Positions 1 to 64,000 of a stretch of 64,000 nucleotides of DNA are shown here, piece after piece. The translations under genes were made by a program, and so were the position numbers. The stretch is from Caldimonas brevitalea (GTDB lineage Bacteria; Pseudomonadota; Gammaproteobacteria; Burkholderiales; Burkholderiaceae_C): positions 248,001 to 312,000 of the forward strand of contig NZ_CP011371.1 in the NCBI RefSeq assembly GCF_001017435.1, in the 5' to 3' direction. The first letter of the stretch is position 1. Each line of letters begins with the position of its first letter. The notes under the pieces are model-generated. The model was not told the origin of the DNA. It worked only from the letters and a program-made list of their open reading frames with translations, and did not search any database.

Positions 1-791
1 TCGAGGAAGTAATGGTCGAACTTGACGCCAAAAGCCTGCAGGTCGAGGTCTTGTTCGTGGCGCAGGTAGGCGACCGCGAACTGGCGGATGCCGTCGAGGT
101 CTTCCGGGTCGCCCGACGCGGTGAACTCGCGGTCGTCGGCCTTGACGGTCTTGCCGGCGGCGAAGTCGGCCGCGATGTCGGCGATGTATTCGCCGTTGTA
201 GGCCGCTTCGGGCCACTGCGGATCGCCCGGCTTCAAGCCCTTCAGGCGCAGCTGCGTGGAATTCGCCAGCGTGCCGATCTGCACGCCGGCATCGTTGTAA
301 TAGAACTCGCGCGTGACCTCATAGCCCTGCGTCTCGAACAAATGGCACAAGGCGTCGCCGAGGGCCGCCTGGCGGCCGTGCCCGACGTGCAAGGGCCCGG
401 TCGGATTGGCCGAGACGAACTCCACCATCACGCGGCGGCCCTTCGGCGCGGCGCGGCCGAAGCGGTCGCCGGCCTGCAGCACCTCAGCCACGACCTGCTG
501 CTTGGCGGCGGCCTTCAGGCGCAGGTTGATGAAGCCCGGGCCGGCGATCTCCATCGCCTCGACCCAGCGCCGGAACGCGTCGTGCCGTTGTAGCGCCGCG
601 ACCAGGGTTTGCGCCAATTCCCGCGGGTTCTTCTTCAGCGGTTTGGCGAGCTGCATCGCCGAGGTGCAGGCCAGGTCGCCGTGGGCTGCCTGCTTGGGCA
701 GCTCGAAAGCGGCGACTGGCGTTTGTTCGGGCGCCAGGGCGGCCAGTTCGGCGGCCAGGGCCTCGAGAAGTTCGTGTTTGGCGCGGATCAT
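1..791 (-). CDS. argS: arginyl-tRNA synthetase, N-terminal part (3' end outside window)
   Basis: Charges tRNA-Arg with arginine in the cytoplasm. The reverse strand from an ATG at 791 reads an open frame beginning [20 protein letters not shown]. An N-terminal additional domain typical of ArgS is followed near residue 132 by [14 protein letters not shown], the class I HIGH signature in its HVGH form. The frame is still open at base 1, so only about 263 codons are present and the KMSKS and anticodon-binding regions lie outside. It is divergent from the protein kinase gene that begins about 100 bases away. Confidence 0.95.
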
Positions 792-923
792 CCCGCGATT
801 CTACTTTTCGGCTCCATGGCGCCGCCTGCCAACCACGGCCCGGCACTGTCACCGGGGGCAGCCCGCTTGCGGCGGGGGCGCGGCAATGAAATGATGGTTG
901 CCGGAACCCCGTCTCGCGTTTGC

Positions 924-2267
924 ATGCCCGAAGTCTCTGCCGCCTCTCCTGAGTCCCTGCCGACCCGCATCGGCGAATACCGTGTCTTGCGCAAGCTCGG
1001 CGAGGGAGCAACCAGCGAGGTCTTTTTGTGCCGCGATGAGTTCCACGACCGTGACGTCGCGGTCAAACGGGTGCGCGAGAGCGCGGTGCGCGACCCGGTG
1101 GACGGACGCTACTACTCACGCTTCTTCGCCGCCGAGGCGGCCTTGGTGGGGCGGCTGCAACACCCGCACGTGGTGCAGATCTTCGACGCCGTGGACGGGC
1201 CTGCGGAGCAGTACCTGGTCATGGAGCATGTGCCCGGCTCCACCTTGCGCCGCTATTGCCGCGCCGACCAGCTGCTGCCGCTCGAGTTGATCGTCGAAAT
1301 CGGCTTCAAGTGTGCGATGGCGCTCGGCTATGTGTTCCGCCAGGGCCTGATCCACCGCGACATCAAGCCGGCCAACCTGCTGGCGGTCGAGTCGGGCGGG
1401 CACTTGACCGATGTGAAGGTGAGCGACTTCGGCAGCGCGCTCAACCTGGGCGCCGACATCACGCAGGTGCACCGCGTGGGCTCGCTGACCTACATGTCGC
1501 CCGAACAACTCGACGGCGCCGCGCTCAATGCGCAATCGGACATGTACGCCCTCGGCGCCGTGCTCTACCACCTTGTCACCGGGCACCCGCCGGTCGAGGG
1601 CGAGTCGCAGGCGGCGATGATCCAGGGCATCCTGTACGGCAGCGTGGTGCCGCCCAGCCAGCGGCGCCAGGGCGTCGAGCCGGCGGTCGACGAGGTCATC
1701 CTGCGCACCTTGCAGAAGCAGCCGGCCGACCGCTACGACAGCTGGGACAGCTTCGCCAATGCGCTGGCGGCGCTGATCACCAACCGCCAGGTGCCGCGCG
1801 GCAACCTGCAGGCGGTGCTCGACTCCGAGCGCTTCAACCTGCTGCGCGGGCTCGATTTCTTCAGCCGTTTCGACGACGTCGAGCTGTGGGAGGTGGTGCA
1901 CCAGGCGCGCTGGCAGCGGTTTCCCATCGGGCACAAACTGATGCGCCGCGGCGAGAAGGGCCGCGACTTCCACATCATTGCGCAGGGCGAGGTGGCCGTG
2001 CGGCGCGACGGGCAGACGTTCGAGACGCTCGACGCCGGCGCGCTGGTGGGCGAAATGGCGTACCTGGCCCCCAGCCGCGAACTGCGCACCCGCACCGCCG
2101 ATGTCGAGGCCACCGATCCGCTGACCACCGTCTCGTTCACACCCGAGACCCTGGGCCAACTGAGCCTGGCCTGCCGCCAGCGTTTCAGCGAGGCCTTTAT
2201 TTCGGTGCTGGTGCGCCGGCTGCACGCGGCGCACGAGGCCTTGTCCCATCCCCAACGTATCCTGTGA
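924..2267 (+). CDS. serine/threonine protein kinase fused to a cyclic-nucleotide-binding-like domain
   Basis: Predicted cytoplasmic Hanks-type kinase of about 447 residues. Seen: glycine-rich loop LGEGATSEVFLCRD, VAVKRV with the ATP-binding lysine, catalytic loop HRDIKPANLL (Asp near residue 146), SDFGSA in the DFG position and YMSPEQ in the APE region. After the kinase fold, from about residue 310, comes a Crp-like beta-roll (FFSRFDDVELWEVV, then LMRRGEKGRDFHIIAQGEVAV and GALVGEMAYL). This could let a nucleotide or another protein gate the kinase; that is inference. No transmembrane segment or PASTA repeat is visible. ATG at 891 is an alternative start adding 11 residues. Confidence 0.88.
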   Translation: MPEVSAASPESLPTRIGEYRVLRKLGEGATSEVFLCRDEFHDRDVAVKRVRESAVRDPVDGRYYSRFFAAEAALVGRLQHPHVVQIFDAVDGPAEQYLVMEHVPGSTLRRYCRADQLLPLELIVEIGFKCAMALGYVFRQGLIHRDIKPANLLAVESGGHLTDVKVSDFGSALNLGADITQVHRVGSLTYMSPEQLDGAALNAQSDMYALGAVLYHLVTGHPPVEGESQAAMIQGILYGSVVPPSQRRQGVEPAVDEVILRTLQKQPADRYDSWDSFANALAALITNRQVPRGNLQAVLDSERFNLLRGLDFFSRFDDVELWEVVHQARWQRFPIGHKLMRRGEKGRDFHIIAQGEVAVRRDGQTFETLDAGALVGEMAYLAPSRELRTRTADVEATDPLTTVSFTPETLGQLSLACRQRFSEAFISVLVRRLHAAHEALSHPQRIL

Positions 2268-2394
2268 TGCCTGCCTTGCGCGCTGAACTGGCCGGTTGGG
2301 ATTCATTCTTGCTTGCTAAAGGTGCTCGACACCGCCCGGCCGCGCCGCCGCCGCCGCTGTTCAGCCGACGACAACACCTTTGCTTACGCAATTG

Positions 2395-4245
2395 ATGAGC
2401 CAGCCCCTGTTCCCCACCCTGCCCACCGCGCCCTCCGCCGCCGAGCCGGGTGCACTGGCGCGCGGCGCCGGGCAGGAGTTTTTCTGGTCGGTGTTCGATG
2501 CAGCCCCGGTGGCGATGGCGACCACCCGCGAGCGGCGCTTGCTGCAGGCCAACCGGCGTTTCCTCGAGATGTTCGGTTGGAGCCGCGACGAGTTGATCGC
2601 CTTGCCCGAATGGCCGATGGTCGGCCGCCCCAAGGACGACGACGAGACCTGCACAGTGGGCCAGAGCCTGGCCGAGCGGCGCCCGGTCGAGCTCGAACGG
2701 GAACTGCGCCGCCGCGACGGCTCGGCCTTCTGGGCGCGGGTGCGTGCGGTGCCGGTCGAAGGCGCCGGCTCGCAGCGGGGCGTGGTGGTCTGGGTGGTGG
2801 AAGACCTGAGCGAGCAGTGGCGCGGCCTGCAGCGGCTGCAGCAGCGCCAGCGCGAACTCGAAGCCCGCGTGCAGGAGCGCAGCGAAGCGCTCGGGCTCGC
2901 GAATGCGCAACTGCGCCAGGAGATCGAAGACCGCCAGGTGGCCGAGGAGCAGTTGCGGCATCTGGCCGAACACGATCGGCTGACGGGCCTGCCGAACCGG
3001 CGCGTGTTCGAGGTGCGGCTGCAGCAGGCGCTGCGCGATGCCGAAGCGCAAGACGGCACGGTCGCACTGCTGTACATGGACCTCGACCGCTTCAAGACCA
3101 TCAACGACTCGCTCGGCCATGTGATCGGCGACCGTCTGCTGCGCCGCATCGCCGAGCGGGCCCGGCGCAGCCTGCGCAGCGGCGACACGATGACCCGCCT
3201 GGGAGGCGATGAATTCGTGATGCTGCTGCCGTCACTGAGGGGTGCCGGAGACGCAGCCCTGGTGGCCTCGCAGCTGATCGAGGAGGTGTCGCGCCCCTAT
3301 CTGCTCGAAGGGCTGGAGTTGCGTGTCACCCCGGCGGTGGGCATCAGCCTGTTCCCCGACCACGGCCGCGACGGGGAAGCGTTGATCGCCCAGGCCAGCG
3401 CGGCGATGTACCAGGCCAAGTCCAAGGGGCTGCGCAACTACCTGTTCTATGCCGGCGAGAGCGACGCACCGTCGTCGCAGCGATTGCTGCTCGAGAACGA
3501 CCTGCACCGCGCCATCGAGCGGGGCGAGTTCGTGCTCGATTACCAGCCGCGCTATGAGCTGGGCAGCGGCCGCCTGTGTGCCTGCGAAGCCTTGCTACGC
3601 TGGCAGCATCCTGCGCGCGGGCGTGTCAGTCCGGCCGAATTCATCCCGCTGGCAGAAGAAACCGGGCTGGTGGTGGCGATCGGGGAGTGGGTGCTGCGCG
3701 AGTGCTGCCGCCAGATCGCACGGTGGGCCGCCCGGGGCCTGCGGCTGTGCCCGGTGTCGGTGAACTTGTCGGCCCGCCAGTTCCACCGCGTCGAGCTGCT
3801 GGGCACCCTCAGAAGCGCCCTCGACGAAACCGGCATCGACCCCCGCTTGCTCGAGGTCGAGATCACCGAGACGACGCTGATGCACAACACCGACGAGACG
3901 CTGGCCATCCTGGAGCAGCTCCACCGCCTCGGCATCAAGGTGTCGGTCGACGATTTCGGCACCGGTTATTCGAGCCTGGCGTATCTGAAGCGGTTTCCGG
4001 TCGACCTGCTGAAGATCGACCGTTCGTTCGTGAACGACGTTGTCCATGATGCCGACGACGCTGTCATCGTCAGCGCCATCATCGGCCTGGCCCGCAGCCT
4101 GCAGTTGCGCGTGGTGGCCGAAGGCGTCGAGACCTCCGAGCAGGTCGAGTTTCTCAAGCGCCGAGGCTGCGACGAAGTGCAGGGCTTTTGGTTCAGCCGG
4201 CCCCTGCCGCCGGCGGAGCTGGAGCCCCTGTTCGGCGCGCCATGA
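2395..4245 (+). CDS. PAS-GGDEF-EAL cyclic-di-GMP turnover protein
   Basis: About 616 residues. An N-terminal PAS-type domain (residues about 25-135) is followed by a coiled coil rich in Gln/Arg/Glu (about 135-185). The diguanylate cyclase domain has an intact GGDEF at 270-274, with an RSGD inhibitory I-site five residues before it. The phosphodiesterase domain has an intact EAL at 398-400 and DDFGTGYSSL and KIDRSFV further on. Both catalytic signatures look competent, so the protein may switch between making and degrading c-di-GMP. No membrane segment is seen. ATG at 2395 is preferred over an upstream TTG at 2380. Confidence 0.92.
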   Translation: MSQPLFPTLPTAPSAAEPGALARGAGQEFFWSVFDAAPVAMATTRERRLLQANRRFLEMFGWSRDELIALPEWPMVGRPKDDDETCTVGQSLAERRPVELERELRRRDGSAFWARVRAVPVEGAGSQRGVVVWVVEDLSEQWRGLQRLQQRQRELEARVQERSEALGLANAQLRQEIEDRQVAEEQLRHLAEHDRLTGLPNRRVFEVRLQQALRDAEAQDGTVALLYMDLDRFKTINDSLGHVIGDRLLRRIAERARRSLRSGDTMTRLGGDEFVMLLPSLRGAGDAALVASQLIEEVSRPYLLEGLELRVTPAVGISLFPDHGRDGEALIAQASAAMYQAKSKGLRNYLFYAGESDAPSSQRLLLENDLHRAIERGEFVLDYQPRYELGSGRLCACEALLRWQHPARGRVSPAEFIPLAEETGLVVAIGEWVLRECCRQIARWAARGLRLCPVSVNLSARQFHRVELLGTLRSALDETGIDPRLLEVEITETTLMHNTDETLAILEQLHRLGIKVSVDDFGTGYSSLAYLKRFPVDLLKIDRSFVNDVVHDADDAVIVSAIIGLARSLQLRVVAEGVETSEQVEFLKRRGCDEVQGFWFSRPLPPAELEPLFGAP

Positions 4246-4266
4246 CAGGCCCGTGCGGGTGGGCGG

Positions 4267-4845
4267 TCAGGGGCTGAGCGGCTTGAGGCCTTTGCAGTCG
4301 CTGCCCAGCCAGCGCCCGCTTTGCTCCATCTTCATCGACACCGGCTCGCCGTTGATCGTGCCCTGCATCGCCATCGACGTCTTGTAGCCTTCGGCGGTCA
4401 AGTCCCAGCCGCGGCCGTCGCCCTTGATGGCGCCTTGGTCGCCGGTGCAGGTGAAACTGAAGCGGGCCTCGGTGCCCGACACCGGGTCGACCTTGTGGTC
4501 GCACTTCATGCTCGGGTCGGGCGGCTGCGACAGCGGGTCGCGCTCGGCCATCTGCGGCGACAGGCAGTAGCGCATCGTGCCGGGCTTCTGGCTCAAGCCG
4601 AGCCCGCGTTCGCGCATGGTCTGCTCGACCTGTTTGCGCTGCGCCGGTGTCATCGTCGCCAGTGCCGCTTCCATTTCCTTGTTCGACGGCATCTGCTGGC
4701 CACTGACCTGCCCGCTCTGGTGGGTCTGGCGTACTTCCCACAGCCCGGGCTTGCGCTTGACCAGCGTGCTCTGCGCCTGGGCCGAGGGCAGCGCCAGGGC
4801 GGCGACGAGGGCACACAACAAGGCGGTCGGGGTCGCGTGTTTCAT
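4267..4845 (-). CDS. DUF3617 domain-containing secreted protein
   Basis: 192-residue protein with a cleavable signal peptide (MKHATPTALLCALVAALALP, cleavage after AQA). The mature part has the DUF3617 pattern: KPGLWEVRQT near the start, a cysteine pair (MRYCLSP and SMKCDHK), then SFTCTGD and a C-terminal GSDCKG, suggesting disulphides in the periplasm. Molecular function of the family is unknown. The start is chosen at 4845 because AGGAGA lies six bases upstream; an in-frame start 30 bases earlier has no such site. Confidence 0.85.
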   Translation of the reverse strand: MKHATPTALLCALVAALALPSAQAQSTLVKRKPGLWEVRQTHQSGQVSGQQMPSNKEMEAALATMTPAQRKQVEQTMRERGLGLSQKPGTMRYCLSPQMAERDPLSQPPDPSMKCDHKVDPVSGTEARFSFTCTGDQGAIKGDGRGWDLTAEGYKTSMAMQGTINGEPVSMKMEQSGRWLGSDCKGLKPLSP

Positions 4846-4876
4846 GGCGTCTCCTGTGTCGGTCGTGCAGTACAAA

Positions 4877-5332
4877 TCATCGCGTCCAGACGCCGCGGGC
4901 CAGCATCGTCGCCGCGAGCGGGACCAGGATCAGCAGATGCGCTTCGATCATCACCCAGCGCCGGGCGCTCCGCACTTCGGCTTCCGGCGGCAGCGCGCCG
5001 GTGGCGGCGAGCGTCTTGCGCCAGCGCGCGAACATCAGGGTGGGCCGGATCGACAGCACCCCGATCACGACAAACAGCGTCAGCTTCAGGTGCAGCAGCG
5101 GCTGGCTCCAGTACCAGCCGATGCCCTTGTAGCCCCATACCGTGCGCGCCACGCCGGTGAGCAACACCGCCATCGCGGCCACCAGGTACAGCAGGTCGAC
5201 CCGCACCAGCCGGCGCACCACCGCGGCGTTCATCCATTCACTGCGGCACAACGCCGCTTCGCTGGTCAGGAACACCACCAGTCCGAGGATGGCCGTGAAG
5301 TGCGCGTAGGCCAGCAAGGATTCAAGCACCAT
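4877..5332 (-). CDS. DUF2214 family integral membrane protein
   Basis: 151 residues with about four predicted membrane helices (LLAYAHFTAILGLVVFLTSE, VDLLYLVAAMAVLLTGVA, LLHLKLTLFVVIGVLSI, IEAHLLILVPLAATMLA). The spacing and the YAHFTA and GVARTVWGYKG motifs match DUF2214. No function is known. It lies 31 bases upstream of the DUF3617 gene on the same strand, so the two may be cotranscribed. Confidence 0.82.
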   Translation of the reverse strand: MVLESLLAYAHFTAILGLVVFLTSEAALCRSEWMNAAVVRRLVRVDLLYLVAAMAVLLTGVARTVWGYKGIGWYWSQPLLHLKLTLFVVIGVLSIRPTLMFARWRKTLAATGALPPEAEVRSARRWVMIEAHLLILVPLAATMLARGVWTR

Positions 5333-5378
5333 GTTGTTGTCGCCTTTCGTGTTGTGGGTTGTGGGGCAGCTCTGCAGT

Positions 5379-6302
5379 TCACCCCGGCAGCGTGGCGACG
5401 CTGCGCCAATAGTCGGCGTCTCCGTAGGTGTGCTTCAGGAAATCGATCCACAGCCGCACCCGCAACGGCAGATGCTTGCGCTGCGGGAACACGGCATAGA
5501 TGCCGTTGGGCGGCGCGGCGTAGTCGTCCAGCACCGTGACCAATCGCCCGGCGGCAAGTTCCGCCTCGACCTCCCAGGTGGAGCGCCAGGCAATGCCCAG
5601 GCCCGCCAGACACCAGTCGTGCAGCACCTGGCCGTCCGAGCAATCGAGCTTCCCGGGCGGGCGCTGATGCGCCAGCTGGCCATCGATCGAAAACGCCCAG
5701 CCGCGGGTCTGGCTGGCGTCGGAGCTGAGCGTCAGGCATTCATGCTGGGCCAGGTCGGTGGGGTGTTGCGGCACACCGCGGCGCTTCAGATAAGCAGGCG
5801 CGGCAACACACAGCCGCCGGTTGTCGGCCAACCGCAGGCTGACCAGGCTGGAATCGCTCAGGTCGCCCACCCGCACGGCACAGTCGAAACCTTCGTTGAC
5901 GATGTCGACCACCCGGTCGCTCAGGTTGAGCGACAGCGACACATCGGGGTGAAGCGACAAGAAGCGTGGCACCAGCGGCGCCACATGGCGGCGGCCGAAA
6001 CCGGCAGGCGCGGTCACGCGCAAGTGACCGCTCGCTTTGACGCCGCCCGCCGAAACGCTGGCCTCGGCATTCGCCAGGTCGGTCAGCAGACGCTGGCAGT
6101 CTTCGAGAAAGGCGCTGCCTTCGTGGGTCAGCGTGATGCGGCGGGTGGTGCGCACCAGCAGCTTGACGCCCAGCCGCTCCTCCAGGGCATCGATGCGCCG
6201 GCCGATCACCGCGGGCGCGACGCCTTCGGCGTTCGCGGCGGCCGTCAGGCTGCCTTTGGTGGCGACGGCGACAAAGGATTCGATTTGCTTGAGTCGGTCC
6301 AT
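5379..6302 (-). CDS. LysR-type transcriptional regulator
   Basis: 307 residues. The N-terminal winged helix-turn-helix (MDRLKQIESFVAVATKGSLT, GRRIDALEERLGVKLLVRTT) is followed by a substrate-binding domain starting near residue 90 (GHLRVTAPAGFGRRHVAPLV). The sequence is of the CrgA/AaeR-like subgroup common in Burkholderiales. It ends 46 bases before the DUF2214 gene on the same strand. The effector and targets cannot be read from the sequence. Confidence 0.9.
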   Translation of the reverse strand: MDRLKQIESFVAVATKGSLTAAANAEGVAPAVIGRRIDALEERLGVKLLVRTTRRITLTHEGSAFLEDCQRLLTDLANAEASVSAGGVKASGHLRVTAPAGFGRRHVAPLVPRFLSLHPDVSLSLNLSDRVVDIVNEGFDCAVRVGDLSDSSLVSLRLADNRRLCVAAPAYLKRRGVPQHPTDLAQHECLTLSSDASQTRGWAFSIDGQLAHQRPPGKLDCSDGQVLHDWCLAGLGIAWRSTWEVEAELAAGRLVTVLDDYAAPPNGIYAVFPQRKHLPLRVRLWIDFLKHTYGDADYWRSVATLPG

Positions 6303-6537
6303 GCACGTTCAGCTTGCCCAGCACGCCGCGAGACTACGCGTCAAAAAGTAAAAAATCAACACCGATCTTGCGGTTTGAGGGCGAACGGGAGTGGCAATCG
6401 GGCCAAAAGAGACGGTCGACGAGGGGTTGGGAGGGGGTCACAGGCGGCCGGCTTGTGAGATTCCGCGCGTTTTGGTCAAAGAAAAAGCGCGCCGGTCGTC
6501 GGCAATCTGCGCTCAAGTTCGCAATAAAGTGGCGGCC

Positions 6538-7254
6538 ATGAAAGCGCCCCCGCTCCAGGCCGTGTTGTTCGACGCTTATGGCACGCTGTTCGACGTGTAC
6601 AGCGTCGGCCTGCTGGCGGAGCAGTTGTTTTCCGGCCGCGGCGAAGCGCTGGCGACGCTGTGGCGCGACAAGCAGATCGAGTACACCCGGCTGGTGTCGC
6701 TGGGCGACCGCGACGGGCGTCTCTACCGGCCGTTCTGGGACCTGACCCGCGACGCGTTGCGCTATGCCTGCAAGCGCCTGGCGCTGGCGCTGCCGCCCGA
6801 GCAGGAAGAGCGGCTGATGAACCAGTACCGCCATCTGAGCGCCTACCCCGAGAACCGCGAGGTGCTGCAGGCCCTGCGCGCCCTGCGGGTGCCGACCGGC
6901 ATCCTCAGCAACGGCGATCCGTCGATGCTCGAGGTGGCGGTGCGCAGCGCCGGGCTGCAGGAACTGCTGGATCACGTGATCAGCGTCGAGCCCCTGCGGT
7001 GTTTCAAGCCCGACCCGCGCGTCTACATGCTCGGCTTGCGCACCCTGCAGCAACAGCGGCCCGACCTGACGGCGCGGCAGGTGTTGTTCGTGTCGAGCAA
7101 CGGCTGGGATGCGGTCGGCGCGACCTGGTTTGGTTTCACCACCTTCTGGCTCAACCGTGCCGGCCACCCGGCCGAAGAGCTCGGGGTGCGTCCGCACCAC
7201 GAGGGCCGCAAGCTGCAGGACGTGCGGGCCCTGCTGGAAGGGGCCCGCGCATGA
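6538..7254 (+). CDS. haloacid dehalogenase, type II
   Basis: 238 residues of the HAD superfamily. Motif I VLFDAYGTLFD carries the nucleophilic aspartate; motif II is ILSNGD; motif III the lysine in CFKPDPRVY; motif IV SSNGWDAVGA. DAYGTLFD and SSNGWD are typical of L-2-haloacid dehalogenases, which hydrolyse short-chain 2-haloacids, but physiological substrates of chromosomal copies are often unknown. The ATG at 6538 starts exactly at the conserved beginning. The stop overlaps the start of the next gene (ATGA), indicating translational coupling. Confidence 0.88.
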   Translation: MKAPPLQAVLFDAYGTLFDVYSVGLLAEQLFSGRGEALATLWRDKQIEYTRLVSLGDRDGRLYRPFWDLTRDALRYACKRLALALPPEQEERLMNQYRHLSAYPENREVLQALRALRVPTGILSNGDPSMLEVAVRSAGLQELLDHVISVEPLRCFKPDPRVYMLGLRTLQQQRPDLTARQVLFVSSNGWDAVGATWFGFTTFWLNRAGHPAEELGVRPHHEGRKLQDVRALLEGARA

Positions 7255-8006
7255 CGCCGGGCGACGCGCTGCTGATCGGCGCCGGCGCCTTCGCGGCGGG
7301 CGCGGTCAATTCGGTGGCCGGCGGCGGCACCTTCTTCTCGTTCCCGGCCTTGCTGGCGGTGGGCGTGCCGCCGGTGGCCGCCAACGCCAGCAATTCGGTC
7401 TCGTTGTGGCCCGGCAGCCTGTCCGGCGCGTGGGCCTACAAGCGCGAACTGGCGCCGCTCAAGCGCTACCTGTGGCCGATGGCACTGGCCTCGCTGGCGG
7501 GCGGCGTGGTCGGCGGCTTGTTGCTGTTGCGCACACAGGACGGGCAGTTCGCCCGCATGATCCCGTGGCTGCTGGCCTTCGCGACGGTGCTGTTCGCCTT
7601 CAGCCCGCAGCTGTCGGCCTGGCTGGCGCGCCGGCGCACGCACGCTGCGCCCGCGCGCAGCGGCTGGCTGTCGCAATTGCTGGTGTCGGTGTACGGCGGG
7701 TTTTTCGGCGCCGGCATGGGCATCTTGATGATGGCCAGCCTGGCGATCGCCGGCCATGACGACGTGCAGGAGATCAACGCGATCAAGAACCTGCTGTCGG
7801 CGGTGATCTACAGCGTCACGGTGGTGACCTTCATCGTCGCCGGTGCCGTCAGCTGGCCGCACACGCTGCTGATGATCGCCACCGCCACGGTCGGCGGCTA
7901 CTGGGGCGCGACGATGGCGCGCAAGGTGCCGGCCGTCTGGCTGCGCCGTGTCGTGATCGGCGTCGCGACCGCGCTGACCCTGCATTACTTCTTCAAGTTC
8001 TATTGA
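7251..8006 (+). CDS. TSUP (TauE/SafE) family membrane exporter
   Basis: 251 residues, strongly hydrophobic with about seven or eight helices. The two family repeats are visible as GAGAFAAGAVNSVAGGGTFFSF and VYGGFFGAGMGILMM. TSUP proteins move sulfite, sulfonates or organic acids across the inner membrane. Its start codon overlaps the stop of the haloacid dehalogenase gene by four bases, so it may handle the substrate or acid product of that enzyme; this is inference from coupling only. Confidence 0.88.
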   Translation: MTPGDALLIGAGAFAAGAVNSVAGGGTFFSFPALLAVGVPPVAANASNSVSLWPGSLSGAWAYKRELAPLKRYLWPMALASLAGGVVGGLLLLRTQDGQFARMIPWLLAFATVLFAFSPQLSAWLARRRTHAAPARSGWLSQLLVSVYGGFFGAGMGILMMASLAIAGHDDVQEINAIKNLLSAVIYSVTVVTFIVAGAVSWPHTLLMIATATVGGYWGATMARKVPAVWLRRVVIGVATALTLHYFFKFY

Positions 8007-8052
8007 ACTTCGCATACGTTTTCTTTCCGAGTTGACGACCTAGGAGATCGAC

Positions 8053-9633
8053 ATGACCCTTCCCCTGCCCCAAGGCCTGCAGATCACCGGCACCATCGAG
8101 CCGGGTTTCGAACGCATCCTGACGCTGCCCGCCCTCGAACTGGTCGCCAAGCTCCACCGCCGCTTCGAGGCGCGCCGTCAGGAACTGCTGAAGGCACGGG
8201 TGGAACGCGCCAAGCGCCTCGACGCCGGCGAGCGCCCCGATTTCCTGCCCGAGACCAAGGCCATCCGTGAAGGCGACTGGACCATCGCCCCGATCCCGCC
8301 CGCACTGCACTGCCGCCGGGTGGAGATCACCGGCCCGGTCGAACGCAAGATGATCATCAATGCGTTCAACTCGGGTGCCGACAGCTACATGACCGACTTC
8401 GAGGACTCGAACACCCCGAACTGGTCCAACCAGATCCACGGCCAGATCAACCTCTACGAGGCGATCCGCCGCACCATCAAGCTCGAGCAGGGCGGCAAGA
8501 CCTACCAGCTCAACGACAAGATCGCCACGCTGCAGGTGCGCCCGCGCGGCTGGCACCTGGACGAGAAGCATGTGACGGTGGACGGCCAGCGCGTCTCCGG
8601 CGGCATCTTCGACTTCGCGCTGTTCCTGTTCCACAACGCGAAGGAGCAGATTGCCCGCGGCGCCGGCCCCTTCTTCTATCTGCCCAAGATGGAGAGCCAC
8701 CTCGAAGCGCGTTTGTGGAACGACATCTTCGTCGCGGCACAAGAAGAGGTCGGCCTGCCCCGCGGCACCATCAAGGCCACGGTGCTGATCGAGACCATCC
8801 TCGCCGCGTTCGAGATGGACGAGATCCTGTATGAGCTGCGCGAGCACAGCGCCGGCCTGAATGCCGGCCGCTGGGACTACATCTTCAGCTGCATCAAGAA
8901 GTTCAAGGTCGACAAGAACTTCTGCCTGGCCGACCGCGCCAAGGTCACGATGACCAGCCCCTTCATGCGCGCCTATGCGCTGTTGCTGCTGAAGACCTGC
9001 CACAAGCGCAATGCACCCGCCATGGGCGGCATGAGCGCGCTGATCCCGATCAAGAACGACCCCGAGAAGAACGCGATCGCGATGCAGGGCATCATCAACG
9101 ACAAGAAGCGCGACGCCACCGACGGCTACGACGGCGGCTGGGTGGCCCACCCGGGCCTGGTCGAGCCGGCGATGAAGGAATTCCTGGCGGTGCTGGGCGA
9201 CAAGCCCAACCAGATCGACAAGCAGCGCCCCGACGTCAACGTGACCGCCGCCGACCTGCTGAACTTCCAGCCCGAGACGCCGATCACCGAAGCCGGCCTG
9301 CGCATGAACATCAACGTCGGCATCCACTACCTGGGTGCCTGGCTGGCGGGCAACGGCTGCGTGCCGATCCACAACCTGATGGAAGATGCCGCCACCGCCG
9401 AGATCAGCCGCTCGCAGGTGTGGCAGTGGATCCGCTCGCCCAAGGGTGTGCTGGAGGACGGCCGCAAGGTGACCGCCGAGATGGTCAAGTCGTTCGTGAC
9501 CGAGGAACTGGCCAAGGTCAAGGCCAGCGGCGCCGCCGGCAAGTTCGACCGGGCGGCCGAGATTTTCACGGTGATGAGCACGCAGGAAGCGTTCGCGGAG
9601 TTCCTGACGCTGCCGCTCTACGAGGAAGTCTGA
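8053..9633 (+). CDS. aceB: malate synthase A
   Basis: 526 residues, the usual length of form A. Condenses glyoxylate with acetyl-CoA to malate in the glyoxylate bypass. Seen: the barrel segment NSGADSYMTDFEDSNTPNW, HVTVDGQRVSGGIFDF, PFFYLPKMESHLEARLW, TIKATVLIETILAAFEMDEI, and the C-terminal catalytic region with LMEDAATAEISRSQVWQW. A ribosome binding site (TAGGAGA) lies upstream of the ATG. Isocitrate lyase is not in the window. The gene ends in a strong intrinsic terminator. Confidence 0.97.
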   Translation: MTLPLPQGLQITGTIEPGFERILTLPALELVAKLHRRFEARRQELLKARVERAKRLDAGERPDFLPETKAIREGDWTIAPIPPALHCRRVEITGPVERKMIINAFNSGADSYMTDFEDSNTPNWSNQIHGQINLYEAIRRTIKLEQGGKTYQLNDKIATLQVRPRGWHLDEKHVTVDGQRVSGGIFDFALFLFHNAKEQIARGAGPFFYLPKMESHLEARLWNDIFVAAQEEVGLPRGTIKATVLIETILAAFEMDEILYELREHSAGLNAGRWDYIFSCIKKFKVDKNFCLADRAKVTMTSPFMRAYALLLLKTCHKRNAPAMGGMSALIPIKNDPEKNAIAMQGIINDKKRDATDGYDGGWVAHPGLVEPAMKEFLAVLGDKPNQIDKQRPDVNVTAADLLNFQPETPITEAGLRMNINVGIHYLGAWLAGNGCVPIHNLMEDAATAEISRSQVWQWIRSPKGVLEDGRKVTAEMVKSFVTEELAKVKASGAAGKFDRAAEIFTVMSTQEAFAEFLTLPLYEEV

Positions 9634-9680
9634 GCCCTCGCAGGGCTTCCCGGCGGTGCTGCGTCGCCGCCGGGTCGTTG

Positions 9681-9709
9681 AAACGGCGCCCTTGCGGCGC
9701 CGTTTTGCT
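9681..9709 (+). terminator. intrinsic terminator after aceB
   Basis: A 10-bp perfect stem (AAACGGCGCC / GGCGCCGTTT) with loop CTTGC is followed by a T-rich tail. It lies 48 bases after the malate synthase stop and insulates the toxin-antitoxin pair downstream. Confidence 0.85.
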
Positions 9710-9763
9710 TGCGGGCCCAGCGCGATCTCGCGATACAACACCTTCCGGTCCGGCCAGCACCGC

Positions 9764-9790
9764 TACAATTCGGTAATACCTCGTGATACC
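9764..9790 (+). promoter_or_regulatory. putative promoter and two-box operator of the ParDE-like pair
   Basis: TACAAT at 9764-9769 looks like a -10 element. Immediately after it, GGTAATACC (9772-9780, a perfect 9-bp palindrome) and CGTGATACC (9782-9790) repeat with 10-bp spacing, i.e. on one face of the helix. This is the arrangement expected for ribbon-helix-helix antitoxin dimers. The ATG of the antitoxin is 14 bases downstream. Autoregulation is inferred. Confidence 0.5.
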
Positions 9791-9804
9791 AACCGGAGCA
9801 GTCT

Positions 9805-10095
9805 ATGACCACGGCCGGCGTTCGCCCAGTTGCCGTCAAGATCGATGACGACCTCAAGGAGCGCATCCAACGCCTCGCTCAGGCACGTGCGCGCACGCCC
9901 CACTGGATCATGAAGGAGGCGATTTCCCAGTACGTCGAACGCGAGGAGAAACACGAGGCGTTCCGGCAAGCCGGGCTCAAGGCGTGGGAGGAGTATCGGG
10001 CAACCGGCCAATACGCGCGCCCCGAGGAAGTCGAGGCATGGCTCGAAAGCTGGGGCACCGAGGATGAACAGCCGGCACCGGAATGCCGGAAATAA
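9805..10095 (+). CDS. ribbon-helix-helix (CopG/ParD-like) antitoxin
   Basis: 96 residues. The N-terminal VRPVAVKIDDDLKERIQRLA matches a ribbon-helix-helix DNA-binding fold (strand then two helices, HWIMKEAISQYVEREEK). The C-terminal half is acidic and aromatic (EEYRATGQYARPEEVEAWLE), as in ParD/RHH antitoxins that wrap their toxin. The stop codon lies 13 bases inside the following toxin gene. Preceded by AACCGGAGCAG as ribosome binding site. Confidence 0.85.
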   Translation: MTTAGVRPVAVKIDDDLKERIQRLAQARARTPHWIMKEAISQYVEREEKHEAFRQAGLKAWEEYRATGQYARPEEVEAWLESWGTEDEQPAPECRK

Positions 10096-10373
10096 GATAC
10101 GCACCCGCCGCCTTGCGTGACCTGGAGCGGCTGCGCACCTTCCTTCAATCGAAAGCGCCCGACGCTGCGCAACGAGCCGGTCGCGCCGTTGCCCAGGCCC
10201 TGAAGGTCCTCGGCCAGCAGCCCCACATTGGACGGCCGGTCGAGGAGATGCCGATCGAGTACCGCGAATGGCTCATTGACTTCGGCGACAGCGGATATGT
10301 CGCGCTGTACCGCATCGACGGTGACCTGGTCACCATCCTGGCCGTCCGCCACCAGCGCGAAGTCGGCTACTGA
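10083..10373 (+). CDS. RelE/ParE-type toxin
   Basis: 96 residues with the RelE/ParE fold pattern: EIRYAPAALRDLERLRTFL, QRAGRAVAQALKVLGQQPHIGRPV, then YREWLIDFGDSGYVALYRID and ILAVRHQREVGY with the usual C-terminal basic residues. ParE toxins poison DNA gyrase and RelE toxins cleave mRNA at the ribosome; sequence alone does not decide which. The overlap with the antitoxin gene enforces coupled translation. Confidence 0.85.
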   Translation: MPEIRYAPAALRDLERLRTFLQSKAPDAAQRAGRAVAQALKVLGQQPHIGRPVEEMPIEYREWLIDFGDSGYVALYRIDGDLVTILAVRHQREVGY

Positions 10374-10480
10374 CAACCGATCGGGCTTTCCTGCGCGCGC
10401 CGCCAGTTCCCGGGTTTCCTTGCCGGCACACCGCCGCTTCGTCGTACGATCGGCATCTCCCGCACTCCCGCCGCCCCATC

Positions 10481-11239
10481 ATGTGCCAGCTCCTCGGCAT
10501 GAACTGCAATACGCCGACCGACATCGTGTTCAGCTTCACCGGCTTCGCGACACGATCGCAGGAGCATGCGGACGGCTTTGGCATCGCCTTTTTCGAGGGT
10601 GCCGGCGTGCGGCTGTTTGTCGACCACCAGCGCGCCCTCGGCTCGCCGGTGGCCGATCTGATCCGGCGCTACCCGATCCAGAGCACCAACGTCATCGCGC
10701 ACATCCGCAAGGCGACCCAGGGCCACATCGCGCTGGAAAACTGCCACCCCTTTGTGCGCGAGCTGTGGGGGCGCTACTGGGTGTTCGCCCACAACGGCGA
10801 CCTGAAAGGTTTCCAGCCGCGCTTGCACGCCGCGTTCCGGCCGGTGGGCACCACCGACAGCGAACAGGCCTTCTGCTGGCTGCTGCAGGAGATGGCGAAA
10901 AACCATGCGATGGTGCCGACACCCGAGCAGCTGACCGAGACGCTGCAGGAACTGGTGCCGACGGTCGCGGCGCACGGCACCTTCAACTTCATGCTCAGCA
11001 ACGGCCATGCGTTGTGGGCCCACTGCTCGACGCGGCTGCATTACCTGGTGCGCCGGCACCCCTTTCCGGTGGCGCGCCTGCAGGACGAGGACATGACCGT
11101 CAATTTCGCCGACGTCACCACCCCCCAGGACCGGGTGGCCGTCATCGTCACCGAGCCGCTGACTGAGAACGAGGCCTGGACCGCCTTCGCACCCGGCGAG
11201 CTGAAGGTGTTCGTCGACGGTGAGCCGCTGGCGGGCTGA
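10481..11239 (+). CDS. class II glutamine amidotransferase (YafJ-like)
   Basis: 252 residues beginning MCQLLGMNCN, so the N-terminal nucleophile is Cys2 after removal of methionine, as required for Ntn-type glutaminases. Further family motifs are HADGFGIAFFEG, AHIRKATQG and FAHNGDLKGF. Only the glutaminase domain is present, with no synthase domain, which fits YafJ/GAT-II stand-alone proteins of uncertain acceptor. Convergent with the sensor kinase gene 12 bases away. Confidence 0.9.
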   Translation: MCQLLGMNCNTPTDIVFSFTGFATRSQEHADGFGIAFFEGAGVRLFVDHQRALGSPVADLIRRYPIQSTNVIAHIRKATQGHIALENCHPFVRELWGRYWVFAHNGDLKGFQPRLHAAFRPVGTTDSEQAFCWLLQEMAKNHAMVPTPEQLTETLQELVPTVAAHGTFNFMLSNGHALWAHCSTRLHYLVRRHPFPVARLQDEDMTVNFADVTTPQDRVAVIVTEPLTENEAWTAFAPGELKVFVDGEPLAG

Positions 11240-11251
11240 CCGGCGCGACGT

Positions 11252-13180
11252 TCACTTGCCCGTTACGGGCTCGGCCTCGCGTTCGATCGGCAGCACCAGC
11301 GTCACCTGGGTGTGCCCGGCCTGCGAGGTGAACAGCACGTCGCCGCCCAGCCCCTGTGCCCGCTTGCGCAGGTTGCGCAGGCCGCGGCCGCCTTCGCTGT
11401 TGGCCGTCATCGCCGCGACGTCGAAACCGAGGCCGTCGTCAGTGATGTCGACCTCGACCTGCTGGCCCGCCTTGCGCAGTGCGATGCGCACCTTGCGCGC
11501 ACGCGCATGCTTGAGGATGTTGGTCAGCGCCTCCTGGACGATGCGCAGCACCTGCAACGCGGCAGTCGGGTCGAGCCAGGGCAGCGGCGGCAGGTCGTCC
11601 ACCTGCCATTCCAGCTGCAGCCCGGCCGCCTCCAGACGCTTGCCGAGCCGGTAGCGCAGCGTCGCCAGCAGGGTCACCAGATCGTGGCCGATCGGCTCCA
11701 GCGAGTCGATCACCAGGCGCAGGTCGTCGACACACTCGCGCAGCACCTGCGCCACCGACGGCAGGTCGAGCTTGCCCTGCTCGACCAGCACCAGCGACGA
11801 CATCAGTGCCGAGCCCATGCCGTCGTGCATGTCGCGCATCAAGCGCTGACGCTCCAGCAGCAAGGCCTGTTCGCGTTCGACGGCGCGCAGCCGACGGTGG
11901 TTGTCCTCGAGTTCTGAGGTGCGCTGGGCCAGCCGGTGTTCCAGCGAGGCGTTGATCTGCTCCACCTCCTCGATCGCGCCGCTGTAGCGCCGCAGCACGG
12001 CATACAGGAAGGCGCCGAACACCAGCAGCGTCGCGTAGGGCATCAGGTAGGCGCTCTCCGGTGTGATGCGCAGGCTCACCAGCAGCAGGTCGTGGATGCC
12101 CAGCGCGATGCCCACCCACAGCGTCGCGGTCAGCAAGCGCAGCTCGCGGCTTTGGTGGCGCACGGCAATCCACGTGATGAAGGCCGTCACGAAGATCGAC
12201 ACCAGCGCGTTGAGTGCCTGTTGCAGCACCAGCGGGTCCCCCGGCAGCGGCGGGATGGTCAGCAGCGTCGACAGCAGGGTGAAGCCGACCAGCAACCATT
12301 CGACCTTGCGGTAGCGGCGGTTGTGGAAGCGCAGCGCGAACAGATAGGTCAGCACCATCACCCACGACATCGACGCGTTGGTGAGCCACCAGAACCAGTC
12401 GTGCACCGGGCCCGAACGCGGCAGGTCGACGTGGTAGTGCAGGTTGCGCACCCACCAGGCGGTCGACGCGAGCGCGAACAGCAGATAGGCCGACTCGCGC
12501 CGCCGGCGCCACCAGACGCCGAACGAGAACAGCCCGAGCACGAGGATGGTGAGGCTGGTCACCTGTGGCCCGGTCACGTGCGCCAGGGTGCGGCGGTCGG
12601 CCATCGCCCGCACCTCGTCGGCCGGGCCCACCCACAGCGTGGCGAGCGAATGATTCATCTTGTCGCGCAGCGGCACGCCGACGACGACGTCGATCACCAC
12701 GTCGACCCCCGGGCTGGTGAACACCACGTCGGCCGGGATCTGCACGTACAGCGGCCGGTTCCATTGCGAGCCCCAGTGGTAGCGGTTGGCTAGCAGCAAA
12801 CGGTCGTTGACGTGCACCTCGACCGGGCCGCCCTGCACCCGTGCCGCATAGACGGCCAGGGCCGGCGAGGCACCGCGGGGCGGTAGCACGTAGCGTACGT
12901 GATACCAGTGCATGTGCCACTGCCGCGGCCCCTGGTACATCGAGACCAGCTGGCGCGGCGTGACGACCGGCAGCGCCACCGGCGTCCAGCCCGGCTCGGA
13001 CAGGTCCGGGCGCACCACGCCGGGCTCGGGCAGCTGGGGGCCGAGCGGCACCACATGGTGCACCGCGGCTTCGAAATGCTGGATCTGGACGCCGCTCGGG
13101 GAAGTGCCCTGCGCCAGGACGACGGCGGTCAGGCCGATGAGCAGGCTAATCGCGCAGCAGGCCCAGCTTGCGAGCTTCAT
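11252..13180 (-). CDS. membrane sensor histidine kinase, NarX/DegS-type, with DISM-like periplasmic domain
   Basis: 642 residues. Signal anchor MKLASWACCAISLLIGLTAV, then a periplasmic beta-rich domain (about 30-195; GGPVEVHVNDRLL), then about seven hydrophobic helices (about 200-395). A coiled coil leads to the dimerisation box RDMHDGMGSAL (phosphoacceptor His452) of HisKA_3 type. N box TNILKHA and G boxes DDGLGFD and GGRGLRNLRKRA complete an apparently active kinase. The gene starts 35 bases inside the upstream response-regulator gene. It closely resembles the kinase at 24.1-26.0 kb in architecture. Signal unknown. Confidence 0.88.
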   Translation of the reverse strand: MKLASWACCAISLLIGLTAVVLAQGTSPSGVQIQHFEAAVHHVVPLGPQLPEPGVVRPDLSEPGWTPVALPVVTPRQLVSMYQGPRQWHMHWYHVRYVLPPRGASPALAVYAARVQGGPVEVHVNDRLLLANRYHWGSQWNRPLYVQIPADVVFTSPGVDVVIDVVVGVPLRDKMNHSLATLWVGPADEVRAMADRRTLAHVTGPQVTSLTILVLGLFSFGVWWRRRRESAYLLFALASTAWWVRNLHYHVDLPRSGPVHDWFWWLTNASMSWVMVLTYLFALRFHNRRYRKVEWLLVGFTLLSTLLTIPPLPGDPLVLQQALNALVSIFVTAFITWIAVRHQSRELRLLTATLWVGIALGIHDLLLVSLRITPESAYLMPYATLLVFGAFLYAVLRRYSGAIEEVEQINASLEHRLAQRTSELEDNHRRLRAVEREQALLLERQRLMRDMHDGMGSALMSSLVLVEQGKLDLPSVAQVLRECVDDLRLVIDSLEPIGHDLVTLLATLRYRLGKRLEAAGLQLEWQVDDLPPLPWLDPTAALQVLRIVQEALTNILKHARARKVRIALRKAGQQVEVDITDDGLGFDVAAMTANSEGGRGLRNLRKRAQGLGGDVLFTSQAGHTQVTLVLPIEREAEPVTGK

Positions 13181-13799
13181 ACACCGCTTCGGACTTCGAA
13201 TTCACCTGCAGCTTGCGGTAGCTGCGCTTCACATACGTCATCACCGTGTGTTTGGAGACGCTCATCATCTGCGCGATCTCGTCATAGGTGAAACCCTTGG
13301 TCGCCAGCGTCAGCACCGCGAGTTCGCGCTCCGACAGCACCGGCGCGTCCTGCGCCGGTGCCGCCTGGACTCCCGGCGGGGCAAGGCGGTTCAGCAGCTG
13401 GCGTGCGATGACGGGGCTGATCGGGCTGCCGCCGGCGTGCAGCGCCCGGATCTGCTCGGCGATGTCCTCCGGCAGCGTGTCCTTCAGCAGGTAGCCGGTG
13501 GCGCCCGCCTCGAGCGAGCTGACCACATGGTGTTCGTCGCCGAACACGGTGACCACCATCACGTCACATTCGGGCAGGTGGGCGGCGCAATAGCGGATCA
13601 GCTCGATGCCGCCGATGTCGGGCAGGCCCAGGTCGACCAGCAGCACGTCGGGGCGGACGCTTTTCAGCAAGGCGAGGCCGGTCGTGCCGTCGGCCGCGGC
13701 CCCGGCCAGTTTCAGGTCGGGGGCGGACTCGATGGCGTGCACGAACGCTTGCCGGAATTTGGCGTCATCTTCGACGACCGCCACACTGAGTTGCCACAT
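13146..13799 (-). CDS. LuxR/NarL-family response regulator
   Basis: 217 residues. Receiver domain with acidic pair VVEDDAKF, phosphoacceptor Asp56 in LLVDLGLPD and conserved Lys in GYLLKDTLP. C-terminal LuxR helix-turn-helix begins VLSERELAVLTLATKGFTYD and continues EIAQMMSVSKHTVMTYVKRSYRKL. The start at 13799 places VAVVEDD six residues in, as usual. Its 3' end overlaps the cognate kinase gene by 35 bases, so the two form one operon. Confidence 0.93.
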   Translation of the reverse strand: MWQLSVAVVEDDAKFRQAFVHAIESAPDLKLAGAAADGTTGLALLKSVRPDVLLVDLGLPDIGGIELIRYCAAHLPECDVMVVTVFGDEHHVVSSLEAGATGYLLKDTLPEDIAEQIRALHAGGSPISPVIARQLLNRLAPPGVQAAPAQDAPVLSERELAVLTLATKGFTYDEIAQMMSVSKHTVMTYVKRSYRKLQVNSKSEAVYEARKLGLLRD

Positions 13800-13844
13800 G
13801 TTCGGCAGTGTAGGCGCAGCTGGAGCCCGCGCCGGGTGGCCCCG

Positions 13845-13862
13845 GTCCCTTGTTGAAGGGAC
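13845..13862. promoter_or_regulatory. inverted repeat upstream of the response regulator
   Basis: GTCCCTT-GTTG-AAGGGAC is a perfect 7-bp inverted repeat 46 bases upstream of the response-regulator start, inside the divergent region with the oxidoreductase genes. It could be an operator for the LuxR-type regulator or simply an RNA hairpin; neither can be decided from sequence. Confidence 0.3.
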
Positions 13863-14059
13863 AGCCCCCGGGGCCGGCGGGTCACAACTGCAAGCAAGTG
13901 TGGACGCCGGGATGTGGCATCGTGCACGCTCTCGAGAAGGGCGGCCGGGCGCGCGCCGCCGCGGGTGTGGCGAATTGTGCCGCCCGGGCAGCGCGGTGGC
14001 CGCGAACGGCGCACGGCCCCGCCCGCTCGGTGACAATCGCCGCTGCAGGAGAAACGCGG

Positions 14060-14560
14060 ATGGAACTCGACATCAACGGACAGCGACAGGCCTTGCCGGA
14101 CGAGCAGCTCGATCGGTCGATGCCGCTGTTGTGGGTGTTGCGCGACATGCTGCACCTCACCGGGACCAAGTTCGGGTGCGGTGTGGCCGCTTGTGGCGCC
14201 TGCACCGTGCGGGTGGACGGCGAGGCGGTGCGCGCGTGCGTGACGCCGGTCGCCTTTGCAGAAGGCAAGCGGCTGCAGACCATCGAGGGCCTGGCCTCGG
14301 GCGGCAAGCCGCATCCGCTGCAACGAGCCTGGATCGAACAGCAGGTGCCGCAATGCGGCTATTGCCAATCGGGCATGTTGATGGCGGCGGCCGCCCTGCT
14401 CGAGCGCAACCCCGACCCGAGCGACGCCGAGATCGACGCCGCCATCACCAATTTGTGCCGCTGCGGCACCTACCCGCGGGTGCGGCAGGCCATCAAGGTC
14501 GCTGCCCAGGAGCTGCGCTCGACCTCGCGTGGCTGGGGCGACGCGGCGAGGCAGAGCTGA
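14060..14560 (+). CDS. (2Fe-2S) subunit of a molybdenum oxidoreductase (IorA/CoxS-like)
   Basis: 166 residues. The plant-ferredoxin cluster motif [19 protein letters not shown] and the second, C-terminal cluster motifs CGYCQSGM and [14 protein letters not shown] hold two [2Fe-2S] centres. It passes electrons from the molybdopterin subunit encoded next. CAGGAGAAA lies eight bases before the ATG. The upstream open frame with no start is not used. Divergent from the two-component system at 13.8 kb. Confidence 0.93.
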
Positions 14561-16869
14561 TGCGGCGCCGGACCTTCGTGCTGAGCGCGGCTGCCGGCGC
14601 CGGCGCCCTGCTGGTCGGCTGGGGTCTGCTGCCGCCGCGCAGCCGCCAAGGCGACCGCCACAGCCTGCCGGTGCGTGACGGCCAGGTGGGCCTGAACGGC
14701 TGGATCAAGATCGCCCCCGACGGCCACGTCATCCTCGCGATGCACCGCAGCGAAATGGGCCAGGGCGTGCACACCGCCTTGCCGATGCTGGTGGCCGAGG
14801 AGCTGGACATCCCGCTCGCCAAGGTGCGGCTGGAGCAGGCCGGGCCGCAGTCGCTCTACGGCAACGTGGCCATGTTCGTCGCCAGCCTGCCCATCCATCC
14901 GGCCGACGACGAGCCCGGGCGGCGCGGCGGGCTGGTCGTTTCGGCCCAATGGCTGATGTCGAAGTTCGTTCGCGAGCTGGGCGTCAGCGCGACCGGCGGG
15001 TCCACCACCGTGGCCGATGCCTGGGACGTGCTGCGGCTCGCGGCCGCCACCGCACGCGCCCAGCTGCTGGGCGCCGCGTCGCTGTTGTGGCGGTTGCCGG
15101 TCGACGAGTTGCGCATCGTCGACGGCATCGTCAGCCATGCCTCGGGCTCGAGCGGGCACTTCGGCGAGCTGGCCAAACCGGCGGCGGCCTTGTCGGTGTC
15201 GGAGGTGCGCTTGAAGCCGCCGCAGACCTGGAAGCTGATCGGCCGCAAGGCGCCGCGCACCGACTTGCCGGCCAAGGTGGACGGTAGCGCCGTGTTCGGC
15301 ATCGACGTGCGCTTGCCCGAGATGCGCTATGCGGTGATGCAGATGAACCCGATGTTGGGCGGCGGCTACGGCCGCGCCGACATCGACGCGGCGTTGCGCA
15401 TGCCGGGGGTCGAGCGGGTGGTGCGACTCGGCACGCTGGCGGGCTCGACGCCGGGGCTGGCCGTGGTGGGCCGCACCTATTGGCACGCGCAACAGGCGGC
15501 GCGCGCGATGGCCGTCGATTGGCGCCCGCCGCCGCACGACCCGGTGCGCGGCCTGCTCGACAGCGCCCGCATCGAGCGCGAGCTCGAAACCCGCGCGCGT
15601 GAGGGCTTGCGAGACGCAGCCGGCTTCACCTTCCATGCACGCGGCGACCTGGCCTCGGCGGCGGCCACTGCGGCCCGCCAGGTCGAACGTGTGTACCGCG
15701 CCCCTTACCTGGCACACGCGACGATGGAGCCCCTCAATTGCACCGCGCAAGTGGCCAACGGCCAGGTGCAGCTGTGGGTGTCCACCCAGGTGCCCACGAT
15801 GGCGCGCTCGGTGGCCGCACGGGTGGCGGGTGTGCCGGACGACAAGGTGACGGTGCACGTGCGGCTGCTGGGCGGCGGGTTCGGACGCCGGCTCGACGTC
15901 GATTTCGTCGCGCAGGCGGTGCGTGTCGCGATGGAGATGGGCGGCCGCCCGGTGCAGCTGATCTGGCCGCGCGAAGAAGACATCACCCACGACTTCTACC
16001 GCCCCGCGGCGGCGGCCGCCCTGCGGGCCGGGCTCGACGCGCGGGGCCGGTTGCTGAGCTTCCACTTCGTCAGCGCCGGGGACGCCATCACGCCGCGCTG
16101 GGTCGAGCGGGGCCTGCCCGCCCTGACCGGCCCGGTCGACCTGCCGGACAAGACCACCAGCGAAGGCTTGTTCGACCTGCCGTACGACGTGCCGCACCAG
16201 CGTATGGCGCACATCGCCACGCACAGCGGCGTGCCGGTGGGCTATTGGCGTTCGGTCGGCCATTCGCACAACGCCTTCTTCAGCGAGAGCTTCATCGACG
16301 AGCTGGCGCACGAGGCGCGCCAGGACCCGGTCGCATTTCGCCTTGCGTTGCTCGACGACAAGCCGCGCCATCAGGCGGTGCTCAAGCTGGCCGCCGACAA
16401 GGCCGACTGGGGCAGCCCGCTGCCGCCCGGGCGTGCGCGCGGGGTGGCCTTGCACGAAAGCTTCGGCTCCATCGTCGCGCAGGTGCTCGAGGTCTCGATC
16501 GAGCAGGGCCGGCCCCGCGTGCACCGCGCCGTGTGCGCGATGGACTGTGGCACGGTGGTGAACCCCAACATCGTCGCGCAGCAGATGGAAGGCTCGGTCG
16601 TGTTCGGTCTCAGCGCCGCCTTGTACGGTCGCATCGACATCGAGCGCGGCGCGGTGCGCCAGCGCAACTTCCCCGACTACCGCTTGTTGACGCTGGCCGA
16701 AACACCGCTGATCGAAACGCATCTGGTGCGCAGCACGCGAGACCCGGGCGGGGTGGGCGAGCCCGGGGTGCCACCGGTTGCCCCGGCGCTGGCGGGCGCC
16801 TTGTTCGTGCTGACCGGTCAGCGCCTGCGCAGCCTGCCGCTCCGGCTGGCGCCGGCGGCGCAGGCCTGA
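14560..16869 (+). CDS. molybdopterin-binding subunit, isoquinoline 1-oxidoreductase type (IorB-like)
   Basis: 769 residues of the xanthine dehydrogenase family. A twin-arginine signal ([20 protein letters not shown]) implies export of the folded complex to the periplasm. Seen: HRSEMGQGVHTALPMLVAEEL, the repeat ETWK-like QTWKLIGRKAPRTDLPAKVDG, the cofactor loop LLGGGFGRRLDVDF, and the C-terminal GVGEPGVPPVAPALA carrying the catalytic glutamate. The start overlaps the stop of the iron-sulfur subunit by one base. No FAD (CoxM) subunit is present, as in IorAB-type enzymes that reduce a cytochrome. The substrate, probably an aldehyde or N-heterocycle, is not known. Confidence 0.9.
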   Translation: MRRRTFVLSAAAGAGALLVGWGLLPPRSRQGDRHSLPVRDGQVGLNGWIKIAPDGHVILAMHRSEMGQGVHTALPMLVAEELDIPLAKVRLEQAGPQSLYGNVAMFVASLPIHPADDEPGRRGGLVVSAQWLMSKFVRELGVSATGGSTTVADAWDVLRLAAATARAQLLGAASLLWRLPVDELRIVDGIVSHASGSSGHFGELAKPAAALSVSEVRLKPPQTWKLIGRKAPRTDLPAKVDGSAVFGIDVRLPEMRYAVMQMNPMLGGGYGRADIDAALRMPGVERVVRLGTLAGSTPGLAVVGRTYWHAQQAARAMAVDWRPPPHDPVRGLLDSARIERELETRAREGLRDAAGFTFHARGDLASAAATAARQVERVYRAPYLAHATMEPLNCTAQVANGQVQLWVSTQVPTMARSVAARVAGVPDDKVTVHVRLLGGGFGRRLDVDFVAQAVRVAMEMGGRPVQLIWPREEDITHDFYRPAAAAALRAGLDARGRLLSFHFVSAGDAITPRWVERGLPALTGPVDLPDKTTSEGLFDLPYDVPHQRMAHIATHSGVPVGYWRSVGHSHNAFFSESFIDELAHEARQDPVAFRLALLDDKPRHQAVLKLAADKADWGSPLPPGRARGVALHESFGSIVAQVLEVSIEQGRPRVHRAVCAMDCGTVVNPNIVAQQMEGSVVFGLSAALYGRIDIERGAVRQRNFPDYRLLTLAETPLIETHLVRSTRDPGGVGEPGVPPVAPALAGALFVLTGQRLRSLPLRLAPAAQA

Positions 16870-16876
16870 GGGCGGC

Positions 16877-17716
16877 TCAGGCGCGGGCCGCGTTCAACTC
16901 GTCGCGCGCGGTCTGCGCGGCGCGGCGGGCGGCCTGGGCGAAATCATCGCCGTCGCTCGCATACAGGATGGCGCGCGACGAGTTGACCACCACCAGCCCC
17001 GTGATGCGACCGCCTTGTGCGCGGTAGCCTGCCTTGACCGTCGCCTTCGCATCGCCGCCCTGCGCGCCCACGCCGGGGATCAGCAGCGGCACCGTCGGGG
17101 CCAGATCACGCACGCGGGCGATTTCGTCGGGGAAGGTGGCGCCGACCACCAGCCCCAGCTGGCCGTTGGTGTTCCAGTGCGTCTGGGCCAGCCGCGCCAG
17201 GTGTTCGTACACCCGCGGCTGCCCGTCGACGTCGGCCAGGCGCTGGTTCTGCAGGTCCGAGCCGCCGGCGTTGGAGGTGCGGCACAGCAGGATGGCGCCC
17301 TTGTCGGGGTAGCGCAGATACGGCTCGACCGAGTCGAACCCCATGAACGGCGACAGCGTGACGGCATCGGCGCCGTAACGCACGAAGGCTTCTTTCGCAT
17401 ACTGCTCGGCGGTGGAGCCGATGTCGCCGCGCTTGGCATCGAGGATCACCGGCACCTCGGGCGCGACGGCACGGATGTACGCCATCAGTCGCTCCAGCTG
17501 CGGCTCGGCGCTGTGGGCAGCGAAATAGGCGATCTGCGGCTTGTAGGCAATGACCAGGTCGCGTGTCGCATCGACGATGGCCGCGCAGAAATCGTAGATG
17601 CGGGAGGGGTCCCCTTTCCACTCCCCGGGGAAGCGGGAGGGCTCCGGGTCGAGCCCGACGCACAGCAGGGAGTGGTGGGCGCGTTCGGCACGCAGCAGCT
17701 GGTCGACGAAGTTCAT
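16877..17716 (-). CDS. pyrF: orotidine 5'-phosphate decarboxylase
   Basis: 279 residues, the size of type 2 PyrF found in Burkholderiales and actinobacteria. Makes UMP in pyrimidine synthesis. The active-site Lys/Asp array is in [24 protein letters not shown]; substrate binding motifs include [26 protein letters not shown] [10 protein letters not shown] and [14 protein letters not shown]. Start at 17716 (MNFVDQLL) is preferred over an in-frame ATG nine bases upstream. Convergent with the oxidoreductase. Confidence 0.95.
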
Positions 17717-17808
17717 GGCCGGCATTCTATTGACGCTGCTTCTCCCTCGCGGCGTGCGCCCCATGCGCAGTCATCCTATGATTGCCTGGCTTTCATGCTC
17801 CCGCTGCC

Positions 17809-18507
17809 ATGCCGACCTCTACGCCTGCCGCCCGCCGCTCTCTCGTCGACCGAGCCGTCGAGCAGATGCGCCATTGCCTGGAGCGCGGCGAATGGCGCGT
17901 CGGCGAGCGCATCCCGATCGAGCCGGAGCTGGCCGAGCAATTCGGCGTTAGCCGCAACACCGTGCGCGAGGCGGTGCGGGTGCTGGCCTACAACGGCGTG
18001 CTCGAGGTGCGCCAGGGCGACGGCACCTATGTCCGCTCCGCCGTCGATGCCGGTGACATGCCACAGGACCTCAGCCGCGCCACCTTGCGCGAGCACCTGG
18101 AGGTGCGGGCGATGCTGGAGGTCGAGTCAGCACGGCTGGCCGCCGAGCGCCGCACGCCGGAAGACTTGGAGGTGATGCGGGCGGCCTTGTCGCTGCGGGG
18201 CGAGCATCCGCACAAGCGGCGCCGCAGTGTGTTCGTCGAGCACGACCTGGCCTTTCACCGGGCCGTCGTCGAAGCCGCCCACAACCCTGCGCTGGCCAAG
18301 CTGTACGCCTTCTTCGAGCGAGCCGTGCGCTCGACGGTGCGGGCGACGCTGGAGGTGCAGGGCCTGCCCGAGCCCGATTACGCAGCCCATGTGAGGGTGT
18401 TCGAGGCGATTGCCGAGCGTGACGCCGAGGCGGCGGTGCAAGCGGCTCGGGCGCTGTTGCAGCCCATCCTCGACGCGCTCGACCCGGCGGCGCCCCGGCT
18501 GCCTTGA
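17809..18507 (+). CDS. GntR/FadR-family transcriptional regulator
   Basis: 232 residues. N-terminal winged helix (RIPIEPELAEQFGVSRNTVR then EAVRVLAYNGVLEVRQGDGTY) followed by an all-helical FCD ligand-binding domain with the metal-coordinating pattern EHDLAFHRAVVEAAHNP and AHVRVFEAIAERD. Ligand unknown; FCD regulators usually sense carboxylates. Divergent from pyrF with 92 bases between, convergent with purB. Confidence 0.9.
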   Translation: MPTSTPAARRSLVDRAVEQMRHCLERGEWRVGERIPIEPELAEQFGVSRNTVREAVRVLAYNGVLEVRQGDGTYVRSAVDAGDMPQDLSRATLREHLEVRAMLEVESARLAAERRTPEDLEVMRAALSLRGEHPHKRRRSVFVEHDLAFHRAVVEAAHNPALAKLYAFFERAVRSTVRATLEVQGLPEPDYAAHVRVFEAIAERDAEAAVQAARALLQPILDALDPAAPRLP

Positions 18508-18549
18508 GCGCGGAGCGGCCCTGGATGACCAGAGGTCGGCGCCCGGCCG

Positions 18550-20776
<2,227 letters not shown>

Positions 20777-20807
20777 GGGGCTGATCGCGGGCCGGCGCCC
20801 GCCGGGT

Positions 20808-21848
20808 TCAGGGTCGCGCTTCGGCCTGGGCCGCTTCGCGGAAGGCCGCCACCCGTTCCTCGTCGGGTGGGTGGCTGGCGAAGGCGATGCCGATCACCGA
20901 GCTTTCGCGGTCGCCCGCGCGGGGGGCGATCTTGTCGAAAAACCGCACCATCGCGAGCGGCGAAATGCCCGCGGCCTGCAAGATGCGGATCGAGATCCGG
21001 TCGGCTTCGCGCTCGGCGTCGCGCGAATAACCGGCTTGCCCGAGCAGCACCGGCGCGGTCGCGAGCCAGCCGCTGAAATCGCCGAAGGCCAGGCTCGACA
21101 AGGTGCTCAACAGCGTCACCTGCACCAGCGAGCGCATGCCGTGGCGGCGCTCGACATGGCCCAGCTCGTGCGCGAGCACGCCCACGACGGCCTCGACGTC
21201 GCCGTCGACCAACTCCACCAGCTCGTCGGTCAGCACCACCACGCCGCCCGGCAGCGCAAAGGCATTGGGGCCGATCTCGCTTTTGTGGAACATCAGCCGA
21301 TAGTGCGGCGCGTTGCCGTCTGGATACGCCTGCGCCACGGCCTTGCCGAAGGCCTGTTGCAGCCGTTGCCGCTGGGCGGCGGGCAACCGGCTGGGTTTGA
21401 GCAGCTGGTCACCGAACGAGGCATAGGCGGCGTCGCCCATCGCCTGGTCGACCGAGTCGGGCAGCAGCGCGACCACACCCTGCGATGCCCACGGCAAGCC
21501 CCATTGGTAGATCGCGACCACGAGCACCACCAGCAGCGCCAGACAAGCGGCCACCCAGCGCCAGCTGTGCTGCGCGCGCGACATCAGGGTCTCGCGCAGG
21601 CCGCTTGCCCGTGCCCAGGTGTCCCAGGCCGACGCGTCGCTGCAGTGCAAGGTGCCGCCATCGGGCAGGTGGGCGATGCGGGTGGCGCCGCGGGAACGCT
21701 CGGGCCAGCGCACCTGCGATGCAGCCACCGAACGCACCAGCCCGTCGCCGCGCAGGTAGAGGGTGTCGTGGCTGAGGTGCGCGGCGACACGCCGGGGCCG
21801 GGCCGAGCGGCCGTCGTAATAGTCGAGCTGGAGCGCGGGGGCCGACAT
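20808..21848 (-). CDS. M48-family membrane metallopeptidase
   Basis: 346 residues. An N-terminal cytoplasmic beta-rich region (1-95) precedes one membrane helix (WRWVAACLALLVVLVVAIYQWG). The peptidase domain carries the zinc motif HELGH in VVGVLAHELGHVERRHGM, the third ligand region GYSRDAEREADRIS, and an exosite-like SSVIGIAFASHPPDEERV. Related to BepA/HtpX-type quality-control proteases of the envelope. The start is placed at the ATG 21848; a GTG at 21854 is possible. It immediately follows the YjgN-like gene with overlapping stop, so the two form an operon. Confidence 0.88.
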   Translation of the reverse strand: MSAPALQLDYYDGRSARPRRVAAHLSHDTLYLRGDGLVRSVAASQVRWPERSRGATRIAHLPDGGTLHCSDASAWDTWARASGLRETLMSRAQHSWRWVAACLALLVVLVVAIYQWGLPWASQGVVALLPDSVDQAMGDAAYASFGDQLLKPSRLPAAQRQRLQQAFGKAVAQAYPDGNAPHYRLMFHKSEIGPNAFALPGGVVVLTDELVELVDGDVEAVVGVLAHELGHVERRHGMRSLVQVTLLSTLSSLAFGDFSGWLATAPVLLGQAGYSRDAEREADRISIRILQAAGISPLAMVRFFDKIAPRAGDRESSVIGIAFASHPPDEERVAAFREAAQAEARP

Positions 21849-21850
21849 GC

Positions 21851-23164
21851 TCACAACCCCAGATCGAAGCCGAACACGTCGTCGGCCATCTCGGCCGCGG
21901 CATCACCGCCGCGGGGCTTCAGGGCCAGATAGAGTTCGTCGAGGTCGATGCGGGACACCAGCGTCACGGCGGCCACGCGCATGCGGCGGTTGGCCACGGC
22001 GGCCCACGGCCAGTAGAGGCCCGCGGTGCACAGGATCAGCAAGTAGTTCTTGAGTTGCAGCAGGATGTAGGCACGTGCGCTCAAGTCACTGCGAAAACGC
22101 AGGTAGCGGTTGCCGGTCTTGGTCCACACCAGGTTTTGCTGCCGCGCCTGGAAATACGGCAGCACCACGATGTAGAGGTACAAGCCGCCGAAGGCGAAGA
22201 TCATGCCGGCGAAGGCCCACAACGTCACGCTCCACTTTGCGCTGCCCGCTGCGCCCGCCGCCCCGCCCAGCCACACCAGGGCGGCGAAGGTCAGCGGCAA
22301 CACCGCCAGCAGGCCGGCCGCGCGCAGGTAGACGCCATAGACCGGCCCCACGCCGACGCGCAACTCGGATTGCAGCTGCGCCAGGCGATAGTGGTCATGC
22401 TGGTACTTCTTCAGCCGCCAGAAGAAGTAAGGCAGCGACACGCCCAGCACGAGGTAGGCGAGCACCATGGCGATCGACGCCACGTCGGAGGTGGGCTGCG
22501 CCGGTTGCCCCGGGGCGCTCAGGTACACCCCCAGGCCCAGCGGCACCAGCCCCAGCAGCAGCGGCGGTGTGAGGGCGGTGTAGGCGGAACGCGGCGAGCC
22601 TGCAAAGGCGAAACGCAGCCCGCGCCAGCTCGTGTTGGCGAGTCGGAATTGCAAGGCGCCGCGCAGCAGCAAGGGCGTCAGTGCAGCCACCAGCAGCGCG
22701 GCCACCAGCGCGGCGATGCCGGAGACCTCGAGTGCGTGCGAGTAGGCCGCGAACAGCACGCCGGTCAGCAGCATCCCGCGCAGCATCTTCTTCGGCTCGC
22801 CGTGGAAGTCCAGGCCCTGGCCCGCCACTTCGGTGTGGCCATAGAAGTAGCGCAGCCGGCGCACCTTCGCCCAGGGGTGGTAGACGCCCAGCGTCACCAG
22901 CGTGAGCAGCAGGTTGACCACCCAGATGCGAAAGTATTCGCTGCCGGAGCCGGTGAATTCGAGCGGGATGTGATGGGCCTGGTGGGGTGGCAGCAGCCGC
23001 GAGAACACGCTGTTGCTGGGCGGCACCGGGCCGATCGAGCTGACCATGCCCGACAGCCCGTCGCTGTCGACGACACCACCACTCCATCCGGGTGGTTCGT
23101 GATGCGGGGTGCGGCGCCCGGGACCCGCCGGGTTCGACGCGTGAGCCGATGATGTGCTGTTCAT
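21851..23164 (-). CDS. YjgN/DUF898 family multi-pass membrane protein
   Basis: 437 residues. A proline-rich cytoplasmic N-terminus (1-65) precedes the DUF898 core, with repeated motifs YFRIWVVNLLLTLVTLGVYHPWAKVRRLRYFYGHT and a second, similar block (LKNYLLILCTAGLYWPWAAVANRRM) as in a duplicated domain. About eight to ten helices are predicted. Function unknown. Pairing with an M48 peptidase gene recurs in betaproteobacteria from general knowledge, suggesting that the protease acts on or with this protein. Confidence 0.85.
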   Translation of the reverse strand: MNSTSSAHASNPAGPGRRTPHHEPPGWSGGVVDSDGLSGMVSSIGPVPPSNSVFSRLLPPHQAHHIPLEFTGSGSEYFRIWVVNLLLTLVTLGVYHPWAKVRRLRYFYGHTEVAGQGLDFHGEPKKMLRGMLLTGVLFAAYSHALEVSGIAALVAALLVAALTPLLLRGALQFRLANTSWRGLRFAFAGSPRSAYTALTPPLLLGLVPLGLGVYLSAPGQPAQPTSDVASIAMVLAYLVLGVSLPYFFWRLKKYQHDHYRLAQLQSELRVGVGPVYGVYLRAAGLLAVLPLTFAALVWLGGAAGAAGSAKWSVTLWAFAGMIFAFGGLYLYIVVLPYFQARQQNLVWTKTGNRYLRFRSDLSARAYILLQLKNYLLILCTAGLYWPWAAVANRRMRVAAVTLVSRIDLDELYLALKPRGGDAAAEMADDVFGFDLGL

Positions 23165-23198
23165 TGTGCTGCGGCCATGTTGATCGTTCCCTCGGAAG

Positions 23199-23215
23199 GC
23201 CTGCTTTTTGCAGGC
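23199..23215. other. hairpin in the leader region of the YjgN-like gene
   Basis: GCCTGC-TTTTT-GCAGGC is a perfect 6-bp stem with a 5-base loop, 35 bases upstream of the YjgN-like start on the reverse strand. No other structure is recognised in this 243-base divergent region. Confidence 0.3.
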
Positions 23216-23407
23216 ACTCTATCACTCCGATGGCGGCCGGCGGCGGCGCTGTCGCGCCTTTGCCACCCCCCATCACGGGGGACTGACAAACCCGCCGCCC
23301 CGGCGTCCCGACCCGCGCCAGCGCACGCCGTCTCGCGCGTCCCTCGCCTCCCATTCGAGGGTGACAGGCCACTAGAATCAGCGGCGCAACACCACGGCAG
23401 TCACACC

Positions 23408-24031
23408 ATGAAACTGATCGGATCGCTGACCAGCCCCTACGTGCGCAAGGTGCGCATCGTGATGGCGGAAAAGAAGCTCGACTACAGACTCGAACTGGAG
23501 GATGTGTGGTCGCCCGATTCCGCCATTGCAGACGCCAATCCGCTCGGCAAGGTGCCGTGCCTGGTGATGGAAGGCGGCGAAGCGGTGTTCGATTCACGCG
23601 TCATCGTCGAATATGTCGACACGCTGTCGCCGGTCGGCAAGCTGATCCCGGCGACGGGCCGCGAACGGGTCGAGGTGCGCACCTGGGAAGCGCTCGCCGA
23701 CGGCCTGCTCGACGCCAGCATCCTGGCCCGCCTCGAGCAGACCTGGGCCGGCCGGACCGATGCGCAGCGTTGCACGGCCTGGGTCGACCGCCAGATGGAC
23801 AAGGTGCAAACCAGCTTGCGGGCCATGAGCCAGGGCCTCGGCGACCGCAACTGGTGTGCCGGCCTCCACTTCACGCTGGCCGACATCGCCGTCGGCTGCG
23901 CGCTCGGCTACCTCGAGTTCCGCTTTCCGCAGATCGAGTGGCGGCGCGACTACCCCAACCTGGGCAAGCTGTACGACAAGCTGTCGCTGCGGGCCAGCTT
24001 CAGCGACACCGCACCGCCGGCCGCTGTCTGA
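23408..24031 (+). CDS. glutathione S-transferase family protein (YibF-like)
   Basis: 207 residues. N-terminal thioredoxin-like fold MKLIGSLTSPYVRKVRIVMA with a serine rather than cysteine at the active position, then NPLGKVPCLVMEGG and FDSRVIVEYVDTL for glutathione binding. C-terminal helical domain has NWCAGLHFTLADIAVGCALGYLEF. Closest in pattern to E. coli YibF. Substrate unknown. The ATG at 23408 matches the family start. Confidence 0.92.
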   Translation: MKLIGSLTSPYVRKVRIVMAEKKLDYRLELEDVWSPDSAIADANPLGKVPCLVMEGGEAVFDSRVIVEYVDTLSPVGKLIPATGRERVEVRTWEALADGLLDASILARLEQTWAGRTDAQRCTAWVDRQMDKVQTSLRAMSQGLGDRNWCAGLHFTLADIAVGCALGYLEFRFPQIEWRRDYPNLGKLYDKLSLRASFSDTAPPAAV

Positions 24032-24091
24032 ACCGGCGGCGGTGGCACCGGCAGGGCGCCACCCTCGACCGACCCCTGCCCGCGCTCCCGG

Positions 24092-25975
24092 TCACGCGAG
24101 CGGCAACCGGACCTGCACCCCCCATCCCTCGGCCGTCGGCCCGATCTCGATCTCGGCGCCGAGGCTCGCAGCACGCGTGCGCATGTTGCTGAGCCCGCGC
24201 TTGCCGCTGGGCAGTGGCGCCGGTCTCGGGATGTTGCGGTCGGGACGCTGCTCGCGGCCGTTGTCGAGCACCGATAGCTCCAGCCAGTCGGTCTCGCGCC
24301 GCAGCGTCAGCCGCACCACACTCGCCTCGGCGTGCTTGATGATGTTGGTGAAGGCCTCGCGCACGATGCGCAGCACCTGCAGTGTCGCGCCGGCCGCCAG
24401 CTCAGCACTCATCGCGCTGTCGTCGACGCTCCAGACCAGGCGGATGCCCGCCGCACGCAACGACGGCTCGACACGAAAGCGCAGCTCGGCCAAAGCCTCT
24501 CCGAGCGTGCGTTGGTCGGCTTCGAGCGAGTCGAGCGACAAGCGCAGCTCGGTCAGGCAGTCGCCGAGCGCAAGCTGCAGCTCCTGCAGGGTGTTTCCCT
24601 CGGTCGGCGGCTGCTGGCCCAGCTGTTGAGCCAAGGCGATGGCGCCCACCAGGCGACCGCCGAGGCCGTCGTGCATTTCGCGCAGGATGCGGTCGCGCTC
24701 GGCGGTGGTGGCCTGCTGGCGCTCGATCTCGCGCCGGGTTTCGAACAGTTGTTCCAGTTCGTGCTGCTTGTGGTCGACCGCGTCCTGCAGGTTGCGGTTC
24801 ATCTCGCGCAGTCGCACCAGGGTGCGGGCGTAGTCTTCCACCAGGCGCCAGCCCATCACGAACAGCAGCAGCACGATGGCGTAGCGGGCGCCCGTGTAGG
24901 CCTCGTAGTCGTGGTGCAGGCGAAACGCGATCCAGTCGCGCGCACCGAAGGCGACGCCGGTGAGCGCGCCCAGGCACAGCAGCGCGCCGGTGCGGGAGCG
25001 TTCCTTGAAGCTGTAGTGCGCCAGGTAGATCGCCATCGCGGTGGTCACCAGCAAGGTCAGCAGCAAATGCAGCGTGCGCAGCACCGGCAGGTTCAGCACC
25101 GCATTGGCGAGCGACAACACCAGCGTGATGCCGATGTAGGCCGCCAGCCCCTGCCGCCCGATGGTGTGATCCCGCCCCACCATCGCCAGCAAGAACATCG
25201 CGATGGCACCCACAAACACGGCGTACGACATCTCGAACGCCCATTGCAGCGCCTGTATCCAGATGCCGGCGTCATGGCTGGACAGGGCGGCGATGCGCCA
25301 GGCCCATACCAGATTGGCCACGGCGAACCAGCCGTACATGGATTGCTGGGTGCGCCATGCCAGCAGCATGCCCAGCGCGCCCATCGTGGCGCAGGCACTC
25401 GCCAGCAGCCAGGCGCCGCGCACCTGGACGTCCATCGCGCGTTCGTACTCCGGCTCGAGTTCGGCTATCGCACCCACCCACACGGTCGACAGGCCGGCCT
25501 CGCGGCGCGGTGCGCCGATCACCTCGATCTCGACCCGGTTGCCGCTGGGCTGCACCAGCGCCTGCGGCAGGCGCACCAGCTGCGGTTGCTGGTTGTAGTT
25601 GGGCAAGGGGCGGGTGTACGCGCCCACCTCGGCCACCGACTGCCCGTTCAGGTGCACCCGGAAGATGTTGCCGACGCGCCGCAGGTAGAGGGCGGGTCGC
25701 TCGACCTGCAAGGCCGCGTCGGGCAGGTCGAGCCGATAGCGCACGGCGCCGTCGCGGCGCGGCGCGGTGTGCTCCCAGGCGTCGGGCAGTCTCACCTCGC
25801 GCTCGCGGGCGCCGGAGGGACCGGCCTCGGTGATCCACGCGCGGCGCACCTGCACCGGCTCGGCCTGCACGCCGGCCGACTGCAGCATCAGCATCAGCAT
25901 CAGCATCAGTCCGAGCGCCCAGGCCCAGACCCCGGCCCGGTGCTGGCACGCAGGCGTGCGGCGCAACCCGGTCAT
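24092..25975 (-). CDS. membrane sensor histidine kinase, NarX/DegS-type (second copy of this architecture)
   Basis: 627 residues. The signal peptide contains LMLMLMLML, encoded by a hexanucleotide microsatellite. A periplasmic DISM-like beta domain (about 40-190; IFRVHLNGQSVAEVG) precedes about seven helices (190-390), a coiled coil, and the HisKA_3 box REMHDGLGGRLVGA with phosphoacceptor His435. N box TNIIKHAEAS is intact. The first G box reads LDNGREQRPD instead of DxGxG, with an inserted proline-rich loop before GKRGLSNMRTRA, so ATP binding may be altered. It starts on the last base of its response-regulator stop. Confidence 0.87.
   Translation of the reverse strand: MTGLRRTPACQHRAGVWAWALGLMLMLMLMLQSAGVQAEPVQVRRAWITEAGPSGAREREVRLPDAWEHTAPRRDGAVRYRLDLPDAALQVERPALYLRRVGNIFRVHLNGQSVAEVGAYTRPLPNYNQQPQLVRLPQALVQPSGNRVEIEVIGAPRREAGLSTVWVGAIAELEPEYERAMDVQVRGAWLLASACATMGALGMLLAWRTQQSMYGWFAVANLVWAWRIAALSSHDAGIWIQALQWAFEMSYAVFVGAIAMFLLAMVGRDHTIGRQGLAAYIGITLVLSLANAVLNLPVLRTLHLLLTLLVTTAMAIYLAHYSFKERSRTGALLCLGALTGVAFGARDWIAFRLHHDYEAYTGARYAIVLLLFVMGWRLVEDYARTLVRLREMNRNLQDAVDHKQHELEQLFETRREIERQQATTAERDRILREMHDGLGGRLVGAIALAQQLGQQPPTEGNTLQELQLALGDCLTELRLSLDSLEADQRTLGEALAELRFRVEPSLRAAGIRLVWSVDDSAMSAELAAGATLQVLRIVREAFTNIIKHAEASVVRLTLRRETDWLELSVLDNGREQRPDRNIPRPAPLPSGKRGLSNMRTRAASLGAEIEIGPTAEGWGVQVRLPLA
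25883..25909. repeat. hexanucleotide microsatellite (CAGCAT)4-CAG
   Basis: Four tandem CAGCAT units plus CAG lie within the signal peptide of the sensor kinase and encode alternating Leu-Met on the reverse strand. Slippage by one unit keeps frame and changes the hydrophobic core by two residues. Confidence 0.9.
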
Positions 25976-26652
25976 CAGCCGACCCGTTGCGCCGACGACC
26001 CGCGGCGCGCCTGCTGCAGCTTGGCGTAGACCGCCCTCACGTGCGTCGCCACCACATGCGGGCTCAACATCAGGCGCTCGCCGACCTCTTCGGTCACGTA
26101 GCCCTGCGCCACCAGCTTCAGCACCGCCTGTTCCACGGTGGACAACAAGTCGCCGCTGCTGCTACTGCTGCCGGAGGCATCGGACGGGGCCGCAAAACGC
26201 TTGAGCAGATGGCGCGCGATGGCGGGCGACACCGGCGATTCGCCGCGCGCCGCACCCTGGACGGCGCGCACCAGTTCGAGGTCGTCGCAGCCCTTCAGGA
26301 AATAGCCGTCGGCCCCCGCCTCGATGGCCTGGATCACGCGGCTTTCGTCGCCGAACACCGAGAACACGAGGATGTGCGGATGCCAGGACGACGACCGCTC
26401 GTCGAGCTCGAGGATCAGCTCGGTCGCATCACCGTCGGGCAGGCCCAGGTCGGACAGCAGCACTTGGGGGCGACACACGGGCAGCTGCGCGCGTGCGACC
26501 GCCAGGCGGTCGGCATGGCCGACACATTCGATGCCTTCGGCGCGGCCCAACGCATCGAGTACATGGCGGGCAAGCAGGGGATCGTCCTCGACGAGGTAGA
26601 CGGTGAGCACGAGAAGGGGCGCGACTGCAGTTGTTCTTGATCTGAACGGCAT
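25975..26652 (-). CDS. LuxR/NarL-family response regulator
   Basis: Receiver domain LTVYLVEDDPLLARHVL with phosphoacceptor Asp in LLSDLGLPDGD (residue 68 from the ATG) and Lys in GYFLKGCDD. A serine-rich linker (ASGSSSSSGD) leads to a LuxR-type helix-turn-helix, VEQAVLKLVAQGYVTEEVGE followed by LSPHVVATHVRAVYAKLQ, less canonical than usual. The start is uncertain: ATG at 26652 gives a 14-residue longer N-terminus than GTG at 26610, which would place VEDD in the normal position. The stop overlaps the start of the kinase gene. Confidence 0.88.
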   Translation of the reverse strand: MPFRSRTTAVAPLLVLTVYLVEDDPLLARHVLDALGRAEGIECVGHADRLAVARAQLPVCRPQVLLSDLGLPDGDATELILELDERSSSWHPHILVFSVFGDESRVIQAIEAGADGYFLKGCDDLELVRAVQGAARGESPVSPAIARHLLKRFAAPSDASGSSSSSGDLLSTVEQAVLKLVAQGYVTEEVGERLMLSPHVVATHVRAVYAKLQQARRGSSAQRVG

Positions 26653-26749
26653 CCTACCCGGGGGTTCCCTGCCCGGGCATCCCACGCTTGGGGGCGCTCG
26701 ACTCCGGGGTGCGAGGCGCGCACACGAGGTCGTGTCGGCCCGTGTTGCG

Positions 26750-28351
26750 TTAGAAGCGGTCGGGTCGTGCCGCCGTCCAATCCTGCTGATAGGAAGGATC
26801 GGGAGCCGTGCCGGTCAGCGCCGCGCCGGGGGAGCAGGCGTGCAGCAGCTCGGACAGGGGCTGCACCGAGTGGGCGGTGGTGCGGCGTAGCAGGTGCCGC
26901 GGCTCGAGCTGGTCGGCGCGGGCCAGGCCGGCGGCCTGCAGCAAGTCGGCCAGTGCCGAGAGTGTCTGCTCGTGGTAGTGGCGCACGCGCTCGGCCTTGT
27001 CCGACACCACCAGACCCCGCTGCCGCCACGGGTCTTGCGTGGCGATGCCGGTCGGACAGCGGTTGGTGTGGCAGCGGGCGGCCTGGACACAGCCCAGCGC
27101 CAACATGAAGCTGCGCGCCGCCAGACAGAAATCGGCTCCGAGTGCCAGTGCGCGGGCGATGTCGAAAGCGTCGACCACGCGGCCCGAATAGCCCAGCTTG
27201 AGACGCTCGCGCAGCCCGAGTCCGTTGAGCGTGTTGTGCACCAGGCGCAAGCCGTCCTGGCCCGGCAGGCCCATGCGTCCCAGCGTCTCGTAGGGCGCAG
27301 CACCGCTGCCGCCCTCGGCGGCCTCGATGACGATGAAATCGGGCACCAGCGAGGTCTGGGCCATCGCCTTGGCGATCGCGAACCACTCGCGCGGGCGGCC
27401 GACGCACAGCTTGAGACCGACCGGCTTGCCACCGGACAAGGCCCGCAGATCGTCGACGAAGTGCAGCAGTTCGAGTGGGGTCGAGAAGGCGCTGTGGGCG
27501 GCCGGTGAGCGCGCCTCCCGGCGCGGCGGCACACCGCGCAAGGCGGCGACCTCGGGCGTCACCTTGCCGGCGGGCAGCACGCCGCCGGCCCCGGCGCTGG
27601 CGGCATGGTTGAGCTGCACCTCGATCATCTTCACCTGCGCTTCGCGAGCGACGCGCGCATAACACTCGGCATCGAAGCCGCCGTCGGGCGAGCGGCAGCC
27701 GAAGTAGCCGGGCCCGATTTCCCAGATCAGGTCGCCACCATTCTCGCGGTGGTAGCGCGTCAGGCCGCCTTCGCCACTCACCTGGGCGAACCCGCCCCGG
27801 CGGGCGCCGGCGTTGAGCGCCAGCACGGCGGCAGCGCTGAGCGAGCCGAAGTCCATGCCCGAGATGTTGAAGAGGCTGGCCGAGTAGGGCTGCCGGCAGC
27901 TGGCGCCGATCGTCACGCGCAGGTCGTGCGGTGACAACAACGGGGAGGGCGTGAGCGTGTGCAGCAGCCACTCGGCGCCGGGCCGGTCCACGGCATGGGG
28001 GCTGGCGAACGACACGGTCTCGGCTTCGCCGCGCGCGCGCCGCTCGACCAGGGCCTGCTGTGCACGCGAGTACGGCTCGGCGGCCCCACCGTCGCCGAGT
28101 CGGGACCGGACCCAGCGGGCGAGCGGGTGTAGATGGCCGATGACGGGATAGTTGCGCCACAACGGATGGGCCCGCTGGCGGTGATCGTAGACGCCCAATG
28201 CGACCCCGAGGCCGAACACGACCGCCGCCCCACCGCCAACGCCGAAGCCGATCCAGACGAAGGCCGTCAGCAAGAAGCCGATGCTGCACCCGACCCAGGC
28301 CAGGTAGCGCAGCGGGAAGTGGCGGTCCATGGCGACCAGCAAGGGCGGCAT
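26750..28351 (-). CDS. FMN-binding glutamate-synthase-family protein (GltB2-like, membrane anchored)
   Basis: 533 residues. One or two N-terminal hydrophobic segments (YLAWVGCSIGFLLTAFVWIG, VFGLGVALGVY) precede the FMN barrel of the glutamate synthase family: NISGMDFGSLSAAAVLALN, GGDLIWEIGPGYFGCR, VKMIEVQLNHAASAGAGGVL, IVIEAAEGGSGAAPYE and a cysteine motif CHTNRCPTGIATQDP. No amidotransferase domain is present, so it is a stand-alone oxidoreductase of unproven reaction. AGGA five bases upstream supports ATG 28351. The open frame runs further upstream only as antisense of the next gene. Confidence 0.87.
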   Translation of the reverse strand: MPPLLVAMDRHFPLRYLAWVGCSIGFLLTAFVWIGFGVGGGAAVVFGLGVALGVYDHRQRAHPLWRNYPVIGHLHPLARWVRSRLGDGGAAEPYSRAQQALVERRARGEAETVSFASPHAVDRPGAEWLLHTLTPSPLLSPHDLRVTIGASCRQPYSASLFNISGMDFGSLSAAAVLALNAGARRGGFAQVSGEGGLTRYHRENGGDLIWEIGPGYFGCRSPDGGFDAECYARVAREAQVKMIEVQLNHAASAGAGGVLPAGKVTPEVAALRGVPPRREARSPAAHSAFSTPLELLHFVDDLRALSGGKPVGLKLCVGRPREWFAIAKAMAQTSLVPDFIVIEAAEGGSGAAPYETLGRMGLPGQDGLRLVHNTLNGLGLRERLKLGYSGRVVDAFDIARALALGADFCLAARSFMLALGCVQAARCHTNRCPTGIATQDPWRQRGLVVSDKAERVRHYHEQTLSALADLLQAAGLARADQLEPRHLLRRTTAHSVQPLSELLHACSPGAALTGTAPDPSYQQDWTAARPDRF

Positions 28352-28468
28352 CGAGGTCCTGAAGGTGTGCTGCAACCGGCGGCGGGCGATGCCCCCTCGC
28401 CGGTCGACGGCAAGCGTTTCACGTCTGCTGCGCTGCGACAATCGGGACTTGCCCGCTGGATCCCTCAT

Positions 28469-29218
28469 ATGACAACAGACGCCTCTGCTCTCACCGACCA
28501 AGACCTTGACCGCCTGGACAGCCTCCTGACCGAGCTGAGCGAGCGCAGCGAAACCGTGCCCGACCTCGAGCAACTCGACGGTTTCCTCGCCGCCCTCGCC
28601 TGCGGCCCGCGGCAGTTGCCGCTCGACGAGGCGCTGCCGGCCCTGACCGGCGGCAGCCTGCCCTTCCAGCATCCGGAACAGGCCCAGGACCTGATGAGCC
28701 TGATCGAGCGCCGGTGGCGCGACGTGCTGGGTGCGGTGGACGCACCGGTGCAGCGGCTCGACGACGACCGAGCGCTGCAGCCCCTGCTGACCGACTGGGA
28801 GGCCGTCATCGAGCACACCCCCGAAGCCGAGCGTGCCGCCTTGGGGGAAGTGCCGACGCTGGGCGCTGTCTGGGCCAGCGGCTTCCTGCAGGCGGTCGAT
28901 GCCTACGAAGACGATTGGCTGCTGCCGGTCGACGATCCCGGCAACGAGTTCGTCGATGGCTGTTTGCAAACCTTCGAGGTGTTGGCGAGCGACGAGGCCG
29001 AGCTGGCCCCCGAGCAGCGCGAGATGAGCCGCGATGAACGCCTGGCCGATGCGATGTGGGCGGTGTATGACCTGCGCGATTTCTGGCGCGAGCGGGCCTC
29101 GCGCAAACCGGTGCAGCAAGTCCGCAAGCAGGCCGAACCCGGCCGCAACGACCTGTGCCCCTGCGGCAGCGGCAAGAAGTTCAAGAAGTGCCACGGCGAC
29201 CCGGCCAGGGCCATCTGA
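28469..29218 (+). CDS. UPF0149/YecA-family protein with C-terminal SEC-C motif
   Basis: 249 residues. The N-terminal helical YecA domain has VPDLEQLDGFLAALACGPRQ and EHTPEAERAALGEVPTLGAVWASGFLQAV. The C-terminus is a SEC-C zinc motif, GRNDLCPCGSGKKFKKCHGD, as at the end of SecA, where it binds zinc and SecB or ribosomes. The exact role of YecA proteins is unsettled. Divergent from the FMN protein. Confidence 0.9.
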   Translation: MTTDASALTDQDLDRLDSLLTELSERSETVPDLEQLDGFLAALACGPRQLPLDEALPALTGGSLPFQHPEQAQDLMSLIERRWRDVLGAVDAPVQRLDDDRALQPLLTDWEAVIEHTPEAERAALGEVPTLGAVWASGFLQAVDAYEDDWLLPVDDPGNEFVDGCLQTFEVLASDEAELAPEQREMSRDERLADAMWAVYDLRDFWRERASRKPVQQVRKQAEPGRNDLCPCGSGKKFKKCHGDPARAI

Positions 29219-29301
29219 GCCGGCGCCGCGCTGCCTGAAAGGCCGGGCCCTGCGCGCAGGACGCCCCGCGACGTGCCGCCACACGCGGGGCAAGCAGGCG
29301 A

Positions 29302-29307
29302 TATACT
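29302..29307 (+). promoter_or_regulatory. -10 element of the metX promoter
   Basis: TATACT at 29302-29307 would start transcription near 29314, exactly at the first paired base of the SAM-II aptamer. No convincing -35 hexamer is visible 17 bases upstream. Confidence 0.5.
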
Positions 29308-29314
29308 GCCTGCC

Positions 29315-29367
29315 AGCGCCGATTTGTTCCGGCTTGCGGGCGCTCTACAAATACAGCTAAAGGGGGG
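29315..29367 (+). ncRNA. SAM-II riboswitch upstream of metX
   Basis: P1 is AGCGCC (29315-29320) with GGCGCT (29339-29344), six perfect pairs. The loop begins GATTTG (29321-29326), which pairs as a pseudoknot with CAAAT (29348-29352), followed by the conserved ACAGCTAAA and a purine run. This is the order and sequence of the SAM-II class (GAUUU ... AAAU ... AGCUAAA, then purines), which controls methionine genes in response to S-adenosylmethionine. Recognised by motif and pairing, not by covariance search. Unlike the classic layout, where the purine run is the Shine-Dalgarno sequence, the metX start is 55 bases away and a terminator intervenes. Confidence 0.88.
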
Positions 29368-29373
29368 CGGTCG

Positions 29374-29411
29374 AAACCCGGTCTCACCTGCAGCGTGACG
29401 CCGGGTTTTTT
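29374..29411 (+). terminator. transcription attenuator between SAM-II aptamer and metX
   Basis: AAACCCGG (29374-29381) pairs with CCGGGTTT (29401-29408), continuing as a run of six T to 29411. It ends 11 bases before the metX ATG, so it cannot serve an upstream gene without also controlling metX. Probably the expression platform of the SAM-II riboswitch: high SAM would favour termination. The antiterminator is not identified with certainty. Confidence 0.75.
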
Positions 29412-29422
29412 GTTGTCGGGCT

Positions 29423-30556
29423 ATGGCTACCCTCGGTCACGTCACCCCATCGTCGAAGTTCTTCGACACGCCGCTGCCGCTGCGCAGCGGCGCCCAGCTG
29501 CGCGACTACACGCTGGTCTACGAAACCTATGGCGAACTGGCCGCCGACAAGCGCAACGCGGTGCTGGTGTGCCACGCGCTCAATGCCTCGCACCATGTGG
29601 CCGGCACTTATGAGGGCCAGCCCAAGAGCGAAGGCTGGTGGGACAACCTGGTGGGCCCGGGCAAGCCCCTGGACACCGACCGCTTTTTCGTGATCGGCGT
29701 GAACAATCCGGGCTCTTGCTTCGGCTCCACCGGCCCCACGCATGTCAACCCTGCCACCGGCAAGCCGTATGGCGCGGACTTCCCGGTGGTGACGGTCGAA
29801 GACTGGGTGCAGGCCCAGGCCCGTTTGCTCGACGCCCTGGGGATCGAGCAACTCGCCGCCGTCCTCGGCGGCAGCTTGGGCGGCATGCAGGCGCTCAGCT
29901 GGACCCTGCAGTTTCCCGACCGGCTGCGCCATTGCGTCGCGATCGCCACCGCACCCAATCTGTCGGCGCAGAACATCGCCTTCAACGAGGTCGCACGTCG
30001 CGCGATCGTGACCGACCCCGATTTCCACGGCGGCCACTATGCCGCCCACGGCGTGCTGCCCAAGCGCGGCTTGCGGGTCGCCCGCATGATCGGCCACATC
30101 ACCTACCTGAGCGACGACGTGATGGAGCAAAAGTTCGGCCGCGAGCTGCGGGCCGCCGAACTCGGCTACAGCACGCAGGAGATCGAGTTTCAGATCGAAA
30201 GCTATTTGCGCTACCAAGGCGACAAGTTCAGCGAGTACTTCGACGCCAACACCTATTTGCTGATCACGCGCGCGCTCGATTACTTCGACCCTGCCCGGGA
30301 ACATGGTGGCGACCTGGCGCGCGCCCTAGCCCGGGCCACCGCGAAGTTCCTGGTGGTCAGCTTCACGACCGACTGGCGCTTCTCGCCCGCCCGCTCACGC
30401 GAGATCGTCAAGGCGCTGCTCGACAACCGCCGCGACGTCAGCTACGCCGAGATCGAAGCACCGCACGGGCACGACGCTTTCCTGCTCGACGACCCGCGGT
30501 ACCACGGTGTGTTGCGCGCTTACTTCGACCGCATCGCCAAGGAGGTGGGCCGATGA
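29423..30556 (+). CDS. metX: homoserine O-acyltransferase (MetX)
   Basis: 377 residues, alpha/beta-hydrolase fold. Acylates homoserine in the first committed step of methionine synthesis. Seen: [21 protein letters not shown], oxyanion region [12 protein letters not shown], nucleophile elbow [13 protein letters not shown], Asp in TTDWRFSP and catalytic His in [12 protein letters not shown]. Many proteobacterial MetX enzymes that pair with MetW use succinyl-CoA rather than acetyl-CoA, so acyl specificity is left open. Controlled by the SAM-II element directly upstream. No strong Shine-Dalgarno is visible before the ATG. Confidence 0.95.
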
Positions 30557-30586
30557 GGCGGGTGATGTCTGTTGCCGGTTTTTCAG

Positions 30587-30670
30587 GGGCCGCCGCGCCG
30601 GGCCGCCCCAAGCAAGGCCAAACCCTCTCGGAGGGTCGCTGGGCGTACTCGGCCAGCGGGGAGCGGTCAT
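30587..30670 (+). repeat. 84-bp direct repeat, copy 1
   Basis: First of two tandem copies (90-bp period, 78 of 84 bases identical) separated by CCCCCC. Contains a perfect hairpin ACCCTC-TCG-GAGGGT at 30622-30636. It fills the gap between metX and metW. Confidence 0.9.
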
Positions 30671-30676
30671 CCCCCC

Positions 30677-30760
30677 GGGCCGCCGCGCCGGGCCGCCCCA
30701 AGCAAGGCCCGACCCTCGCGGAGGGTCGCGGGGCGTACTCGACCAGCGGGGAGCCGTCAT
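30677..30760 (+). repeat. 84-bp direct repeat, copy 2, overlapping the metW start
   Basis: Second copy, with hairpin ACCCTC-GCG-GAGGGT at 30712-30726. Its end supplies GGGGAG (30748-30753), five bases before the metW ATG, and the first two bases of that ATG (30759). A similar GC-rich sequence is, from memory, dispersed in several Burkholderiales genomes; that is not checked here. Confidence 0.9.
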
Positions 30761-31343
30761 GAGTGAGCGCCGCGACATGGAACTCATTGCGAGCCTGGTG
30801 CCGCCCGGGTCGCGCGTGCTCGACCTCGGCTGCGGGCGCGGCGAGTTGCTGGCGCATCTGCGCGAGCACCGCCAGTGCACCGGCTACGGCATCGAAATCG
30901 ACGACGCCAATGTGCTCGCCTGCGTGCAACGGGGTGTCAACGTGATCCAGCTCAACCTCGAAGAGGGCCTGGCGATCTTCGAGGACCAGAGTTTCGACGT
31001 CGTGCTGCAACTCGACACGCTGCAACACCTGCGCAACACCGAATCGATGTTGCGCGAGACCGCGCGGGTCGGGCGCATCGGCATCGTCAGCTTTCCCAAC
31101 TTCGCCCACTGGCCCAACCGCATGCGGGTGCTGTCGGGCCGCATGCCGGTCACCAAAGCCTTGCCCTACGAGTGGTACAACACGCCCAACATCCGCGTCG
31201 GGACCTATGCCGATTTCGAGGTGCTGGCACGCAAGAACGGGCTGCAGGTGCTCGATTCCTTCGGCATCCGGCAAGGCCGGCCGGTCCGCTTCCGGCCGAA
31301 TCTGCTGGCCAGCGTCGCCGTGTTCAAGTTCTCGCGCGGCTGA
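30759..31343 (+). CDS. metW: methionine biosynthesis protein MetW
   Basis: 194 residues of methyltransferase fold: VLDLGCGRGELLAHLREH (motif I), GYGIEIDDANVLACVQRGV, DVVLQLDTLQHLRNTESML and VSFPNFAHWPNRMRVLSGRMPVTKALPYEWYNTPNIR, all MetW hallmarks. In proteobacteria MetW is required with MetX for homoserine acylation; it probably acts as its activating partner. The start is fixed by GGGGAG five bases upstream, which lies inside the second direct repeat. Confidence 0.95.
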   Translation: MSERRDMELIASLVPPGSRVLDLGCGRGELLAHLREHRQCTGYGIEIDDANVLACVQRGVNVIQLNLEEGLAIFEDQSFDVVLQLDTLQHLRNTESMLRETARVGRIGIVSFPNFAHWPNRMRVLSGRMPVTKALPYEWYNTPNIRVGTYADFEVLARKNGLQVLDSFGIRQGRPVRFRPNLLASVAVFKFSRG

Positions 31344-31389
31344 CGACAGCGGCAGCAGCACACACAGGTCATCGACGGCCGGCCCCCGC

Positions 31390-32136
31390 TCAGAATCGCG
31401 CGCGCCAATAAGCGCCGACGCTGCTGCGCTTCAGGCGCAGCGACAAGCTCGTGTTGGCGTCGAATTTCAAGCGCAGGCCCCCGCGCGAGATGCCGAAGCG
31501 CGACGCCGGCGACGGCGACCATTCCAGACCCAGGTCCGGTGACTGCGGGGGCCCATATCCCAAGCCCCCCGGCGCGCCGGCGAGGTCTTGTCGGGAAGCG
31601 ATTGCGGCCATCGCGCGAAAGCCGGCATGCACATCGCCTTCGGGCGGCGGTCTTAACTGCGGCGTCGGCGTGTCCAGCGTCAGGTGAAAGCGGTGCAGCC
31701 GACGTTGCATCCAAGCGGTCTGCAAGGCATTGCGCAGGCGGCCGTCGCTCGGCGTGGCTTGCGGGGTGGGGGGTGGAGCGGACGAGGCGGGGTCTAAGCC
31801 GTCGGGTGGGGCGGCCTGCACCGCTGCGGTGGCCTCCGCCTCGGACGCAGCGGCCGGCACCGACAGTTCGGCGGCCGCCAGGGTCACTTCGGTTGCGGCA
31901 TCCGCTTCGGCGGCGACGTCTGGCAGCGTTGCTTGCGGGACCTCGAGGCTCGAGGGCGGCGCCGGTTCGGCCGCGGCTGGGCCGGCGCACGCCAGCAGAC
32001 CCAGCGTGACGGCCAGACCCAGGCAGCAGGCGCTCACCGCCGCCAACCCAGGGCGAACAGCGGCGACGGACGCCGGGCGGCGATGGCGCCCGCGACCATC
32101 GCGAGCGCGAGCATGAGCACACGGCGGGCGAGACAT
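31390..32136 (-). CDS. hypothetical exported protein, Ala/Pro-rich
   Basis: 248 residues, not recognised. A basic N-terminus (1-25) is followed by a hydrophobic stretch (VSACCLGLAVTLGLLACAGP) that could be a signal peptide or, from LLAC, a lipobox. Residues about 55-120 are a low-complexity Ala/Glu/Pro linker; the C-terminal 110 residues look folded (LRLKFDANTSLSLRLKRSSVGAYWRARF resembles beta strands). A clean GGAGGT seven bases upstream of the ATG argues that it is translated. Convergent with metW. Confidence 0.6.
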   Translation of the reverse strand: MSRPPCAHARARDGRGRHRRPASVAAVRPGLAAVSACCLGLAVTLGLLACAGPAAAEPAPPSSLEVPQATLPDVAAEADAATEVTLAAAELSVPAAASEAEATAAVQAAPPDGLDPASSAPPPTPQATPSDGRLRNALQTAWMQRRLHRFHLTLDTPTPQLRPPPEGDVHAGFRAMAAIASRQDLAGAPGGLGYGPPQSPDLGLEWSPSPASRFGISRGGLRLKFDANTSLSLRLKRSSVGAYWRARF

Positions 32137-32354
32137 GACAGACCTCCGCGCAAGAAGACAACCGGGCCGCTCCAACGTCCACATGATGGGGCTGCGGCGC
32201 TGTAAGCGTGCAGTGGCGAGCGCCGCCGGTCTGTCGGATAGGTGGCGACGACGTGTAGGAATCGACGAAGTCGGGGCTTTGCTGAGGGCCGTCGAGTGCG
32301 CGGGACGCGTGCGGGTCGGTATGGCCGGAGTGTTACCGACGTGAAGGACTCACT

Positions 32355-33515
32355 TCACAATTTGCCTTCGATCGACTGCTTCTCTCGCCAGATCTCTTGA
32401 ACGAAGGGATCGGTGATCCCGTAGAGGCCGTGTCCTTTGCGCATGACGAGGTTGGCCGCCAGCAGATCGTTGACCACCGGCTGGATCTCTTCGATGCGCA
32501 CCTCGCGGCCCACCGCCTTGGCGTACGCCGCCGCGGCTTCGGCGGAGAACAGGCCGCGCGCGTCCCCCTCGGTGCTCGCGATCCGCTCGAAGACGGCCGT
32601 CGCCAGCCCGCCCAGCTGCTCGACCTTGGCCAATTCGACGTCGGCTGCGGTCGATCTCAGCGTGGCGGCGATGACGGGCAGGTGGGCGTCAGGATCACTG
32701 CCGGGCGGCAGATGGCGCGCCAGCTGTCGAAGCGCCTTCAGCATCTCTTCGGGGCGGTGCCCCAGTGTCCGGAAGGCGTCGATCGCGACCGGTTTGGACG
32801 GCAGGTTCATCTCGCCGGCTTCGCCGAGCCGCTTGAGCAGGTGCTCGACGTAGTCGCTGTCGAGCACCGGATAAGCGACCGAAGTGGCCCCCGCGAAAGC
32901 CTGGTGGCGCCGCGCCGTGAGTTCGTTGACGAGGGCACGGTGCGATCCGGTGCCGATGAACAGGAAGTGGCCCGGCGTGTCGGGGCGCGGGTTGATGGCG
33001 TCGCGGGCGGCCTTGAGTGCGAGCAGCATCTGGTTGCCGTCGTCCGACGTGATGGCGTGCTGCACTTCGTCGACGATCAGCACGACGTCGCATTTCGCCT
33101 GATCCACCGCCTCCAGCAGTGCCTGCGCGAGTGTGGGACCGCCCTGAGCGCCGATGCTCTCCAACTTGAAGCCGAACTTGAAGCCCAAGGCACCGAAGTC
33201 GGCACCGCGCACCCGCTTGAGCTTCTCGACCAGGGCAGAGGCCGGCGTTTGCAGCTCGGTGTAGGCCTTGCGGATCGCGCGCTGCACCAGAACGGCCGGG
33301 CTGGTTTGGGTGTCGCTCCATAAATCGACATAAATCACCAGCGCGCCGTGCCCCTCCAGCGCCGGGATCAGGTCGTTGAGCAGGAAGGTCGTCTTGCCGG
33401 TGCGGCGCACACCCGAGAGAAACAGCCCCGAGCGCAGGCCCTCATCCAGCACGCCAGGGCGAAGCAGCTGCTGAGCCATTTGCTGTGCGAGCTGCGGCCG
33501 GCGGTAAACGGACAT
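32355..33515 (-). CDS. AAA-type ATPase, STAND/ORC-like, function unknown
   Basis: 386 residues. Walker A is LSGVRRTGKTTFLLNDLIPAL, Walker B VVLIVDEVQHAI, sensor 1 FLFIGTGSHRALV, then a helical lid and a C-terminal winged-helix-like region (VNDLLAANLVMRKGHGLYGI). Such stand-alone ATPases occur widely in bacteria without an assigned role. It lies 102 bases after rtcR on the same strand with its own AT-rich promoter, so a link with RNA repair is possible but not shown. Confidence 0.8.
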   Translation of the reverse strand: MSVYRRPQLAQQMAQQLLRPGVLDEGLRSGLFLSGVRRTGKTTFLLNDLIPALEGHGALVIYVDLWSDTQTSPAVLVQRAIRKAYTELQTPASALVEKLKRVRGADFGALGFKFGFKLESIGAQGGPTLAQALLEAVDQAKCDVVLIVDEVQHAITSDDGNQMLLALKAARDAINPRPDTPGHFLFIGTGSHRALVNELTARRHQAFAGATSVAYPVLDSDYVEHLLKRLGEAGEMNLPSKPVAIDAFRTLGHRPEEMLKALRQLARHLPPGSDPDAHLPVIAATLRSTAADVELAKVEQLGGLATAVFERIASTEGDARGLFSAEAAAAYAKAVGREVRIEEIQPVVNDLLAANLVMRKGHGLYGITDPFVQEIWREKQSIEGKL

Positions 33516-33544
33516 GGCTTAGCCTCTTTTATTGAAACTGCCTA

Positions 33545-33572
33545 ATTATACTTCTCGAATAATTCATCTTAA
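33545..33572 (-). promoter_or_regulatory. sigma-70-type promoter for the AAA ATPase gene
   Basis: On the reverse strand TTAAGA (33572-33567) and a consensus TATAAT (33550-33545) are separated by 16 bases, about 30 bases upstream of the ATG at 33515. The stretch is clearly richer in A+T than its surroundings. Confidence 0.55.
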
Positions 33573-33617
33573 GAACCTTGGTCAGCCCGGGCTGACAGCC
33601 GTCCGTCGCGCCGCGCG

Positions 33618-35231
33618 TCAGCCTGGCGGCGCGGCTGCCACCTGGTCCCAGGACAAGCCGAAGCGCGCCAGGTATTTGCGCAGCCGGTCGGCGTCGTTGA
33701 CCACTTGCCGGCGTTGGCGCGAGGCCGCGAACAGGCGGCGGCCGGCGTCTGAAAGGCTGTGCGCCTGGCGGCACACCTGCACCACGGCGGCCAGTTGCAG
33801 CCGGTCGAACAGGTCCAGTGTGTCCAGGGTCTCGGTGTCGAGCAAGGTGTGAAGCTCGGCCTGCGGGTCCGGCGCTGCCGGTGCTTCGCTACGGTCCCAG
33901 AGCCAGCGCAACCGCGCCACTTCCGCGTCCACCTGTGCGACACCGATGCGCCCGCCCTCGGACAGTGTGGCCAGGCGGGTCACAGAAGCCGCCAGATCGC
34001 GGAAGTTGCCGCGCCAAGGCGCCTCCTGCGACTGGGCGAAACGCAGATAGCGGGCTTTGGCCTCGGCGTTGAAGCGCACCTGCCGCCCGAGTTCGCGTGC
34101 CGCCTCGCCCAGCAGGAATTCGAGGTTGGGCTCGATGTCCTCGGGACGCTCGGCCAGTCCGGGCAACTCGTAGCTCCACAGGTTGATGCGGGCGTAGAGG
34201 TCGTCGCGAAAACGCCCGGCGGCGACGGCGCTGCGCAAGTCGCGGTTGGTGCCAGCGATCAACTGGAAGTCGCTGGCGACCTCGCGGTCCGCCCCGAGTG
34301 GATAAAAGCGCTTTTCTTCGACGGCTTTCAGCAGCATCGCCTGCTCGTCGAGCCCCAACTCGCCGATTTCGTCGAGAAACAGCACGCCGCCATCGGCGCT
34401 GCGCAGCAGGCCGGCGCGGTCGCCCAATGCGCCGGTGAAGGCGCCGCGCTTGTGCCCGAACAGCGTGGAGGCCGCCGCATCCCCCTGCAACGTGGCGCAG
34501 TTCACCTCGACGAAGGGCCCCTGCACTTGATGGCGTGCCTTCTTCAGCTCGTACATCCGACGCGCCAGCAGCGACTTGCCGGCACCGGTGGGGCCGGTGA
34601 ACAAAATCGGCGCGCGCGAGCGCACGGCCACCCGTTCGACTTCGGCGATCAGCGCATTGAAGCGGGGGTTGCGGGTCGGGATGCCCGACTTGAGGAAACT
34701 CAGCGCGTCTTGCTGCTCGCGTGCGAAGCGTTGCGCAATCGCGTCGTAGCGCGACAGATCGAGGTCGATCAGCGTGTAGCTGCCCGGGTCGCCCTCGACC
34801 TGCCGCTTCGGCGGCGCGGTCTGCAGCAGCACGCCGGGGATGAAACGCGCCTCGACCATCAGGAACAAGCAGATCTGCGCGACGTGTGTGCCGGTCGTGA
34901 TGTGGGCCCAGTAGTCCTCGCGCTCGGGGTCGAAGGGATAGGCCCGCGACCAGTCGTAGAGCGCGCTGTACACCTCGCCGAAGTCCCATGGGTCGGCCAG
35001 GTCCAGCGCATGTGCGCGCACCTGCGTTTCGGGCGAGACCACCAGCAGGTCGGCCATCAGGCGCTGCACCAGTTCCTCGTGGCGCGGTGTGTAGAGCAGT
35101 TCGAGCCGGTCGATCACCAGGTCTTCGTGCTGCACGAGCGACACCGTCGGGCGCCATTTCTCCCACCGCCCCGAGCCCATGCCGCCGTCGAGCTGCGTGC
35201 CCAGGAAACCCACCACGACCTTTTTTCGCAC
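33618..35231 (-). CDS. rtcR: RtcR, sigma-54-dependent activator of RNA repair genes
   Basis: 537 residues. The N-terminal domain (1-180; [59 protein letters not shown]) is the CARF-like sensor of RtcR, which in enterobacteria responds to RNA ends with cyclic phosphate. The AAA+ domain has Walker A GPTGAGKS (about residue 213), the sigma-54 contact loop GAFTGA (about 263) and [22 protein letters not shown]-terminal helix-turn-helix follows ([20 protein letters not shown]). Start is GTG at 35231. Divergent from rtcBA, as in most bacteria. Confidence 0.96.
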
Positions 35232-35375
35232 GATCTTGAAAGATAAAGAAGTAGCTGAAATTCTAGTTGGAGCGGTCGAGGCACTACCGGCAGCGTACCC
35301 CCGGGGCCCGCTGCAATGAAAAATTAGCTCGGGAAATCAACGAGTTGCGAAGCTCGTCAGCGCAGGCGGCAGTGC

Positions 35376-35391
35376 TGGCACACCTCGTGCA
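35376..35391 (+). promoter_or_regulatory. sigma-54 promoter of rtcBA
   Basis: TGGCACACCTCGTGCA has GG and GC exactly ten bases apart and fits the consensus TGGCACG-N4-TTGCW at most positions. Transcription would start near 35402, leaving a leader of about 119 bases before rtcB. RtcR, encoded divergently, is the expected activator. Confidence 0.85.
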
Positions 35392-35417
35392 ATTTCTACA
35401 CTCGCTGGATCCGACAC

Positions 35418-35458
35418 CCGGCGGGCGGGTTCAAATCCTGCCGGCTCTCAGAGGCAGG
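35418..35458 (+). other. tRNA T-arm-like element in the rtcB leader
   Basis: GCGGG (35425-35429), loop TTCAAAT (35430-35436), CCTGC (35437-35441) forms a 5-bp stem with the canonical 7-base T-loop. G53, T54, T55, C56, purine 57, A58, pyrimidine 60 and C61 are all correct. It is followed by CGGCTCT, like the 3' strand of an acceptor stem, with no CCA and no matching 5' half. Two other pairings compete: CCGGCGGG (35418-35425) with CCTGCCGG, and CCTGCC (35437-35442) with GGCAGG (35453-35458). Not a functional tRNA gene. Confidence 0.65.
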
Positions 35459-35520
35459 GGCGATGCAGAAGACTGAACGGCGGGCGCCACGCGTACCGCC
35501 GCTGACCAGGAGCAAGACAG

Positions 35521-36741
35521 ATGAAAGAACAGAACTACAACGTCGAAGAAGTGCCGGGCGGTGTGCCGGTGAAGATGTGGACCCAGGGGGTGCCCGTCGA
35601 GGACGAAGCCAAGCGTCAGCTCGCCAATGCGGCGCGTTTGCCGGTGGTGTTCAAGCACATCGCGGCCATGCCCGACGTCCACCTCGGCATCGGCGCGACG
35701 GTCGGCTCGGTGATCCCGACCATCAAGGCGATCATCCCGGCCGCCGTCGGCGTCGACATCGGCTGCGGCATGATCGCCGCGAAGACCACCTTGTCGGCGG
35801 CCGACCTGCCCGACAACCTCGAGCCGTTGCGCTCGGCGATCGAGCGGGCGGTGCCGCACGGACGTGCCCCGGGGTCGCGCGACCCGGGCGCCTGGCACAA
35901 GGTGCCGGGCGCGGTCGACACCGCGTGGGCCCAGCTGGAGCCCGAGTTCACCGAGCTGTGCCGCGACTACCCCAAGCTGGAGAAGACCAACCACCGGAAC
36001 CACCTCGGTACGCTGGGCACCGGCAACCACTTCATCGAGGTCTGCTTGGACGAGCAAGGTTTCGTCTGGTTCATGCTGCACTCCGGCTCGCGGGGCGTGG
36101 GCAATGCGATCGGCACCATGTTCATCGAGCTGGCCAAGCAGGACGCGATGCGCCAGCAGGCCAACCTGCCCGACCGCGACCTGGCCTATTTCGAAGAAGG
36201 CTCGCGCTATTTCGGCGACTACGTGCGCGCCGTCAGCTGGGCGCAGAAGTTCGCGCAGCTGAACCGCGAGGTGATGATGCGCCGGGTCATCGAGGCGGCC
36301 AAAACCGTGATCCGCAAGAACTTCCAAAGCCATGTCGAAGCGGTGAACTGCCACCACAACTACGTGCAGCAGGAGCGCCACTTCGGCGAAGACGTCTATG
36401 TCACCCGCAAGGGTGCGGTGAGCGCCAAGAAGGGCGAGCTGGGCATCATCCCGGGCAGCATGGGCGCACGCAGCTACATCGTGCGCGGCAAGGGCAACCC
36501 GGAGAGCTTCGAAAGCTGTTCGCACGGGGCCGGCCGCACGATGAGCCGGGCCGAGGCCAAGCGCCGCTTCACGCTGGCCGACCATCGCGCGGCGACCGAG
36601 GGTGTGGAGTGCCGCAAGGACCGCGATGTGATCGACGAGATCCCGATGGCCTACAAGGACATCGACGCGGTGATGGAGGCGCAGCGCGACCTGGTCGACG
36701 TGGTGCACACCCTGAAGCAGGTGGTCTGCGTGAAAGGCTGA
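35521..36741 (+). CDS. rtcB: RNA-splicing ligase RtcB
   Basis: 406 residues, the usual length. Joins RNA 2',3'-cyclic-phosphate or 3'-phosphate ends to 5'-OH ends with GTP and Mn2+. Metal and catalytic residues are visible: MPDVHLG, GVDIGCGM (metal Cys), GTGNHFIEV, MLHSGSRGVG, NCHHNYVQQE, and SCSHGAGRTMSR, whose His335 is the residue guanylylated in the homologues. CCAGGAGCAAG lies nine bases before the ATG. Followed by rtcA after 64 bases containing a hairpin (36761-36781). Confidence 0.97.
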   Translation: MKEQNYNVEEVPGGVPVKMWTQGVPVEDEAKRQLANAARLPVVFKHIAAMPDVHLGIGATVGSVIPTIKAIIPAAVGVDIGCGMIAAKTTLSAADLPDNLEPLRSAIERAVPHGRAPGSRDPGAWHKVPGAVDTAWAQLEPEFTELCRDYPKLEKTNHRNHLGTLGTGNHFIEVCLDEQGFVWFMLHSGSRGVGNAIGTMFIELAKQDAMRQQANLPDRDLAYFEEGSRYFGDYVRAVSWAQKFAQLNREVMMRRVIEAAKTVIRKNFQSHVEAVNCHHNYVQQERHFGEDVYVTRKGAVSAKKGELGIIPGSMGARSYIVRGKGNPESFESCSHGAGRTMSRAEAKRRFTLADHRAATEGVECRKDRDVIDEIPMAYKDIDAVMEAQRDLVDVVHTLKQVVCVKG

Positions 36742-36805
36742 AACAGCGCCAGTGGAGGGGTCGGCCCGCAACGCGGGTCGACGACACAAAAACGAAAGAA
36801 CAACA

Positions 36806-37882
36806 ATGCAAGCGCATCACACGATGAACACTCGGGCCCCGTTGGCCCTGGACGGCTCGCAGGGCGAGGGCGGCGGGCAAATCCTGCGGACCTCGCTCGC
36901 GCTGTCGATGCTGACGGGCCGTCCCTTCGAAATCCACAGCATCCGCGCCAAGCGCAGCAAGCCGGGGCTGATGCGGCAGCACCTCGTTTGTGTGCAGGCC
37001 GCGGCGCAGATCAGCGGCGCGCAGGTCGAAGGCGCCGAGCTGGGGTCGCAAGACCTCAAGTTCACGCCGGGTCGCGTGCGCGCCGGCGACTACCGCTTTG
37101 CGATCTCCAGTGCCGGCAGTTGCACGCTGGTGCTGCAAACGGTGTTGCCGCCCTTGCTGTTCGCGCAGCAACCCAGCCGCATCGAGCTGTGCGGCGGCAC
37201 GCACAACCCGATGGCGCCGCCCTACCATTTCCTCGAGCGGTCGTACCTGCCCTTGCTGCGCCGCCTGGGCGCGGACGTGACACTGGAGTTGCGACGTCAC
37301 GGCTTTTATCCGGCTGGCGGCGGTGAGGTGTACGCGACGGTCCACCCGGTGGTGGGTGCGTTGCGGCCCTACCGGCTGGCCGAGCGCGGCGAGTTGCGTG
37401 GGGCCTACGCCGAAAGCCTGGTGGCCGGAGTGCCGCGGGCCGTGGCGCAACGCCAGCTGGAAGTATTGGGCCGCTCGCTCGGATGGAGCGGACCGCAGTT
37501 GCGCACCCCCGGCATGCGGCAGAACGAAGGGCCGGGCAATGTGCTGATGGCCACGCTCGAGTACGAACACGTGACCGAAGTGTTCACGCAGTTCGGCGAA
37601 CGGGGGGTGCCGGCCGAGCAGGTGGCTCAACGGTTGGTGACCGAGGTGCGGGCCTTCCAGGCCAGCGCAGCGGCGGTCGGTCCCCACCTCGCCGACCAGC
37701 TGGCGCTGTTGATTGCGCTGGCCGGCGGCGGGGCCTTCACGACCAGCGAAATCACCCAGCACACCCGTACAAATTTACTCGTGGTGCAGCAGTTCTTGCC
37801 GGTGCGGTTCGAGACGAAAGCGCTGGAAGGCGGGTGGTGGGTCGAGGTGAACGGTCGTGCGGCGACGGTCGAATCCGAATGA
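36806..37882 (+). CDS. rtcA: RNA 3'-terminal phosphate cyclase
   Basis: 358 residues. Converts RNA 3'-phosphates to 2',3'-cyclic phosphates using ATP, through an adenylylated histidine. Seen: LDGSQGEGGGQILRTSLALS, IRAKRSKPGLMRQHLVCVQA, HNPMAPPYHFLERSYLPLL, HGFYPAGGGEV and the nucleophile in SEITQHTRTNLLVV (His319). Second gene of the rtcBA operon. A second in-frame ATG at 36824 is also possible and gives a protein closer to the 338-residue E. coli enzyme. Confidence 0.96.
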   Translation: MQAHHTMNTRAPLALDGSQGEGGGQILRTSLALSMLTGRPFEIHSIRAKRSKPGLMRQHLVCVQAAAQISGAQVEGAELGSQDLKFTPGRVRAGDYRFAISSAGSCTLVLQTVLPPLLFAQQPSRIELCGGTHNPMAPPYHFLERSYLPLLRRLGADVTLELRRHGFYPAGGGEVYATVHPVVGALRPYRLAERGELRGAYAESLVAGVPRAVAQRQLEVLGRSLGWSGPQLRTPGMRQNEGPGNVLMATLEYEHVTEVFTQFGERGVPAEQVAQRLVTEVRAFQASAAAVGPHLADQLALLIALAGGGAFTTSEITQHTRTNLLVVQQFLPVRFETKALEGGWWVEVNGRAATVESE

Positions 37883-37934
37883 GCCGGGCGCGGGCCGATG
37901 CCCGTCACCGACCGCGGAATGCCATCTTTACCGG

Positions 37935-37948
37935 CATGCCATGGCATG
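37935..37948. other. 14-bp perfect palindrome downstream of rtcA
   Basis: CATGCCATGGCATG is fully palindromic and sits inside a longer imperfect inverted repeat (CGGCA at 37932 and TGCCG at 37951). It is between the rtcA stop and the terminator of the candidate small RNA. Role unknown. Confidence 0.3.
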
Positions 37949-38017
37949 TTTGCCGTGAAATCAAGGGAAACCGGCCTGTGAAGTCTCGTAGGCTGTAACT
38001 TCTGCCGAGAATGAGGT

Positions 38018-38053
38018 AAAAAAATGCCCCCGGACTGCAGAACAGCCGGGGGC
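38018..38053 (-). terminator. intrinsic terminator on the reverse strand, downstream of the candidate small RNA
   Basis: GCCCCCGG (38026-38033) pairs perfectly with CCGGGGGC (38046-38053), with CTG/CAG inside. On the reverse strand it is followed by A then seven T. On the forward strand there is no T tract, so it does not serve rtcA. No reverse-strand protein gene ends here, which implies a reverse-strand RNA. Confidence 0.8.
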
Positions 38054-38061
38054 CGATAGAC

Positions 38062-38157
38062 AAAAAGCGCCCCGAACCCGGACCGCCCAAGCTAGGTGAG
38101 GGAGGGTCGGAGAGGGAGGAGCGAGCCGGTGTACGTCCGGGGCGCTATAAAACACTG
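38062..38157 (-). ncRNA. candidate sigma-54-dependent small RNA next to the rtc operon
   Basis: Predicted transcript of about 96 nt starting near 38157, twelve bases after the -12 GC of a near-consensus sigma-54 promoter. Its ends pair perfectly: AGCGCCCCG (38146-38138) with CGGGGCGCT (38074-38066), followed by a U tract (38066-38062). The enclosed loop is C/U rich and contains CUCCUCCCUC and CCCUCCCUC; UCCUCC is complementary to Shine-Dalgarno GGAGGA. Read-through would end at the second terminator near 38018 (about 140 nt). No protein frame fits. I do not recognise the family. Existence is inferred from promoter plus terminators. Confidence 0.6.
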
Positions 38158-38167
38158 AAAAGGTAGA

Positions 38168-38183
38168 GGCAAGGCCCGTGCCA
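38168..38183 (-). promoter_or_regulatory. near-consensus sigma-54 promoter on the reverse strand
   Basis: Reverse strand reads TGGCACGGGCCTTGCC, against TGGCACG-N4-TTGCW: every defined position except the last agrees, with GG-N10-GC spacing. It points away from hyi towards the candidate small RNA. RtcR is the only sigma-54 activator in the window. Confidence 0.75.
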
Positions 38184-38252
38184 GCTCTTGGAAGCCGGCA
38201 GCCCCGGCTCGGTTAGGCTGTCGGGCGACGCGTTTCCCCACCCGGTGTCGAC

Positions 38253-39062
38253 ATGCCACGCTTTGCCGCCAACCTTTCGTTCTTGTACGCCGAACACGCC
38301 TTTCTGGACCGCTTCGCCGCAGCCGCGCGCGACGGCTTCCGCGGTGTCGAATTTCTCTTTCCCTACGACTGGCCGACCCTCGATGTGACAAGACGTGTGG
38401 AAAGCGAGGGACTCAGTGTGGTGTTGTTCAACGCGCCTTGCGGCGACTGGGCCGGTGGCGAGCGCGGCCTCGCCTGTCTGCCCGGGCGCGAGGCGGAGTT
38501 CCGGGACGGCGTCGAGCGCGCACTCGCTTACGCCACCGCCCTGCGCTGCCCGCGCGTCCACGTGATGGCCGGGCTGGCGCCGGCCGGCGTCGAACGCCAG
38601 CGGCTGCAGGCCGTGTACGTCGAGAACCTGCAATGGGCGGCGGCCCGGGCCGCGGCGGCCGGCCTCGCACTGACGGTCGAGCCGATCAACCCGCGTGACA
38701 TGCCCGGCTATTTCCTGAACCGGCAAGACGACGCGCACGAGGTGGTGGCGCTGGTCGGCGCGCCCAACCTCGGCGTGCAGATGGACCTCTACCACTGCCA
38801 GATCGTGGAGGGCGACGTGTCGACCCGGCTGCAACGCCACCTCCCCACCGGCCGCGTGACCCATCTGCAGATCGCCGGCGTGCCCGAGCGGCACGAGCCC
38901 GACAGCGGCGAGCTGCACTATCCGCACCTGTTCGAGCTGGTCGATCGCCTCGACTACGCCGGGTGGATCGGCTGCGAGTACCGCCCGCGGCGGGGGGCCG
39001 TGCCGAACGGCACCACCCAGGGTTTGGGCTGGCTGCGCCGCTTGCAAGGCCAGGGCACCTGA
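38253..39062 (+). CDS. hyi: hydroxypyruvate isomerase family protein
   Basis: 269 residues, TIM-barrel of the AP endonuclease 2 / Hyi-OtnI group. Seen: [69 protein letters not shown] (metal Glu), [14 protein letters not shown] and [10 protein letters not shown] (second metal Glu). Interconverts hydroxypyruvate and tartronate semialdehyde, or related 2-oxo-tetronates in OtnI. No glyoxylate carboligase or reductase is adjacent, so the pathway is not fixed by context. Confidence 0.9.
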
Positions 39063-39115
39063 GGGCAAGCCCGCCTGTACGCACGGGCAGGCCTCTGCGT
39101 ACACTGCCCCGCACC

Positions 39116-40018
39116 ATGAGCATGACCTTTTCCGCCCCCCCGACGGCCAGCGGCAGCGCCGATACGGCTGCCGCGCCGGAGGTGTCCCTCTCCGAGTTGG
39201 CCGCCGCCGACGGCACCCGGCTGGTGTTGCGCACCTGGCCCGCTCCGGCGGGCCGCCAGCGCGGCACCGTGGTCATCGTGCACGGACTGGGCGAACACAG
39301 CGGCCGCTACGAGCATGTGGCGCAGCGCCTGCGCAGCTGGGGCTTCGCGGTGGTGGCCTACGACCATCGCGGCCATGGCCGTTCCCCGGGGCCACGCGGC
39401 GCGCTGCAGACGGCCGACGACCTGCTGCACGACCTGGCCGCCGTCATCGACGCAGCACGCGCGCGGCACGCCGGCCCGCTGGTCCTGCTGGGGCACAGCA
39501 TGGGCGGGCTGATCGCGGCGCGTTTCGTCGCCGGTGCGGTGCGGCCGGTCGACCTGCTGGTGCTGTCGTCGCCGGCGTTGAACGTCGGCTTGTCGGCGTT
39601 CAACCGCGGCCTGCTCCGTGTCTCGTTGGCCCTCACCCCCAACCTGGCGGTCAGCAATGGGCTGGACGCCCGCTATGTTTCGCGCGACCCGGCCGTCGTG
39701 TCCCGCTATCTGGCCGACCCGCTGAACCACGGCAAGGTGACCGCCCGGCTGGTGCGCTTCATCGTCGACGGCGGGCAGTATGTGCGCGAGCGGGCGCGGC
39801 AGTGGCAGGTGCCGACGCTGCTGATGTGGGCCGGGCAGGATCGGCTGGTGCTGCCGGCGGGCAGTGCCGACTTCGCCGAATTGGCGCCGCGTGACCTGGT
39901 GCAGTGCCAGTGTTTCCCGCAGATGTACCACGAGCTGTTCAACGAGCCCGACCAGGACGAGGTGTTCAACGTCTTGCACCAGTGGCTGGATCAACGGCTG
40001 CCGGCCGCTGCGGACTAG
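39116..40018 (+). CDS. alpha/beta hydrolase, monoacylglycerol-lipase-like
   Basis: 300 residues. VVIVHGLGEHSGRYEHVAQRL (oxyanion region), AYDHRGHGRSPGPRGAL, nucleophile elbow VLLGHSMGGLIAARF, acid WAGQDRLVLPAGS and histidine QMYHELFNEPDQDEV. This pattern is that of the serine hydrolase lysophospholipase / monoglyceride lipase group (PldB-like). No signal peptide. Starts 53 bases after hyi on the same strand. Confidence 0.9.
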   Translation: MSMTFSAPPTASGSADTAAAPEVSLSELAAADGTRLVLRTWPAPAGRQRGTVVIVHGLGEHSGRYEHVAQRLRSWGFAVVAYDHRGHGRSPGPRGALQTADDLLHDLAAVIDAARARHAGPLVLLGHSMGGLIAARFVAGAVRPVDLLVLSSPALNVGLSAFNRGLLRVSLALTPNLAVSNGLDARYVSRDPAVVSRYLADPLNHGKVTARLVRFIVDGGQYVRERARQWQVPTLLMWAGQDRLVLPAGSADFAELAPRDLVQCQCFPQMYHELFNEPDQDEVFNVLHQWLDQRLPAAAD

Positions 40019-40109
40019 GGCCGCGGTCTCGCGGCCGCGATTCCCTGCCACGGGTGCAGCCGGGGCTGTCGTCCTACACTGCCGAGACCGGACCGACGAG
40101 AGGAATTCC

Positions 40110-41570
<1,461 letters not shown>

Positions 41571-41637
41571 GACCTCCCTGGCCGCGGGGTTCGTCCCCGG
41601 GTTCGATCGGAGAAGAACGGCCGCTACAGACCGGCCA

Positions 41638-42531
41638 CTACAGCAGCGACCCGGGGCCGCCCCACGGTGTCGTCACATCCAGCGGCTGCGCCTCGAAGCG
41701 CTGTGTCGGCTCGACCAGCTGGCACTGCTGGGCGATCAACGGCAGGTCGCGCGAGCCGGGCACCGTGTGCAAGACCAGCGTGTACAGCGCCGACACCGCA
41801 TGCGACAGGGCGTCGGGCAGTTCGTCGCCGTTCAGCAAGCGGCCCAGCAGCAGCGCGGAAAACACGTCGCCCATGCCGTTGGGCAGGGGTGTCAGCGGCA
41901 CGAAGGGCGTGCTGACCGACCAGGCCCCGTCGTGCGTGACGGCCAGCGTTTCGAGACGGTCGGGCGGCACGTCGGGCGTGCGCAGCGAGGTGATCACGAC
42001 CGCCTTGGGCGCCATCGACCGCGCCGCGGTGACCGCGTCTTCGCGTGACACCACCGGGCGACCCAATAGCTGCTCGAACTCGAACTGGTTGGGCGTGATC
42101 AGGTCGGCCTGCGCGACGGCGCGCAGGCGGTGGAACTCGGGGATGCCCGGCCGCACGAACAAGCCGCGGCCGGTGTCGCCCATCACGGGGTCGCAGCAAT
42201 AGAGCATTTCGCCCCGCGCAGCCCGGATCTCGGCCACCGCCTGCAAGATCGCTTCCCCGATGGCGGCGTCGCCCAGGTAGCCCGACAGCACCGCCTCGCA
42301 CTGCTGCAGCACCTCGCGGGCGCGCAGGCCGTCGAGCACGTCCAGCACGTGGTCGGCGCTGAACACCTGGCCCTTGAACTCACCGTAGCCGGTGTGGTTG
42401 GAGAACTGCACCGTGTGGATCACCACCGGGTCGAGCCCGAGCCGCTGCAACGGGAACACGGCGGCGGCATTGCCCACATGGCCGTAGGCCACGTGCGACT
42501 GGATGGTCAGGACGTGTCGGGGGGCGGACAT
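41638..42531 (-). CDS. pdxY: pyridoxal kinase
   Basis: 297 residues. Phosphorylates pyridoxal in vitamin B6 salvage. Seen: VLTIQSHVAYGHVGNAAAVFP at the N-terminus, QFSNHTGYGEFKG, YCCDPVMGDTGRGLFV, ITPNQFEFEQLLG and the anion-hole/catalytic motif PNGMGDVFSALLLG with the catalytic Asp. Length and motifs fit PdxY rather than ThiD. Convergent with the M20 peptidase. Confidence 0.94.
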   Translation of the reverse strand: MSAPRHVLTIQSHVAYGHVGNAAAVFPLQRLGLDPVVIHTVQFSNHTGYGEFKGQVFSADHVLDVLDGLRAREVLQQCEAVLSGYLGDAAIGEAILQAVAEIRAARGEMLYCCDPVMGDTGRGLFVRPGIPEFHRLRAVAQADLITPNQFEFEQLLGRPVVSREDAVTAARSMAPKAVVITSLRTPDVPPDRLETLAVTHDGAWSVSTPFVPLTPLPNGMGDVFSALLLGRLLNGDELPDALSHAVSALYTLVLHTVPGSRDLPLIAQQCQLVEPTQRFEAQPLDVTTPWGGPGSLL

Positions 42532-42644
42532 TCAGTACCTCCGTGCTACGCGCTGCGATGCGATGCGGGCCCCTTCGGGCGGCCGCGCCATGCGCAGCGC
42601 CCCATTGTGGGGCCTCGTGCGGCGGCCCGACCTTCGCGGCGGCG

Positions 42645-43298
42645 TCAGTGGGGGAACGCCAAACGCTTCTCGAGCAGCCGTTGCACCCGTTCGAAGGCCA
42701 GGCTGAGCACCCAGTACACCGCGGCGGCCGCGAGGTAGAGCGGGAACGGCTGGAAGGTGGTCGAGATCAGCTCCTTGGTCGCGAGCATCAGCTCGGTCAC
42801 CGCGATCACCGACACCAGCGAGGTGTCCTTGATCAGGCTGATCAGGCTGTTGCCGAGGCTGGGCACCGCGATGCGCAAGGCCTGCGGTGCGACGATGTGC
42901 CGCAGCGTCTGCAGATGGGTGAGACCCAGGCTGGTGCCCGCCTGCCACTGATCGCGGCTGACGCCGAGCACCGCGCCGCGCAGGCTTTCCGACAGGTAGG
43001 CCGCGACGTTGAGCGTGAGGGCGAGTACGCCCGCGGTGAGCGGCGAGAACTCGATGCCGATGCTGGGCAGCCCGTAGTAGACGATGAACACCTGCACCAG
43101 CAAGGGCGTGCCCCGCATCGCACTCACATACACCGCGGCCACGCGCTGCAGCAGCGGCACTTCGAGCACGCGCACGCCGGCCACCACGGCGGCCAGCGCC
43201 AGGCCCAGCACCATCGCGGACACCGCGAACAGCAGGGTGTAGCCGGTGGCCCGCAGCATCACCGGGGCGGCCAACTCGAACAGCGAAACCAGATCCAT
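42645..43298 (-). CDS. polar amino-acid ABC transporter permease
   Basis: 217 residues, HisM/TcyL type, about five membrane helices. The EAA loop is recognisable: RGAVLGVSRDQWQAGTSLGL then THLQTLRHIVAPQALRIAVP. Works with the binding protein encoded upstream on the same strand. The expected ATPase gene is not next to it; the next gene downstream is pdxY. Confidence 0.92.
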   Translation of the reverse strand: MDLVSLFELAAPVMLRATGYTLLFAVSAMVLGLALAAVVAGVRVLEVPLLQRVAAVYVSAMRGTPLLVQVFIVYYGLPSIGIEFSPLTAGVLALTLNVAAYLSESLRGAVLGVSRDQWQAGTSLGLTHLQTLRHIVAPQALRIAVPSLGNSLISLIKDTSLVSVIAVTELMLATKELISTTFQPFPLYLAAAAVYWVLSLAFERVQRLLEKRLAFPH

Positions 43299-43366
43299 CC
43301 GGCGCCTCCTTCAGCCCCCGGCGCCGCCGGACCTGCCGGCCACGGCCGCCTGCCGCACGCCGGCGT

Positions 43367-44167
43367 TCACGGTGCCACGGGCGGCTTGCTGACGTCGCGG
43401 CCGAACCACTTGGCCGAGATCTTGGCGAAGCTGCCGTCGGCCTTCAGGTCGGCCAGCGCCTTGTCGATCGCCTGCTTGAAGGCGGGGTTGCCTTTGCGGA
43501 ACGGGATCGCGTTGCTCTCGACCGTGCCCAGCGGCGCGCCGGCCTTGACCGGCAGCCGGGTCTTCTGCGCCAGGTAGGGGATCAGGAGGCTGTCGTTGAG
43601 GGCCACGTCGATACGTCCGCTGGCCAGGTCTTGCAGGTACTCGGGCGCGCTCGGGTAGACCTTCACTTCCGCCCCTTCGATGCCGCGCGCCAGCTCGGCG
43701 TAGTTGCTGCCCTGGCCGACGCCGATCTTCTTGCCTTTCAGGTCGGCGGCGCTGCGCAGCGGGCGCGTTTCATTGGCCCGCACGATCAGCTGCGGGCTCG
43801 AGACCACATACGGCTCGCTGAAGTCGAACGTCTTGCGGCGCGCCTCGGTGGCGGCGACCTGGTTCACGATCACGTCGTACTTGCCCGCCTGCAGCCCGGC
43901 CAGGATGCCGCTCCATTCGGTGGTGGTGAACTCCGGCTTCACCCCCAGCTTGCCGGCCAGGGCTTCGGCGATCTCCACGTCGAAGCCGGTCAGCTTGCCT
44001 TGCTCGTCGCGGAAGTTGAAGGGCGGGTAGGTGCCTTCCAACGCAATGCGCAGGCTGCCCCGCTGCTTCACGTCGTCCAACAGGTCGGCCGCGCCGGCCG
44101 ATGCCGTGGCCAGCAGGCCCAACACACCCAGTCCAGCCGCCGCCAGATACGCCTTGAGTCTTTTCAT
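43367..44167 (-). CDS. periplasmic amino-acid (probably cystine) binding protein of an ABC transporter
   Basis: 266 residues with signal peptide (MKRLKAYLAAAGLGVLGLLA, cleavage after AGA). SBP family 3 motifs: GSLRIALEGTYPPFNFRDEQGKLTGFDVEIAEAL, TTEWSGILAGLQAGKYDVIVNQVAATEARRKTFDFSEPY, GKKIGVGQGSNYAE. The TYPPFNFRDEQG and EWSGILAGLQAGK segments resemble cystine-binding FliY/TcyJ, so cystine is the best guess. AGGA five bases before ATG 44167 favours that start over the ATG two codons upstream. Confidence 0.9.
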   Translation of the reverse strand: MKRLKAYLAAAGLGVLGLLATASAGAADLLDDVKQRGSLRIALEGTYPPFNFRDEQGKLTGFDVEIAEALAGKLGVKPEFTTTEWSGILAGLQAGKYDVIVNQVAATEARRKTFDFSEPYVVSSPQLIVRANETRPLRSAADLKGKKIGVGQGSNYAELARGIEGAEVKVYPSAPEYLQDLASGRIDVALNDSLLIPYLAQKTRLPVKAGAPLGTVESNAIPFRKGNPAFKQAIDKALADLKADGSFAKISAKWFGRDVSKPPVAP

Positions 44168-44190
44168 ATGCATCCTGAGAATAAGTGCGG

Positions 44191-44216
44191 AGATTGATAT
44201 AAGGAATTATGCATAC
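44191..44216 (-). promoter_or_regulatory. AT-rich promoter region of the amino-acid transporter
   Basis: A short A+T-rich stretch contains the inverted repeat ATAAGGAATTAT (ATAA/TTAT arms) upstream of the binding-protein gene. Similar sequences precede sulfur-starvation genes in betaproteobacteria, which would fit a cystine transporter under CysB-like control. Weak evidence. Confidence 0.3.
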
Positions 44217-44230
44217 AAAGGCGGCGGCTG

Positions 44231-44983
44231 TCAGCGCACCGGCGCCGTCGCGACGGCCCCCACCTGTACCAACGCCGCCAACGGCGCGGTTTCAGCGCGC
44301 AGCACACGCGGACCGAGGCTCACCGGCGAGAAACCGGCATCGCGTGCCGCCTGCTCCTCCGCTGGCGCCAGGCCCCCTTCCGGGCCGCTGAGGAACACCA
44401 GGGCGGGTGGCGTGCCCGCCTTCAGCGCGCCGCCGAGCGGGATCGCGTCCTGGAGGCTCAGCACGACCTTGGAGGCCGGTGTCGCGGCGACCTCGGCGAT
44501 CCACTCGCGCAGCGTTCGCACCGGCGCGACCGCCGGCACCCGGGTGCGGCCGCTTTGCTCGCTGGCCGCTATCGCGACGCCTTGCCAATGCGCCACCTTC
44601 TTGTCGGCACGCTCGCCGGCCAACCGCAGCACCGAACGCTCGCAGACCAACGGCTGCACCGCGGCGACACCCAGTTCGGTGGCCTTCTCGACCAGCCAGT
44701 CCATGCGCTCGTTGGCCGGCATGCCGACGGCCAGCGTCACCGCCAGCGGCAGCTCTCGGTCGACCTCGACGTGCGCGCCGAGCTGCACCTCCACGTCGCT
44801 GCGGCCCATGCGGGTCACGGTGGCGCTCCATTCGCCGCCCTCGCCGTTGAACAGCGTCAGCGCGTCGCCGGGCTGCAAGCGCAACACCTGGGCATGGCGG
44901 GCGGGGCCGGGGGGCAGCGCCAGGGCGGCGCCGGGGGACAGGGGGAGCGGGGCGTAGAGGCGGGGAGCGGTACGGCTGGACAT
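44231..44983 (-). CDS. rsmE: 16S rRNA (uracil-1498-N3)-methyltransferase
   Basis: 250 residues. N-terminal PUA-like domain (RLYAPLPLSPGAALALPPGPA, HAQVLRLQPGDALTLFNGEG) and C-terminal SPOUT knot (VFLSGPEGGLAPAEEQAARD, SLGPRVLRAETAPLAAL). GPEGG and LGxRILRxETA are RsmE hallmarks. MDWLVEKATELGVAAVQPLV is also typical. Start at 44983 gives the family length. Divergent from the AlkD-like gene. Confidence 0.95.
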   Translation of the reverse strand: MSSRTAPRLYAPLPLSPGAALALPPGPARHAQVLRLQPGDALTLFNGEGGEWSATVTRMGRSDVEVQLGAHVEVDRELPLAVTLAVGMPANERMDWLVEKATELGVAAVQPLVCERSVLRLAGERADKKVAHWQGVAIAASEQSGRTRVPAVAPVRTLREWIAEVAATPASKVVLSLQDAIPLGGALKAGTPPALVFLSGPEGGLAPAEEQAARDAGFSPVSLGPRVLRAETAPLAALVQVGAVATAPVR

Positions 44984-45078
44984 GTGGCAAGTGTGCCGCA
45001 GCTGTTGCTGCTGACAGCTTTCGGCGCTGTGTTGCGCTAGGGTGGCGGTCTTGCCCGTTCCAGCCCCCAGCACCGTCG

Positions 45079-46227
45079 ATGCCGCCCTCCCGCCCCAACG
45101 AAATCGAGCCCGCGCCCTTGTTGAAGGACGGATTCAACGCCGCCACCGTGGCGGGCATCGCGCGCGACGTCGCGGCCGTCCATCCTGGCTTCGACACGTC
45201 GACCTTCGTGCAGACCTGCCTCGAGGGCTTCGAGGCCTGCAGCCTGATGCAGCGGGTGGGCCGGGTCGCTGCGGGGCTGCAGCGCTGCCTGCCGGCCGAC
45301 TATCGGCGCGCGCTGCCCCTGGTGCTCGGCGCGATGGAGGTGGGGGCCGGGTCGACACTGCCGGCGCGCGACGGCGGCATGGCGGCATTCCGGTTCGCGC
45401 CCCATCTGCAGTACGTGGCCGAGGCGGGGCTGGAGCATCCCGAGCTGTCGCTCGACGCACTGGCGCAGATGACGCGGCATTTCACCGGCGAGTTCGCCAT
45501 CCGGGCCTTTCTCGACCGCTGGCCGACGTTGACGCTCGAACGGTTGCGCCGCTGGTGCGACGATGCCGATCCGCGGGTGCGTCGTCTCGTGAGCGAAGGC
45601 ACGCGCCCGTTGTTGCCGTGGGCGCGCCGGGTGGCCCTGCTGTCGGCCGACCCCGGCCTGGCCCTGCCGCTGCTCGACCGCCTGGTGGATGACGCCGACG
45701 AGGTGGTGCGCCGCTCGGTGGCCAACCATCTGAACGATGTCAGCCGGCTGCGGCCCGATCTGGCCCTGCAGGCGGCGCAACGCTGGCGCACCGCAGCGCC
45801 CCGCGACATCGAGCGCACCTTGCGACGCGCGCTGCGCACCCTCGTCAAGCAAGGTGATGCCGGCGCGCTGCGCCTGCTCGGTTTCGCCGCAGACCACGCC
45901 GTCGCGCTGCAGGGCCTGCAGCTACACCCCACCGCGCTGCAGATCGGCCAGACGCTCGACATCGCGTTTTCGCTCGAGAGCCTGCAGCCCCTGCCCGGTA
46001 GCGCTTGTGTCGACTATGCGGTGCACTACGTCGGCGCCAATGGCAAGCCCAGGCGCAAGGTTTTCAAAGGGGCCGAGTGTGTGCTGCAACCCGGGTTCGT
46101 TGCGGCCTTCGTGCTCAGGCGCGACTTCTCGCCGCGCTCGACCCGCCGTCTCTACCCGGGCACCCACCGCGTCGACATCCTGGTCAACGGTCGCGTGCTC
46201 GGCAGCGCGTCCTTCGAGCTGCGCTGA
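45079..46227 (+). CDS. DNA alkylation repair (AlkD/AlkC-like) HEAT-repeat protein
   Basis: 382 residues, nearly all helical. LLKDGFNAATVAGIARDVAA at the start, RRWCDDADPRVRRLVSEGTRPLLPWARRV and VRRSVANHLNDVSRLRPDLALQ in the centre match the family of HEAT-repeat DNA glycosylases, in which tryptophans and an Asp in the concave groove remove alkylated bases. The C-terminal 100 residues are beta-rich (an Ig-like extension, YAVHYVGANGKPRRKVFKGA) as in AlkC-type members. Confidence 0.85.
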   Translation: MPPSRPNEIEPAPLLKDGFNAATVAGIARDVAAVHPGFDTSTFVQTCLEGFEACSLMQRVGRVAAGLQRCLPADYRRALPLVLGAMEVGAGSTLPARDGGMAAFRFAPHLQYVAEAGLEHPELSLDALAQMTRHFTGEFAIRAFLDRWPTLTLERLRRWCDDADPRVRRLVSEGTRPLLPWARRVALLSADPGLALPLLDRLVDDADEVVRRSVANHLNDVSRLRPDLALQAAQRWRTAAPRDIERTLRRALRTLVKQGDAGALRLLGFAADHAVALQGLQLHPTALQIGQTLDIAFSLESLQPLPGSACVDYAVHYVGANGKPRRKVFKGAECVLQPGFVAAFVLRRDFSPRSTRRLYPGTHRVDILVNGRVLGSASFELR

Positions 46228-46262
46228 AACGCCCTGCCCCTGCGGGCGCGGATCGACGGGCA

Positions 46263-46293
46263 TGAAAAAACCCGCCGTGGCGGGTTGATTTTT
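46263..46293. terminator. bidirectional intrinsic terminator
   Basis: AACCCG / CGGGTT stem (46269-46274, 46281-46286, extendable with CC/GG) flanked by a run of six A on the left and GATTTTT on the right. It ends the AlkD-like gene on the forward strand and the DUF4148 gene on the reverse strand. Confidence 0.8.
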
Positions 46294-46307
46294 GATGCTG
46301 CGGGCGT

Positions 46308-46625
46308 TCAGCCGCCGATGTTGATCGGGGCGGAGAAGCGGTTCTGGCGCAGCGCGCTGATGGTTTCGCGCTTGACGTCTTCGCGGCTCCGCGCGGTGGC
46401 CGTGGCGGGCTGGTTCGGGAACGTCGAGGCTTCACCGCTGAACACCGCCAGCTGTTGGCCTTCGGCCCGGGCTTGCTGCAGCTCGGCCTTGACCTGCTCG
46501 CGCGTCTTGACCGACGGCACTTCAGCGTAGAACCGCTCTTCAGCAGGGGTGGCTTCCTGAGCAAAGGCGCCGGCGGCGACAAAGGCGGTCATCACGGCGA
46601 CGATCAGGTTCTTCTTGGCGTTCAT
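46308..46625 (-). CDS. DUF4148 small secreted protein
   Basis: 105 residues with a signal peptide (MNAKKNLIVAVMTAFVAAGA, cleavage after AFA). The mature part has the DUF4148 pattern SVKTREQVKAELQQARAEG and a repeat-like SREDVKRETISALRQ. The family is abundant in Burkholderiales, probably periplasmic, with no known function. The gene is followed by a strong terminator. Confidence 0.85.
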   Translation of the reverse strand: MNAKKNLIVAVMTAFVAAGAFAQEATPAEERFYAEVPSVKTREQVKAELQQARAEGQQLAVFSGEASTFPNQPATATARSREDVKRETISALRQNRFSAPINIGG

Positions 46626-46818
46626 GGTGCTTCTCCGTTCACAAGGGTTGGACAGGTCCGGGTCTGGCGGTCATACCGTCTGGCCCCTCGCTGAGCTGCG
46701 AACCGTGTGGGTTTGTGCTCACCGATGACGCGACTTTAGGAGTTAACCCTTGTTGTATAAACGGTCTTTGGCTCAATAAATAATTTCGGTATCAGCAACA
46801 AAACGGGGAGGAAGACGG

Positions 46819-47823
46819 ATGGACCGCTTGCATTCCATGCGCGTGTTCGCGAAGGTCATCGACGAAGGCAGCTTCGCGTCGGCGGCCCGCTCGCTCGATT
46901 TGTCGGCCGCGGTCGTCACGCGGCTGGTGGCCGATCTGGAAGCGCACCTGGGCGCGCGCCTGATCCAGCGCACCACTCGGCGCTTGGCGTTGACCGACAT
47001 CGGCGAGACCTACCTCGAGCGGGTGCGCCAGATCCTGTCGGAGGTGGAAGAGGCCGAGGCGTTGGCGAGCGCGGCGGTGGCCGACCCCAAAGGGCATTTG
47101 CGGGTGCTGGTGCCGGGCGCTTTCGCGGTGCACCAGCTGGCCAAGCACCTGCCCAAGTTTCGCCAGCAATGCCCGAAGGTGACGGTCGACCTGACCGCCG
47201 GCAGCGCGATCGAAGCGGCCGACGAGGCCTATGACGTGTCCATCCTCATCGTCGGGCCGCGACCGCTGTCGGGCGATTTCGTCGCCCGCAAGCTCGCCCG
47301 TACCGAGGTGGTGGCGTGCGCGGCGCCCTCGTATCTCGACCAGTACGGCCGGCCGCTGCGTCCCGAGGACCTGGGCGGCCATGAATGCCTGGTGGCGAAT
47401 CTGCCCAACGCGCCGCGCACCTGGCGCTTCGAAGGCTGCCCGCTGGGCCGGCCGTCGGCCGACGGCATCGAGGTGGAGCCGCGCGCCGCCTTGACCACCC
47501 ATCACATCGACACCCTCTATGCGGCCGCGCTGGCCGGGCTGGGCATCGTCGGCCTGCCGTCTTTCATGGTCGAGGACGCGCTGCTCGAGAGCGCGCTGGA
47601 GCGCGTGCTGCCGGAATGGCGGATCATGAGCTACACGATCTATGCGGCGATGCCCAGCCGCAAGTACGTGCCGGCCCGCACCCGAGCCTTCATGGACTTT
47701 CTGGTCGGCACCTTCGGCGCCGAAGATCGCGACCCGTGGCTGGCCGCGGCCGGCTGCGAAACGCCCTACCTGCACGGCGACAACACGGCGGCGGAAGCGG
47801 CCGGTGAGCGGGCGCTGGCCTGA
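46819..47823 (+). CDS. LysR-type transcriptional regulator
   Basis: 334 residues. DNA-binding segment MDRLHSMRVFAKVIDEGSFA, AARSLDLSAAVVTRLVADLEAHLGARLIQRTT, then a substrate-binding domain from about residue 93 (GHLRVLVPGAFAVHQLAKHL). Has a 25-residue C-terminal tail beyond the usual end. Divergent from the DUF4148 gene across 193 bases with an A+T-rich segment near 46750-46800, where it may act. Confidence 0.9.
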   Translation: MDRLHSMRVFAKVIDEGSFASAARSLDLSAAVVTRLVADLEAHLGARLIQRTTRRLALTDIGETYLERVRQILSEVEEAEALASAAVADPKGHLRVLVPGAFAVHQLAKHLPKFRQQCPKVTVDLTAGSAIEAADEAYDVSILIVGPRPLSGDFVARKLARTEVVACAAPSYLDQYGRPLRPEDLGGHECLVANLPNAPRTWRFEGCPLGRPSADGIEVEPRAALTTHHIDTLYAAALAGLGIVGLPSFMVEDALLESALERVLPEWRIMSYTIYAAMPSRKYVPARTRAFMDFLVGTFGAEDRDPWLAAAGCETPYLHGDNTAAEAAGERALA

Positions 47824-47895
47824 GCGTGTGAACCAAGGCCGGCCCGGCTGCGCGGCGAGCGGTCACCCGTCCCGCCCGCGGCTGGAGCAGGGCGC

Positions 47896-48942
47896 TCAGA
47901 AGGTGTAGCCGGCCTGCCGCTGTTCGCCGGCCAACTTCTCGAGCAGCTGAGCCAACGGCGTCAGGCCGTTGTAGCGTGCGGCCACACGGTGGGCGTAGCG
48001 CCACACCATCGGCAGGTCCTTGAGGTAGCCGTCTTTGCCGTCGCGGTGGTAGAGGCGGCAGAAGATGCCGAGCACCTTCAGGTGGCGCTGCAGCCCCATC
48101 CACTCGAAATCACGCCAGAACTCGCCGAAATCGGCGTTCACCGGCAGGCCGGCCTGGCGGGCTTTCTGCCAGTAGCGCACGGCCCAGTCGATCTGCTGCT
48201 CTTCTTCCCACTCGATGTAGGCGTCACGCAGCAAGGACGCGAGGTCGTAGGTGATCGGGCCCCACACCGCATCCTGGAAGTCGATCACGCCGGGGTTCTC
48301 GGGCGAGCCCGGCGTGCCGCAGACCATCAGGTTGCGCGAGTGGTAGTCGCGGTGCACCAGCACCGCGGGTTGCGCCAGGTTGTTGCGCAGAATCAGCTCG
48401 AAGCTGCGCTGCAGCACGTGTTGCTCGTCGTCACTGAGGGTCACGCCGCAGTGACGGCCGATGTACCAGTCTGGAAACAGCTGCAACTCACGCGTCAACA
48501 AGGCCTGGTCGTAGGGCGGCACCTGAGCCGCCGCGTCGATGGCCTGCATGCGCACCAATGCCGTCGTGGCGTCCTCGTACAGCGCGGGTGCGGTGTCGGC
48601 GTCGAGGCGGGCGAGATAGGTGGTCGAGCCGAGGTCGGACAGCAGCATGAAGCCGTCGGCCTCGTTCCAGTCGAGGATCTCGGGCGCGTTGAGGCCGCCG
48701 TCGCGCAGCAGGCGCGCCACTTTCACGAACGGCCGGCAGTCCTCGTAGCTGGGCGGTGCGTCCATCACGATGCGCGAGCCCTCGGCACTGTCGACGCGGA
48801 AGTAGCGGCGGAAGCTTGCGTCGGCACTCGCGCTGCGAACTGAGGCCGGGTCGATGCCGCGGTGCCCCAGGCTGGCAAGCCAGCGTTCGAAGGCGAGTCG
48901 GCGCTGCTCGTCGGTCCAGGAGATCGGGTGAGTAGAGGTCAT
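47896..48942 (-). CDS. amgK: N-acetylmuramate/N-acetylglucosamine kinase, AmgK-type
   Basis: 348 residues of the aminoglycoside-phosphotransferase fold. ASFRRYFRVDSAEGSRIVMDAP (lysine-less P-loop region typical of AmgK), LLSDLGSTTYLARL, catalytic loop AVLVHRDYHSRNLMV and metal motif VIDFQDAVWGPITYDLASLLRDAY. Phosphorylates MurNAc at the anomeric position in the cell-wall recycling route that bypasses de novo UDP-MurNAc synthesis. In pseudomonads it is followed by murU and divergent from lptD; here the lptD side is conserved but murU is not adjacent. Confidence 0.88.
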   Translation of the reverse strand: MTSTHPISWTDEQRRLAFERWLASLGHRGIDPASVRSASADASFRRYFRVDSAEGSRIVMDAPPSYEDCRPFVKVARLLRDGGLNAPEILDWNEADGFMLLSDLGSTTYLARLDADTAPALYEDATTALVRMQAIDAAAQVPPYDQALLTRELQLFPDWYIGRHCGVTLSDDEQHVLQRSFELILRNNLAQPAVLVHRDYHSRNLMVCGTPGSPENPGVIDFQDAVWGPITYDLASLLRDAYIEWEEEQQIDWAVRYWQKARQAGLPVNADFGEFWRDFEWMGLQRHLKVLGIFCRLYHRDGKDGYLKDLPMVWRYAHRVAARYNGLTPLAQLLEKLAGEQRQAGYTF

Positions 48943-49183
48943 GTCGATGAAGCAAACGGGTCGGTCGCGTCAGGCGTACTGCCAGGGGCGCCAAGCGGTC
49001 GGCGATCTCGAATCGCTTGCTGCAAAGGCGTGCCGCGTCGGGCTGTTTGGAAGGCTCATGGAATAATCGATTCTACAAACCGCCCGCGCGGGGCTGCGTG
49101 CAGGAATCCCGCATAGTGCCAACTGGCGCTAACGGGCTCCGTCCCACCCCGACTCGTCCTGTCGCTACTGTCGCCTGCCCGTT

Positions 49184-51448
49184 TTGGTCCGCCTGCTGCC
49201 CGTCACGCCTGTCCTTCGCCTGCTGCCCGTCGCCGCCGCATGCCTGCTCGCCGCCTGGGCCCTTCGGGTCTCGGCCCAACAACCCCCCGTAGCGCCCGTC
49301 GACGAAGAGCAGCTGCCGGTCACCGTCGAAGCTCGCGAACTGAAGGGCCGGCCCGACCAGGAGATGGTCGCCGAGGGAGACGTCGAACTCAAGCGCGGGG
49401 CGACCAGCATCCGCGCCGACCGTATCGTCTACGACACGCCCAAGGGCCTGGCCAAGGCCTACGGCAATGTGCGGATCAGCCGCGACGGCAATGTCTTCAG
49501 CGGCCCCGAGCTGCAGTTGCAACTCGAGCGTTACGAAGGTTTCTTCACCAATCCGACCTACTTCTTCGCCGTGACGCAAGCGGGCGGGCAGGCGGAGCGC
49601 CTCGACTTCCTGGGCCAGCGGCGCGTGGCGGCGATCCGCGCCACCTATTCCAGCTGTACGCCGGACGACGAGGGCGACTACGCCTGGCTGCTCAAGGGGC
49701 GGCATGTCACCCTCGACTTCGAGAACGACGTCGGGACGGCCGAAGGCGGCGTACTCACCTTCTATGGCGTGCCCATCTTGGCCTCGCCCTACCTGTCGTT
49801 TCCGCTGTCGAGCAAACGCAAGTCGGGCTGGCTGCCGCCGACGCCCGCCTTCGACAGCAAAAGCGGCTTCGAACTGGGCGTGCCCTACTACTGGAACATC
49901 GCGCCCAACCTCGACGCGACGCTGACGCCGTCCATCATCACCAAGCGCGGCGGCGCCTTGGGCACGCAGTTCCGCTACCTGCAGCCCGACTACCAGGGCG
50001 AGCTGAACCTGCACCTGTTGCCGAACGACCGCGTCTGGGGCGGCTCGCGCCACTCCGTCTATCTGCGCCACGACGGCCGGCTGCCCATGGAGGGCACCTA
50101 TGCGGTCGGCATCAACCGCGTGTCGGACGACGACTACTGGAAAGACCTGGAGCGCAACATCCCCGGCCTGACGCCGCGGCTGCTGCCCGGCGAGGCGCGC
50201 GCGAACTGGTGGTTGGGTGATTGGCAGGTGTACTCCCGCGTGCAACGCTGGCAGGTGCTCCAGGACCCCACGGCCCCGATCATCTCGCCTTACAACCGTG
50301 AACCGCAGGTGGGGCTGCGCAGGGCACACGACCTGGGCTTTGGCCTGCGAGCGTCGCTCGAGACCGAGATCAACCGCTTCACCCTGCACCAAAGCGCCGA
50401 CGAAAATATCGGCCGTCCCGACGCGACCCGGGTGCATGCCCTGGGCAGCCTGAGCTGGTCGGTGGTCGACCGGCCGGGCTGGTTCCTGACGCCCAAGCTC
50501 TCGATCAATGCCGCCAGCTACGACATCGACGCCAGCAGCAGCGGACCGAGGCGGCGGGTGTCGCGCACCATCCCGACGGTGAGCATCGACAACGGCTGGG
50601 TGTTCGAGCGCAACAGCACTTGGTTCGGTCGCGCATATGTGCAGACGCTGGAGCCCCGCTTGCTGTACGTGCGCACGCCCTATCGCAACCAGGACGACGT
50701 GCCGGTGTTCGATTCGGCCGCCAAGGACTTCAACCTCACCACGCTGTTCACGCCCAACCCGTTTTCCGGCGTGGACCGGGTGTCGGACGGTCACCACCTG
50801 ACCTTTGGCGGCTACTCGCGCTTCCTCGACGCCGCCACCGGCGCCGAGGCACTGCGGCTGGGCATCGCCCAGCGCAACCTGTTCGACCGCCAGCGCATCA
50901 CGCCTGAAGGTGTGCCCTTCAACGAGCGTTTCAGCGACGTGCTGCTGCTGGCGTCGACGGACAGCCTGATCCCCAACTGGTCGCTGAGCGCCACCACGCA
51001 GTACAACCCCGACACCCGCCGTACGGTGCGATCGACGTTGGGGGTGCGCTATACCCCCGGGAACTTCCGCACCGTCGGCGCGAGTTACAGTCACACCCGC
51101 CGCGCGAGCGAGCAAGTCGATGTCGGCTGGCAGTGGCCGGTCTATCGGGGCCGTCCGTCCGACACTGGCGGGCCGGCCTGCGTGGGCTCGCTCTACACCA
51201 TCGGCCGGGCCAATTACAGCGTGATGGAGCGGCGGCTCACCGAGTCGTTGTTCGGCTTCGAATACGACGCGGGTTGCTGGATCGGGCGTTTTGCCGTCGA
51301 ACGGCGTTCGATCAGCCGCGACGACGCGACGACGCGGCTGATGTTCCAGATCGAGTTCGTCGGGCTGTCGCGGCTGGGCTTCGGTGCCAACCCGATGCAG
51401 GCCTCGAAAGACACTATCCCTGGCTACCAACCGCTGCGCCCCGAATGA
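49184..51448 (+). CDS. lptD: LPS-assembly protein LptD
   Basis: 754 residues. Signal peptide LRLLPVAAACLLAAWALRVSAQ, then the periplasmic beta-jellyroll (LptD_N/OstA; ADRIVYDTPKGLAKAYGNVRISRDG), then the large outer-membrane barrel (WLPPTPAFDSKSGFELGVPYYWNIAPNLDATL, YNRDTRRT-like YNPDTRRTVRSTLGVRY). Cysteines (SSCTPDDEGDYAW; ACVGSL; DAGCWIG) can form the inter-domain disulphides. Inserts LPS into the outer leaflet with LptE. The start is a TTG at 49184; no in-frame ATG is found nearby. Followed by surA after 28 bases. Confidence 0.93.
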   Translation: MVRLLPVTPVLRLLPVAAACLLAAWALRVSAQQPPVAPVDEEQLPVTVEARELKGRPDQEMVAEGDVELKRGATSIRADRIVYDTPKGLAKAYGNVRISRDGNVFSGPELQLQLERYEGFFTNPTYFFAVTQAGGQAERLDFLGQRRVAAIRATYSSCTPDDEGDYAWLLKGRHVTLDFENDVGTAEGGVLTFYGVPILASPYLSFPLSSKRKSGWLPPTPAFDSKSGFELGVPYYWNIAPNLDATLTPSIITKRGGALGTQFRYLQPDYQGELNLHLLPNDRVWGGSRHSVYLRHDGRLPMEGTYAVGINRVSDDDYWKDLERNIPGLTPRLLPGEARANWWLGDWQVYSRVQRWQVLQDPTAPIISPYNREPQVGLRRAHDLGFGLRASLETEINRFTLHQSADENIGRPDATRVHALGSLSWSVVDRPGWFLTPKLSINAASYDIDASSSGPRRRVSRTIPTVSIDNGWVFERNSTWFGRAYVQTLEPRLLYVRTPYRNQDDVPVFDSAAKDFNLTTLFTPNPFSGVDRVSDGHHLTFGGYSRFLDAATGAEALRLGIAQRNLFDRQRITPEGVPFNERFSDVLLLASTDSLIPNWSLSATTQYNPDTRRTVRSTLGVRYTPGNFRTVGASYSHTRRASEQVDVGWQWPVYRGRPSDTGGPACVGSLYTIGRANYSVMERRLTESLFGFEYDAGCWIGRFAVERRSISRDDATTRLMFQIEFVGLSRLGFGANPMQASKDTIPGYQPLRPE

Positions 51449-51476
51449 GGCGCGCGGCCCTGATTCCCTACACCGT

Positions 51477-52811
51477 ATGACCCCATTCACCTTCTTCCGG
51501 CGTCGCGCGCAGCGATGGACGGCGCTCGCGCTCAGCCTGGCGCTGTGGCTGCCCGCCGCTGGCGCGGCGCAAAGCGCAGCGGCCGTGCGCGGCGGCGACT
51601 ACATCGTGGCGGTCGTCAACCAGGAACTCGTCACCAACAACGACGTGCAGCAGCGGCTGGCCCGTATCGAGCAGGACGCGGCACGCAACGGCACCCGTTT
51701 GCCGCCGCGCGAGCAGCTGCGCCAACAGGTGGTCGAGGCGTTGATCGACGACCGCGCCCAGCTGTCGCATGCACGGCTGATCGGCGTCCGCGTGGACGAG
51801 GCCGAGATCGACCGGGCGGTGGCCAACGTCGCGGCCCAGAACCAGCTGACGCTGCCCCAGCTGCGTGAACGCCTGCGCGAGCAGGGCATCGATTTCGCGC
51901 GCTTCCGCAACAACGTGCGCGACGAGCTGATGCTGACGCGGCTGCGCGAACGCGAAGTGCAGGGCCGCATCCGTATCAGCGATGCCGACATCCAGAAATT
52001 CCTGAACGAGCTGCGCGGCGAGGCGGCGGGCGCCACCGAGTTGAACCTGGCGCAGGTGCTGGTGGCCGTGCCCGAGGGCGCGACGCCCCAGCAAGAGGCC
52101 GAGCGACGCGCGCGGGCCGAGGACGTGCTCGCGCGTGCCAAGGCCGGCGTTCCGTTTGCCGACCTGGTGCGCGAGGCGTCCGACGGCCCCAACAAGGACC
52201 AGGGTGGCCAACTCGGGCTGCGTGCCGCCGATCGGCTGCCCGACCTGTTCGTGCAGGCCGTGGGCGACCTGAAGGCTGGCCAGGTGGTGCCGCAGCTGGT
52301 GCGCTCGGGTGCCGGTTTCCATGTGCTCAAGGTGGTCGAACGCAAGGACAAGCAAGGCCTGACCATCACCCAGACCCGCTCGCGTCACATCTTGCTGCGC
52401 GTGTCGCCCCAGCTGACCCAGCAGACCGCGCTGCGGCGGCTGGCCGACTACAAGCAGCGTGTCGAAGGCGGGCAGGCCGGCTTCGCGCAGCTGGCGCGCG
52501 AGTTCTCCGAAGACGGCAGCGCCAGCCAGGGCGGCGACCTGGGCTGGGCCAATCCGGGCCAGTTCGTCCCCGAGTTCGAGCAGGTGCTCAACAACCTGGC
52601 CGTGGGCAAGCTGTCGGAGCCCTTCCTGTCGCGCTTCGGCGCCCACCTGGTGCAGGTGACCGACCGCCGCGAGGCACAGCTCGACCCACGCCAACAGCGC
52701 GAACTGGCCACCAACGCGCTGCGCGAGCAGCGCTTCGAGACGGCTTACACCGAATGGGCGCGCGAAATCCGCAACCAAGCGTATGTGGAAATGAGGGAGC
52801 CGCCGCAGTGA
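51477..52811 (+). CDS. surA: periplasmic peptidyl-prolyl isomerase / chaperone SurA
   Basis: 444 residues. Signal peptide (WTALALSLALWLPAAGAAQS), SurA N-terminal chaperone domain (YIVAVVNQELVTNNDVQQRL, VEALIDDRAQLSHARLIGVRV), then two parvulin domains (LVREASDGPNKDQGGQLGLR; LAREFSEDGSASQGGDLGWANPGQFVPEF). Chaperones outer-membrane proteins, including LptD encoded just upstream. Start at ATG 51477. Confidence 0.95.
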   Translation: MTPFTFFRRRAQRWTALALSLALWLPAAGAAQSAAAVRGGDYIVAVVNQELVTNNDVQQRLARIEQDAARNGTRLPPREQLRQQVVEALIDDRAQLSHARLIGVRVDEAEIDRAVANVAAQNQLTLPQLRERLREQGIDFARFRNNVRDELMLTRLREREVQGRIRISDADIQKFLNELRGEAAGATELNLAQVLVAVPEGATPQQEAERRARAEDVLARAKAGVPFADLVREASDGPNKDQGGQLGLRAADRLPDLFVQAVGDLKAGQVVPQLVRSGAGFHVLKVVERKDKQGLTITQTRSRHILLRVSPQLTQQTALRRLADYKQRVEGGQAGFAQLAREFSEDGSASQGGDLGWANPGQFVPEFEQVLNNLAVGKLSEPFLSRFGAHLVQVTDRREAQLDPRQQRELATNALREQRFETAYTEWAREIRNQAYVEMREPPQ

Positions 52812-52865
52812 GCGGCGCTCGGGCGGCGGCCGCCCCGACACGCCATCGCGTGTGCGGGTGACACG

Positions 52866-53636
52866 ATGAAGCACATCCCCCGCAAGCGTTTCGGCCAGCA
52901 TTTCCTGACCGACACGAGCGTGCTCGACGACATCGTCCGCGCCATCGCCCCGCAGCCCGGCGAGGCCCTGGTCGAGATCGGCCCCGGCCTCGGCGCCTTG
53001 ACCTTCCCGCTGCTCGAGCGCTGCGAGCGGCTGACCGTGATCGAACTCGACCGCGACCTGGCCGCACGGCTGCGCAAGCGGGCCGAACTGACGGTGGTGG
53101 AGGCCGACGTCCTGCAAGTCGACTTCACCGCGCTGGCGGCGCAGACCGGCCGGCCGCTGCGCGTGGTGGGCAACCTGCCCTACAACATCTCGTCGCCGAT
53201 CGCGTTCCACCTGCTGGCGCAGGTCGACGCGATCGAAGATCAGCACTTCATGCTGCAGAAGGAAGTGGTCGACCGGATGGCGGCGGCGCCCGGCCACAAG
53301 GACTACGGCCGGCTGAGCGTGATGCTGCAGTGGCGCTACGAGATCGAATCTTTGTTCGAAGTGCCGCCCGAAGCCTTCGACCCGCCGCCGCGGGTCGACT
53401 CGGCTGTGGTGCGCATGACGCCGTTGCGCCAGCCACCCCAACTCGACGCTGCGCGTCTCGAAGCCCTGGTGGCGGTGGCCTTCTCACAGCGCCGCAAGCT
53501 GCTGCGCCATACCCTCGGGCGCTGGCTCACGGAGCAGGGCTACGAGGGCAGCTTCGACCTGCAGCGCCGCGCCGAAGAGGTGCCGGTGGGGGAATTCGTG
53601 GCACTGGCGCAGGCCTTGCCGGCGGCGCAGCGATAG
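52866..53636 (+). CDS. rsmA: 16S rRNA dimethyladenosine transferase (KsgA/RsmA)
   Basis: 256 residues. [38 protein letters not shown] (SAM motif I), [12 protein letters not shown] and the catalytic [15 protein letters not shown] are diagnostic. Dimethylates A1518 and A1519 of 16S rRNA. Last gene of the lptD-surA-rsmA block; pdxA, which sits between surA and rsmA in many relatives, is missing. Confidence 0.96.
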
Positions 53637-53639
53637 TCC

Positions 53640-54149
53640 TCAGCTGCCCTTCTTGACCGCAGTTGTCAGCTGCTGAAAGCGCGCGGCCTCGTCGCGCGCT
53701 TTCAGCAGCTGGCCCCAGTCGTCCGGAGGGTGCCCGCTGTCCAGCATCTTTCGGAAGATCTTGTACGCGTCGTCGTTGCTCTCGTACGCGCGTTTCGTGT
53801 CTTCGTCGTTCACCCACCCGAAAACGATCAGCTTGCTGGGCCCGTGGTACCGGAAGAACAAGCGGTACTGCTGGAAGAACTTGGCCCGGAACCAGTGCTT
53901 GTAGTCGTCTCCGAGCGTGTTCCCTTGTCGATATTCCAAGCGGGTCGGATCCTGCGGTATGACATCGAAGGCCAGCTTGGCGATGGCGGCCAACCGCTTG
54001 GTTGCGTTCTTCTTCTGGTAGCCCTCGGGGTCCTTCTGCTTGAGCGCTTCGACTTGCAACTGCAGCGCTTCTACCTGCGCGAGAAACAGGGGGTGCGCGA
54101 AGAGGGTCCAGCCGTGAATGACCGAGGGGGCGGCTGCGCCCTCGGTCAT
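53640..54149 (-). CDS. yhaV: YhaV-family RNase toxin
   Basis: 169 residues. Conserved YhaV segments: GWTLFAHPLFLAQVEALQLQVE, KNATKRLAAIAKLAFDVIPQDPTRLEYRQGNTLGDDYKHWFRAKF, QQYRLFFRYH and VFGWVNDEDTKRAYESNDDAYKIFRKML. RelE-superfamily ribonuclease that inhibits translation. Overlaps the stop of the antitoxin gene by four bases (ATGA). Convergent with rsmA, four bases apart. Confidence 0.93.
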   Translation of the reverse strand: MTEGAAAPSVIHGWTLFAHPLFLAQVEALQLQVEALKQKDPEGYQKKNATKRLAAIAKLAFDVIPQDPTRLEYRQGNTLGDDYKHWFRAKFFQQYRLFFRYHGPSKLIVFGWVNDEDTKRAYESNDDAYKIFRKMLDSGHPPDDWGQLLKARDEAARFQQLTTAVKKGS

Positions 54150-54472
54150 TCGTCGTCCTCCGATAGCGGGGCGTCAAGATCGACCTGGACCTCGCCCACG
54201 AGCGACCGAAGCCGCTCCACGAAAGCGGCATCGACGGCGGTCAGGCGCTCCGGGTGCTCCTCCATGTCGCAGGCGAGGAAGCCAAGAAAACGAGCTAGCA
54301 CCGGGTCGGTTTCAACGTCCTCAGCCCGCCCCAGGACCACCTCACCGTTGGGCCGGATCGTGTAGCGGATCCTGTCCCGCTTGCCCACGCGAAGGGCCCG
54401 GCGCACCGCCTCGGGAATCGTCGTCTGGTAGCGGTCGGTCAACGTCGATTCGGCTTCATTGGCGTTCGGCAT
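54146..54472 (-). CDS. prlF: PrlF-family antitoxin
   Basis: 108 residues. N-terminal swapped-hairpin AbrB-type DNA-binding domain (ESTLTDRYQTTIPEAVRRAL, RVGKRDRIRYTIRPNGEVVL), then an acidic C-terminal half that neutralises YhaV. GGAG six bases before the ATG at 54472 fixes the start; an upstream TTG is not used. A perfect 20-bp palindrome 25 bases upstream is the probable operator. Confidence 0.92.
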   Translation of the reverse strand: MPNANEAESTLTDRYQTTIPEAVRRALRVGKRDRIRYTIRPNGEVVLGRAEDVETDPVLARFLGFLACDMEEHPERLTAVDAAFVERLRSLVGEVQVDLDAPLSEDDE

Positions 54473-54496
54473 GAGGTTCTCCAAGGGCTCTGCAAT

Positions 54497-54516
54497 GGTA
54501 ATGCAATTGCATTACC
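54497..54516. promoter_or_regulatory. perfect 20-bp palindrome, probable PrlF operator
   Basis: GGTAATGCAATTGCATTACC equals its own reverse complement and lies directly upstream of prlF-yhaV. PrlF/YhaV complexes autorepress in E. coli; this is the obvious binding site here. Confidence 0.75.
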
Positions 54517-54857
54517 GGGTGAATGGAGAGGAATGTGGTCGCGAGAAGGTCAGAGCGTGCGTGGTCGACCAACAGGCGGTGGGCCCCGGAACCACCTTCG
54601 GTACCGCGCCACAGCAACACCGTGCAGGCAACAAAAAAGCGGCCCGTAGGCCGCTTTTCAAGGACGCCAGTCGCCGTCTCAGGCGGCGGCCAGCCAGCAG
54701 GCCGTGTCGAAGGCGCTGCTCATCATCGGCATGTTCATGCCGAAAGAAGGATTGCTGCCGTTCTTGGCAGGCTTGCTGGTCGCCGGCTTGGCGGCGATGT
54801 CGCTGTTTTGGGCCACTTCGTTGGCCCGCTCCCATGACCCGATTTCCTGGGAGCGGG
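54517..54857. other. intergenic region between prlF and the barstar gene
   Basis: Part of a 385-base stretch without a firm gene. It holds a bidirectional terminator (54635-54658). A reverse-strand frame at 54679-54879 (66 codons, starting inside the barstar gene; SWERANEVAQNSDIAAKPAT then SKPAKNGSNP) ends 20 bases before the terminator, and might be a small or remnant protein. Nothing else is recognised. Confidence 0.4.
54635..54658. terminator. bidirectional intrinsic terminator after the RNase-barstar operon
   Basis: AAAAGCGGCC (54635-54644) pairs with GGCCGCTTTT (54649-54658), loop CGTA, with A and T runs on both sides, so it can stop transcripts in either direction. Confidence 0.8.
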
Positions 54858-55283
54858 CTACAGAAAAGAATAAAAACACCTGAATGGTATTTTTCGGTCT
54901 GCCCAGTAGTCGGCCGCATCGCGGAACACGTCGAGCAGTTGCTCGCGGGCCTCACGGTCGAAGCGGGGGTTGTCGGGGATTTGCTCGAGCACGACGATGA
55001 AGCCGGGTTGTGGGCCGGCCTTGTGCACCAAGTCCGTCATGCAGTCGTACAAGGCGTCGAAGTTCTTGCCGAAATGCGCCGGGAACAAGAAGGCTTGCGC
55101 GATACCCTCCAGCACCTCCTGCTTCGACTGGGCATTGCCCAGGTTGGCATAGAGGAAGTGCTGACCGGTCTCTTGGGCGGTCAGCATCAGGTCTTCCACG
55201 CGGAATGCGCGGATAGACTGCACGATGTTCGGACGGACGGTCTGCAAGAGCATGGTCACGATCCCCTCTTCAGTACGAATCAT
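54858..55283 (-). CDS. barstar-family RNase inhibitor
   Basis: 141 residues from the ATG at 55283 (131 from ATG 55253). The barstar core is visible: FPAHFGKNFDALYDCMTDL, GFIVVLEQIPD, FDREAREQLLDVFRDAADYWADRKIPFRCFY. The acidic helix-2 residue and aromatic pair are those that plug the barnase active site. The start overlaps the RNase stop (ATGA), giving coupled synthesis of toxin and immunity. Confidence 0.9.
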   Translation of the reverse strand: MIRTEEGIVTMLLQTVRPNIVQSIRAFRVEDLMLTAQETGQHFLYANLGNAQSKQEVLEGIAQAFLFPAHFGKNFDALYDCMTDLVHKAGPQPGFIVVLEQIPDNPRFDREAREQLLDVFRDAADYWADRKIPFRCFYSFL

Positions 55284-55717
55284 TCGACGATCCGGCGAAA
55301 GCTCGCGTAGTGGTCGTCGGTGTAGTAGCAGGCTTCAGGGGCCGTCGGTGGCTGCCCGCCGCACACGATGCGCCGTGCGCCACGGTGGGACACGCGAGGT
55401 GTCTTGACCGTGTACTCACGGTAAAAACCTCTCGGCTTCCGAGGCAACGACTGCTCGCGGTTGAAGAACACGGTTCCGTCTTTCTCGTAGGGGAAGGGGC
55501 CCCCCTCACGGATCAGACGGTGCGTGTCTTGGGCTTGCCGGGGCAGTTCGGCCAGCGCCACGATCGCGGCATCGGCCTGCTTTCCCGCACCGTGGCCTCG
55601 CGACAAAACGAGGCTGGGAGTCAGGGCCAGCGCTATGACTGCAGAGGTGGTGACTCCTAACTTTCGGAGCGACTGCCCCCGTAGTTGCCACCGAAGTGAC
55701 CGAGCAGCGGGTCCCAC
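55280..55717 (-). CDS. secreted guanyl-specific ribonuclease, barnase/RNase Sa-like
   Basis: About 145 residues from a GTG at 55717 with AGGGA eight bases upstream. A hydrophobic signal (GVTTSAVIALALTPSLVLS) precedes a compact RNase N1/T1-type domain: LPRQAQDTHRLIREGGPFPYEKDGTVFFNRE, LPRKPRGFYREYTVKTPRVSHRGARRIVCGG, CYYTDDHYASFRRIVE. Expected catalytic Glu/Arg/His residues occur in YREYTV, RGARR and DDHYASFR. A longer frame upstream begins only at TTG. Paired with barstar; may act outside the cell against competitors or on external RNA. Confidence 0.88.
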   Translation of the reverse strand: MGPAARSLRWQLRGQSLRKLGVTTSAVIALALTPSLVLSRGHGAGKQADAAIVALAELPRQAQDTHRLIREGGPFPYEKDGTVFFNREQSLPRKPRGFYREYTVKTPRVSHRGARRIVCGGQPPTAPEACYYTDDHYASFRRIVE

Positions 55718-55932
55718 GGGTTTTCCCTGAAAACTGAAGCCGCCATGGTAGCGGTTTGGCGGAAAAACCACAAGGAGGTGCCTCAAATTTCAGCACCATT
55801 GCAGGGCTTTGTCTCCATGGATGTGGGTGCTGACTCTCGTAACGAAGCTCGCGGTGTAGGGCATCCGCGGACGTGGGCATGGTTCCCCCACAACAGGGGA
55901 TCCCCCTACACACCCGGCAATGTCAGCAGTTG

Positions 55933-58227
55933 TCAGCGCGCCGCGTTTGCGTCGGCCACTGTCATTGCTGTCATGTTGACCAGACGCCTCACCGTGGCCG
56001 ATGGCGTCAAGATGTGCACCGGCTTGGCGGCCCCGAGCAAGACCGGGCCGATCGCAATGCCACCGCCGGCCGTCTGCTTGAGCAGGTTGTAGCTGATGTT
56101 GGCCGCATCGATGTTGGGCAGCACCAGCAGATTGGCTTCGCCCTGCAGCGTGCTGTTGGGCATCAATTCGCGGCGGTCTTCGGCGTCGATCGCGATGTCG
56201 CCGTGCATCTCGCCGTCGACTTCCAGCCAGGGTGCCTGCACCCGCAGCAGCTCCAGCGCTTGCCGCATCTTCACCGCCGACGGCTGGTTGCTCGAGCCGA
56301 AGTTCGAGTGCGACAGCAGCGCGGCCTTGGGGTGCAGGCCGAAGCGCATCATCTCTTCAGCCGCGAGGATGGTGATCTCGGCGAGCTGCTCGGCGCTGGG
56401 GTCGTAGTTGACGTGCGTGTCGACCAGCATCAGCTGCCGGTTGGGCAGCATCAGCATGTTCATGCAGGCGTAGACGTTGACCCCGGGGCGCCGCCCGATG
56501 ACCTGGTCGATGTAGTGCAAGTGCATCGCCGTCGTGCCCCAGGTGCCGCAGATCATGCCGTCCACCTCGCCCTTGTGCAGCAGCATCGCGCCGATCAGGG
56601 TCAGGCGCCGGCGCATTTCGATCTTGGCCAGCTGCGCGTTGACACCTTTGCGCTCGGTCATCCGGTGGTAGGTCTGCCAGTAGTCGCGGTACCGGTGGTC
56701 GAACTCGGTGTTGACCACGTCGTAGTCGCGCCCTTCCTGCAGCCGCAGGCCGAAGCGTTCGATGCGCTGGCGGATCACCTCGGGCCGGCCGATCAGCGTC
56801 GGCCGCGCCAGGTTCTCGTCGACCACCACCTGCACCGCCCGCAGCACCCGTTCCTCCTCGCCCTCGCAATAGACGACCCGCTTGTGGGCCGCCTTCTTGG
56901 CGACGGTGAAGATCGGCTTCATCGTCGTGCCCGACGCGTAGACGAAGCTCTGCAGCTTCTCGCGGTAGGCGTCCAGGTCGGCGATCGGCCGCAACGCGAC
57001 ACCACCGTCGGCGGCCGCCTTGGCCACGGCCGGGGCGATGCGCATCATCAGCCGCGGATCGAAGGGCTTGGGAATCAGGTACTCGGGCCCGAAGCTGAGC
57101 GTGGCGCCCGCGTAGGCGGCGGCCACCACTTCGCTCTGCTCGGCCTGGGCCAGGTCGGCGATCGCGTGCACCGCCGCGATTTCCATCTCATCGGTGATCG
57201 TGGTAGCCCCCGAATCGAGCGCACCGCGGAAGATGTAGGGGAAACACAGGACGTTGTTGACCTGGTTGGGATAGTCGGTGCGGCCGGTCGCCATGATGGC
57301 GTCGTCGCGCACCGCCTTCACCTCTTCCGGCAGGATTTCCGGCGTCGGGTTGGCGAGCGCGAAGATCAGCGGCTTGACCGCCATGCGCTGCACCATCGGC
57401 GCCTTCAGCACGCCGCCGGCCGACAGGCCCAGAAAGATGTCGGCGCCTTCGATCACCTCGGCCAGGCTGCGCTTGTCGGTCTTCTGGGCGAACTGCGCCT
57501 TGTCGGGGTCCATCAGTTCGGTGCGGCCCTCATAGACCACGCCGGCCAGGTCGGTGACCCAGATGTTCTCGCGCGGCAGCCCCAGCTTGACCAGCAGGTT
57601 GAGGCAGGCGAGCGCGGCCGCGCCGGCGCCCGACGCCACCAGCTTGACCTGGCGGATGTCCTTGCCCACCACCTTCAGGCCGTTGAGGGTGGCCGCGCCG
57701 ACCACGATCGCCGTCCCGTGCTGGTCGTCGTGGAAGACCGGGATCTTCATGCGCTCGCGCAGCTTGCGCTCGACATAGAAGCAGTCGGGCGCCTTGATGT
57801 CTTCGAGGTTGATGCCGCCGAAGGTGGGTTCGAGCGCCGCAATGCAGTCGACCAGCTTGTCGAGGTCGCGTTCGTTGAGCTCGATGTCGAACACATCGAT
57901 GCCGGCGAACTTCTTGAACAGCACCCCCTTGCCTTCCATCACCGGCTTGGCCGCCAGCGGGCCGATGTCGCCCAGCCCCAGCACCGCGGTGCCGTTGGTC
58001 ACCACCGCCACCAGGTTGCCGCGCGAGGTGTAGCGGAAGGCGTTGGTCGGATCGCTGACGATCTCCTCACACGCCGCGGCCACGCCCGGGGAGTAGGCCA
58101 AGGCCAGGTCGCGCTGGTTGATCAACTGCTTGGTGGCGGCGATGGCCACCTTGCCCGGGGTCGGGAACTCGTGGTACTCGAGTGCGGCGCGGCGCAGCTC
58201 GGCACGTTTTTCTTCAGGAGTGGGCAT
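55933..58227 (-). CDS. maeB: NADP-dependent malic enzyme with phosphotransacetylase-like C-terminus
   Basis: 764 residues, standard for MaeB. Decarboxylates malate to pyruvate with NADP+. Malic-enzyme domain (1-430): [61 protein letters not shown] (metal Asp), [17 protein letters not shown] (NADP loop). The C-terminal part (about 440-764; [20 protein letters not shown]) is homologous to Pta and has a regulatory role. Divergent from a DctS-like kinase, consistent with C4-dicarboxylate metabolism. Confidence 0.96.
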
Positions 58228-58562
58228 CAGCGTCCTTCGTCATTTGATGCAAGGTGTGCCGGCCGGGCCGGCGGCACCGTCCGTCTGCAACCTTCTCGGT
58301 CCGCGCCGCGGTGTGCGCGACGGCGCGGGGTGAGCGATGACAGCCGATCGACAGCGAACGGTGTCCGGTACGCGGGCGCACGGGCCAACGATTGTAGGAG
58401 CGCCGCAGCCGCGTGCCGCAGGTCATGCGCGAACGGCATGCTGCCCGAGTGTGGCAAAGCGCGACACGGCCAACATGCGCAATAGTGCGTATCGAAAGCA
58501 TCTTCCTGCTTCGGGATCATCGGGGCCTGCTGCTCCGCCGTCGTGGCGGGGGGGACAATGCC
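58228..58562. other. divergent intergenic region maeB / sensor kinase
   Basis: 335 bases with no gene. It must hold the promoters of both maeB and the DctS-like operon. No convincing -35/-10 pair, sigma-54 site or long palindrome was found by eye. Confidence 0.4.
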
Positions 58563-60656
58563 ATGATGCCTGCCGAACCCGCCCTGCCTCGCACCTCGCA
58601 GCGTTTGCGCCGGGTGCTGCCGTGGGTGCTGCTGGTGGGTTTGCTGGCGGTGGCGCAGACGGCGCTGGTGCGGCTCACGCTCGACTACGAGTCGGCCCGC
58701 GAGCAGGAGCTGGTCGAACAGACCGCCACCGTCGCCGCGTCCGACATCAAGCAAAGCCTGGGGCGCGACCTGCAGAGCCTGCAGGCGCTGCTGTGGAACG
58801 AACCGCCGCGAGAGCAGTGGCTGCGCGACGCCGCCGAACTGCTGCGCGCGCGACGCGAGATGGTCCGCATCGAGCGCCGCGACCTCGAGATGGCGATCGA
58901 GAGTGACGTCGACACGCCCTATCGCCCCCCCTTGTTCACGCAGCTGCGGCGCGAGGCGATCGACATCGACGCCGAGGTCGCCTGCGCCACGGCCACACGT
59001 TTGTCGGGGCCGGCGTATTCGCGCAGCTACTTCCTGCCCCTGCCCGGCGGGCTGGGCGTCGAGTTGCTCGACGTCTGCCTGCCCGTGCTGGAGCGCGGGC
59101 GGCTGGCGGGCTACATGGTCGCGTCCTACGCCCTACAGGGCCTGCTGACGGAGGCCGTCAACCAGGAGATCGGGCAGCGGCACGAGCTGGCCTTCGTCGA
59201 AGGCGACGGCACCCGGCTGGCGCGCGCCGGCAGCATCGCGCGCGGCCGCGGCGTGTTCGTCTCGCAACGGCTGATCGACCTGCCCGGCATGGCGTTGCAG
59301 CTGCGCCTGGACAGCGGGGCCGGCGAGCCCGACCTGATCCCCAACCTGGCCACTGCGCTGGTGCTGGGCCTGTCGCTGGCGCTCAGCGCGGTGGTGCTGC
59401 TGCTGGTGCGCGACGTGCGCAAGCGCGCGGCGGCGGAGCACGGGCTGGCCGAGGCGCTCGCATTTCGCAAGGCGATGGAAGACTCGCTGGTCACGGGTTT
59501 GCGCGCACGCGACCTCGAAGGCCGCATCACCTACGTCAACCCGGCGTTTTGCGAGATGGTCGGCTTTGCCGCCGCCGAGCTGATCGGCAAGATGACGGTG
59601 CACAACCCGCCGCCCTATTGGCCGCCCGAGCTGGTCGACGAATACAGCCGACGCCAGCAGGTGCGCCTGGCCGGCAGCCTGCCGCCGCGCGAGGGCTACG
59701 AGACGGTGTTCATGCGGCGCAACGGCGAGCGCTTCCCGGTGATGGTGTACGAGGCGCCGCTGGTGGACGGCCAGGGCCGCCACACCGGCTGGATGAGCGC
59801 GGTGCTAGACCTCAGCGCCCAGCGCCGGGCCGAGGAGCTGTCGCGCCAGCAGCACGAGAAGCTGCAGGCGACCGCCCGACTGGCCACCGTCGGCGAGATG
59901 GCGTCCTTGCTGAGCCACGAGCTGAACCAGCCGCTGGCGGCCATCTCCAGCTATGCCACCGGCTCGATCAACCTGATGCACGCCGGCGAGGTCGACGCGG
60001 CCACCCAGCGGGCCATCCGTGGCGCCATCGAACGTATCGCCGAGCAGGCGGAGCGGGCCGGCCGGGTGATCAAGAGCGTGCACGACTTCGTGCGGCGCCG
60101 CGAGCATTTGCGCGAGGCAATCCGGGTCGACCAGCTGATCGACGCGGTGATGCCGCTGGTCAAGCTGCAGGCGCGCAAGAGCGCGACCCGCATCGAAATC
60201 GACCTCCCGATGCCACCGCTGCCGATGCCGCGGGTGGTCTGCGACCGCACCATGGTCGAGCAGGTGCTGCTCAACCTCACCCGCAACGGCATCCAGGCGA
60301 TGGAGGCGGTGGCGCCGGAACACCGCGTGCTGCGGCTGCAGGTGCGCCAGACGCAAACGCGGTGGGTCGAGTTCGCGGTGGTCGACCAGGGGCCTGGCAT
60401 CGCCGACGAGGTGGCCGAACGGCTGTTCACGCCGTTCTTCACGACCAAAAGCGAGGGCATGGGCCTGGGGCTCAGCCTGTGCCGCACGGTGGTCGAGCAA
60501 CACGGCGGGCTGCTGGTGTTCAGCAACCGCACGCCCGAGCATGGCGGCGGCACTGAATTTCGGTTTACGCTTGCGTCAGAGCCGGGCAGTGCCGCCAGCC
60601 GGCGCGCCGTGCCGGGGCCGCCGGCACGCCAGGCACAGGATGCCGACCTGCATTGA
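58563..60656 (+). CDS. PAS-domain sensor histidine kinase, DctS-like
   Basis: 697 residues. Membrane helix at 17-35 (VLPWVLLVGLLAVAQTALVR), periplasmic sensor domain (40-270), second helix (LATALVLGLSLALSAVVLLLV). A PAS domain follows (VNPAFCEMVGFAAAELIGKM), then HisKA with MASLLSHELNQPLAAISSYA (phosphoacceptor His452) and HATPase (NLTRNGIQAMEAV, VVDQGPGIADEVAERLFTPFFTTKSEGMGLGLS). DctS of this type senses C4-dicarboxylates and works with a LuxR-type partner, present here. Ligand is inferred from domain layout and maeB next door. Confidence 0.87.
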   Translation: MMPAEPALPRTSQRLRRVLPWVLLVGLLAVAQTALVRLTLDYESAREQELVEQTATVAASDIKQSLGRDLQSLQALLWNEPPREQWLRDAAELLRARREMVRIERRDLEMAIESDVDTPYRPPLFTQLRREAIDIDAEVACATATRLSGPAYSRSYFLPLPGGLGVELLDVCLPVLERGRLAGYMVASYALQGLLTEAVNQEIGQRHELAFVEGDGTRLARAGSIARGRGVFVSQRLIDLPGMALQLRLDSGAGEPDLIPNLATALVLGLSLALSAVVLLLVRDVRKRAAAEHGLAEALAFRKAMEDSLVTGLRARDLEGRITYVNPAFCEMVGFAAAELIGKMTVHNPPPYWPPELVDEYSRRQQVRLAGSLPPREGYETVFMRRNGERFPVMVYEAPLVDGQGRHTGWMSAVLDLSAQRRAEELSRQQHEKLQATARLATVGEMASLLSHELNQPLAAISSYATGSINLMHAGEVDAATQRAIRGAIERIAEQAERAGRVIKSVHDFVRRREHLREAIRVDQLIDAVMPLVKLQARKSATRIEIDLPMPPLPMPRVVCDRTMVEQVLLNLTRNGIQAMEAVAPEHRVLRLQVRQTQTRWVEFAVVDQGPGIADEVAERLFTPFFTTKSEGMGLGLSLCRTVVEQHGGLLVFSNRTPEHGGGTEFRFTLASEPGSAASRRAVPGPPARQAQDADLH

Positions 60657-60700
60657 TGCGGCGCCGGCCCCCTCAGCCCCCTCTCCAGCACCCCTCCACG

Positions 60701-61354
60701 ATGTCCCAGCCCATTCCCACCGTCTACCTTGTCGATGATGAAGACGTGCTGCGCGACGCCCTCGCCTGGCTGCTGCGTTCGCGCCGATTGTTGTCCGAGG
60801 GATACGCCTCGGCGGAGGCGTTCGAGGCCATGCTCGAGCAGCGCAGCCTGCACGGCACCTATTTGCCGCGCGACCCCTGCTGTTTGCTGCTGGACGTGCG
60901 CATGCCCGGCATGAGCGGGCTGGCCTTGTTCGACCGGCTGATCGAGCGCGGGCTGATCGAGGTGATGCCGGTGATCTTCCTGACCGGGCATGCCGACGTG
61001 CCCACCGCGGTGGCCGCCGTCAAGCGAGGCGCCTTCGATTTCGTCGAGAAACCGTTTTCCGACAACGCGCTGGTCGACCGCGTCGAACAGGCGCTCGCCC
61101 GCAGCGCCGAGGTGCTGGCGCGCTGCCAGGTGGCGCAGGCCGTGCAGCGCAAGCTGGGCGAGCTGACCGAGCGGGAACGCGACGTGATGCGGCTGGTGAT
61201 CGAAGGGCGTCCGAACAAGCTGATCGCCGACGACCTCGACATCAGCGTGCGCACCGTCGAGGTGCACCGGGCGCGGGTGTTCGAGAAGATGGACGTGAAA
61301 TCCGCGGTCGAACTCGCCAACCTGCTGCGCGGCGCGGGCCTGGCCGACCGCTGA
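60701..61354 (+). CDS. FixJ/DctR-like response regulator
   Basis: 217 residues. Receiver: TVYLVDDEDVLRDALAWLL, phosphoacceptor Asp65 in LLLDVRMPGMSGL, FLTGHADVPTAVAAVKRGAFDFVEKPF. LuxR helix-turn-helix: LTERERDVMRLVIEGRPNKLI, DDLDISVRTVEVHRARVFEKM. FLTGHGD-like and FVEKPF motifs define the FixJ group. Forty-four bases after the kinase. An in-frame ATG at 60656 would add a proline-rich tail and is less likely. Confidence 0.9.
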   Translation: MSQPIPTVYLVDDEDVLRDALAWLLRSRRLLSEGYASAEAFEAMLEQRSLHGTYLPRDPCCLLLDVRMPGMSGLALFDRLIERGLIEVMPVIFLTGHADVPTAVAAVKRGAFDFVEKPFSDNALVDRVEQALARSAEVLARCQVAQAVQRKLGELTERERDVMRLVIEGRPNKLIADDLDISVRTVEVHRARVFEKMDVKSAVELANLLRGAGLADR

Positions 61355-61486
61355 GCGTCACACCGCTTCAGCAGCCGGCATTTCGCCAAGGATTGCACAT
61401 CGCTCGGGGCTTGCCCGGGCTCAAGGTTGAGCTTCGACGGCCGAAGCTAAGGGCACTCGCCCTACCGCAACGTCCCGCGAAACCCC

Positions 61487-63292
61487 ATGCTCACCTCCTT
61501 GCGTGCCCGCATCCTCGCCATCGCCGTCGCCATCGTGGTGCTGGCGCTGGCCCTGAACGGGGCCACCACCTACGTGCTGACCCACTCTCACAACGAAGAA
61601 TCCAAGGCCCAGCTGCTGCACTCCACGTCGCAAGGGCAGGTGCTGGCCATTCGCGAGTGGGTGGCGCTGAAGTCGAAAGCTTTGGTGGCGACCGCCCCTG
61701 CGCTGTCGGCCGCAGATCCGATGCCGTTTCTGATGCAGCTGCAGCAATCGGCCGGTTTCGACGTCGCCTACGTCGGGTTTGCCGACAAACGGGCGGTGTT
61801 CACCGACGGCAGCGGCCTGCCTGCCGACTACGACCCGACCGCCCGGCCCTGGTATCAGCAGGCCGTCAAGGCCGGCAAGGTGGTGGTCACCGAGCCGTAT
61901 CTCGACGCCGGCACCGGCAAGCTGGTGGTGACCTTCGCCGCGCCGGTGATGGCCGGGCAGCAGGTGCAGGCCGTCATCGCGGGCGATGTCGCGCTCGACA
62001 GTGTGATCGCCAACGTCACGGCCGTGCATCCGACGCCGGCCAGCTATGCCTTTTTGCTCAACTCGGCCGGGCAGCTCATCGCCCATCCGGACGCGAAGCG
62101 CACGCTGGGCCAGGTCAGCGAGATCGCGCCGGCGTTGACGCCCGAAACCTTGCAGGCACTGGCCGAGGCCCGGCAGCCGCTGCACACCGTGGTGCAGGGG
62201 GTGCACAAGCTGCTCTACGCCGAACCGGTGGCCGGCACCGACTGGCGCCTGGTGGTGGCGCTCGACGAGCACGAGGCGAACGCCGGGCTGCGCAGCGTGA
62301 TGGCCATCACCGCGTTTGCCCTGGTGAGCGTCGGTTGCGGGGCCGCGGCGGTGATGTGGATCGTCACCGGCAGCGCCTTCGCGCGGCTGCGGCAGGTGCG
62401 CAACGCGATGCGGGACATCGGCTCGGGCAGCGGCGACCTGACCAAGCGCCTGCCAGCCGACGGCCGCGACGAGGTGGCGCAGATCGCCGCGTCGTTCAAC
62501 GTGTTCGCCGACAAGATGAATGAGGTGCTGCTGCGCATCCGGGCCAGCAGCGAGTCGGTGCGCCTGGCCAGCGGCGAGATCGCCTCCGGCAACCAGGACC
62601 TGTCGTCGCGCACCGAGCAGGCCGCCGCGAGCCTGCAGCAAACCGCGTCGTCGGTGCAGCAGCTGAATTCGGCGGTGCACGGCTCGGCGCAGGCCGCCCG
62701 GCAGGCCAACGAGCTGGCGGTGTCGGCTGCGGGCGTGGCGTCCGAGGGCGGCACGCTGGTGTCGCAGGTGGTGGCGACGATGGAGGACATCAAGCAGTCG
62801 TCCAGCCGCATTGCCGACATCATCGGCGTGATCGACGGCATCGCGTTCCAGACCAACATCCTGGCGCTCAATGCCGCGGTCGAAGCCGCCCGCGCAGGCG
62901 AGCAGGGGCGCGGCTTCGCGGTGGTGGCCAGTGAGGTGCGCAGCCTGGCGCAGCGCGCCGCCCAGGCGGCCAAGGAGATCAAGACGCTGATCGTCACCTC
63001 GGTCGAGCGGGTCGAATCGGGCGCCGGCCTGGTCGGCAACGCCGGCACCACGATGACGCAGATCGTCGACAGCGTGCACCGGGTGGCCCAGATCATCGGC
63101 GAGATCTCGGCGGCCAGCCAGGAGCAAAGCGGTGGCATCGGCCAGGTCGACACGGCGGTGGCCCGCCTCGACCACATGACGCAGCAGAACGCCGCGCTGG
63201 TCGAGCAGTCGAGCGCGGCGGCCGCCAGCCTGCGCGAGCAGGCGAACCAGCTGGCCGAGGTGGTCGGCATGTTCCGGCTGACCACGACCTGA
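61487..63292 (+). CDS. methyl-accepting chemotaxis protein with dCache sensor
   Basis: 601 residues. First helix at 5-28 ([20 protein letters not shown]), a periplasmic dCache domain (30-265; [55 protein letters not shown]) of the kind that binds amino acids or carboxylates, second helix ([20 protein letters not shown]), HAMP, then the signalling hairpin with [40 protein letters not shown]. No C-terminal pentapeptide for CheR docking is visible. May sense the same dicarboxylates as the neighbouring kinase; inference. Confidence 0.93.
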
Positions 63293-63313
63293 GCCGCGTC
63301 CGCGGCCGGCTGA

Positions 63314-63826
63314 TCAGATCGTCGGCGTCCGCTGCAGCTCCTGGATCGTCAGCTGCAGCAAACGTGCGTCGGCGCTGGCGCGGTGGCGCTGCATCGCGGT
63401 GCGCCGGGCGACTTCGGCCTTGACGCTGGGCCAGCGGCTCACCGCCTCCTCGCTCAGCAGCGAGCGGATGTTCTCCAGCCTGAAGCGGGGCTGCCGCCCC
63501 ACCGCGTCGTACAGCACGTGCAGCCAGGTGTAGTCGTGTCCCCAGCCGTCGCTGTAAACGCGACTGTTCGCCAGGTGCTGGTCGAGCATCTCGGTCACCA
63601 CCTCGGGGCTGCGCCCATAGCGTTCGACGGTGGCGCGGCTGATGCCGTGCACGGCTTCGGCGCTGGCATCCCAGCGTGTCCAGTGGGGCAGCGGCCGGAT
63701 CAGCGAGCAGAACGCCCGCCCGTCCGGCAGCACGAAGCCGACCTCGATCGGATAGCTGCCGGCGCCAAAGCCGCTGGCCTCGAAGTCGAGCACGGCGGGC
63801 AGTGACGGGGGCTTGGGCTCGGGCAT
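63314..63826 (-). CDS. 3'-5' exonuclease family protein (DEDD-type)
   Basis: 170 residues. AVLDFEASGFGAGSYPIEVGFV supplies the first acidic pair (DFE), SAEAVHGISRATVERYG the second region, YSDGWGHDYTWLHVLYDAVG and HRASADARLLQLTIQEL the later DEDD acidic residues. Similar to RNase T/DnaQ folds of about 170 residues of unclear substrate. Start at ATG 63826; a GTG two codons earlier is possible. Divergent from thiL. Confidence 0.8.
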   Translation of the reverse strand: MPEPKPPSLPAVLDFEASGFGAGSYPIEVGFVLPDGRAFCSLIRPLPHWTRWDASAEAVHGISRATVERYGRSPEVVTEMLDQHLANSRVYSDGWGHDYTWLHVLYDAVGRQPRFRLENIRSLLSEEAVSRWPSVKAEVARRTAMQRHRASADARLLQLTIQELQRTPTI

Positions 63827-63896
63827 ACGCACTTTCCAGCAAGTTCTCTACCAAGCCCCTGGCGGGCCGCGGCCGGCGGTCGGCGACAATGCCCGC

Positions 63897-64000
63897 ATGA
63901 GCCTGGGCGAATTCGAACTCATCGAGCGATATTTCTCGCGGCCGGTGTCGCGCGCCGCACTCGGGGTCGGCGACGATTGTGCGCTGCTGGCGCCGCGCCC
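63897..64000 (+). CDS. thiL: thiamine-monophosphate kinase, N-terminal fragment (runs off the window)
   Basis: The frame begins MSLGEFELIERYFSRPVSRA and continues GVGDDCALLAP, the N-terminal signature of ThiL (FExI, then VGDDAA/CA with the metal aspartates). Only 34 codons are present. Makes thiamine diphosphate from thiamine monophosphate. Confidence 0.9.
   Translation, partial: MSLGEFELIERYFSRPVSRAALGVGDDCALLAPR

Follow-up and report, generated by a model that had tools for sequence, protein, structure and literature searches.

To our knowledge, only few small RNAs (sRNAs) are known to depend on sigma-54. The Vibrio Qrr sRNAs are sigma-54-dependent, occur in several copies per genome and combine an invariant pairing core with a multi-stem layout, and in Pseudomonas CrcZ/CrcY and NrsZ are sigma-54-dependent intergenic sRNAs, with CrcZ carrying A-rich Hfq/Crc motifs and sequestering Hfq. 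The RNA of family RF02278 (Betaproteobacteria toxic sRNA, Bordetella S17 or Burkholderia bdhR1) is reported to have a highly conserved, C/U-rich single-stranded stretch with CUCCUCC, followed by a terminator hairpin, and S17 to be transcribed from a sigma-A promoter and then cleaved by RNase E (PMC11722255). For ncS25, no upstream sigma-54 motif is reported (PMC10117139), and YrlA is described as a noncoding RNA near rtcBA which is encoded in the operon and contains a tRNA-like domain (PMC7790460).

We analysed computationally a locus on the reverse strand of the window, i.e. the whole stretch of 64,000 nt of DNA, where a short RNA gene is predicted convergent with rtcBA. With the Qrr sRNAs it shares a sigma-54-type promoter, the presence of several copies per genome and an invariant core amid more variable stems, but the multi-stem layout is absent, and none of 20 family loci matched any Rfam family at E<=0.5. 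As CrcZ, CrcY and NrsZ it is intergenic with a sigma-54-type promoter, but its loop is C/U-rich, in contrast to the A-rich motifs of CrcZ, and again no Rfam match was obtained. With RF02278 it has in common a C/U-rich single-stranded stretch with CUCCUCC, high conservation and the bacterial order; its promoter, however, is sigma-54-like, and its C/U stretch forms the terminator stem's own loop. YrlA is likewise a noncoding RNA near rtcBA; however, the gene studied here is convergent with its own promoter, shows no match to an Rfam Y RNA, and its proximity to rtcBA is not conserved.

At gathering thresholds, the Rfam search of the whole window returned only a SAM_alpha riboswitch elsewhere in the window (29306-29380(+), 38.5 bits, above gathering score). 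At the locus itself, RF02837 (anti-hemB; 21.2 bits, E 0.023) and RF02871 (ncS54; 16.2 bits, E 0.95) stayed below their gathering cut-offs of 49.5 and 43 bits, and RF02278, with a cut-off of 50 bits, gave no match at E<=1. RF02278 was found above its gathering score as a separate gene in 13 of 13 genomes tested, and among the family loci of these genomes only the two of genus g85 matched it, weakly, with 25.3 and 23.3 bits versus the cut-off of 50. Among open-licence papers we found neither a description of this RNA nor a sigma-54-dependent sRNA for these bacteria. In design it resembles Qrr and the Betaproteobacteria toxic sRNA, and it is a member of neither. That the feature is real we judge to be very probable. 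Our main reading, to which we assign a probability of roughly 0.6, is that it may represent a new family of sigma-54-dependent trans-acting sRNAs working through an invariant loop; its computational basis is conservation, covariation, promoter conservation and occurrence without RtcR and away from rtc.

Promoter and predicted RNA at the locus

The locus is flanked by rtcR (33618-35231(-)), rtcB (35521-36741(+)) and rtcA, ending at 37882(+), on one side and by a 2-oxo-tetronate/hydroxypyruvate isomerase-like gene (38253-39062(+)), followed by an alpha/beta hydrolase gene, on the other side. Between rtcR and rtcB lies another sigma-54-like element, TGGCACACCTCGTGCA (35376-35391(+)), probably the rtcBA promoter. 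The features of the locus are as follows.

38168..38183, minus strand: sigma-54 -24/-12 promoter element TGGCACGGGCCTTGCC; GGCAC and TTGC blocks invariant in 6/6 RNA-bearing species of the genus
38063..38157, minus strand: predicted sRNA from start to first U tract; start inferred near 38157, match to covariance model R1
38066..38146, minus strand: 12-bp outer stem (38146-38135 with 38077-38066), 5' asymmetric bulge, middle and inner stem; from folding and covariation
38085..38118, minus strand: 34-nt invariant run CTCCCTCTCCGACCCTCCCTCACCTAGCTTGGGC, mostly single-stranded C/U-rich loop; identical in 6/6 species
38062..38066, minus strand: U tract TTTTT of the first terminator, its first T also closing the outer stem; from sequence, with an overlapping terminator-like site
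38018..38054, minus strand: second hairpin, back-up terminator with seven T; from sequence and folding

The initial annotation had placed a sigma-54 element with exact GG-N10-GC spacing at 38183-38168(-) and a second hairpin with seven T ending at 38018, and both were found at these positions, the element matching 11 of the 12 specified positions of the consensus and the TTTTTTT tract lying at 38024-38018(-). The stem preceding the first U tract is present as well, with 12 pairs instead of the 9 pairs previously given. The RNA is predicted to start at about 38157, approximately 11-12 nt past the -12 element, and the outer stem begins 21 nt after the promoter element. The R1 match at the locus spans 38154-38060 with 118.9 bits, the window being one of the five source sequences of R1. 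The C/U-rich loop of the first hairpin comprises 29 nt (38117-38089(-)) with a mean unpaired probability of 0.86. On visual inspection, the terminators serve no protein gene of the reverse strand, whose frames here are largely antisense to the isomerase gene. A bidirectional terminator for rtcA was ruled out, since the plus strand carries no T tract after either hairpin.

The first hairpin has a minimum free energy of -37 kcal/mol, which is only modestly better than in shuffled sequences (z -1.88, 6 of 200 shuffles equally good), while both hairpins together reach -61.1 kcal/mol with a z of -3.71; from an alignment judged by eye, the sequence of the second hairpin is not common to the relatives. 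Compared to 60 dinucleotide shuffles of the window, sigma-54 sites are not enriched, with one site versus a mean of 0.78 at up to one mismatch and four sites versus a mean of 9.9 at up to two mismatches. The promoter match alone is chance-level and therefore convincing only via its conservation. Both this match and the z of only -1.88 would agree with there being no gene at all, but a terminator-like hairpin that happens to follow a chance promoter match. Against this, the promoter, the loop and the co-varying stem have been retained jointly across differing genomic surroundings, and we regard the absence of a gene as very improbable.

Conservation in the genus and the wider family

A DNA search of 60 relatives gave matches in the window's own genome and five others, all of the same genus. 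A covariance model restricted to the RNA detected it in 6 of the 9 genomes of the genus, namely the window's own (G000) and G001, G002, G003, G004 and G008, and not in the other three. In all six carriers, the GGCAC and TTGC blocks are located 39-41 nt ahead of the model start, and apart from these blocks the upstream flank shows hardly any conservation in the five other RNA-bearing species. The 34-nt run CTCCCTCTCCGACCCTCCCTCACCTAGCTTGGGC is unchanged across the six species; the isomerase gene beside the sRNA is 72-76% identical in the three species compared, with a longest invariant run of 20. Conservation of promoter and stem, whose lack in close relatives with the rtc locus would have spoken against the initial annotation, extends to G002, G003 and G004, relatives that share rtcR, and the earlier proposal of an unannotated sRNA with a sigma-54-type promoter gains support from this conservation and from the covariation described below. 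Order-wide, the RNA was recovered in 1 of 399 genomes, the window's own, under strict filters by which weak matches are lost, and a contig scan with a pattern of the first copy only yielded 11 stretches, two of them family members and nine in unrelated taxa, which we take as chance, without returning the other carriers.

The invariant run also bears on the reading as a short leader peptide, for which an 18-codon frame initiated by ATG, ending in LLPLRPSLT and a stop codon and overlapping the hairpin, could be considered. This frame has its ATG in G001, G002, G003 and G004; however, the ATG is missing in G000 (ATA) and G008, leaving 4 of 6 genomes, no Shine-Dalgarno sequence is visible by eye, synonymous changes are entirely lacking in the invariant part, and the second copy, again judged by eye, does not keep the frame. 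We consider a leader peptide as hardly credible.

This second, diverged copy is located at G000:C1:933364-933460, approximately 650 kb from the window sRNA in the same genome, and has its own sigma-54 element. Second copies were detected in G000, G002, G003 and G004 by R1 (28-31 bits) and in G008 via the broader model R2. First and second copy share CUYUCCGACYCUC in four species, and the second copy of G008 shares only CUUUCCGAC. Between the second-copy terminator and the next gene, we additionally observed a conserved block with the consensus GAATTGCTGCAAATTTTGCAATCGCTGGTAGTT (L013, about 1621-1655) in four genomes and partly in a fifth, possibly a regulator site.

Family members were further found in three other genera, g85 (2 loci), g77 (4 loci) and g121 (3, later 5 loci). 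The family thus comprises 22 loci, all of which carry a sigma-54-like element with up to 2 mismatches. In the background, such an element occurs at 18 of 3895 positions, counted within 130 bases; for L051 and L123, the scan covered the 170 bases preceding the loop. In g121, the element resides approximately 50-60 nt further upstream than in other clades. It should be noted that the covariance models were built without the promoter; of the 22 elements, the window's own had been the starting point of the analysis. Among hits that were new when found, the element was present in 6 of 7 for R1, with L020 as the exception, in 8 of 8 for R2 at 32.8 bits or more, and in 2 of 2 for R3 at 57 bits or more. 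The R3 search at E<=0.001 gave 21 places, with a promoter in all 16 at 57 bits or more, of which 14 are the loci R3 was built from, and in none of the 5 at 31.2 bits or less (L020, L125-L128). Of the 23 places of the first R2 search, 19 were examined (all except L042-L045), 11 with a promoter and 8 without (L020, L033-L038, L041); the second R2 search gave 21 places, of which the 18 examined (all except L058-L060) divide into 14 with a promoter and 4 without (L054-L057). L020, located in the window's own genome, scored 26.2 bits with R1, 31.9 with R2 and 31.2 with R3. Lacking a promoter and having neighbours that, judged by eye, resemble a prophage, it was treated as chance despite its R2 match at E 4.9e-6, being excluded from the family alignment and from the count of 22.

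Over 20 loci, the stems co-vary, with 95.5% of the cells paired and 12 of 17 pairs changed on both sides. The covariation score of 0.490, compared to 0.248 in shuffles, was reached by none of 500 shuffles, and sliding the partners by 1-3 columns reduced it to 0.143 or less. These values are supportive and do not translate into a probability, since the alignment had been adjusted to the structure and the loci share ancestry; two g121 loci were found later. Folded as single sequences, 16 of the 20 loci adopt a stem whose loop, 18-31 nt in length, is open, and for the first-copy, g77, g85 and g121 loci a largely unpaired loop is predicted, with a mean unpaired probability of 0.86-0.99. The loop stays fully open in just one of the five second-copy loci, L019; in L018 and L040 it is partly paired, and L013 and L017 fold unlike the consensus.

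Relation to RtcR and the rtc operon

Given its promoter type and position, the sRNA had been proposed to be controlled by RtcR as part of the response to RNA damage. Its location beside rtcA in G000, G002 and G004, together with the sigma-54-like element preceding rtcB (35376-35391(+)), would agree with an RtcR-controlled RNA of the RNA-repair operon. However, RtcR was found above the curated cut-off in only 4 of 11 genomes searched (G000, G002, G003, G004), and 4 of the 8 sRNA-bearing genomes, G001 and G008 of the same genus and G280 and G345 of g85, retain RNA and promoter without RtcR above cut-off. In G003, rtcR and the sRNA do not share a contig: the former lies on C51, the latter on C23 with more than 190 kb of contig on each side. 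The sRNA adjoins rtcA in only three of the six genus carriers; in G001 and G008 it is found next to the alpha/beta hydrolase gene located behind the isomerase gene in the window, and its position beside rtcA therefore seems to be a local coincidence. Between rtcR and rtcB, we picked by eye a block ATCAACG-N2-TTGC, which stands out in G000, G002 and G004 and less so in G003; around the window's sRNA promoter, no sequence matches it with 2 mismatches or fewer. Finally, the second copy lies at a distance of about 650 kb in the same genome. RtcR control of the sRNA is unlikely in our view and membership in the RNA-repair operon highly improbable; the RtcR-free carriers do not prove zero influence of RtcR in G000. 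As some relatives carry it without RtcR, the sRNA probably does not belong to the response to RNA damage, which corrects a tempting link of this sRNA to RNA repair.

Dependence on sigma-54 in vivo is likely. Upstream of the promoters, no activator site common to the clades was found, and exact NtrC-, NifA- and NorR-like patterns were absent from the 250 bases upstream of 19 loci. In all four g77 loci (L047, L050, L052, L053), a TTTGC-N8/9-GCAAA dyad is located 136-147 bases upstream of the promoter, which could be an activator site or the end of the upstream gene.

Loop function and proposed mechanism

A single-stranded segment that is invariant over such a length suggests that it either pairs with several RNAs or binds a protein. 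Since it is the loop whose sequence is kept by selection, action through pairing of this loop with mRNAs is most likely, and pairing with particular mRNAs is our best inference. General blocking of Shine-Dalgarno sequences, as initially suggested, found no support: at 262 called starts the loop paired with a mean of -10.23 kcal/mol versus -10.54 kcal/mol inside genes, with 24 of 60 shuffled loops performing as well, and for the second-copy loop the values were -9.97 and -10.06 kcal/mol with 23 of 60 shuffled loops. This test is rough, covering the window and 380 kb sampled from its own genome, where only 38% of the called starts carry GGAG, GAGG or AGGA. Sites complementary to the loop (18 nt, up to 3 mismatches) numbered 21 versus 23 for the reversed control, with 5 of the 21 being the gene itself; a second complementarity pattern at the same length and tolerance, which fits the second copy only with 3 mismatches, gave 96 versus 125. 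Antisense action on one mRNA was rejected, since complementary 18-mers do not outnumber the reversed control. A few complementary sites look common to two genomes.

One complementary site, GAGGGAGGGAGGAGGAGG, occurs in all six genomes and was discarded, as it corresponds to the template strand of a different hairpin with a C/U loop. This other hairpin RNA is found at L139 1501-1518 (G000:C1:345049-345066), L143, L144, L153, G003:C23:363033 and G004:C2:3186435, with an 18-mer in its loop identical in all six sRNA-bearing genomes. It displays no sigma-54 element within 2 mismatches (four loci) and no Rfam match nearby at E<=0.5, and resembles the hits L125-L128 from genera g25 and g164. A further hairpin, at L095 about 1486-1533 (G004:C2:3327041), shares CCCTCCCTCACCTA in its C/U loop with the sRNA loop and has no sigma-54 element within 3 mismatches in the preceding 140 bases.

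The missing preference for start regions and the fact that complementarity searches found no specific mRNA target could also be explained by a protein-binding decoy, in which the C/U loop and the asymmetric bulge would sequester an RNA-binding protein in the way CrcZ does with Hfq, and the C/U character of the loop is common to clades differing in exact loop sequence. Such decoys, however, usually tolerate substitutions and repeat a short motif, while 34 nt are invariant in six species here, and we have no candidate for the protein. We regard a decoy as rather unlikely.

For the reading as a trans-acting sRNA, we propose a model in which sigma-54 RNA polymerase, opened by an enhancer-binding protein which is probably not RtcR, would start the sRNA at about 38157. 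Transcription would be terminated by the sRNA's own hairpin, leading to a product of approximately 95 nt (38157-38063(-)). This product is predicted to fold into one long bulged hairpin presenting the 29-nt C/U-rich loop single-stranded, with a U tail that may be suited to Hfq, and the loop would most likely pair with G-rich stretches of several mRNAs. More tentatively, the RNAs may form a Qrr-like family of the Burkholderiales, in which one activator would drive two hairpin RNAs per genome whose shared core pairs with a common set of mRNAs, an extension we consider possible and do not favour.

The promoter-supported alignment, the two copies in several genomes and the invariant loop provide a handle for probe, reporter and bait. 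The activator, once found, would connect post-transcriptional control with a nutrient or stress signal. If true, the Qrr-like reading would add to the sigma-54 response of these bacteria a post-transcriptional arm not seen before.
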